A stretch of DNA of 33,553 nt from an uncultured Bacteroidales bacterium. Lineage in GTDB: Bacteria > Bacteroidota > Bacteroidia > Bacteroidales > Bacteroidaceae. A model generated the notes under the pieces. It was given only the letters and a program-made list of their open reading frames with translations. It was not told where the DNA came from and did not search any database. Shown piece after piece: positions 1 to 33,553 of this stretch. Made by a program: the position numbers and the translations under genes. Position 1 is the first letter of the stretch. Each line of letters begins with the position of its first letter. Location: contig CADCBO010000024.1 of assembly GCA_902799685.1 (NCBI GenBank), forward strand, positions 1 through 33,553, written 5' to 3'.

Positions 1-1151
1 GCAACGGCCTGCTTGCCCAGACGCTGGATAGCGTACTTGAAATCCAGGAATACGGCCAGACCGGTGTTGTTTACACCGTAGCCCTTGTCGCAACGCTCCT
101 TGGCTGCACGTGAAGCAACGTCACGGGGAACCAGGTTACCGAATGCGGGATAGCGGCGCTCCAGATAGAAGTCGCGGTCCTCATCGGGTATATCGTTGGG
201 GTTGAGTTCACCCTTCTGGAGTTTCTTGGCATCCTCAAGTTTCTTGGGAACCCAGATACGACCGTCATTACGCAGAGACTCTGACATAAGAGTCAGCTTG
301 GACTGCTTGTCACCATGTACGGGGATACAGGTGGGGTGGATCTGAGCAAATGCGGGGTTGGCGAACCATGCACCCTTGCGGTAGCACTGCATGGCGGCCG
401 AACCGTTACTGCCCATAGCGTTGGTTGACAGAAAATAGGTGTTTCCGTAACCGCCGGTGCCGATAACTACGGCGTGGGCTGAACAACGCTTGATTTCACC
501 GGTAACCAGGTCACGGTAGATGATACCGCGGGCACGCTCCTTACCTTCCTCATCCTTGATCATAACCAGATCAAGCATCTCGCAACGGGTAAACAGCTCA
601 ACGTTACCCTGATGTACCTGATAGCTCAATGCAGAGTAAGCACCCAGAAGCAGCTGCTGACCGGTTTGACCGCGGGCATAGAATGTACGTGATACCTGAG
701 CACCACCGAATGAACGGTTGGCAAGTGTGCCACCATACTCACGTGCAAAGGGAACTCCCTGTGCTACGCACTGGTCAATGATATTGTTTGATACCTCAGC
801 CAGACGATATACGTTAGCTTCACGTGAACGGTAGTCACCGCCCTTGATGGTATCGTAGAAAAGACGATATACTGAGTCACCGTCGTTCTGGTAGTTCTTG
901 GCGGCGTTTATACCACCCTGAGCTGCGATAGAGTGGGCACGACGGGGTGAATCCTGGATGCAGAAGCACTTTACCTTGAAACCAAGGTCACCAAGTGTTG
1001 CGGCGGCTGATGCGCCTGCAAGACCTGAACCTACAACTATGATGTCAAGCTTGCGCTTGTTAGCGGGGTTGACGAGTTTCTGATGAGCCTTATAGTTGGA
1101 CCATTTTTCTGCCAACGGGCCTTCGGGAATTTTTGAATCTATAGTAGCCAT
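1..1151 (-). CDS. frdA: Fumarate reductase/succinate dehydrogenase flavoprotein subunit, C-terminus cut by window edge
   Basis: This is the catalytic flavoprotein of a quinol:fumarate reductase/succinate dehydrogenase, which interconverts fumarate and succinate on the cytoplasmic face of the membrane. The reverse strand reads open from the ATG at 1151-1149 ([17 protein letters not shown]) to the window edge, 383 codons. Visible motifs are the FAD-binding [13 protein letters not shown], the covalent-FAD histidine context [16 protein letters not shown], the substrate-site IHPTCIP and the [10 protein letters not shown] segment with a catalytic arginine. Family members run to about 650 residues, so roughly the last 40 percent lies outside the window. 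It follows frdC by 19 bases on the same strand, and the iron-sulfur subunit gene frdB is expected next, beyond the edge. In Bacteroidales this complex serves anaerobic fumarate respiration and succinate production. Identification is firm; fumarate reduction as the main direction is inferred from the lineage. Confidence 0.95.
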
Positions 1152-1170
1152 AATCGTGTGCATTTAAGAT

Positions 1171-1851
1171 TTAACAAAGGCTCTTGAAGAAGAACACAAG
1201 TACAACAGCCACGAAACCCAGAACAAGCAGGGTTACATAGATATTGCCTATCACCTGCCAGCGGCACTGCCAGGTCTTGCCGTTCCAACCCAGAGTCTGG
1301 AGAGCGCTCCAGAATCCGTGTGACAGATGGAACCACAGAGCGACCAGCCAAACTATGTACAGCACAACAAAGTACCACTGTGAGAATGTGTACTCAATGA
1401 CAGCTGCGCCATCGGCTGCACCTGCCTGTCCGGGAACAAAGTTTGAACCGTGGATTATCTCCTGCAGCTGCATCCTTGACCAGTAGTTGGCCAGGTGCAG
1501 GCAGAGGCCCAAAGCCACGATGATACCCAGAACCAGCATGTTCTGAGAAGCCCACTCCACAGTCTTGGGCCTCTCGGTTACGGCGTATCTCTCACTGCCG
1601 CGTGCCTTACGGTTCTGGATTGTAAGCCAGAAAGCGTAAACAAAGTGAACCACCACCAGAAAAGCCAGTCCACCCGTACCTACCAGTGCATACCAGTTTG
1701 CTCCCAGGAACTCGCACACGGCATTGTAGGCTTCGCCCGAAATCAGGGCTACGCAGTTCATTGCCATGTGGAATGTCAGGAACAGGATGAGAGCGCCACC
1801 GGTCACGCTCATCACCACCTTACGTCCGATTGATGAATCAATTAACCACAT
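1171..1851 (-). CDS. frdC: Succinate dehydrogenase/fumarate reductase cytochrome b subunit (b558 type)
   Basis: This is the membrane anchor of the fumarate reductase complex. It carries heme b and passes electrons between menaquinol and the iron-sulfur subunit. The 226-residue protein has five hydrophobic segments at about 13-35, 52-75, 100-125, 155-180 and 200-222, as in the single-subunit b558 family. Candidate heme-ligand histidines occur in FHMAMN, VVHFVYAF, CLHLANY and WFHLSHGFW. The start MWLIDSSIGRKVVMSVTG matches the usual family N-terminus. It is the first gene of the operon and frdA follows by 19 bases. A promoter-like box lies about 50 bases upstream. Nothing about the protein is unusual. 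Confidence 0.93.
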   Translation of the reverse strand: MWLIDSSIGRKVVMSVTGGALILFLTFHMAMNCVALISGEAYNAVCEFLGANWYALVGTGGLAFLVVVHFVYAFWLTIQNRKARGSERYAVTERPKTVEWASQNMLVLGIIVALGLCLHLANYWSRMQLQEIIHGSNFVPGQAGAADGAAVIEYTFSQWYFVVLYIVWLVALWFHLSHGFWSALQTLGWNGKTWQCRWQVIGNIYVTLLVLGFVAVVLVFFFKSLC

Positions 1852-1903
1852 AAAATCTTTAAGTTTGTTATTGAATTATAGTTCTCGCGTGCCTAATGAA
1901 CTG

Positions 1904-1911
1904 CAAATATA
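1904..1911 (-). promoter_or_regulatory. Bacteroidetes -7 box for the frdC-frdA operon
   Basis: The reverse strand reads TATATTTG, an exact match to the Bacteroidetes -7 consensus TAnnTTTG. It lies 52 bases upstream of the frdC start codon. The -33 TTTG element is only weakly matched (GGTTT around 1928-1932). This is a motif match only. Confidence 0.45.
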
Positions 1912-1985
1912 CTTAGAAATGTGTATTAAACCTATAACTATACAACACATTATTCGGCATTATTAGTGATTTGATAATCTTTGCT

Positions 1986-1993
1986 TATCTTTA
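1986..1993 (+). promoter_or_regulatory. Near-consensus -7 box for the rhodanese/MBL gene
   Basis: TATCTTTA matches TAnnTTTG except for the last base and sits 23 bases before the ATG at 2017. Its position argues against the upstream TTG at 1981 being the start, because the box would then be inside the coding region. No well-spaced -33 TTTG is visible. Confidence 0.35.
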
Positions 1994-2016
1994 CACCCAA
2001 TAAAAACGTTTCCGTT

Positions 2017-3066
2017 ATGAACAAACTAAAACTAACCTTATCTATGTGCTTGTCTCTGCTTGGTTTTACTTCATGCAACTGCAGTAATTGGGCCGATTTG
2101 GATCCCGATGAGTTCCAGGAGGCAATCCTGTCTGCAAGTACCTGCGTAATTGATGTCCGTACACCCCAGGAGTACGATGAAGGACATCTTTTAAACGCAA
2201 TTAATATTGACTGGCAAAAAGAGGGATTCATTGATGAAATCAGTCAAAAAATTGACAAATCCATCAAACTTGCCGTTTATTGCCGTAGTGGCAGGCGTAG
2301 CGCCGCAGCTGCCCAGGCTCTGTCAGATGCGGGCTATAAGGTAGTCAACCTGAAAGAAGGGTATCAGAGTTGGACCCAGGCAAATAAACCGGTCAACACA
2401 TATGAAGTTGAGTGTTTCATGGACGGCAGCGACCCTGTGGTTCTGACCCTGATTAAACACGGCACTCTGGCGGTTTTCTATAAAGGAGCCTTCATTCATT
2501 TTGACCCGGTAAGCGGCTACGGAAAAAACACAGACTATGCCGTCGAATTCCCAAAGGCCGATGCAGTACTGGTAACACACGAGCATGGCGACCATCTGGA
2601 CAAGAACGCTATAACCGCGCTTTCATCGGACAAAACCATACTTCTGCTTAATGCAAAGTCACAGGGACAGATAGGTATGGGCAAGAGTATAGCCAATTAT
2701 GAAAAGGCCGATTTACCCCAGGGAATCAAGCTTGATGTTGTTCCGGCATACAACACAACACCCGGACGCGAGCAGTTTCATCCCAAAAACAATGGAAACG
2801 GCTATGTGCTCACATTTCCCGGTGGGTTCAGGCTTTATGTAGCCGGTGATACAGAGGATGTTCCCGAGATGGCCGACATAAAGAACATTGATGTAGCGTT
2901 CCTGCCCGTGAACCAGCCCTACACCATGACTGTGGAACAATGTGTCAAGGCTGCAAACATGATAAAGCCCAAGGTTCTAATACCATATCATTTCAGCCAG
3001 ACAGACCTTAAAGAGCTGCCCTCACTTCTGCCGGGCATTGACGTGAGACTCCGCAACATGCAATAA
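2017..3066 (+). CDS. Lipoprotein with rhodanese domain fused to metallo-beta-lactamase-fold hydrolase
   Basis: The 349-residue protein has three parts. A short lipoprotein signal ends at Cys20 (GFTSC). A rhodanese-like domain spans about residues 25-125, with VIDVRTPQEYDEGH and the active-site loop YCRSGRR (Cys89). A metallo-beta-lactamase-fold hydrolase follows, with metal-binding THEHGDHLD at about 187-195, VAGDTEDVPEM further on, and the late histidine in IPYHF, resembling UlaG-like/UPF0173 hydrolases. Rhodaneses move sulfane sulfur, and pairing one with this fold recalls persulfide dioxygenase fusions, although the hydrolase here looks like a different subfamily. The start at 2017 gives a proper signal peptide. 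The PAP2 gene follows after 17 bases, suggesting a two-gene envelope operon. Substrate unknown. Confidence 0.85.
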   Translation: MNKLKLTLSMCLSLLGFTSCNCSNWADLDPDEFQEAILSASTCVIDVRTPQEYDEGHLLNAINIDWQKEGFIDEISQKIDKSIKLAVYCRSGRRSAAAAQALSDAGYKVVNLKEGYQSWTQANKPVNTYEVECFMDGSDPVVLTLIKHGTLAVFYKGAFIHFDPVSGYGKNTDYAVEFPKADAVLVTHEHGDHLDKNAITALSSDKTILLLNAKSQGQIGMGKSIANYEKADLPQGIKLDVVPAYNTTPGREQFHPKNNGNGYVLTFPGGFRLYVAGDTEDVPEMADIKNIDVAFLPVNQPYTMTVEQCVKAANMIKPKVLIPYHFSQTDLKELPSLLPGIDVRLRNMQ

Positions 3067-3083
3067 CCATTATTTCATCAGAT

Positions 3084-4487
3084 ATGAAATCTACAAAAAG
3101 CCTTTGTGTTACACTTGTAGCCGCACTGTTTACCGGTGTCGGTTACGCCCAGACAGAAAAAGACACAGTCTATGTATTTTTGAAGGATATGCCCGATGCC
3201 GGCATCTACCTGCCGCCACCACCCGATATGCTCAGCCCGCAATACGCCGATGACTTTGCCCAGTGGCAATGGGGCAAGACCGTACGTCCAACCCAACGCG
3301 GCCAACAAGCCAACGATGATTCCCAATGGGGTATCAACGGAATGATAAGGATACATCAGGAAACTCTGGGTTTTGAGATAAGCAAGGAAAAGACTCCTGC
3401 CATTTACAGGCTGCTGTATAACGTTCTTTGGACCGAGAACGAGAGCACACACAACGCAAAGCGCAAGTATATGCGTACCCGTCCGTTTGCACAGTACAAC
3501 GAGCACACCTGGGGACGCTTTGACAATGAGCGTGAGCTACGTTTCAACGGCTCATATCCTTCAGGTCACACATCTCTGGGATGGTCAACCGCACTTGTAC
3601 TGGCTGAGATGGTTCCTGAACTGCAGGATACCCTTCTGCACACAGGATTCCAGTATGGTGAAAGCCGTGTGATAGTAGGCGCCCACTATCAGAGTGACGT
3701 TGACGCAGGTTACCTGTGCGGCAGCACCGCGGTGGCTGTCATGCATGCAAGTGAGTACTTCCAGAAAGATCTTGAAGCAGCCCGTAAGGAGTACTGCAAG
3801 ATAAAGGGCATAAAGAACGTAAGCCAGACAGAAGGATTTCCCGATGGAACCAAGGTTTTTGACGGCCCGATAACAGAAGAGAGCCATCGTTTCTATGGTG
3901 ATGTCATAAAGTACTACGAGACTATACCTGAAAGGGAAACCGAGCGCGGAGAGCAAGCTAAGGCCGATGCCGACAACAGCGTGGACGCCATGATGAAGAC
4001 ATTCAGCACCCCCGCATTTGAAATAAGCCGCCAGTCAAATCCCGCTATTGCAGCACTTATGGATTACACAAGGGAGAACCTTATCAAGACCGCCGGTGAA
4101 TTGGGCAGCACCACGTTCCGCGAGCGCCCGTACGTAAGGCTTAATCCCAGACGAAACAAAACATTGATCAGTGAAGATGAGGATACCTTAAAGGAGACAA
4201 CCAGTTATCCTTCCACACATTCAGAGATAGGTTGGGGACTCGCTCTGCTGCTGGTTGAAATAGGACCGCGTGAAGCAGCCAACGACATCCTGGCCCGCGG
4301 ATTCGAGTACGGCCGCAGCCGCGTGATAGCCGGTTACAACTACCCCAGCGATGTTCAGGATGCCCGCTTGTGGGCCTCGGCCACATTGGCTCATCTGCAC
4401 ACAGTTCCTGAATTCCAGAAACTCCTGCAGGCAGCAAAGGATGAACAGAATCCTCAGCCCGCTAAAGGCAAGAAGAAAAAGAAATAA
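3084..4487 (+). CDS. Secreted tandem PAP2 (class A acid phosphatase-like) protein, second domain degenerate
   Basis: The protein has 467 residues with a cleavable signal peptide (about 1-22, ending GYAQ). The first PAP2 domain carries the full class A acid phosphatase signature: K126-x6-R133P134, P159-S-G-H162, and S194R195-x5-H201-x3-D205. The second domain (about 305-445) keeps RP at 348-349, P376-S-T-H379 and S412R413...D423. However, the motif lysine is Gly341, PSGH has become PSTH, and the catalytic nucleophile histidine is Asn419. The N-terminal half is therefore predicted to be an active periplasmic phosphomonoesterase, and the C-terminal half a catalytically dead copy with a possible structural or binding role. 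The C-terminus ends in a lysine-rich tail. It lies 17 bases after the rhodanese/MBL lipoprotein gene and ends before a long hairpin that probably terminates transcription. Confidence 0.88.
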   Translation: MKSTKSLCVTLVAALFTGVGYAQTEKDTVYVFLKDMPDAGIYLPPPPDMLSPQYADDFAQWQWGKTVRPTQRGQQANDDSQWGINGMIRIHQETLGFEISKEKTPAIYRLLYNVLWTENESTHNAKRKYMRTRPFAQYNEHTWGRFDNERELRFNGSYPSGHTSLGWSTALVLAEMVPELQDTLLHTGFQYGESRVIVGAHYQSDVDAGYLCGSTAVAVMHASEYFQKDLEAARKEYCKIKGIKNVSQTEGFPDGTKVFDGPITEESHRFYGDVIKYYETIPERETERGEQAKADADNSVDAMMKTFSTPAFEISRQSNPAIAALMDYTRENLIKTAGELGSTTFRERPYVRLNPRRNKTLISEDEDTLKETTSYPSTHSEIGWGLALLLVEIGPREAANDILARGFEYGRSRVIAGYNYPSDVQDARLWASATLAHLHTVPEFQKLLQAAKDEQNPQPAKGKKKKK

Positions 4488-4508
4488 TCAGCTCAACAAA
4501 TCATATTC

Positions 4509-4572
4509 AACACATTGGGGACGCTTCTCATTGTGATAAAAACATCACAAGCAGAACCGTCCCCAATGTGTT
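4509..4572. repeat. Long REP-like hairpin between convergent genes, probable bidirectional terminator
   Basis: A perfect 15-bp inverted repeat (4509-4523 with 4558-4572, arm AACACATTGGGGACG) encloses an imperfect middle stretch and a second perfect 7-bp stem (TTGTGAT 4531-4537 with ATCACAA 4544-4550) around a 6-base loop. It fills the space between the convergent PAP2 and propeller genes and touches the last stop-codon base of the latter. The GGGGACG...CGTCCCC core resembles, from memory, REP palindromes spread by IS200-like RAYT transposases. No transposase lies nearby. Confidence 0.7.
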
Positions 4573-5738
4573 TACTTGAACGTGAAGACGAACAATAATG
4601 GATTCGATTCTTCAGTCAGACCTTTACAGGCCTCCTTTAACAACTCATTATCTATTTCCGGACCATGTTCTTCACGGTATTTCACCATACTAGCCGAATT
4701 CCAGGTCACTATGCTGTGCCCGTCGTCCATTACTGCGTTTAAACTGAAATAATAGGACAACAAAGGCTCATCGTCAGATACTTCCAATTCAAAGACCTGT
4801 TTTTTCTTATGGTCATACAGCAACAAGGGTATCGGATTAATTTCTCTTCTATAATTCAACAGTGTATAGTCCTCAAACTCCATAAAACGCAAAAAGTTAG
4901 GCTGCTTGACATACCATTGCAAGAAATCATCCCTTTGATGGGCTTTTTCATCCCACAACGGCAACAGGTCTTCCGGAAGCATCTTAAGATTATATTTTGG
5001 TTTCATTGTATTACCTGTAACCTGATAAATCACGTTATCCTCATGCAACATACAATAGAGTGAACTGCCATACTTATAAACCAGTTGTCCTAATATAGCG
5101 TAATTGCTATTTTTTGTCTTGTAAAGCATATCCTCACCAAAATATCCTATGCTGTTCATGTTTCGGTCTGTAATGATAATCTCCGATTCATTTATGTGTT
5201 TATCCTCATTGTTAGTGTTGCATGAAACATTAAGCACCAGAGTGTCATTATTCAGGAATTCAACATAAGCAGGCATACAGGAAAGGGGAATAGCCGAAAC
5301 ATATCTGCCGTCAACGGTAAACTCCAGTATCCTTCGTTTCTGGGTATCCACAATGCCGATGTTTCCTTTGGGTGTTATGCAAACATCCCTCAAGTAAATA
5401 TACTCATGAGGTCCGTTACCCAATGCAGATATCTTGCTTATGAACTTTCCGTTACTGTCAAAAGTCTGTATTGTCTTGTTCTGATACTTGTCAACAACCA
5501 CAAAAACACCGTTTACACACAACAGTTCATCTATAGAACCAACCAGGCTGTTGGGACCGCTGTCTTCCAGCCCAATCACTTTGGTCAGTTCAACCACATC
5601 CTTCAGTTGCAATGTTTCCGCATTGTTTTCATCGTACAATATGGTTTCGGCACCATTATCCACCACACCGCCACCATTACTCTTGCAGGCGGATAACACG
5701 GGCAATGTTGCCAAAAGGACCAGGAAATGCTTATTCAT
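4572..5738 (-). CDS. 6-bladed beta-propeller lipoprotein (BF3164-like)
   Basis: The 388-residue protein begins with a lipoprotein signal peptide ending at Cys18 (PVLSAC). The remainder reads as repeated short beta-strand blocks typical of NHL/6-bladed propeller proteins, for example TFDSNGKFISKISALGNGP and ILEFTVDGRYVSAI, each a strand ending in a DGR/SNGK turn. Proteins of this kind are very common in Bacteroidales as outer-membrane or periplasmic lipoproteins, and their ligands are mostly unknown. A paralogue of the same design lies at 24838-26019. It is transcribed alone towards the hairpin at 4509-4572 and is divergent from the small gene at 5820. Family level is fairly secure; function is not. 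Confidence 0.75.
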   Translation of the reverse strand: MNKHFLVLLATLPVLSACKSNGGGVVDNGAETILYDENNAETLQLKDVVELTKVIGLEDSGPNSLVGSIDELLCVNGVFVVVDKYQNKTIQTFDSNGKFISKISALGNGPHEYIYLRDVCITPKGNIGIVDTQKRRILEFTVDGRYVSAIPLSCMPAYVEFLNNDTLVLNVSCNTNNEDKHINESEIIITDRNMNSIGYFGEDMLYKTKNSNYAILGQLVYKYGSSLYCMLHEDNVIYQVTGNTMKPKYNLKMLPEDLLPLWDEKAHQRDDFLQWYVKQPNFLRFMEFEDYTLLNYRREINPIPLLLYDHKKKQVFELEVSDDEPLLSYYFSLNAVMDDGHSIVTWNSASMVKYREEHGPEIDNELLKEACKGLTEESNPLLFVFTFK

Positions 5739-5760
5739 AACATGCAGACAATTATCACCG

Positions 5761-5768
5761 CAAAGTTA
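5761..5768 (-). promoter_or_regulatory. -7 box for the propeller lipoprotein gene
   Basis: The reverse strand reads TAACTTTG, an exact TAnnTTTG match, 22 bases upstream of the ATG at 5738. It is divergent from the box at 5782-5789. No clear -33 element. Confidence 0.4.
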
Positions 5769-5781
5769 GGAAACTATTCAC

Positions 5782-5789
5782 TACTTTTG
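5782..5789 (+). promoter_or_regulatory. -7 box for the small basic protein gene
   Basis: TACTTTTG matches TAnnTTTG exactly and lies 30 bases upstream of the ATG at 5820. The same octamer recurs before the HTH gene (6072) and before the internal DUF805 start (6537). Confidence 0.45.
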
Positions 5790-5819
5790 CATAATAACAG
5801 GAACTAAACAATTGTAACT

Positions 5820-6014
5820 ATGAAGAACAGGAAGAAACAAATCGGGACACTGGCAGACTATGTGAAAGCCAATAGGAAAGCTAGCCGCGATGAGGAGATC
5901 CAGGCTCACGGAAAGCAGGTCTCAATGCGCCCGGCTGTATTCAAATCCAAGAAAGCTTATGACCGCAAGAGACACAAAAAGGCAGGCATCAACTCCGATG
6001 AACTGTCTTTATGA
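5820..6014 (+). CDS. Small basic conserved-type hypothetical protein (64 aa)
   Basis: This is a 64-residue, strongly basic protein with no signal peptide or membrane segment. It starts MKNRKKQIGTLADYVKANRK and has a KSKKAYDRKRHKK stretch near the end. The lysine/arginine content suggests nucleic-acid or ribosome contact, but I see no named domain. I have the impression that similar short proteins of the form TLxDYVKxxRKAxRxxEI...KSKKxYDRK are common in Bacteroidales; this is recollection, not a search. It has its own TACTTTTG promoter box. The HTH gene follows after an 83-base gap that holds GTTGCG repeats, so it may be regulated separately from that gene. Coding status is supported by the promoter and by the ATG-to-stop frame filling the space. 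Confidence 0.65.
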   Translation: MKNRKKQIGTLADYVKANRKASRDEEIQAHGKQVSMRPAVFKSKKAYDRKRHKKAGINSDELSL

Positions 6015-6023
6015 TTGTGTTTT

Positions 6024-6045
6024 GTTGCGGTTTTGTTGCGCAACA
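6024..6045. promoter_or_regulatory. Operator-like GTTGCG repeats upstream of the HTH gene
   Basis: The segment contains the direct repeat TTTTGTTGCG twice (starting 6021 and 6031). The second copy is part of the 12-bp perfect palindrome TGTTGCGCAACA at 6034-6045. The core GTTGCGCAAC (6035-6044) is exactly 27 bases before the TACTTTTG box at 6072. The same core and spacing recur at 6500-6544. Confidence 0.6.
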
Positions 6046-6071
6046 CGGAGGTGTTGATGGCAAATAAGCAT

Positions 6072-6079
6072 TACTTTTG
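6072..6079 (+). promoter_or_regulatory. -7 box for the HTH gene
   Basis: TACTTTTG is an exact TAnnTTTG match, 18 bases before the ATG at 6098. It sets that ATG, rather than the upstream TTG at 6077 inside the box, as the likely start. Confidence 0.5.
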
Positions 6080-6097
6080 CTGAAAACAATACAGATT

Positions 6098-6754
6098 ATG
6101 GATCCCAGAACCGATGTCCTGAATTCCTGCCTTTCGGAATTCCGCAACACACCCGAGGCCAACACCCTTGTATATTACCGCAGCCGTGACAGCCGTCTCT
6201 CTTTTGATGAGCGGATGGCTATAACACGTAGCATAGAAAAGGCGTTTTCACCGATGTTTCTGCAGCTTAAGACAGAGTCTCCGTCGTTGTCGGAATCAGA
6301 CCTAATATACTGTGCGCTTGTGGCTGCAGGACTGAGTCCGGTTGTGATAGCCGACTGCATATCCATTTCAAAGGACAGCCTGCGCATGCGCAAGATCCGC
6401 GTAAAGGAGAAGCTTTCCCTGCCGTGGGCAGAACTGCTGTTCCCGGAGCAGGATGTTGCGGGCGCAACAAAAAACGCAACAGAAAAATGTGACGATAATG
6501 TTGCGCAACATAATTCTGAGGGCAAAGATACCGCCATACTTTTGCAGCAAAACCAATTAAACTCAAAAGTTATGGAAACAAAAAAAATCACATTCGGCCA
6601 GGCCATCAAGTTGGGCTTCAGGAACTGCTTCAGGTTCTCCGGCCGCGCATCGAGATCGGAATTCTGGTATTTCATCCTGTTCTACGCAATCATATTGAGT
6701 GTGGTAGTAATATTTGGACCTTTCATTCTCCATATATTACGTTCAATCTATTGA
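6098..6754 (+). CDS. HTH (LuxR/sigma-region-4-like) protein running in frame into the N-terminal half of a DUF805 domain
   Basis: The 218-residue frame has two different halves. Residues about 1-125 are a soluble DNA-binding-type protein with the helix-turn-helix segment SESDLIYCALVAAGLSPVVI followed by ADCISISKDSLRMRKIRVKEK, like the LuxR/sigma region 4-type domains seen at the C-terminus of some Bacteroidales regulators. Residues 159-218 start at an internal in-frame ATG (6572, METKKITFGQAIKLGF). They carry the DUF805 N-terminal signature FRFSGRASRSEFWYFILF and one membrane helix, then stop at TGA 6752-6754. The other half of DUF805 continues in another frame (see 6766-7392). The linker (about 125-158) is polar and its DNA holds a palindrome and a promoter box. 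Originally there may have been two genes, an HTH regulator and a DUF805 membrane protein, joined by loss of a stop codon. A genuine membrane-anchored regulator is the alternative. Confidence 0.7.
   Translation: MDPRTDVLNSCLSEFRNTPEANTLVYYRSRDSRLSFDERMAITRSIEKAFSPMFLQLKTESPSLSESDLIYCALVAAGLSPVVIADCISISKDSLRMRKIRVKEKLSLPWAELLFPEQDVAGATKNATEKCDDNVAQHNSEGKDTAILLQQNQLNSKVMETKKITFGQAIKLGFRNCFRFSGRASRSEFWYFILFYAIILSVVVIFGPFILHILRSIY
6455..6511. promoter_or_regulatory. Operator-like GTTGCG/CGCAAC repeat cluster before the internal DUF805 start
   Basis: Inside the HTH/DUF805 frame there are five copies of the hexamer GTTGCG or its complement (6455-6460, 6463-6468, 6475-6480 and two in the palindrome). 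The cluster ends in the 14-bp perfect palindrome ATGTTGCGCAACAT at 6498-6511. Its core GTTGCGCAAC (6500-6509) is 27 bases before TACTTTTG at 6537, the same layout as upstream of the HTH gene. Confidence 0.6.
6537..6544 (+). promoter_or_regulatory. -7 box for an internal DUF805 transcript
   Basis: TACTTTTG is an exact TAnnTTTG match, 27 bases upstream of the in-frame ATG at 6572 (METKKITFGQ). It suggests that the DUF805 part is also expressed alone. Confidence 0.5.
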
Positions 6755-6765
6755 AACCAACCCTA

Positions 6766-7392
6766 ATGTTAAACCGTAAAAAATCCAATATGAATCTTTT
6801 TCTGCCACAAATGATCAGTTCAGGAATACTGGCTGTTATACTCTTTATACTGTTACTTCCCACCCTGTCTCTCACTGTACGCAGGCTTCATGACACCGAG
6901 CGTAACGGTGCCCTGATACTTATAACCGTCGCTCCGCTTGCCATAATGGCTGTAATGAACCTCTTGTCGGTACTGTTTTTCACCACAACAGGCACAACTC
7001 AGGTTTCCCAGACGCAGGACAACGGATGGAGAATAATAGATGTTCCCGATGAATACATTGCCGAAAACGGCAATGTCCTGTGGGATTCCATAAAAGACCC
7101 CAACGTCATAGAGACATACTCCTATGACAAAGACGGAGATATAGTGATGGAACCTAAAGTTGACGTCATCTATGTACAAAAATATGACAAGAACGGGAAA
7201 TTAGTGTTGGATGTTCAAGAATCCCCAACCAAAAAGGCTAATGACAAACGTTTGATTGCAAGTACAGCCGGAATTCAGTCTCTGTTGTTTTTATTCTGGA
7301 TCATATCCTTTGTGATCATGATAGTCTGGTGCGCACAGCCCGGAACCGAAGGGCCCAACAAATATGGCCCTGACCCCAGTATCCTGGAATAA
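6766..7392 (+). CDS. C-terminal half of the DUF805 membrane protein, in a shifted frame
   Basis: This frame continues the DUF805 domain begun in the previous entry. It has a membrane helix SGILAVILFILLLPTLSL followed by the DUF805 hallmark TVRRLHDTERNGALI, another helix, a polar loop of about 85 residues rich in Asp and Lys, a third helix and the family-typical ending CAQPGTEGPNKYGPDPSI. DUF805 proteins are normally one chain with GRAxRxEFW and RRLHD motifs together, so the split points to a one-base insertion (or two-base deletion) just before the TGA at 6752, or an assembly error. The open frame reaches back to TTG 6751, overlapping the stop of the first part. The ATG at 6766 is a possible restart, allowing a two-chain protein by coupled translation. 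No classical slippery heptamer is visible. It ends in a hairpin shared with the convergent GNAT gene. Confidence 0.7.
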   Translation: MLNRKKSNMNLFLPQMISSGILAVILFILLLPTLSLTVRRLHDTERNGALILITVAPLAIMAVMNLLSVLFFTTTGTTQVSQTQDNGWRIIDVPDEYIAENGNVLWDSIKDPNVIETYSYDKDGDIVMEPKVDVIYVQKYDKNGKLVLDVQESPTKKANDKRLIASTAGIQSLLFLFWIISFVIMIVWCAQPGTEGPNKYGPDPSILE

Positions 7393-7414
7393 GAATCGGT
7401 TACATTATTCCGGG
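7383..7414. terminator. Bidirectional hairpin between DUF805 and GNAT genes
   Basis: CCTGGAATAA (7383-7392, including the DUF805 stop codon) pairs with TTATTCCGGG (7405-7414) at 9 of 10 positions around a 12-base loop. It fills the 24-base gap between convergent genes. Confidence 0.5.
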
Positions 7415-7416
7415 CG

Positions 7417-7932
7417 CTATATGTCCAGCCCCATGATGTAATCGTTCATGTAATAGCCGTTGCCGATAGGAAAATCACCCTGCCGCAGGATTTTCAAGCC
7501 CTGATGCTTGTAGAATCCTACGGCAGGGTTGTTCCTGTTAACATTCAGCTCTATTCTGGCTATTTGAGTTGATTTATTGTCACGGACATGCTGCTTTGCT
7601 GTATCCAGAAGTTTACCCCCCAACCCTGTTCCTTGCACCGAAGGCATAACGTAAATCTTTTCCAGATGCCACACCTCCGTCCCATCCGGTTCCACACAAT
7701 CCTTTCTGACCGACAAGTACCCCTGAGGCTCCTGCCCTACCCACGCAATGTAATACGTATGTCCTTGAGACACCTGTTTCTCCAGATTAGCCAAGGAATA
7801 CATCCAATCCATCATATACTCCATCTGATCCGGAGACAGTATGGTCTTATACGTTTCACGAAACACGACCTCAGCCATATTATGAATAACCTGCAGGTCC
7901 GACTGCCCGGCTCTCTTGATTACGACATCCAT
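7417..7932 (-). CDS. GNAT family N-acetyltransferase
   Basis: This 171-residue protein is of the GCN5-related acetyltransferase fold, which transfers acetyl from acetyl-CoA to an amine. The acetyl-CoA-binding region is visible as LEKIYVMPSVQGTGLGGKLL (Q/R-x-x-G-x-G/A loop). It is followed by ARIELNVNRNNPAVGFYKHQGLKI, the usual motif B with the N-x-x-A-x-x-F-Y-x-x-x-G-F/L pattern. The N-terminus IKRAGQSDLQVIHNMAEVVF resembles the spermidine/aminoglycoside-type subgroup. The substrate cannot be told from sequence. It stands alone, convergent with DUF805, with a well-formed promoter next to the inverted-repeat element at 7979-8258. Confidence 0.9.
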   Translation of the reverse strand: MDVVIKRAGQSDLQVIHNMAEVVFRETYKTILSPDQMEYMMDWMYSLANLEKQVSQGHTYYIAWVGQEPQGYLSVRKDCVEPDGTEVWHLEKIYVMPSVQGTGLGGKLLDTAKQHVRDNKSTQIARIELNVNRNNPAVGFYKHQGLKILRQGDFPIGNGYYMNDYIMGLDI

Positions 7933-7949
7933 AAACCCTCATTTTTTTA

Positions 7950-7978
7950 CAAATATACAACAATTGCACAACACCAAA
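7950..7978 (-). promoter_or_regulatory. Promoter of the GNAT gene (-7 and -33 elements)
   Basis: On the reverse strand TATATTTG (7957-7950) matches TAnnTTTG. TTTG (7978-7975) lies 17 bases upstream of it as the -33 element. The distance to the ATG at 7932 is 17 bases. The -33 sits at the edge of the inverted-repeat element. Confidence 0.55.
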
Positions 7979-8258
7979 GGAACAAAATAGGACTGCTTCT
8001 CTTTGTAGCAACTTCCCAGTTGCAGGGAGCCGAATATCCGGTTTTAGGACCATCAGTGCAGGGCGTAAGCGGAGCGCCCCGGAAAGGACGTTAAGAACAT
8101 CGTGGCGTTCAACGACGGTTAGGCCCCAAAGGGGACTAAGACGGAGGCGATCGATGTTTAGGCCTTGGAGGGAGTGCGTAGTAGACCGGAACGTTGCGTC
8201 CTAAAACCAGATACTCGGCGGTGTTTCAAAACAAAGAGAAACAGCCCTATTTTGTTCC
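7979..8258. repeat. 280-bp nested inverted-repeat element (MITE-like or structured RNA candidate)
   Basis: Terminal inverted repeats of 28 bp (7979-8006 with 8231-8258) match at 26 of 28 positions and begin GGAACAAAATAGG. A second inner pair of 22 bp (8029-8050 with 8198-8219) matches at 20 of 22 and contains GGTTTTAGGAC. Between the left arms is a perfect 6-bp hairpin GCAACT-TCCC-AGTTGC (8008-8023). The centre holds a stem TTAGgCCCC-AAA-GGGGaCTAA (8119-8139) enclosed by AACATCG/CGATGTT (8096-8102, 8152-8158). No convincing ORF and no target-site duplication are visible. The gap of about 350 bases between the GNAT gene and mnmG is mostly this element. Confidence 0.75.
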
Positions 8259-8278
8259 AATAATTTGCAGTAACTTTG
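8251..8278 (+). promoter_or_regulatory. Promoter of mnmG, -33 supplied by the repeat arm
   Basis: TTTG at 8251-8254 lies within the right terminal repeat. TAACTTTG at 8271-8278 is an exact -7 box, 16 bases further on. The ATG of mnmG follows only 8 bases after the box, so the transcript would have almost no leader. Confidence 0.55.
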
Positions 8279-8286
8279 GAGTTTGT

Positions 8287-10161
8287 ATGGATTTCAAGTA
8301 TGATGTGATTGTTATTGGCGCGGGACACGCGGGCTGTGAGGCCGCTGCCGCTGCCGCTCAGATGGGTTCCAAGACCTGCCTGATAACCATGGACATGAAC
8401 AAGATTGCGCAGATGAGCTGCAATCCAGCCGTTGGTGGTATAGCTAAGGGGCAGATTGTCAGAGAGATAGATGCACTCGGAGGCCACATGGGACAAGTTA
8501 CAGACAGCACAGCTATACAATTCCGCATACTTAACCGGTCCAAAGGTCCGGCCATGTGGAGCCCACGGGCACAATGTGACCGAGCCAAGTTCATCTGGGC
8601 CTGGCGCAGCGTCCTGGAGAACCAGCCCAACCTGAACATATGGCAGGACACCGTAACCGAACTGCTTGTAAATGACAGTCAAGTTATTGGTTTAAAGACA
8701 CTTGAAGGTGCAGAATTCAGTTGCAGGTGTGTAGTCTTGACCGCCGGGACGTTCCTGAACGGTCTGATGCACATAGGCCATGTTACTATGCCGGGCGGAC
8801 GCATATCGGAACCCGCTTCATACCTGCTTACAGAATCCATAACGCAGCACGGCATACGTACCGGCCGGATGAAGACCGGAACTCCAGTGCGCATTGACCG
8901 ACGCAGCGTACACTTTGAGGACATGGAGCGTCAGGACGGCGAGAATGATTTTCACCGCTTCTCATTCATGGGTTCAGAAAGGCACTTGAAACAGATGTGC
9001 TGCTGGACATGCTACACTAATGAGCGGGTACATGAGGTACTCCGTTCCGGACTGGCCGACTCCCCACTCTACAACGGACAGATCAAGAGCATCGGCCCAC
9101 GCTACTGCCCCAGCATAGAAACCAAACTGGTTACATTCCCTGACCGCGACCAGCACCAGCTCTTTCTGGAACCTGAGGGCGAAGATACAAATGAGATGTA
9201 TCTGAACGGATTCTCATCGTCCATGCCTATGGATGTCCAAATACGGGCTCTAAAGGAGATTCCTGCTTTCAGGGACCTGGTAATCTACCGCCCGGGATAC
9301 GCCATAGAATACGACTATTTTGACCCCACCCAACTTAAGCACACTCTGGAGTCAAAAGTGGTATCGGGACTCTTTATGGCCGGACAGGTAAACGGAACCA
9401 CAGGATATGAGGAGGCCGGAGGACAAGGCATTCTTGCTGGAATAAACGCGCATATAAACTGTCACGGAGGCACTCCGTTCACGCTTGCCCGTGATGAGGC
9501 ATACATAGGAGTTTTGGTAGATGACCTGATAACAAAAGGCGTGGATGAGCCCTACCGTATGTTCACATCAAGGGCAGAATACCGCATTCTGCTACGCCAG
9601 GACGATGCTGACCTGCGTCTGACAGAACGTGCTTATGATATAGGTCTGGCCACTAAGGAGCGTTATGACCTGATGTGCGCCAAACGGGACGAGATTAACC
9701 GCATAGTGGAATTTGCAAAGGGTTTCTCTGTCAAACCGGCACTTATAAACGACGCCTTGGAGCAACTGGGTACAACTCCATTACGTGAAGGATGTAAGCT
9801 GGCAGATCTTATTGAAAGGCCCCAACTGACACTGGAGAACCTTTCCGGACACATAAAGGCGCTAAAGGCAGAGCTGGACAAGACAGAACCCGCACGCAAA
9901 GAAGAGATAATAGAGGCTGCAGAGATTCTGATGAAATACAGCGGTTACATCAGTCGTGAGCGGCTTATCGCCAATAAGATGAAGCGTCTGGAGGATATAC
10001 GCATAAAAGGGCGTTTTGACTACAGCACTCTCCAATCACTCTCCACCGAGTGCCGCCAGAAACTTATCAAACACGACCCCGAAACATTGGCTGAGGCAAG
10101 CCGTATACCCGGCGTTTCACCCAGCGACATCAACGTATTGCTTGTGTTATTAAACAGATAG
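8287..10161 (+). CDS. mnmG: tRNA uridine-5-carboxymethylaminomethyl modification enzyme MnmG (GidA)
   Basis: MnmG works with MnmE to add the carboxymethylaminomethyl group at wobble uridine 34 of certain tRNAs, using FAD and methylenetetrahydrofolate. The 624-residue protein from ATG 8287 begins MDFKYDVIVIGAGHAGCEAA with the FAD dinucleotide fold. It contains the two conserved catalytic cysteines in MSCNPAVGGIAKG and RYCPSIE, and has GYEEAGGQGILAGINA and the C-terminal GidA-associated helical domain. Length and motifs are those of the family. The frame extends upstream into the inverted-repeat element, but the promoter box at 8271 and homology favour 8287. A parS site lies just after the stop. 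The genes apt, uvrC, dtd and deoC follow on the same strand. Confidence 0.97.
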   Translation: MDFKYDVIVIGAGHAGCEAAAAAAQMGSKTCLITMDMNKIAQMSCNPAVGGIAKGQIVREIDALGGHMGQVTDSTAIQFRILNRSKGPAMWSPRAQCDRAKFIWAWRSVLENQPNLNIWQDTVTELLVNDSQVIGLKTLEGAEFSCRCVVLTAGTFLNGLMHIGHVTMPGGRISEPASYLLTESITQHGIRTGRMKTGTPVRIDRRSVHFEDMERQDGENDFHRFSFMGSERHLKQMCCWTCYTNERVHEVLRSGLADSPLYNGQIKSIGPRYCPSIETKLVTFPDRDQHQLFLEPEGEDTNEMYLNGFSSSMPMDVQIRALKEIPAFRDLVIYRPGYAIEYDYFDPTQLKHTLESKVVSGLFMAGQVNGTTGYEEAGGQGILAGINAHINCHGGTPFTLARDEAYIGVLVDDLITKGVDEPYRMFTSRAEYRILLRQDDADLRLTERAYDIGLATKERYDLMCAKRDEINRIVEFAKGFSVKPALINDALEQLGTTPLREGCKLADLIERPQLTLENLSGHIKALKAELDKTEPARKEEIIEAAEILMKYSGYISRERLIANKMKRLEDIRIKGRFDYSTLQSLSTECRQKLIKHDPETLAEASRIPGVSPSDINVLLVLLNR

Positions 10162-10169
10162 ACTAAAAA

Positions 10170-10185
10170 TGTTCCACGTGAAACA
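10170..10185. promoter_or_regulatory. parS: parS centromere-like site (ParB-binding)
   Basis: TGTTCCACGTGAAACA matches the bacterial parS consensus TGTTNCACGTGAAACA at every fixed position. It sits in the 35-base gap between mnmG and apt. ParB-CTP clamps load at such sites to condense and segregate the chromosome origin region. mnmG being often close to oriC in bacteria fits this. No parAB gene is in the window. Confidence 0.85.
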
Positions 10186-10196
10186 ATTTTATTGAT

Positions 10197-10742
10197 ATGA
10201 GCAAAAAGACACTGATAAGCCACCTCCGAAACATCCCGGATTATCCCATGGAGGGTGTGCAGTTCAAGGATGTGACATCATGGTTCATGAATCCCCAAGA
10301 CATGAATGAGATTGTGGATTCACTCTATGAGATGTACAAAGATAAAGGGATAACGAAGGTATGCGGAGTTGAATCAAGAGGTTTCATCATAGGGGCAGCT
10401 CTTGCGTATAAGCTGAATGCCGGTTTTATTCCAATACGCAAACCCGGCAAACTACCTTATGAGAAAGTTAGCATTGAATACAAGAAGGAATATGGTTTTG
10501 ACCGGGTGGAAATGCACAAGGATTCAATCTGCAAGGATGACGTTGTGCTTATTCATGATGACCTTCTGGCTACAGGCGGAACTTTGCTTGCATCGTATGA
10601 ACTGGTCAAGACATTAAACCCCAAGCGGATTATGATAAACTGCATAATTGAACTTACAAACTTCAAATCAAAAGACAAATTCCCCAAAGACTGTGCAGTT
10701 GACAGCTTTATAGAAATAGATGAATTTGAAGGAGTAAACTGA
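10197..10742 (+). CDS. apt: Adenine phosphoribosyltransferase
   Basis: Apt makes AMP from adenine and phosphoribosyl pyrophosphate in purine salvage. The 181-residue protein has the N-terminal IPDYPMEGVQFKDVT, which is the APRT family signature (IPDFPxxGIxFxDIT). It also has VCGVESRGFIIGAALAYKL, the basic KPGKLPYE flexible loop, and the PRPP-binding motif VVLIHDDLLATGGT at about 119-132. Length is typical. It begins 35 bases after mnmG, just past the parS site, and its stop is one base before the TTG start of uvrC, so these genes are probably co-transcribed. Confidence 0.96.
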   Translation: MSKKTLISHLRNIPDYPMEGVQFKDVTSWFMNPQDMNEIVDSLYEMYKDKGITKVCGVESRGFIIGAALAYKLNAGFIPIRKPGKLPYEKVSIEYKKEYGFDRVEMHKDSICKDDVVLIHDDLLATGGTLLASYELVKTLNPKRIMINCIIELTNFKSKDKFPKDCAVDSFIEIDEFEGVN

Positions 10743-10743
10743 C

Positions 10744-12558
10744 TTGAAGGGAAAAGAGGCATACGAGAAACGATTGAAACTGATTGTCCAGAACCTTCCG
10801 GAAAAACCGGGCTGTTACCAATATCTGGACGAGCAGGGAACTGTCATATACGTAGGCAAAGCCAAAAACCTTAAACGCAGGGTATCATCATACTTCATAA
10901 AGGAAAGCCAGACCGATAAGACACGGATGCTTATAAGCAAGATATCGGACTTGAAATATATTGTTGTAGAAACCGAGTGGGATGCATTCCTGCTGGAAAA
11001 CAACCTGATTAAAAGATACAAGCCCCGATACAACATCCTGCTTAAGGATGACAAGACATATCCTTCAATCTGTATAACCCATGAGGAGTTCCCGCGTGTA
11101 TTCAAGACACGCAAGATAATCCGCAACGGATCGGAATATTACGGTCCATACAGCCATACGGGCACTCTGAACGGCCTTTTGGATATAATAAGGCATGCTT
11201 ACCATATAAGAACTTGCCATCTGCCGCTTACAGATACGGGTATAAAAGGCGGCAAATTCAAAGAGTGTCTTGAATACCACATAAAGAATTGTCCTGCTCC
11301 CTGTACCGGAAAGATAACACAAACGGAATATAAGGAACAGATAAACGAGATACGTGAGATTCTTAAAGGGCATAGTCAGGAACTGACGCGATCCATGATG
11401 CTGGATATGAAACGCCTGGCGCAAGAAATGAAATTTGAGGAGGCGCAGGAGATAAAACTCAGGTATGACACCATTATGGAGTTTCGGGAAAAGAGTAGGG
11501 TAGTGGATACCGGACTGGACAATGTTGATGTCTATAATATTGATAATGATGAAGATACGGTATTCATAAACTACCTTCACGTAGCAGACGGATGCATAAA
11601 TCAGGCCTTTACTTTTGAGTACAAACGCAAGATGGAGGAGAGCGTGGAGGAAATGCTTATGCTTGCAATTGTAGAGATGCGTAACCGTTACAGGAGTACT
11701 GCACGTGAAATCATAGTCCCGTTCATGCCGGAAACTGAATATGAAGGTGTTACATGGACCGTTCCACAAAAAGGCGAGAAAAAGAAACTGCTGGAGCTAT
11801 CGGCCCTGAACGTCAAGCAGTACCGTGCCGACAGACTTAAACGCAGCGATAAACTGAATCCCGAGCAGAAACACACCCGCCTTATGAAAGAACTGGGCCA
11901 GATGCTTGGCCTACACAAAACACCTTTGAGGATTGAATGCTTTGACAATTCACACATTTCAGGAACCGATGCCGTAGCTGCTTGTGTAGTATATGAGAAC
12001 GGAAAACCTTCAAGGAAGGATTACCGTCTTTACAACATAAAGAGTGGGGCAGGGGGTGATGATTACGGATCCATGTATGAAGTAATGATGAGACGGTGGA
12101 CCAGAGCAATTGAAGAAAGCACTCCCATGCCGGACCTTGTGATAGTTGATGGCGGTAAAGGCCAGATGTCCATTGCAAAGGAAGTCATTGATAATCTGAA
12201 TATTGACATAAATATTGCAGGTCTTGTGAAAAACTCAAGACACAAGACAGAGGGACTGCTTTACGGATTCCCTCAGATGCAGGTTGGTGTAAAACCCGAC
12301 AGCGAACTGTTCAGGCTGCTGGAACAGATGCAGGAAGAGGTACACCGCGTTGCAATTTCGTTCCATAAGAAAAAACGCAGCAAACGCCAGACACACTCAG
12401 AACTGACTGATATAAAGGGAATTGGAGATAATACAGCTACAATCCTGATAAAACGTTTCAAGAGCGTAAAGAGAATATCGGAAGCAAGCATGGAAGAGCT
12501 GACACAGGAAATTGGCAAATCAAAGGCCGGCATCATATATAATTGGTTTCACAAATGA
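10744..12558 (+). CDS. uvrC: Excinuclease ABC subunit C
   Basis: UvrC makes both incisions around a DNA lesion after UvrAB loading. The 604-residue protein contains, in order, the GIY-YIG nuclease domain (KPGCYQYLDEQGTVIYVGKA, about 19-100), the UvrB-contacting UVR helix (MKRLAQEMKFEEAQEIKLRY, about 220), the RNase H-like C-terminal nuclease domain (ECFDNSHISGTDAVAACVVY and PDLVIVDGGKGQM), and a terminal helix-hairpin-helix (ELTDIKGIGDNTATILIKRF). The start is TTG at 10744, because an in-frame stop lies at 10735-10737 and there is no nearer ATG. GGAG at 10731 could serve as ribosome binding site. Its stop overlaps the ATG of dtd (ATGA). Confidence 0.97.
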   Translation: MKGKEAYEKRLKLIVQNLPEKPGCYQYLDEQGTVIYVGKAKNLKRRVSSYFIKESQTDKTRMLISKISDLKYIVVETEWDAFLLENNLIKRYKPRYNILLKDDKTYPSICITHEEFPRVFKTRKIIRNGSEYYGPYSHTGTLNGLLDIIRHAYHIRTCHLPLTDTGIKGGKFKECLEYHIKNCPAPCTGKITQTEYKEQINEIREILKGHSQELTRSMMLDMKRLAQEMKFEEAQEIKLRYDTIMEFREKSRVVDTGLDNVDVYNIDNDEDTVFINYLHVADGCINQAFTFEYKRKMEESVEEMLMLAIVEMRNRYRSTAREIIVPFMPETEYEGVTWTVPQKGEKKKLLELSALNVKQYRADRLKRSDKLNPEQKHTRLMKELGQMLGLHKTPLRIECFDNSHISGTDAVAACVVYENGKPSRKDYRLYNIKSGAGGDDYGSMYEVMMRRWTRAIEESTPMPDLVIVDGGKGQMSIAKEVIDNLNIDINIAGLVKNSRHKTEGLLYGFPQMQVGVKPDSELFRLLEQMQEEVHRVAISFHKKKRSKRQTHSELTDIKGIGDNTATILIKRFKSVKRISEASMEELTQEIGKSKAGIIYNWFHK

Positions 12559-13007
12559 GAGCGGTAATACAAAGGGTAAAGGAAGCCAGCGTTAAGGTAA
12601 ATGGAACTATTACCGGGCAGATAGGAAACGGTCTGCTGGTACTTGTGGGAATAGAGGATGCCGATACGCAGGAGGATATAGAATGGCTCATAAAAAAGAT
12701 TGCCGGACTACGTATATTTGACGATAAAAACGGTGTTATGAACCGTTCGGTAATGGACATGGACGGACAGATCCTGGCCGTAAGCCAATTCACCCTTATG
12801 GCAAGCACCAGGAAGGGAAACAGGCCATCATATATAAGGGCATCAAAAGGGGATTTTGCAGAACCTATGTATGAAAAATTTTGCTTAGCTCTGGAAAAAG
12901 AAACCGGAAAGAAAACAGAAAAAGGAATCTTTGGAGCTGACATGAAAGTGTCACTTCTTAATGATGGACCGGTAACAATAATAATGGATACAAAAAACAA
13001 GGAATAA
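12555..13007 (+). CDS. dtd: D-aminoacyl-tRNA deacylase
   Basis: Dtd hydrolyses D-amino acids (and glycine) mischarged on tRNA and so protects translation. The 150-residue protein starts MRAVIQRVKEASVKVNG and carries both family motifs: SQFTLMAS in the middle and NDGPVT close to the C-terminus, the latter forming the cross-subunit Gly-cisPro active site. The start is fixed by the ATGA overlap with the uvrC stop. deoC follows one base after the stop. Length and motifs are ordinary. Confidence 0.96.
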   Translation: MRAVIQRVKEASVKVNGTITGQIGNGLLVLVGIEDADTQEDIEWLIKKIAGLRIFDDKNGVMNRSVMDMDGQILAVSQFTLMASTRKGNRPSYIRASKGDFAEPMYEKFCLALEKETGKKTEKGIFGADMKVSLLNDGPVTIIMDTKNKE

Positions 13008-13008
13008 T

Positions 13009-13917
13009 ATGGAAATATACGATGAAATGGAGGAAAACTCCGTAAATGAACCTACAACGGACAAGTTCACCGAAGCGTTCAACAAGTACAACATGAAGGT
13101 TGATGTCACATGGGTAAAGTCAATCATTGAAAAAGCTAAAAAGGAAGTGCCGGCCGGACATGAAAAGGAAACACTGAAAAAAATATTCAGCTGCATAGAC
13201 CTTACAACCCTCAAGCCAACAGACAATGAGGATACGATACTGGCATTTGTTGAGAAAGTCAATTCATTCGAAGACAAATATCCGGATCTGCCTTCGGTGG
13301 CATCAATCTGCACATGGCCGCTCTACGCATCAACCGTAAGCCGTTCGCTCGAAGTTGAAAGCGTCAGGACATGCTGTGTATCAGGAGGATTCCCTTCATC
13401 GCAGACATTCTTTGAGGTCAAGGTAGCGGAGACATCACTTGCTCTTCATGACGGCGCTGATGAGATAGACATTGTACAGAACGCCGGACACATCCTTAAC
13501 GGCGATTATGAGACTCTGGCCGATGAGACCGATGAACTGAAGGCTCTGTGCGCAGACAAGACCCTGAAAGTGATACTTGAGACCGGAGCACTTGGCACAT
13601 TGGATAATGTGAAGAAAGCGGCTCTTATTGCCATGTATTCAGGAGCTGATTTTATCAAGACATCTACCGGAAAGGAGATTCCCGGAGCAGACCCTGAATC
13701 ATTCTGCGTAATGTGCAAGACTGTAAGGGAATATGCCGATGAAACCGGACGTACAGTTGGCGTCAAGGCTGCCGGTGGCATTAGCTCCGTTGATGATGCC
13801 TTGCTGTACTGGACAATAGCTAAGATCATCCTGGGCAAAGACTGGCTTAACAACACACGCTTCCGTATAGGTGCCAGCCGTCTGGCCGATAAACTTCTGG
13901 ACGAAATCACCAAATAA
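13009..13917 (+). CDS. deoC: Deoxyribose-phosphate aldolase
   Basis: DeoC cleaves 2-deoxyribose-5-phosphate into acetaldehyde and glyceraldehyde-3-phosphate, allowing growth on deoxynucleosides. The 302-residue protein contains the TIM-barrel core with ISCIDLTTLKPTDN-like region (IDLTTLKPT), EIDIVQNAGHILNGDYE and the Schiff-base lysine motif DFIKTSTGK. It also has VGVKAAGGISSVDDA. It is longer than the E. coli enzyme because of an N-terminal extension of about 50 residues, as in the larger DeoC subgroup. It starts one base after dtd. From memory, related Bacteroides genomes have a MazG-type gene between dtd and deoC; none is here. It is the last gene before the palindromic element at 13937. 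Confidence 0.95.
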   Translation: MEIYDEMEENSVNEPTTDKFTEAFNKYNMKVDVTWVKSIIEKAKKEVPAGHEKETLKKIFSCIDLTTLKPTDNEDTILAFVEKVNSFEDKYPDLPSVASICTWPLYASTVSRSLEVESVRTCCVSGGFPSSQTFFEVKVAETSLALHDGADEIDIVQNAGHILNGDYETLADETDELKALCADKTLKVILETGALGTLDNVKKAALIAMYSGADFIKTSTGKEIPGADPESFCVMCKTVREYADETGRTVGVKAAGGISSVDDALLYWTIAKIILGKDWLNNTRFRIGASRLADKLLDEITK

Positions 13918-13936
13918 TACTACGATATTGTAGATC

Positions 13937-14067
13937 GTAAAAATTGAGTCTATAGTTTCCAGAACTACGGCCCTTCGGGCCTATCCCTCCCACCACTACG
14001 TGGCGGGCCCCTCCCTCTGACGCGCCGAGGGTGGCGACGGTTCTGAAACTATAGACTCAATTTTTAC
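13937..14067. repeat. 131-bp palindromic element between convergent deoC and prenyl synthase genes
   Basis: Inverted repeats of 28-29 bp (13937-13965 with 14040-14067) are identical except for one extra C in the left arm, and begin GTAAAAATTGAGTC. The GC-rich interior holds further stems: GGCCC-TTC-GGGCC, CCACCAC...GTGGCGG and CCCTC...GAGGG. It probably folds into a branched hairpin and terminates transcription in both directions. No ORF is visible, and the size suggests a repeated or MITE-like element. Confidence 0.7.
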
Positions 14068-14090
14068 TTGTGCAAAAGAGAAGCTTTACC

Positions 14091-15065
14091 TTATTTGGAG
14101 CGGTTTATGATTAGCTCCAGGTAGCTGGTGAAGGCGGAACGGAAGGTTTCTTCCATCTGAGTTGGGAGTGCGTTAAGGGCTTTGGTCTTAAGCTCTTGCA
14201 TCTTTTGGATGGCGTAGTCTATTCCTCCGTTGGAAAGGGTGTATTCTGTTACCTCTTGTATCTGCTGTGGGGTTGCGGTAAGGTTGCGGATGGCTTTGAT
14301 ATGCTTGGTCCAGTCGCGGCTGCTGTTATTGAGGGCATAGATGGCCGGGAGAGTGAATTTTCCCTCCTTCAAGTCATTGCCGGAGGGCTTGCCGGTCTCC
14401 TTACTTTCATGATAATCCAGGATATCATCCATTATCTGGAAACAGAGGCCGGCAATGGTTCCATAGGTTCGGAATGACTCCACCTGATCTGGGGTGGCAC
14501 CGCATAATATGGCGGAAAGTGTGGTGCAGGCTGCAAAAAGGCTTGCGGTCTTTCCGGTTATTATGTCAAAATAGGCATCTTCAGAGAGAGTATCGCTATT
14601 AAGGACATCCAGTTGGGTTATCTCTCCTTCTGAAAGGGTCCCTATCAGAGCTGAAATTGCATTTACACAATCCATGTTCCGGGTAGCAATCACTTCCTGA
14701 AGTGATTTGGATACTATATAGTCACCCAAAAGCACGGCCAGACGGTTGTCAAAGGCGGCATTGGCCGATGTTTTGCCACGACGGGTCTCACTCTCATCTA
14801 CTACATCATCGTGGATAAGGCTACCCTGATGGACTAATTCAACGGCCGATGCCAAGTGGTAAATGCCGGCAGGGATATCGTTACACAGGCTTTTGGCAAC
14901 AAGCAATACAAGCACCGGTCGCATCATCTTGCCGTTGCGCTGCAGCAGGAACCTGAGCAAAAGGTCAACAGCAGGATTGGTGCTGGAAAACAGCGATGAA
15001 TACATTGATTTGAATTCATTGAACTCAGATTCTATCGGCAAAAATATCTGCTTATTGTTATCCAT
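14091..15065 (-). CDS. ispB: Polyprenyl (octaprenyl-type) diphosphate synthase
   Basis: This enzyme extends allylic diphosphates with isopentenyl diphosphate in trans to make the long side chain of menaquinone. The 324-residue all-helical protein has the first aspartate-rich motif LIHDDVVDESETRRG, the second aspartate-rich motif QIMDDILDYHESKETGKPSG, and NGKMMRPVLVLLVAKSL near the N-terminus, which fits the RP-containing substrate region. Members of this group are typically about 325 residues. The symbol ispB is used by analogy; chain length cannot be read from the sequence. It is divergent from polA and has a promoter box only seven bases from its start. Confidence 0.88.
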   Translation of the reverse strand: MDNNKQIFLPIESEFNEFKSMYSSLFSSTNPAVDLLLRFLLQRNGKMMRPVLVLLVAKSLCNDIPAGIYHLASAVELVHQGSLIHDDVVDESETRRGKTSANAAFDNRLAVLLGDYIVSKSLQEVIATRNMDCVNAISALIGTLSEGEITQLDVLNSDTLSEDAYFDIITGKTASLFAACTTLSAILCGATPDQVESFRTYGTIAGLCFQIMDDILDYHESKETGKPSGNDLKEGKFTLPAIYALNNSSRDWTKHIKAIRNLTATPQQIQEVTEYTLSNGGIDYAIQKMQELKTKALNALPTQMEETFRSAFTSYLELIINRSK

Positions 15066-15072
15066 ACCGGCA

Positions 15073-15080
15073 CAAAATTA
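15073..15080 (-). promoter_or_regulatory. -7 box of the polyprenyl synthase gene
   Basis: The reverse strand reads TAATTTTG (15080-15073), an exact TAnnTTTG match, only 7 bases before the ATG at 15065. CTTG at the -33 position (around 15098) is one base from TTTG. A nearly leaderless transcript is predicted. Confidence 0.45.
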
Positions 15081-15110
15081 GCAATAAATGTCCGTTTCAA
15101 GAAAAAATTG

Positions 15111-15118
15111 TACTTTTA
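15111..15118 (+). promoter_or_regulatory. Near-consensus -7 box of polA
   Basis: TACTTTTA matches TAnnTTTG except for the final base and is 20 bases before the polA ATG at 15139. It falls inside the upstream extension of the frame, which supports the later start. Confidence 0.35.
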
Positions 15119-15138
15119 CATATCAAACATTCTCTTTT

Positions 15139-17994
15139 ATGGACAAACTGTTTCTTCTAGATGCTTATGCGTTGATATACAGGGCATACTATGCTTTCCT
15201 TAAGGCTCCCAGAATCAATTCAAAAGGATTCAACACATCGGCAGTGCTCGGATTCGTGAACACACTTGAGGAGATTCTGACAAAGGAGCAGCCCACCCAT
15301 ATAGGAGTGGCGTTCGACCCCAAAGGCGGCACATTCCGACATGAGTTGTATAAGGAATACAAGGCGCAGCGTGAAGAGACACCCGAGGTAATACGGGAAT
15401 CCGTACCGGTAATAAAGCAGATACTTGAAGCATACCGTATCCCAATCCTTGAAGTGCCAGGATTCGAGGCAGATGACGTGATAGGTACTTTGGCCCATAA
15501 AGCCGATGAAAAGGGCATAACAACATATATGATGACCCCTGATAAGGACTATTGTCAGTTGGTTACAGACAGGGCGCTGATATATCGGCCCAAATATGGA
15601 AACAACGGCTATGAAGTGATGGGCCCCAGGCAGGTGCTGGAAAAATACGGTCTAAGCAATACAACCCAGGTAATAGATATGCTTGGACTCATGGGCGACA
15701 GTTCGGATAACATTCCAGGTTGTCCCGGAATAGGAGAGAAGACAGCCGTAAAACTTATAAACGATTTTGGAGATATTGACGGACTGCTGGCCAATACGGA
15801 CAAACTAAAGGGCGCACTTAAGGAGAAGGTTGAAAACAACGTTGAGCAGATCAAATTCAGCCGTCTGCTTGCTACCATAAGAACCGATGTTCCTATTGAA
15901 CTTGACATGGAACAGCTCAAATTCTCCGAACCTGACGGACAGAAACTGACAGGTCTGTTTGAAGATCTTGAGTTCCGCACTCTGATGAACAAGTTCAGGA
16001 CAAGGAACAGTTCTACCGGAACTGTACACAAAACAGGAGAACCTGAAATATTTGACAAAACACGGGAGGGTTCAAACACACCGGAACAAAAAAGCAAACC
16101 CTCAGCAAACGACGGTTTTCATGGCGATCTGTTTGACATATTCCAGCCCGACGCCCAGCCTGAGCAGGAATATTCAAATCTCAAGGACATAAAATCAGTG
16201 CAACATAACTACTATCTCATTGAAAAAGAAAATGATGCTGAAACGTTAGCCCATAAAATCACTGCATGGGATTTTTTCTGTTTTGATACAGAAACCACTG
16301 GAACTGACGCAATATCGGCACAGATAGTAGGTTTGAGCATAAGCCATTACGAACATGAAGCCTGGTACGTGGCAATGCCCCGGGATAAAGAAGGGAAGCA
16401 ACGGATGCTTGAGATTTTCCGTTCCGTCTTTGAAAACCCGGCAACCCTCAAGATAGGGCAGAACATAAAATATGACATTCTCATTCTGGGCAACTACGGA
16501 ATCAAAGTTCAAGGCAAACTTTTTGACACCATGATTGCACACTATCTGCTTCAGCCTGAACTCCGTCATAATATGGATTATCTGGCCGAAATTTACCTTG
16601 GCTACAAGACCATTCATATTGAAGAACTGATAGGCCAAAAGGGAAAGAACCAGAAGAACATGTCAGACCTTGATCCAGGCAAAGTCTATGAATACGCATG
16701 TGAGGATGCCGATGTAACACTGCAATTGAAGCACATCCTTGAGAAAGAGCTTGAAAAGGATGGTACCACATCATTATTCACAGAAGTTGAAATGCCTCTT
16801 GTACAGGTATTGGCCTATATGGAAAGGAATGGCGTTATGATTGATCCTGCCGCATTGGCCGAAACATCACGGCTCTTTACAGAGAGAATGAAAGCGCTGG
16901 AGACCAGGATATTCCAGGAGGCTGGAGGTAATCAATTCAACATACTGTCACCAAAACAGGTTGGAGAGGTCCTGTTTGAAAGGATGAAAATTACGGATAA
17001 ACCCAAGAAAACCAAGACCGGTCAGTACGTGACATCGGAGGAAGTACTGGAATCACTCCGTGCTGAACATAACATAGTTGACCTTATCCTTCAATACCGT
17101 GGACTAAAGAAACTGCTTGGAACATACGTAGACTCATTGCCGCAGTTGGTAAATTCCGCTACAGGCAAGATTCATACATCATTCAACCAGACCGTGACAG
17201 CTACGGGACGACTCAGTTCAAGCAATCCGAACCTGCAGAACATTCCTGTCCGGGATGAGGACGGAAAGGAGGTACGCAAAGCTTTCATTCCTGAACCTGG
17301 ATGCAAATTCTTCAGTGCCGACTATTCGCAGATTGAGCTTCGAATAATGGCTCACTTGAGTCAGGACCCGAATATGATAGAAGATTTCAAGTTAGGACAT
17401 GACATTCATGCCGCTACCGCTGCCAAGGTATTCCACAAAAAAATAGAAGAGGTATCAAAATCCGAACGCAGCAAAGCCAAAACAGCAAACTTCGGTATCA
17501 TTTACGGAATATCCGCTTTTGGTCTGGCACAGCGCATGGGTGTGAGCCGTACAGAGGCTAAAGAACTGATTGAAAACTACTTTAAGACTTACAGCGGCAT
17601 TAAGCAATATATGGACCATTCCATTGATGAAGCACGCAAAAAGGGATATATAGAGACCATACTAAAACGCAAACGCTATCTGCCGGACATCAATTCCCAT
17701 AATGCTACAGTCAGAGGTTTTGCAGAACGGAACGCCATAAACGCTCCCATCCAAGGAAGTGCTGCAGACATCATAAAGAAAGCCATGATTGCAATCTATC
17801 GCAGGTTCATAGATGAAAACATAAAATCAACCATGATACTTCAAGTTCATGATGAACTTAATTTCAATGTTGTACCTGGCGAAGAAGAAAAGGTAAAGAA
17901 TATTGTAATTGAAGAGATGCAGAATGCATGGCCCATGTCTGTTCCCCTTATAGCAGACTGCGGATGGGGATCAAACTGGCTTGAAGCCCATTAG
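15139..17994 (+). CDS. polA: DNA polymerase I
   Basis: PolA fills gaps in repair and replaces Okazaki primers. The 951-residue protein has a 5'-nuclease domain at about 1-290 (LFLLDAYALIYRAYYAFLKA, EADDVIGTLA, DSSDNIPGCPGIGEKTA). The 3'-5' exonuclease domain has its DxE motif at about 380 (FDTETTGTD), so proofreading appears intact. The family A polymerase domain has TATGRLSSSNPNLQNIP, motif A DYSQIELR at about 728, the O-helix region KTANFGIIYGISAFGL and motif C QVHDEL at about 901. The start MDKLFLLDAY is chosen by homology; the frame extends 17 codons upstream through the promoter. It ends 8 bases from the convergent methyltransferase gene. Confidence 0.97.
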   Translation: MDKLFLLDAYALIYRAYYAFLKAPRINSKGFNTSAVLGFVNTLEEILTKEQPTHIGVAFDPKGGTFRHELYKEYKAQREETPEVIRESVPVIKQILEAYRIPILEVPGFEADDVIGTLAHKADEKGITTYMMTPDKDYCQLVTDRALIYRPKYGNNGYEVMGPRQVLEKYGLSNTTQVIDMLGLMGDSSDNIPGCPGIGEKTAVKLINDFGDIDGLLANTDKLKGALKEKVENNVEQIKFSRLLATIRTDVPIELDMEQLKFSEPDGQKLTGLFEDLEFRTLMNKFRTRNSSTGTVHKTGEPEIFDKTREGSNTPEQKSKPSANDGFHGDLFDIFQPDAQPEQEYSNLKDIKSVQHNYYLIEKENDAETLAHKITAWDFFCFDTETTGTDAISAQIVGLSISHYEHEAWYVAMPRDKEGKQRMLEIFRSVFENPATLKIGQNIKYDILILGNYGIKVQGKLFDTMIAHYLLQPELRHNMDYLAEIYLGYKTIHIEELIGQKGKNQKNMSDLDPGKVYEYACEDADVTLQLKHILEKELEKDGTTSLFTEVEMPLVQVLAYMERNGVMIDPAALAETSRLFTERMKALETRIFQEAGGNQFNILSPKQVGEVLFERMKITDKPKKTKTGQYVTSEEVLESLRAEHNIVDLILQYRGLKKLLGTYVDSLPQLVNSATGKIHTSFNQTVTATGRLSSSNPNLQNIPVRDEDGKEVRKAFIPEPGCKFFSADYSQIELRIMAHLSQDPNMIEDFKLGHDIHAATAAKVFHKKIEEVSKSERSKAKTANFGIIYGISAFGLAQRMGVSRTEAKELIENYFKTYSGIKQYMDHSIDEARKKGYIETILKRKRYLPDINSHNATVRGFAERNAINAPIQGSAADIIKKAMIAIYRRFIDENIKSTMILQVHDELNFNVVPGEEEKVKNIVIEEMQNAWPMSVPLIADCGWGSNWLEAH

Positions 17995-18002
17995 GATAAA
18001 GT

Positions 18003-18545
18003 CTAAAGCAACTCTTTTAACTGTCTGGCGAATTCCCATATTACAAGACCGGCAGTGACCGATACATTCAATGAATGTTTTGTTCCATATTGAGGTATCT
18101 CAAGTGAGACAGAACATTCATCTACAACATTCTGGTTAACTCCTTTTACTTCATTACCCAAAACAAGTGCATATCTTTTAACAGGATCAACCTTAAATTC
18201 ATCGAGCTTTATACTACCTTCAACCTGTTCTACGGCAACAGTAACATAACCTTTACCCTTAAGTTCTTTTACAATACTGACACAATCATCCGTATATATC
18301 CATTCAACACTTTCTTCTGCTCCAAGTGCTGTTTTATGTATCTCTACCAGGCAATTATCGGGAGTAGCAGTTATACCACACAATATTATACGTTCAACTC
18401 TGAAAGCATCTGATGTACGGAATACAGATCCTACATTATAGAGACTGCGTACATCATCAAGAATAACAGTAAGAGGCAGTTTTTTACTTATCCTGAACTC
18501 TTCTATATCCATTCTTCCAAGTTCAGCAACACTTAGTTTTCTCAT
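18003..18545 (-). CDS. TrmH/SpoU family RNA 2'-O-methyltransferase
   Basis: This 180-residue SPOUT-fold enzyme uses S-adenosylmethionine to methylate a ribose 2'-OH in tRNA or rRNA. Motif 1 is visible as VRSLYNVGSVFRTSDAF, motif 2 as ALVLGNEVKGV and motif 3 as IPQYGTKHSLNVSVTAGLVI, which forms the trefoil knot and SAM pocket. It lacks the N-terminal substrate-binding domain of RlmB, so it is closer to short TrmH/TrmL-like proteins; the target nucleotide is unknown. It is convergent with polA and lies downstream of a very AT-rich gap. Confidence 0.9.
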   Translation of the reverse strand: MRKLSVAELGRMDIEEFRISKKLPLTVILDDVRSLYNVGSVFRTSDAFRVERIILCGITATPDNCLVEIHKTALGAEESVEWIYTDDCVSIVKELKGKGYVTVAVEQVEGSIKLDEFKVDPVKRYALVLGNEVKGVNQNVVDECSVSLEIPQYGTKHSLNVSVTAGLVIWEFARQLKELL

Positions 18546-19006
18546 ATCATTCTTTTATGTCCTGTGTAAAATTAGTTGATTTAAACGATTATTCCTGTTG
18601 AAAAGAAGGTAAATAAGTGTTTAAAACAAAAACATAAAAAGTGAACTTAAAAATTGCTATTTCAAATCACATTCAAGTATGGAACTATTTTTGAAAAACT
18701 AATGTTCATACCATTTTTTTATTGGAGTTTTTACAAACAGACAATAAACACCATTATTTCAAGACATTTATCAAACCATATACCAATATAGATGTAAACT
18801 ATATGTGTAAAGCTATATAATTTATTCTATATTAATGATTTATATTGTTAATACAATTGTTTGTAAATATCAGTTTCAGGGGATAAAAATAAGTATCTTT
18901 TAATAGAAAAAGATATCAACAGTATCAACACCCTATATAAAACAAAAGTTCAATAGAAATAAAAAGAAAACATACATATTCATTATAGGAAAGAGATACG
19001 TATATC
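18546..19006. other. 461-bp very AT-rich intergenic region
   Basis: I see no gene here. G+C is 20 percent in 18601-18660 and 18 percent in 18781-18840 by direct count, against 58 percent in a sampled line of leuS. It contains poly-A/T runs but no cluster of DnaA boxes and no clear large inverted repeat. A near-consensus -7 box TAATTTTA on the reverse strand (18574-18567) could serve the methyltransferase gene. Confidence 0.6.
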
Positions 19007-21328
19007 TTATCTGACAACAGTTATAGATACACTTTCACTTTTGTTGCTCTCCTGATTTGTAATAACAGCGTGATAAATACCTGATGTCACTTTATGTCCG
19101 TTCATATCAGTAAGGTTCCAGCTGTATGAACCACCATTGGATATTCCCTGATGAATAAGATGTCCTGAATTTGATGTAATGCGTATTGTACTCCATTGCG
19201 TAAGACCGGTTATTGTTACATAACCTTCAAATTCAGGTTTTACTGGATTAGGATAAACCAGAATATTTGATTTAGAAAGGTTTTCTTCCGGGTCTCTGGC
19301 CTGACCTCCATACTCAACCATTCCAAGCTCTGTACCAAAGAAAATGGAGCCATTATCTACGTTTTCGGTTATACTCATTATATAGTTAGATGGAAGCGGA
19401 CTGTTGCTTGTTGTAAAATGCTCCAGAGTCTTTGTTCCGTCAGCACTCATAAGGAAAACTCCATCATCGACTGTACCTATCCATTTGCGGTTTCCCTGGT
19501 CAATATATATGGCTGTTGTAATAACTTCACTGAAAAGATAATCAGCTAGTCCTGATCCATCATTTCTGGGTATCTTTATTCTTTCAAAAACAGGATTATT
19601 GTCATTTATGAAGTTACCAGGATCTTTAAGAATGAAAATACCCCTGTTTGTACCTATCCACAAGATACCGTTCATATCAAATTCATAGAAATAAATATCG
19701 TCTATTTCTTCAGTTTTTTCATCCTGGTTTTTGAAAAATGGTCCTGAAAATCTAAAAGAGTCATCACTATTGTCTTTTATGGTTCCTTTAGTGTCTATGC
19801 ATACTATTCCAGGAACATATCTGGAAGAATTGAGCCAAACTTTGTTTGAACCATGAAATCTGAGTTGTTTGAATGTAGGTAAACCGGCGATATCCTTATA
19901 ATATAATCCAAACCAGTTTCCGTCAGGTTCCATAACTTTTATTATGGTATCAGTCTCATTGTTAGCCATCCATAAGTTTCCTTTACTGTCATATTGGAGT
20001 GCACTTATACGGACATAATTGTATTTGTTGTATTCGTTATCGTTAAGGATACTTGTCAATCCGCTGTTGTTCCAGGTATGAAGCTTATAAAATTTGTCAT
20101 TTTTGAATTCATAAAGACCTTGTCCTGTTGAACCTACAAAAATATGACTGTTGTCATGAGGATCCTGTGCAGCTTCTGTAAGGTTTATATAATTGAGTCC
20201 TGTAATTTCATTAAGGTTATCCTGTAAATAATTCCAACGGCCGTCTTTATATGTCATTACAGTTCCTTCATAATTGATTCCTGAATAATTATGACATCCG
20301 CCTACAACAAGCATTTTATCGGTTTCAGGCCATGATACGGAATGAAACCAGTTACGTCGCGGACTGTTGGGTTTAATATCATGTAATTTACAGACAAACT
20401 CATTGTCGCTGATAGTATAAAGACAAAGTCCTTTTGTACCTTCACAAATCCAGATATCATTTCCAACAGATAGGACATGATCCAAATGATTTGGAAAATG
20501 ATAATCCTGACTGTTTTCAATAGTCGTAAAAACGGTAAGTACGGTATCCTGTATCAATGCCAGATTATTATTTATATAAGATATTCCGTTTACGTTATTC
20601 TTTATATCAACCAGTTTTCCGTTCTTTCTGTTTATAGTCCTTATTATGTTGTTATATGATCTTCCCATAAGTAAACCGTCAAATTCAAACAGGTCTATGA
20701 ATTTTCTGGGAAGGAACATCTTCCAGTTGGAACTGTCAAGAAGATTATCATTCAGGTTGCCAAGATAAATACCGGCATTGCTGCTGCAAAGAATGGAATC
20801 ATGAAGAATGATTGATGTATGAACAGGGGAGTCAAATTTATATGAATTGCTGATTTCACGCTTTTTTACATCAAAAACAATAAGGCCTATGTCAGTTGAT
20901 ATGTATGCTTTTTCACCGTAAACCTTGATTTCATTTACAGAAGCGTTGCCAATAGAATTGTTTTTTATGTCAGTGAAATTATAAATGGTCTCATCTTCAT
21001 ATAAAATGTCTATATTACCGTTTGAATAGGCCAGGATAACGGCTTTTTCTGTATTGCAATATGCCATCATGGCAATTTCAGTATCTGAAAGTCCGCCTGT
21101 TTTGTCTATGGTATATATTGCTTCATCGGCCGGATCATAGAAGTATAGCGCTCCCTCGCTTATCACGAATATCTTTCCGAAAGCATTCAATGCATAAGTT
21201 GCGTTGTTATATGCCGGATGTGATCTCCAGGTACCGACCGGTATGCCGGCTTGAGCCTTATAAAAAGGCAACAGGAGCATTACCGCAGCTATTGCGATAA
21301 TGGCTCCTCTTGTCAGTCTCTTTATCAT
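19007..21328 (-). CDS. porZ: PorZ-like beta-propeller protein with type IX secretion C-terminal domain
   Basis: The 773-residue protein has a signal peptide (about 1-27, ending AQA), then [19 protein letters not shown] and a long run of propeller blades with two-component-regulator-propeller features ([54 protein letters not shown]). It ends in a C-terminal type A sorting-like domain from about 690 ([20 protein letters not shown], ending in GIYHAVI and ESVSITVVR). Size and order match PorZ of the type IX secretion attachment complex, which sits on the cell surface and handles anionic LPS for cargo anchoring. It overlaps rdgB by four bases (ATGA), as expected for a leuS-rdgB-porZ operon. Its base composition is clearly lower in G+C than leuS (32 percent in a counted line near 20000). 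A generic T9SS propeller cargo protein is the alternative. Confidence 0.78.
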
Positions 21329-21900
21329 AATTGTTTTAAATATTCTGCCAGTTTCCTTACGGCGCGTCCCCTGTGACTTATCAGGTTCTTGCCTTCTGAA
21401 GACATTTGAGAGAATGTTTCGGTGTAACCGTCGGGGACGAATATCGGGTCATAACCGAATCCGCCGTCTCCGTAATGGCGCTCTGTCGCAATCTTTCCTG
21501 TCACAATTCCCTCAAACAGAACTTCCTGTCCGTTAAGTAATAACGCAACAACAGTGCGGAATTGTGCGCTGCGGTCCGTTTTTTTTTCAAGTTCACCCAG
21601 AAGTTTTGTCATATTGGCCTCCGAATCATGGTCACCAGCATATCGTGCCGAGTGAACTCCGGGTGCTCCGTTCAAGGCTTTAACCTCCAGGCCGGTATCG
21701 TCGGCAAAACAGTCATAACCGTAGTGCTCCTTGACGTAACGGGCTTTCTGCAGGGCGTTGTCCTGAAAGGTATCACCGGTCTCAGGGATATACTCGTGGC
21801 AACCTATGTCGTTCAGGGATAGCACCTCAAAGCGGTCGCCAAGTATCTGGCGGACCTCTTCAAGCTTATGGCTGTTGTTGGTGGCAAAAACCAGTTTCAT
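21325..21900 (-). CDS. rdgB: XTP/dITP diphosphatase (RdgB/HAM1)
   Basis: RdgB hydrolyses the non-canonical nucleotides XTP, ITP and dITP to monophosphates and keeps deaminated purines out of nucleic acids. The 191-residue protein begins with the family motif [20 protein letters not shown]. It carries [25 protein letters not shown] and [20 protein letters not shown], then ISHRGRA near the end. All are standard active-site segments. It lies 5 bases after leuS and its TGA overlaps the porZ ATG, so translation is probably coupled. Confidence 0.96.
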
Positions 21901-21905
21901 GCTGC

Positions 21906-24740
21906 TTAGATTACGATGTTCACGATCTTGCGCGGAACCACAATCACCTTGCGGATGGGCTTGCCGTCAATGTAGCCCTGTGCCTTCTCATTGGCCAGAA
22001 CTGCATCCTGGATCTCCTGCTGGGTTGCATCAGCTGGGAAGTCAAGCGTAAAGCGGGTCTTGCCGTTGAATGAGATGGAGTAGGTTATGCTGTCCTCCTT
22101 AAGGTAGCTCTCATCAAACTTGGGCCACTGGGCATCGCAAACTGTGGTCTGGTTGCCCAGAGCCTGCCAGAGTTCCTCGGCAATGTGCGGGGCAAACGGT
22201 GCAATCAGCTTTACAAGGTCGGTCAGTACCACCCGCTTGTTGCACTTAAGGGCCGAAAGCTCGTTTACGCAGATCATGAATGCGGCTACCGATGTGTTGT
22301 ATGAGAAGTTCTCAATATCCTCGGTCACCTTCTTTATAAGCTTGTGGATTGACTTGAGCTCATCCTTTGAAGGTGCGTCATCACTGATGTTCAGGTTACC
22401 TTCCTTGTCAGTGAATAGGTTCCACATCTTGCGGATGAAGCGGTGGCAGCCGTCAATGCCGTTGGTATCCCAGGGCTTTGATTGCTCAAGCGGGCCAAGG
22501 AACATCTCGTACATGCGCAGGGTATCGGCACCGTATCTCTCGATGATTACATCGGGATTGACTACGTTGAACATTGACTTACTCATCTTCTCAACGGCCC
22601 ATCCGCAGATGTACTTACCGTTCTCCAGTATGAACTCGGCGTTGTTGTACTCAGGCCTCCAGTTCTTGAATGCCTCAACGTCCAGTACATCGGCGCTTAC
22701 AATGTTTACGTCAACGTGGATGGGAGTGGTGTCATATTGGTCCTTGAGACCGAATGATACGAATGTATTGGTGTCCTTGATACGGTATACAAAGTTACTG
22801 CGGCCCTGTATCATACCCTGGTTGATAAGCTTGCTGAACGGCTCCTCAACCTCACTTACGCCCAGGTCCTTGAGGAACTTGTTCCAGAACCTTGAGTATA
22901 TAAGGTGACCGGTTGCGTGCTCTGAACCTCCCAGATAGAGGTCTACGCACTTCCAGTAGCTGTCAGCCTCCTTGCTTACCAAAGCCTTGTCATTGTGCGG
23001 ATCCATGTAACGCAGATAGTAGGCCGATGAGCCTGCAAATCCGGGCATGGTGTTGAGCTCCAGCGGGAATACGGTCACGTTGTCTATGAGTGACTTGCTT
23101 ACTACCTTCTTAGACTTGGTGTCAAAGGCCCAGTTCTGGGCGTGGCCAAGCGGCGGCTCACCGGTCTCGGTGGGCTTGTATTCACTGATCTCGGGCAGCT
23201 CAAGCGGCAGGCACTCCTCAGGGATCATTGTGGGAATACCGTTTTTATAGTAAACAGGGAAGGGCTCGCCCCAGTAGCGCTGACGGCTGAATATGGCGTC
23301 ACGCAGACGGTAGTTGACCTTGATGCGGCCAAGCTTGTTCTCCTTTACATATTTCTTGGTGGCAGCAATGGCCTCTTTGACTGTGAGTCCGTTCAGGTTG
23401 AGACCGCCCTCACGGATCTGGTCAGGACGGGGTGAATTCATCATGATGCCCTCCTTGGCGTCAAAGCTCTCCTCGGATACGTCGCAACCCTTAATGAGCG
23501 GACGGATCTCAAGGCCAAAATGTTTGGCGAATGCGTAGTCACGGCTGTCGTGTGCAGGTACGGCCATGATGGCGCCTGTACCGTAGCCGGCCAGTACATA
23601 ATCACTTATCCAAACGGGTACATCCTCACCTGTCAAGGGGTTGATGGCATATGATCCGCTGAACACGCCTGTTACCTTGCGGTCGGCTATGCGCTCGCGC
23701 TCGGTGCGCTTCTTTACGGCAGCTACGTAGGCATCCACCTCTTTCTTCTGGGCAGGAGTTGTGAGTTGTGCTACAAGCTCGCTCTCGGGAGCCAGAACCA
23801 TGAATGTTACACCGAATATTGTATCAGCGCGGGTTGTGAATATGGTGAATTCTATGTCGCTGTCCTTTACGTGGAACTGCATCTCAGTACCCTCAGAGCG
23901 GCCTATCCAGTTGCGCTGGGTCTCCTTGATGGAATCGGACCAGTCTATCTTGTCCAGACCGTCAAGCAGGCGCTGTGCGTAAGCAGATACTCTTAAGCAC
24001 CACTGGCGCATCTTTTTCTGCTCCACGGGGAATCCGCCGCGGACCGATACTCCCTCAACTACCTCATCGTTGGCAAGTACGGTGCCCAGTCCGGCGCACC
24101 AGTTTACCATTGTCTCGCCTTGGTAGGCTATGCGGTAGTTCATTAGGACATCGGACTTCTGCTTGTCATCCATAGCCTTCCACTCTGCTGCGGTGAACTC
24201 AAGCTCTTCGCTCTGAGCTACGTCAAGGCCCTCGGTGCCCTTCTGTTCAAAGTGCTCAATGAGCTTCTCAATGGGCTGGGCGCTCTGGCACTTGTTGCAG
24301 TAGAATGAGTTGAACATTTTCTGGAATGCCCACTGGGTCCAGTGGTAGTAACCGGGCTCGCAGGTGCGTACCTCGCGGTCCCAATCGAATGAGAATCCTA
24401 TCTTGTCCAGCTGCTCGCGGTAGCGGTTTATGTTGTTCTCAGTTGTAATTGCGGGGTGCTGGCCGGTCTGTATGGCGTACTGTTCGGCGGGCAGGCCGTA
24501 TGCATCGTAACCCATGGGGTTCAGGACGTTGAAGCCGCACTGACGCTTGTAGCGGGCATAAATGTCCGATGCAATGTAACCCAGCGGGTGGCCTACGTGC
24601 AGGCCGGCGCCTGAGGGGTAGGGGAACATGTTTAGTACGTAATACTTGGGTCTTGAGGCATCCTCCTTAACTCTGTAGGTACCCTCTTTGGCCCACTTTT
24701 CCTGCCATTTCTTTTCAATTGCTCTGAAATCGTATTCCAT
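21906..24740 (-). CDS. leuS: Leucyl-tRNA synthetase
   Basis: LeuRS charges tRNA-Leu with leucine. The 944-residue class I enzyme starts [20 protein letters not shown]. It has the HIGH-type motif [16 protein letters not shown], a zinc-region insertion with a single CNKC pair followed by a lineage-specific stretch (about 165-225), and the CP1 editing domain ([20 protein letters not shown]). It also has the KMSKS loop ([12 protein letters not shown]) and the anticodon-binding domain ending in a C-terminal DUF-like cap. The frame runs 20 codons further upstream, but homology and a promoter box at 24770 favour ATG 24740. It heads the leuS-rdgB-porZ cluster and is divergent from a propeller lipoprotein gene. 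Confidence 0.97.
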
Positions 24741-24769
24741 TATTTCGTAGAATGTTTCGTTTTGACGCG

Positions 24770-24777
24770 CAAAATTA
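24770..24777 (-). promoter_or_regulatory. -7 box of the leuS operon
   Basis: The reverse strand reads TAATTTTG (24777-24770), an exact TAnnTTTG match, 29 bases before the leuS ATG. A TTTG occurs further upstream but at an unusually short spacing of 12. Confidence 0.4.
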
Positions 24778-24811
24778 CACAATTTCAGGCAAAAACACAT
24801 TGTGGATGTCG

Positions 24812-24819
24812 TATCTTTG
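24812..24819 (+). promoter_or_regulatory. -7 box of the second propeller lipoprotein gene
   Basis: TATCTTTG is an exact TAnnTTTG match, 18 bases before the ATG at 24838 and 9 before an alternative in-frame ATG at 24829. It rules out the more upstream GTG at 24802 as the start of this transcript. Confidence 0.45.
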
Positions 24820-24837
24820 TGTCAAATAATGCTTGCT

Positions 24838-26019
24838 ATGGATTCAGGAATTGATAAGATTCGATACTTGCTGACAACTTGTTTTGTGTTGCTGATCCTG
24901 TCTTGCAACAGCAATAACAGGACAATAACGCGGGATGCTCAAAGGGTTATTGACTGCAATATGGATGATGCTGTAAGACTGGTAAACCTGTCTGATATCT
25001 GCGATAGTATTGCTGTTATTCCACTGGATGATAAACATCTGGTAGGTACTGTGAACCTTATCCGTTCTGATGAAAGCGGAATCTACCTGACTACGCGCAA
25101 CAATATCCTGCACTCATACGGTTGGGACGGGAAGGAGTGTTTTTATATTGACCGGCAAGGCCGCGCATTATCTGATTACCTTGAGATAGGAGACTTTGCG
25201 CTTTCTGAAAGGTATATAGCCATTGCTGACCCTGAGGGCATGAAGATTCTCTTGTTTGATAAGGGTAATGGTCAGTATTACAAAACCATACAGGTTGATT
25301 TCTATCCAGAGGATTTGGCTTTCATAAATGAGGAAACTCTTGCAGTAAACTGCGGTGGTGTTGATGGTCCCAGGCTGGTTATATTGGACATTGAGAAAGA
25401 AGAAGTTATTGATGGGTATCTTAGTTATGACAAGATATTCTCGGAACCATTGATGCAACCTTTTGCCACAATTAACGGAAGTGTTTTATACCGGATACCC
25501 TTCTATAATGACTTCTATTCTGTTTCAAGCGGGGGGAAACTGGAAAAGTCGCTCTCTTTTGACTTCAAGGCAAAAAACTTCAACGTGAAAGATTTGAAGT
25601 ATATAAATGTAATGGGATTCAATTTCTTGATTGATTCAAAAGGCAATGCATGTATTGATAATATGTATACTGTCAATTCCATGTTTGCCGTTTATTTCAA
25701 ATGTCAGTCTATATCGGAAGATTCACAGTTCCTGATGTTGGTGGACACATTGAACGGCACTAAATATCTGTTTGACAGCGAGACTACTAATGATGACGTT
25801 CTTTTTTATGATATTGCCCCCCTTCCTTTATTCTATGACAGCAATGAAAAAGGCTTTATCAGCGTCCTTTATCCGAACCTTTGGGCGTCCGCATTTGATT
25901 CAATAGATGAAGGACGCAAAAATACTCCTAACTACAGGAAAGCGATAAGTTTATTCCAGACAATATCCAAAACCGAAAACCCGGCAATACTGGTGTACAG
26001 ATTCAAAAGTCCCGCATAA
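24838..26019 (+). CDS. 6-bladed beta-propeller lipoprotein (BF3164-like), second copy
   Basis: The 393-residue protein has an N-terminal hydrophobic segment ending in a lipobox at Cys23 (LLILSC). The mature part consists of repeated beta-strand blocks like those of the protein at 4572-5738. Examples are NLIRSDESGIYLTTRNNILH, CFYIDRQGRALSDYLEIGDF and KILLFDKGNGQYYKTIQVDF, with NFLIDSKGNACIDNMYTVNS further on. Both proteins share the layout of an early VELTKV/VNLSDI strand, a DG or KG turn in each blade and a late segment about pausing loops. This fits the 6-bladed propeller lipoprotein family of Bacteroidales, whose ligands are mostly unknown. In-frame ATGs at 24829 and 24838 are both possible starts. 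It is followed by the 102-bp palindromic repeat. Confidence 0.72.
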   Translation: MDSGIDKIRYLLTTCFVLLILSCNSNNRTITRDAQRVIDCNMDDAVRLVNLSDICDSIAVIPLDDKHLVGTVNLIRSDESGIYLTTRNNILHSYGWDGKECFYIDRQGRALSDYLEIGDFALSERYIAIADPEGMKILLFDKGNGQYYKTIQVDFYPEDLAFINEETLAVNCGGVDGPRLVILDIEKEEVIDGYLSYDKIFSEPLMQPFATINGSVLYRIPFYNDFYSVSSGGKLEKSLSFDFKAKNFNVKDLKYINVMGFNFLIDSKGNACIDNMYTVNSMFAVYFKCQSISEDSQFLMLVDTLNGTKYLFDSETTNDDVLFYDIAPLPLFYDSNEKGFISVLYPNLWASAFDSIDEGRKNTPNYRKAISLFQTISKTENPAILVYRFKSPA

Positions 26020-26058
26020 AAGTATCTTCAAGCTGATATTTTTTTTGTTTTTCTCCTT

Positions 26059-26160
26059 AGGAATTCTTCATTTTACGACGTGAAATGTACATTTCTCGTC
26101 GTAAAATGTATATTTCTCGTCGTAAAACGTACGTTTTACGTCGTGAAATAAAGAATTCCT
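26059..26160. repeat. 102-bp superpalindrome built from four 21-bp units
   Basis: Four consecutive 21-bp units (26076-26096, 26097-26117, 26118-26138, 26139-26159) start CGACGT or CGTCGT. Unit 1 contains the perfect palindrome GAAATGTACATTTC, unit 2 the near-palindrome AAAATGTATATTTC and unit 3 the 20-bp perfect palindrome CGTAAAACGTACGTTTTACG. The outer arms (26059-26080 with 26139-26160, starting AGGAATTCTT) pair at 20 of 22 positions. The whole block is a near-palindrome centred at 26109.5. Confidence 0.8.
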
Positions 26161-26359
26161 GCCTATGTAGAGAAGTTTCTTGAGTTGGGAATGTTATTTT
26201 GATGCGGGTACTAGTGTCCAATGGGATATAGTTTGGACATAATCCTTGGTTTGCCTATTTTTGTGGATAAAATAGGATATTACAGATGAAACTCTTTTTA
26301 TGGATTCTGAAAAAGAGCTTATCTTTGCTTTGGGTTATTTTTGATAAAAGTTTACAATT
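26161..26359. other. Leader region before the GNAT-zinc ribbon gene
   Basis: No ORF of note. It holds a single perfect DnaA-box nonamer on the reverse strand (TTATCCACA, 26270-26262) and an exact -7 box TATCTTTG at 26320-26327, 32 bases before the ATG at 26360. Confidence 0.4.
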
Positions 26360-27241
26360 ATGAATATCAGACTTGAGCGCCCTGATGACTATAGGGCGGT
26401 AGAGGAGCTTACCCGTGATGCATTCTGGAATGTGTATAAGCCGGGATGTGTGGAGCATTATGTGTTGAATCAGTTTAGGAACAATCCTGACTTTATTCCT
26501 GAACTGGACTTTGTGATGGAGCTGGACGGACGGATTATAGGTCACGTGATGTTTTCAAAGGCTCAGCTGGTTTTGAATGATGGAACGCGCAAGCCGTCCT
26601 GGACTTTCGGTCCTATCAGCATTCATCCTGATTACAAACGTAAGGGTTATGGGCTTAAGTTGCTTACCTATGCGCTGGGCAAGGCACGTGATATGGGTGT
26701 GGGCTTCCTTTGCATGGAGGGAAACATTGAGTTCTACAAGCATGCCGGTTTTGGTCTGGCCAGCAAGCTGGGTATACACTATCATTCAGAGCCCAAGGAT
26801 GCAGAGGTTCCTTATTTTCTTGCTCAGGAGCTTATTCCCGACTGGCTTGGTGGCATTGAGGCTACCTATTGCCCTCCGCAGGGATATTTTGTGGCCGATG
26901 CCAATCCCGATGCGTTTGAGATTTATGATGCATCATTCCCTAAGAAGGAGAAGGCTTTCCGTGAGGGCCAGTTGCCGCAGTTCTGCCAGAGTTGCGGTAT
27001 GCCGCTCACGCGAGTTGAGGATTGCGGAACCAATGCTGATGGCAGTACCAATTTTGATTATTGTCAGTACTGCTATAAGGATGGGCATTTTCTGCAGGAT
27101 ATGACAATGGACCAGATGATAGAGCATTGCGCCCAGTTTGTGGATGAGGTTAACAAAAATATGCCTAAACCTATGACCAAGGATGAGTACAAGCAGATGA
27201 TGTACAGTTTCTTCCCCATGCTTAAAAGATGGCGGCGTTGA
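26360..27241 (+). CDS. GNAT N-acetyltransferase fused to a C-terminal zinc ribbon
   Basis: The 293-residue protein joins two domains. Residues about 1-145 are a GNAT acetyltransferase with the acetyl-CoA loop in ISIHPDYKRKGYGLKLLTYA and the IEFYKHAGFGLA segment, close to the YhbS-type subgroup. Residues about 205-293 form a putative zinc-ribbon domain with Cys209-x2-Cys212, Cys222 and Cys235-x2-Cys238 (QFCQSCGMPLTRVEDCG, FDYCQYCYKDGHF). After it comes MTMDQMIEHCAQFVDEVNK, as in the small stand-alone zinc-ribbon proteins of the Zn_ribbon_2 kind. The middle (about 145-205) is a linker or GNAT extension. It overlaps the next gene by 13 bases and so leads a three-gene operon that ends in another GNAT. 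Substrate unknown. Confidence 0.85.
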   Translation: MNIRLERPDDYRAVEELTRDAFWNVYKPGCVEHYVLNQFRNNPDFIPELDFVMELDGRIIGHVMFSKAQLVLNDGTRKPSWTFGPISIHPDYKRKGYGLKLLTYALGKARDMGVGFLCMEGNIEFYKHAGFGLASKLGIHYHSEPKDAEVPYFLAQELIPDWLGGIEATYCPPQGYFVADANPDAFEIYDASFPKKEKAFREGQLPQFCQSCGMPLTRVEDCGTNADGSTNFDYCQYCYKDGHFLQDMTMDQMIEHCAQFVDEVNKNMPKPMTKDEYKQMMYSFFPMLKRWRR

Positions 27242-27750
27242 CGGACGATAGGGTGAGGGCGGTATTTGGCGAGCTTGATGCGCAGGCCGTTTATCGGGAG
27301 GTAAAGCAGACAGGTGATTTTCTGGGCTTTACCCGCCGGTTCATGCATAGTGACGATGAACGGGTGGCGCGGAATGCTTTCTGGGCATTGACTAAAGCTA
27401 CTGATAAAGAACTGTCCCAGTTGCAGGTTATCCTTAATGATCTTATGGATTTGGCTTTGACAACGCCGAGTTCATCGGTCCGTAGGCTTTCACTCAATAT
27501 CATTGAACGGCTCAAGATGGATGAGGATGATCTGCGCACAGACTTTCTTGATTTCTGTCTGGAGCATATGTCCGATGCAGATGAACTGCCCGGCATCCAG
27601 TCCATCAGCATGAAACTTGCATACCGCATGTGCAAGTTCTATCCGGAGCTTTTGGCCGAGTTCAAAGCTACACTTGAATCAATGGAGCCGGATTTTTTCA
27701 AGCCGGCCGTCAACTGCGTCCGCAACCGGATATTGAACGGAAAACTATGA
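27229..27750 (+). CDS. All-helical HEAT-like repeat protein
   Basis: This 173-residue soluble protein is predicted to be entirely helical. It has HEAT/Armadillo-like repetition: SDDERVARNAFWALTKATDK, then TPSSSVRRLSLNIIERLKMD, then DELPGIQSISMKLAYRMCKF. These resemble repeats used to scaffold proteins or to bind DNA in AlkD-like folds, but I see no catalytic residues. It begins inside the last codons of the GNAT-zinc ribbon gene and its stop overlaps the start of the next GNAT gene, so all three are likely translated together. Function not recognised. Confidence 0.72.
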   Translation: MAALTDDRVRAVFGELDAQAVYREVKQTGDFLGFTRRFMHSDDERVARNAFWALTKATDKELSQLQVILNDLMDLALTTPSSSVRRLSLNIIERLKMDEDDLRTDFLDFCLEHMSDADELPGIQSISMKLAYRMCKFYPELLAEFKATLESMEPDFFKPAVNCVRNRILNGKL

Positions 27751-28268
27751 TGGAAACAGAGAGAATACTGTTGAGACCTTGGCGTGAATGTGATGCCGAG
27801 TCTCTTTTCAAATATGCATCTGATCCCGATGTGGGACCGCGTGCAGGCTGGCCGCCTCACAAAAGCGTGGAAGAGAGCCTGCAGATAATAAAGACTGTTT
27901 TCAATACGGATACGATGTGGGCGGTAGAGCTCAAGGAAACAGGTGAGGCCATTGGTTGTGTGGGATATCTTCCTGCATCAAACTCAAACCTGAATATTCC
28001 CAGTGACCAGTGTGAAGTTGGTTATTGGATAGGCCATCCTTACTGGGGTAAGGGTATTTGTACAGAAGCTTTGAGGCTGGTCATAGATTATTGCTTCAAC
28101 GTTAAAGGTTTCACGGTTTTGTGGGGAGACTATTTTCCCGAGAATCCGGCATCGGGCCGCGTGATGGAAAAATGTGGCTTCAAGGACACAGGTCGTGAAA
28201 CACTGTGTCCTAACCTTGAAGTGGGTGCAGACCGTCCGGTCCGCATCATGAGGTTAAACCGTAATTAA
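27747..28268 (+). CDS. GNAT family N-acetyltransferase (RimJ/RimL type)
   Basis: The 173-residue protein begins METERILLRPWRECDAESLF, the typical start of RimJ/RimL-like acetyltransferases. It contains GYWIGHPYWGKGICTEALRL with the acetyl-CoA-binding loop and GRVMEKCGFKDTG near the end. Possible substrates include ribosomal protein N-termini or small amines; none can be chosen. The ATG at 27747 overlaps the stop of the helical-repeat gene, and a second ATG lies at 27750. Its end overlaps the convergent DUF362 gene by 15 bases, which leaves no room for a separate terminator. Confidence 0.9.
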   Translation: MMETERILLRPWRECDAESLFKYASDPDVGPRAGWPPHKSVEESLQIIKTVFNTDTMWAVELKETGEAIGCVGYLPASNSNLNIPSDQCEVGYWIGHPYWGKGICTEALRLVIDYCFNVKGFTVLWGDYFPENPASGRVMEKCGFKDTGRETLCPNLEVGADRPVRIMRLNRN

Positions 28269-29369
28269 AGTGTAGTCCATAGATCCCAGACCTATCTTCT
28301 GGGCATGCTCCACGCATGAGCGCCAGTTGGTGTCGGGGTGAATCATGTGCCAGTGGTCACCGTGATCATGCTTGTGGTGCTCAATATTGTGTGAGAGCAC
28401 GTTGTCAGATGGTATAACCGGGGCACGGTTCACCATATCTGCGCTGGCGCAATCCAGGGCAACGGGATCGAATGATGCCAGCATTCCTATGTTGGGAACA
28501 ACAGGTGCGTCATTATAACCCCAGCAGTCGCATTCGGGCGATACGTCCATGATAAGGTTGATATGGAAGTTGGGTTTGCCAAGCAGTGTAGCTTTGGCAT
28601 ACTCGGCTATCTTGCAGTTAAGTATATCCACCTGCTCATCATTGTCTACCACGGCACCGTTGAACTGACAAGTGGCCACGCACTGACCGCAGCCCACGCA
28701 TTTGTCATAGTCTATCACGGCCTTGCGGTCCACAAGTGAAATGGCATGGCTGGCGCAGTTTTTTACACAGAGTGAACAGCCGCGGCACTCATCCCTGTCT
28801 ATGCGGGGTTTTGATGCGCAGTGCATCTCTTTCTTGCCGGCCACACTTCCGCAACCCATGCCCAGATTTTTCAGGGCTCCTCCGAATCCGGCCATCTCAT
28901 GCCCCTTTACGTGGTTGATTGATACCACGATATCTGATTCGGCAATGGCTGTACCTATTTTTGGAGCCTTGCAGTATTCACCGTCAATGGGAATCTCAAT
29001 GTAGTCCAGTCCCTTGAGTCCATCGGCAATGATGACCTGAGTGCCTACGCTGAAGGGAGTGTAGCCATGTTTTATGGCAGTATCCTGATGGTCTATGGCA
29101 TTTGAACGCCAGCCTGTGTAAAGTGTATTGCAGTCTGTAAGGAACGGTTTTCCGCCCAGTTCTTTGATAATCTTTACAACAACAGCTGCGTAGTCAGGTC
29201 GGAGATATGCCATGTTGCCTATCTCGCCAAAGTGTATCTTGATTGCAGTGAACTTTCCCGCAAAATCAATTTTGTTGATGCCTGCCTTGCGTACCAGTTT
29301 ATCGAGTTTGTAAAGCAGGTGATGTGCAGGATCTGTTCTAAGGTCTGTGAAATATACTTCTGATGCCAT
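28254..29369 (-). CDS. DUF362 domain protein with two 4Fe-4S clusters
   Basis: The 371-residue cytoplasmic protein starts MASEVYFTDLRTDPAHHLL. It has a DUF362 domain (about 20-180) with KIHFGEIGNMAYLRPDYAAV and NHVKGHEMAGFGGALKNLGM. A 2x4Fe-4S ferredoxin module follows with CRGCSLCVKNC and CVGCGQCVATC, each in the C-x2-C-x2-C-x3-C pattern. The C-terminal part continues DUF362 (MLASFDPVALDCASADMVNR). It also has a histidine-rich stretch HNIEHHKHDHGDHWHMIH that could hold metal. Such proteins are widespread in anaerobes and are presumed electron carriers or redox enzymes without an assigned reaction. The frame allows an upstream ATG (29393). It is divergent from the threonine aldolase-like gene. 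Confidence 0.85.
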   Translation of the reverse strand: MASEVYFTDLRTDPAHHLLYKLDKLVRKAGINKIDFAGKFTAIKIHFGEIGNMAYLRPDYAAVVVKIIKELGGKPFLTDCNTLYTGWRSNAIDHQDTAIKHGYTPFSVGTQVIIADGLKGLDYIEIPIDGEYCKAPKIGTAIAESDIVVSINHVKGHEMAGFGGALKNLGMGCGSVAGKKEMHCASKPRIDRDECRGCSLCVKNCASHAISLVDRKAVIDYDKCVGCGQCVATCQFNGAVVDNDEQVDILNCKIAEYAKATLLGKPNFHINLIMDVSPECDCWGYNDAPVVPNIGMLASFDPVALDCASADMVNRAPVIPSDNVLSHNIEHHKHDHGDHWHMIHPDTNWRSCVEHAQKIGLGSMDYTLITV

Positions 29370-29425
29370 ATTGGTTGGTTTGTTGGTTTTCAATTGCGAA
29401 TTTACTTTTTGAATCGGATATTCAC

Positions 29426-29433
29426 TACATTTG
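29426..29433 (+). promoter_or_regulatory. -7 box of the threonine aldolase-like gene
   Basis: TACATTTG is an exact TAnnTTTG match, 19 bases before the ATG at 29453. A TTTG lies at 29408-29411, 14 bases upstream. It lies inside the 5' extension of the frame and so supports the later start. Confidence 0.45.
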
Positions 29434-29452
29434 CATTTATAAATTGCAAAAT

Positions 29453-30475
29453 ATGCTCCACTTTGATTCTGATTATATGGAGGGCGCTCATCCTATGGTG
29501 ATGCAGCGGCTTGTTGAGACCAATCTTGAACAGACTGTTGGTTACGGTGAGGATGATTACACCCGCCGTGCAGCCGATTTGATACGTGAGGCTTGCGGCT
29601 GCCCTGATGCGCTGGTGCGTTTCCTCGTGGGTGGCACCCAGGCCAATGCAACCGTTATAGACGGTCTGCTCCATCAGTATGAGGGCATTATGGCTTCCGA
29701 TGTGGCCCACATCAACAATCTGGAGGCCGGCGCCGTGGAGTCATCGGGCCACAAGATTCTGATTGTCCCCTCACACCAGGGCAAGGTAGCGGCATATGAC
29801 ATAGAGCGTTATCTCAATGAGTTCTATGAGAATGAGAACCATCAGCATATGGTTTCACCGGGTGCGCTTTATCTTTCTTTCCCTACAGAGTGGGGTACGC
29901 TTTACTCGCTGGGTGAGCTGGAGGCATTGAGCCGCGTCTGCCATAAGTACAAGATACCTCTCTATATGGATGGTGCACGTCTGGGTTACGGCTTGGCAGC
30001 ATCAAAGGATGTCACGCTTAAGGATATAGCTCGTCTTTGTGACGTATTCTATATAGGTGGAACAAAAGTTGGAGCAATGTTCGGTGAGGCTGTCGTTACG
30101 GCTCATCCGGAGCTGCTGCCCCGTTTCTTCACTTTTGTAAAGCAGCACGGAGCAATGCTGGCCAAGGGCCGTCTGCTTGGTGTGCAGTTCAGCACTTTGT
30201 TCACAGATAATCTCTATTTGGAGATTGCCGGCAATGCAGTACAGCAGGCTCTGAGACTCAAGAAAGCCATGATTGCCAAGGGGTTCTCACCTTACGTTGA
30301 TTCTCCAACTAACCAGCAGTTCTTCTGCCTACCTAAAAAGGAGATAGAGCGTATCAGTAAGTTTGCATCATTTGAGATCTGGGCTCCTTGCGGACCGCAG
30401 CAAAGTGTGGTCAGGTTCGTGACCAGCTGGAACACATCGGCCGCCGATATAGACGAGTTCATCAGTAAACTCTGA
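29453..30475 (+). CDS. PLP-dependent threonine aldolase/beta-eliminating lyase family protein
   Basis: The 340-residue fold-type I PLP enzyme begins MLHFDSDYMEGAHPMVMQRL and has FLVGGTQANATVIDGLL, the aspartate for the pyridine nitrogen in PLYMDGARLGYGLAA, and the Schiff-base lysine in FYIGGTKVGAMFGE. This is the low-specificity L-threonine aldolase group, which splits L-threonine or allo-threonine into glycine and acetaldehyde. The N-terminus differs somewhat from the classic LtaE start (DLRSDTVT), so related beta-eliminating lyases are possible. The start is set by homology and the promoter box. The ICMT-like gene starts directly after its stop codon. Confidence 0.85.
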   Translation: MLHFDSDYMEGAHPMVMQRLVETNLEQTVGYGEDDYTRRAADLIREACGCPDALVRFLVGGTQANATVIDGLLHQYEGIMASDVAHINNLEAGAVESSGHKILIVPSHQGKVAAYDIERYLNEFYENENHQHMVSPGALYLSFPTEWGTLYSLGELEALSRVCHKYKIPLYMDGARLGYGLAASKDVTLKDIARLCDVFYIGGTKVGAMFGEAVVTAHPELLPRFFTFVKQHGAMLAKGRLLGVQFSTLFTDNLYLEIAGNAVQQALRLKKAMIAKGFSPYVDSPTNQQFFCLPKKEIERISKFASFEIWAPCGPQQSVVRFVTSWNTSAADIDEFISKL

Positions 30476-30964
30476 ATGAAACAGCTGAGAGAGATTTTGG
30501 GTTACCTGCTGGGATTCCTTATGTTCATAGTGGGTATCCCCGCAATCATGTGGCTGGTATCGGGCAAGCCCGAGATTGCTTTTACCTGCAGTTGGAATAC
30601 CATTGTGGGCATTATCATCGGCCTGGCCGGACTGATCTTGAGCATCTGGACCATTATATATATGAAAGTTGTGGGCCGAGGCAACCCCATGGATGCCTTT
30701 GACCACGAGATAGCTCCCCATACCCAGCACCTGATGACCGGCGGAGTATACCGCATCTGTCGCAACCCCATGCTTTTGGGCACATTCCTTTACCTAGCCG
30801 GCATTGCTTTAGTGCTTTTGTCTTGGCAATCGGCCGTAGTCTGGGTTGCATTCATCATCATCATGTCCTTCCAGGTTGCATCCGAGGAGAAACGTCTGGA
30901 GCGCGATTTTGGCCAGGAATACCTGGACTACAAAAAACACTCAGGCCGCTTTACCCCTTGGTAA
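30476..30964 (+). CDS. Isoprenylcysteine carboxyl methyltransferase-like membrane protein
   Basis: The 162-residue integral membrane protein has about four hydrophobic segments (10-33, 40-62, 95-117, 118-135). The C-terminal SAM-binding signature is GGVYRICRNPMLLGTFLYLA, then ASEEKRLERDFGQEYLDYKK, as in ICMT/phospholipid methyltransferase proteins. Bacterial members methylate lipids or are unassigned, since prenylated proteins are not expected here. Its ATG directly follows the stop of the aldolase-like gene, so it is the second gene of that transcript. The physiological substrate is unknown. Confidence 0.85.
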   Translation: MKQLREILGYLLGFLMFIVGIPAIMWLVSGKPEIAFTCSWNTIVGIIIGLAGLILSIWTIIYMKVVGRGNPMDAFDHEIAPHTQHLMTGGVYRICRNPMLLGTFLYLAGIALVLLSWQSAVVWVAFIIIMSFQVASEEKRLERDFGQEYLDYKKHSGRFTPW

Positions 30965-30972
30965 CAGTTAAA

Positions 30973-30987
30973 GTTCCTTAACGGAAC
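30973..30987. terminator. Short hairpin after the methyltransferase gene
   Basis: GTTCC-TTAAC-GGAAC forms a perfect 5-bp stem 8 bases after the stop codon, followed by A-rich rather than T-rich sequence. It may act as a weak terminator. Confidence 0.3.
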
Positions 30988-31019
30988 AAACATATTCATT
31001 CAAAAGTGTTGTGTGTTAT

Positions 31020-31061
31020 ATCAAAATTTATTTGATTTGCGTCAAAATCAATTTGTATTTG
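31020..31061 (+). promoter_or_regulatory. Putative BlaI-type operator/promoter region
   Basis: Two dyads of the form CAAA-N5-TTTG occur 21 bases apart (31022-31034 and 31043-31055). The first extends to ATCAAA-N5-TTTGAT. TTTG at 31031-31034 and the -7-like TGTATTTG at 31054-31061 have a spacing of 19. This region is immediately upstream of the blaI-like ATG, as expected for autorepression. Confidence 0.45.
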
Positions 31062-31064
31062 CTT

Positions 31065-31424
31065 ATGAGACAACTCACCAAGAAGGAAAAAATCATCATG
31101 GAGCAGTTCTGGACCTATGGTCCCATGTTTGTACGTGAACTGCAGGAGCATTATGAGGAACCTCGTCCCAATTTCAACACACTATCCAATCAGGTTCACA
31201 CTCTGATGGAGGACGGATTCCTGGAGCGCAAGGCCTACGGAAGCAACTACCAGTACTCGCCTGCCGTATCACGCAAGGCCTACAGTCTGGACGGTTTCCA
31301 CGGGCTGGTAAACGAATACTTTGACAGCTCATACTCAAGCGTAGTCCTTGGACTTGTTGAAGAGGAGCGCCTGTCTGTTGACGATCTTAAACGTATTATT
31401 GACAAAATTGAAAACCGCAAATGA
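31065..31424 (+). CDS. BlaI/MecI/CopY family winged-helix repressor
   Basis: The 119-residue protein starts MRQLTKKEKIIMEQFWTYGP, the standard BlaI/MecI N-terminus. It contains a winged-helix domain with FNTLSNQVHTLMEDGFLERK (recognition helix and wing) and a C-terminal dimerisation helix (LVEEERLSVDDLKRIIDKIE). In classic systems the repressor binds operator dyads as a dimer and is cut after the membrane protease partner senses a signal. The frame runs upstream to 31011, but homology places the start at 31065. Its stop overlaps the ATG of the M56 protease gene, a typical arrangement for this pair. Confidence 0.93.
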   Translation: MRQLTKKEKIIMEQFWTYGPMFVRELQEHYEEPRPNFNTLSNQVHTLMEDGFLERKAYGSNYQYSPAVSRKAYSLDGFHGLVNEYFDSSYSSVVLGLVEEERLSVDDLKRIIDKIENRK

Positions 31425-33319
31425 ATACTCAAGTCCTTTTATTCCTTGGAAAGGCGGCTCTGCTAACCATTGCCTTTGTTCTTATGTACCGCCTTTTGTT
31501 GCGCCGCGAGACATTCCACGGCCTTAAGCGCGGAGCCCTGATGCTCTCACTTGTACTCTCCTATGTTCTCCCTGTAACTGTAATCACAGTACATCGTGAT
31601 ATCCGCAAGAGCCCGGTTGTCCAGACCGCAGCATCCGCTCAGCCCGCTGCTACTCCTGTAAATCAGATCCAACCTTTCTCTCCTGTTGCACAAACAAGCG
31701 CTCCTGCACCATCCGTATCGGCCGCAGAGAGCGCAGCTGTTCAGGCACCTGCAGTACAAAAGGATAAAACCGTGGTACTGCTCCAGATTCTACTGGCCGC
31801 ATATCTGGCAGGTCTCATTGTTATGCTCCTGCTCAGGGTACGCTCCATCCTTAAGGTTTCGGCCATAGTAAGAGGTGGAGAGACAGTTGAACGCGGTGAC
31901 GGCTACAGGATTGTTGTTACCGATAAGAACGTAAGCCCGTTCAGCTGGCTTGGAACCATAGTGGTGAGTAAAAAGGACTATGCCGGCATAGACAGCAATG
32001 TCTTAAGGCATGAGAAAGCTCACATAGCACACGGTCATCCGCTGGAACTCATGCTGCTTGATTTCATGTCGCTGTTCCAGTGGTTCAACCCCGCCGTCTG
32101 GGTATTGCGCCGTGACCTTTGTCTTGTACATGAACAGCAGGCCGATGCCGATGTGCTCAACTCCCTGTCCGATGCCCGTCCGTACCAGTTTATGTTGCTC
32201 AGCCAGTCACAGGGCGGCCTGGCATTCAATATAGTGGCAAGTTTCAACGGCAACGGCGTTGAGAGCCGCATTGATATGATGAACCGCAAAAAGTCAGGCC
32301 GTCGTCAGATGCTCAGGTTCCTCTATTTACCGGTAGTAATGTGCATATCGCTTACATTGACCGCAAATGTTGCGTATGATAAGATTTCTGCGGAACCAGA
32401 AACTGAAGTTCAACCCGATTCCATAATAGGAGTAAATATCTTTACGACCAAGATGGGAGAATTACCTTTTGGAGGGGTGCCAACCAGAACTGACGGAAAA
32501 GAGTTCCTTTACTACCTGGACGGAAAAAGAGTTGACAGGGCAACAATTGAAAACCTCTCTTATTCGGATATTAAATCCCATACGTTAGTCAGAGATAAAG
32601 CTGCTGTTGACTTATACGGCCCGGAGGCGGAAAACGGTGTATTGGTTTATGAAACCAATAGTGGTTCTGCCGGCGACAGTAATACAAATCCGTCTGCTGT
32701 ATCCAATAATGAGAAAACAACTCATGATTATGTTGACCTGGGTTTGTCTGTAAAATGGGCTACATGTAACGTGGGGGCCGATAAGCCCGAGGATAATGGT
32801 AATTTATACGCCTGGGGAGAAACGGAGGTCAAAGAACAATACACTGTGAGGACAAGCAAGTGGGGTAGTATGCCCTTTTCTTTGAAAAAATATAATATAA
32901 ACAGTGAACAAGGCACAGTTGACAACAAGACCACACTTGACCTTGAAGATGATGTCGCTCATGTAACTTGGGGAGGCAACTGGCGTATGCCCACTAGGGA
33001 AGAAATGGATGAGTTGCATGACAACTGCACTTGGGAGTGGACAGCTATCAACGGTGTAAACGGATATCGTGTTACAAGTAAAAAGCAAGGTTATACTGAC
33101 CGCTCTATTTTCCTTCCCGCAGCAGGATATAAAGCAAACGGTCGATACGAATATGGTTCCAATGGAAACTATTGGTCTCGCTCGCTTATGACAGATCCTT
33201 ATGGAGATGGTAGTGTAATATGTGGTACTGGAGCCTGTATCCGTTTTAATAATAATCAAGCTGACGTTGGTTGGGAGGATCGAATGGCTGGTCTTTCTGT
33301 CCGTCCCGTCTGCCCGTAA
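31421..33319 (+). CDS. M56 (BlaR1/MecR1-like) membrane metallopeptidase with a TonB-plug-like segment and a FISUMP C-terminal domain
   Basis: The 632-residue protein is the partner of the repressor. Membrane helices are at about 4-24, 37-57, 118-140 and 298-316. The cytosolic gluzincin domain has the zinc motif HEKAH (197-201) and the third ligand Glu238 in HEQQADADV. Residues about 62-115 are an Ala/Pro/Gln-rich loop. After the last helix, about 333-412 resembles the short plug-like motif often added to such proteins (IKSHTLVRDKAAVDLYG, NGVLVYETN). Residues about 435-632 form a Fibrobacter succinogenes major paralogous-type domain (FISUMP): YVDLGLSVKWATCNVGA, NLYAWGETEVKEQY, WRMPTREEMDEL, IFLPAAGYKANGR, LSVRPV. 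The usual penicillin-binding sensor is absent, so the extracytoplasmic FISUMP part is the inferred sensor or surface domain. Confidence 0.88.
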   Translation: MNTQVLLFLGKAALLTIAFVLMYRLLLRRETFHGLKRGALMLSLVLSYVLPVTVITVHRDIRKSPVVQTAASAQPAATPVNQIQPFSPVAQTSAPAPSVSAAESAAVQAPAVQKDKTVVLLQILLAAYLAGLIVMLLLRVRSILKVSAIVRGGETVERGDGYRIVVTDKNVSPFSWLGTIVVSKKDYAGIDSNVLRHEKAHIAHGHPLELMLLDFMSLFQWFNPAVWVLRRDLCLVHEQQADADVLNSLSDARPYQFMLLSQSQGGLAFNIVASFNGNGVESRIDMMNRKKSGRRQMLRFLYLPVVMCISLTLTANVAYDKISAEPETEVQPDSIIGVNIFTTKMGELPFGGVPTRTDGKEFLYYLDGKRVDRATIENLSYSDIKSHTLVRDKAAVDLYGPEAENGVLVYETNSGSAGDSNTNPSAVSNNEKTTHDYVDLGLSVKWATCNVGADKPEDNGNLYAWGETEVKEQYTVRTSKWGSMPFSLKKYNINSEQGTVDNKTTLDLEDDVAHVTWGGNWRMPTREEMDELHDNCTWEWTAINGVNGYRVTSKKQGYTDRSIFLPAAGYKANGRYEYGSNGNYWSRSLMTDPYGDGSVICGTGACIRFNNNQADVGWEDRMAGLSVRPVCP

Positions 33320-33341
33320 CATTATCAATTAAAAATGCATT

Positions 33342-33553
33342 ATGAAAAAGACAGTCCATCATATAGCATTGACATGCATACTGATGTCGATCGGCTTTAC
33401 TGTGAGTGCTCAACAGATACGATATCCTGTTGAATCAACACAGCCTTTCAATCACAATACAATTAATAACAGAGCGTCTGTTGAAGAAGTCTTCCGCAGT
33501 AATCAGGACTTCGTAAAGTTTAATGATAACGACGTATTGATGATAAAAGGAAA
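33342..33553 (+). CDS. Secreted protein of unknown function, C-terminus cut by window edge
   Basis: An open frame starts at ATG 33342 and runs off the window after 70 codons. It begins MKKTVHHIALTCILMSIGFT followed by VSAQQ, a clear signal peptide with probable cleavage after VSA. The mature part seen so far (YPVESTQPFNHNTINNRASV) has no motif I recognise. It starts 22 bases after the M56-FISUMP gene and is probably in the same operon, so it may be a target or partner of that system. Confidence 0.7.
   Translation, partial: MKKTVHHIALTCILMSIGFTVSAQQIRYPVESTQPFNHNTINNRASVEEVFRSNQDFVKFNDNDVLMIKG

Follow-up and report, generated by a model that had tools for sequence, protein, structure and literature searches.

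The HTH-DUF805 gene described here carries two copies of one promoter-like module, the first upstream of the gene (P1) and the second within it (P2), and sequence comparison suggests that the gene's own HTH protein probably binds the heptamer arrays of both, controlling synthesis of the whole protein from P1 and of the DUF805 part alone from P2. The gene lies in a window of 33,553 nucleotides (contig CADCBO010000024.1, from an uncultured Bacteroidales bacterium). Its product would be a transcription regulator in which a C-terminal DUF805 domain anchors an N-terminal, probably tetrahelical HTH domain in the membrane. This HTH would recognize arrays of a heptamer specific to it, the copies lying a helical turn from each other, near positions -49 and -38 relative to a -7 box of the sigma-A type; the array before the gene would serve expression of the whole protein, and the array in the linker-coding DNA that of DUF805 alone, by way of an internal ATG. 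We infer that the protein's own HTH binds the arrays, that P2 is used, that DUF805 tethers the protein to the membrane, and which sign the control has.

Both autoregulation and promoters inside genes are familiar forms of control. An internal start as such is ordinary, since 21% of transcription starts in B. thetaiotaomicron are internal according to a passage of PMC7366714; the standout feature of this locus is the repeated putative self-operator, rather than the internal start. If the 11-bp heptamer layout should prove to be the general self-operator of this HTH branch in Bacteroidaceae, sequence alone could reveal the operators and specificity of a regulator family that is so far uncharacterised. 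Across the roughly thirty related proteins of a single genus, changes in the operator letters go with changes at one recognition-helix residue; through this natural series, a binding code can be tested directly. The locus also provides a clear case of coding sequence held by an apparent promoter/operator function, and a possible feedback design in which the gene for a regulator contains the switch for its own membrane-only half. For DUF805, a domain of unknown function, this would provide a functional setting.

To our knowledge, few operators have been defined for Bacteroidales regulators. Among the titles and abstract openings of the literature, no description was found of autoregulation combined with an intragenic promoter, with matched private operators at both promoters and a recognition-helix residue that tracks them. 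At the same level of title or abstract opening, the DUF805 literature held nothing on such a system, and no described case appeared under intragenic promoters in membrane-bound regulators, TPR-LuxR regulators, membrane-tethered activators, or NarL heptamers.

Organization of the locus

ORF1 begins with the ATG at 6098 and runs on the + strand to 6754 (218 residues). It encodes the HTH domain of about 118 residues (1 to 118), a linker, and the first part of DUF805, which contains a long helix that is probably the first membrane helix. The predicted recognition helix (residues 92 to 105) is encoded at 6371 to 6412 on the + strand, with residue 100, an Ile, at codon 6395-6397. A second, in-frame ATG lies within ORF1 at 6572, and the predicted P2 product is the 60-residue N-terminal part of DUF805 alone (6572 to 6754, +). 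The rest of DUF805 is found downstream in ORF2 (6790 to 7392, +), whose plausible start is the ATG at 6790, the listed open frame beginning at TTG 6751. Both ORFs pass the Pfam gathering score of 25.7 for DUF805 (PF05656), ORF1 with 29.2 bits and ORF2 with 59.2 bits.

The DUF805 split in the window consists of a stop followed by a plausible restart (6752-6790). Within the window (GTTGCG) clade, DUF805 is split after the first helix in L003, L004, L005, and the decayed copy L042, from four genomes. A frameshift or assembly error in the window is disfavoured because L004, L005, and L042 have a similar split and a plausible new start, with stops at differing positions.

P1 contains the heptamer TGTTGCG at 6023 to 6029 and again at 6034 to 6040 (both +), 49 and 38 bp before its -7 box; the second copy extends to the palindrome GTTGCGCAAC (6035-6044). 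The box, TACTTTTG, is of the TAnnTTTG type and lies at 6072 to 6079 (+), giving a predicted start at about 6084. P2 has the same layout: TGTGACG at 6488 to 6494 and TGTTGCG at 6499 to 6505 (both +), again 49 and 38 bp before the internal box, with GTTGCGCAAC at 6500-6509 and the box TACTTTTG at 6537 to 6544 (+; codons ATA CTT TTG), giving a predicted start at about 6549. The starts expected at 6084 and 6549 assume that the box occupies -12 to -5, as a passage of PMC9723704 gives for Flavobacterium. TAnnTTTG, present before both window starts, is the Bacteroidetes sigma-A -7 consensus in passages of PMC7366714 and PMC9723704. By eye, the -33 region of P1 has TTG at 6053-6055, and P2 is without TTTG at such a distance; in Flavobacterium johnsoniae, a -33 TTTG element was not found, according to a passage of PMC7366714.

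An earlier note on this DNA had reported that GTTGCGCAAC-N27-TACTTTTG occurs twice, and it does so exactly as claimed, at 6035-6079 and 6500-6544. This 45-bp module was absent from 100 dinucleotide shuffles, and a search of the genome (2.81 Mb in 37 contigs, 85.8% complete) for GTTGCGCAAC-N24..30-TAnnTTTG returned only the two window sites, with 0 for the backward control. The eight hexamers that the note counted are all present (GTTGCG at 6024, 6035, 6455, and 6500; CGCAAC at 6039, 6463, 6475, and 6504). Three of them, GTTGCG 6455 and CGCAAC 6463 and 6475, are extra half-sites within the linker (6455 to 6480, +), and one more CGCAAC lies inside the HTH coding part at 6143. It is the pairing with the box that is unusual; the palindrome alone is not rare: GTTGCGCAAC with up to one mismatch is found 2 times in the window, a count reached in 29 of 100 shuffles.

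A basic 64-residue ORF (5820-6014, +) precedes the gene and has its own TACTTTTG box near 5782. It is present in 4 of the 37 genomes of the genus, adjoining the HTH-DUF805 gene in the window's own genome, G000 (before it), and in G003 (after it), and lying away from such a gene in the remaining two.

Distribution of the HTH-DUF805 fusion

Searched against the 37 genomes of the genus, the HTH query matched 32 places at E 1.6e-19 or better. These are 30 distinct intact fusions from 21 genomes, a further place in G025 whose protein is identical to one of the 30, and a decayed fragment in G019; one relative, L010, is partly masked. Nine genomes, G025 among them, carry at least two fusions of different groups, each with its own heptamer. 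No fusion was found outside the genus at E 1e-10 among 295 genomes drawn evenly across the order. At E 1e-12, the matches in 301 genomes of the family were confined to this genus and one other, g30, where the matching proteins appear to be longer and to carry the HTH at their end. A Pfam search found DUF805 in all 11 aligned fusions at E 0.1 or better, and in the same fusions and the window ORFs no Pfam HTH match up to E 0.1. Those of the relatives' genomes with a recorded source are metagenome assemblies, from water buffalo rumen, yak reticulum, reindeer, and horse faeces among others; the bacteria are uncultured gut bacteria, known mostly from grazing animals.

A direct repeat of heptamers as the candidate operator

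Judged from the sequences, the common candidate operator consists of heptamers repeated in the same orientation at a distance of 11 bp, or one helical turn. In a test that presupposes no motif, the identity of each 7-mer with the 7-mer 8 to 15 bp onward was scored by position before the box and compared with 300 local shuffles. P1, P2, and the promoters of TPR-HTH relatives all gave their peak at a lag of 11, the first copy lying at -50/-49. For P1 of the fusions, identity at lag 11 was 5.33 of 7 (18 non-redundant sequences of 29), the largest shuffle value being 3.44; for the TPR-HTH promoters it was 3.86 of 7 against 2.93 (29 non-redundant of 35). P2 is the weakest of the three sets, with 4.57 of 7 against 3.86 in 7 non-redundant sequences of 28, in only 3 of which (L005, L012, and L018) does the best single repeat fall between -53 and -49. 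The upstream arrays of type D are displaced to -51/-40, except in L021, which has no upstream array. Additional proximal half-sites, near -29 and -18 before the box, occur only in P1 of types A and B.

The earlier note had taken the palindrome as the basic operator. In the nearest two relatives with an intact gene (HTH identity 89% and 76%), neither palindrome has been lost; among farther relatives, most retain the layout but spell it with different letters. Types A, B, and D lack a perfect palindrome at both places, and the palindrome as the general operator is rejected because the 11-bp direct repeat is what most have in common instead. It is a local form of the repeat in two clades: TGTTGCGCAACA in the window and TGTAACGTTACA in L019, L020, L039, and L040.

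Nor is this kind of site confined to the HTH-DUF805 locus, since some HTH relatives without DUF805 show the same 11-bp layout. The TPR-HTH set, from this genus and g30, comprised 46 loci (L176 left out), 35 of them with a usable box and 29 non-redundant. A 6-of-7 repeat at lag 10-12 was found in 18 of the 29 promoters (shuffles: mean 5.5, largest 11); by eye, about a dozen of those 18 have a clear GC-containing heptamer repeat and the others none. In TPR-HTH genes of other families (30 loci, 18 with a match reaching the HTH part, 10 with a usable box), the repeat maximum did not fall at lag 11.

A wide HTH regulon was not found. TGTWRCG-N31-TAnnTTTG has 47 matches in the 37 genomes, of which 34 are at fusions or their remnants and 13 elsewhere, compared with 10 for the backward control; in G000 it matches only the two window sites. 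With up to 2 mismatches, TGTTGCG-N4-TGTTGCG has 27 sites in G000 versus 12 in the control (an excess of 15), and its sole mismatch-free occurrence there is the one at 6023. The searches of the window's own genome revealed no other conspicuous target.

The putative internal promoter is conserved as DNA

As the earlier note had it, a promoter-like module precedes the HTH gene and another of the same layout lies within the gene, ahead of the DUF805 start; the internal one is widely kept. In 28 of the 30 distinct fusions, the linker contains an in-frame TAnnTTTG in the same codon phase, and an in-frame ATG 35 or 38 nt from the start of the box. In most of the 28, heptamers resembling TGTnnCG also precede the internal box by about 49 and 38 bp, a layout seen upstream of the gene as well. 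The box is absent from L006, whose linker is deleted in frame, and, by eye, from L043.

The linker codons are constrained as DNA. The codons of the box always read [AC]TA-nnT-TTG (23 ATA, 5 CTA; TTG in 28 of 28), with TTG accounting for 14.9% of Leu codons elsewhere in the fusion ORFs, and the middle residue varies among Leu, Thr, and Pro, exactly at the nn positions. Among 11 representatives chosen from the 30 fusions, synonymous-codon identity between groups is lowest in the HTH (0.43) and DUF805 (0.50), rising to 0.75 in the site codons, 0.83 in codons 150-159, and 1.00 in the box codons (108 of 108 comparisons); amino-acid identity is 0.29-0.43 in the linker outside the box versus 0.50 in the HTH. 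The internal ATG is invariant in the 11 aligned proteins. Box positions differ among fusions only by multiples of three, and therefore the fused HTH-DUF805 protein is probably used too.

There are also natural derivatives of the gene. L076 (2989-3870, in the horse-faeces genome G019) is a DUF805 copy from which the HTH is gone, with the box, ATG, and DUF805 kept. Type A-like upstream DNA is followed there by the internal array, the two being joined at AATGTTACG, a 9-mer present in both arrays of most type A genes. The left 40 bases are identical at 34 positions to the upstream DNA of L006, and the right 60 at 59 positions to the internal DNA of L008; from its sequence, L076 looks like a deletion between two AATGTTACG copies. 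A relic of an internal promoter, followed by the last codons of a DUF805-like gene, is seen in L120 (1500-1610, G035).

Arrays and recognition helix vary together

By their operator letters, the genes fall into six groups: G (the window, L004, and L005), A, B, C1, L033 (a single gene), and D. These groups follow clades, so there are about six comparisons here rather than thirty. By each of three measures, upstream and internal arrays are most alike within the group (1 of 720 permutations). In fixed register, this match comes from the -38 heptamer, whose identity is 0.90 within a gene and 0.77 between groups; at -49, identity within a gene (0.65) does not exceed that between groups (0.70), and the flanks of the arrays are at background similarity.

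Of the 118 HTH columns, only residue 100 separates all six groups (I; K/R; L; Y; F; S), and this residue falls in the predicted recognition helix. In the decayed copy L042, too, residue 100 is I, and the internal site is GTTGCGCAAC. Residue 100 alone does not set the heptamer letters, since TPR-HTH relatives reuse L, Y, and F at the equivalent position with other heptamers. The proposal of the earlier note that one DNA-binding protein, plausibly the adjacent HTH protein, controls both promoters is strengthened by the group-matched arrays and by the recognition-helix residue that follows the groups; the palindrome as its basic operator has to be given up.

Models for the control of P1 and P2

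The usual place for activators to bind is upstream of the promoter core. If the box occupies -12 to -5 (a passage of PMC9723704), the shared sites would begin at about -61 and -50 from the start. Because these sites lie upstream of the core and the proximal half-sites occur only in P1 (types A and B), the protein may activate P2 and, at high occupancy, restrain P1. A plausible consequence would be a self-limiting loop, with the form that bears the HTH being diluted or replaced by free DUF805 in the membrane. We tentatively extend this to a possible, more specific picture, that of a self-titrating membrane regulator with a private heptamer code largely set by residue 100, which, through two copies of the module, drives its own membrane half as a brake, the -49/-38 layout being the general self-operator of this HTH branch in Bacteroidaceae.

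Both arrays might instead be read by a regulator other than the gene's own HTH. The heptamers are short, and trans-acting regulators commonly pair two promoters; however, one shared regulator could hardly read all of the differing heptamers in the nine genomes with at least two fusion groups, the letters vary with a single residue in the recognition helix of the adjacent HTH, and some TPR-HTH relatives have the same layout, with other heptamers, before their own genes. We regard an outside regulator as unlikely.

Repression is a different matter, since there the gene's own HTH would still bind both arrays, mainly to repress, for instance by looping across 465 bp or by blocking elongation, and the internal box would be minor or silent. 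That two operators flank the HTH coding part would suit such a design, as would the added proximal half-sites that types A and B have in P1. Yet constraint is strongest in the codons of the internal box and in the stretch from there to the internal ATG, and looping alone needs neither; moreover, the internal ATG does not vary among the aligned proteins, and L076 retains box and ATG despite the loss of its HTH. This reading, too, is improbable.

Duplication or gene conversion, making the promoters similar without a shared regulator, has very little probability. Shared 9-12-mers could recombine rarely, and the resemblance of L076 to a deletion between AATGTTACG copies is in keeping with this, but outside the -38 heptamer the two arrays of one gene are, in fixed register, no more alike than arrays of different groups. 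That the flanks are at background speaks against conversion, as does the differing order and orientation of same-group heptamers in the two arrays. Finally, the internal motif is scarcely a mere by-product of a conserved protein linker, since, although the linker is in frame in the 28 boxed fusions with box positions differing by multiples of three, its non-box amino acids are less conserved, and its synonymous codons more conserved, than those of the HTH.

Relationship to other regulators

As proposed, the locus would have points in common with several known systems. The Tn5 transposase inhibitor and short McrB are N-terminally shortened proteins made from intragenic promoters. As in those cases, a single reading frame would yield two products, the short one without the DNA-binding part; unlike them, the internal promoter of the window shares group-specific heptamers with the main promoter. 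CadC and ToxR are membrane-bound one-component regulators, and they resemble the window protein in combining a DNA-binding domain and a membrane tie (predicted in the window) in one protein; the anchor in the window differs in being DUF805, which is probably also made alone from inside the gene. The HTH has weak profile matches to EvgA (E 0.05). Its comparison with NarL/LuxR (GerE-like) domains gives low Z, with sigma-region-4-like domains scoring nearly as high, and the window protein has no receiver or ligand domain.

The BT3442-type TPR/HTH regulators of Bacteroidetes (NF053779) have a C-terminal part to which the window HTH is weakly similar (E 2.4e-4). The window protein itself falls outside NF053779, scoring 19.9 bits against a cut-off of 940, with residues 40-108 aligned to 479-547 of the 563 profile positions. 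The BT3442 kind carries its HTH at the C-terminus, preceded by TPR and (by eye) a membrane helix, whereas in the window protein the HTH is N-terminal, without TPR and with DUF805 after it. Some members of the BT3442 kind, in this genus and one other Bacteroidaceae genus, show heptamers upstream of their own gene in the same 11-bp arrangement as the fusions. The heptamers of the TPR-HTH relatives differ (TTGTCCC, GGAACG, GCAAC). Tandem TTGTCCC-like repeats 11 bp apart precede the starts of the TPR-HTH genes L133, L135 (G000), L141, L148, L151, and L174, and tandem GGAACG-like repeats about 11 bp apart precede those of the other Bacteroidaceae genus (L139, L140, L180, L181, and L182).
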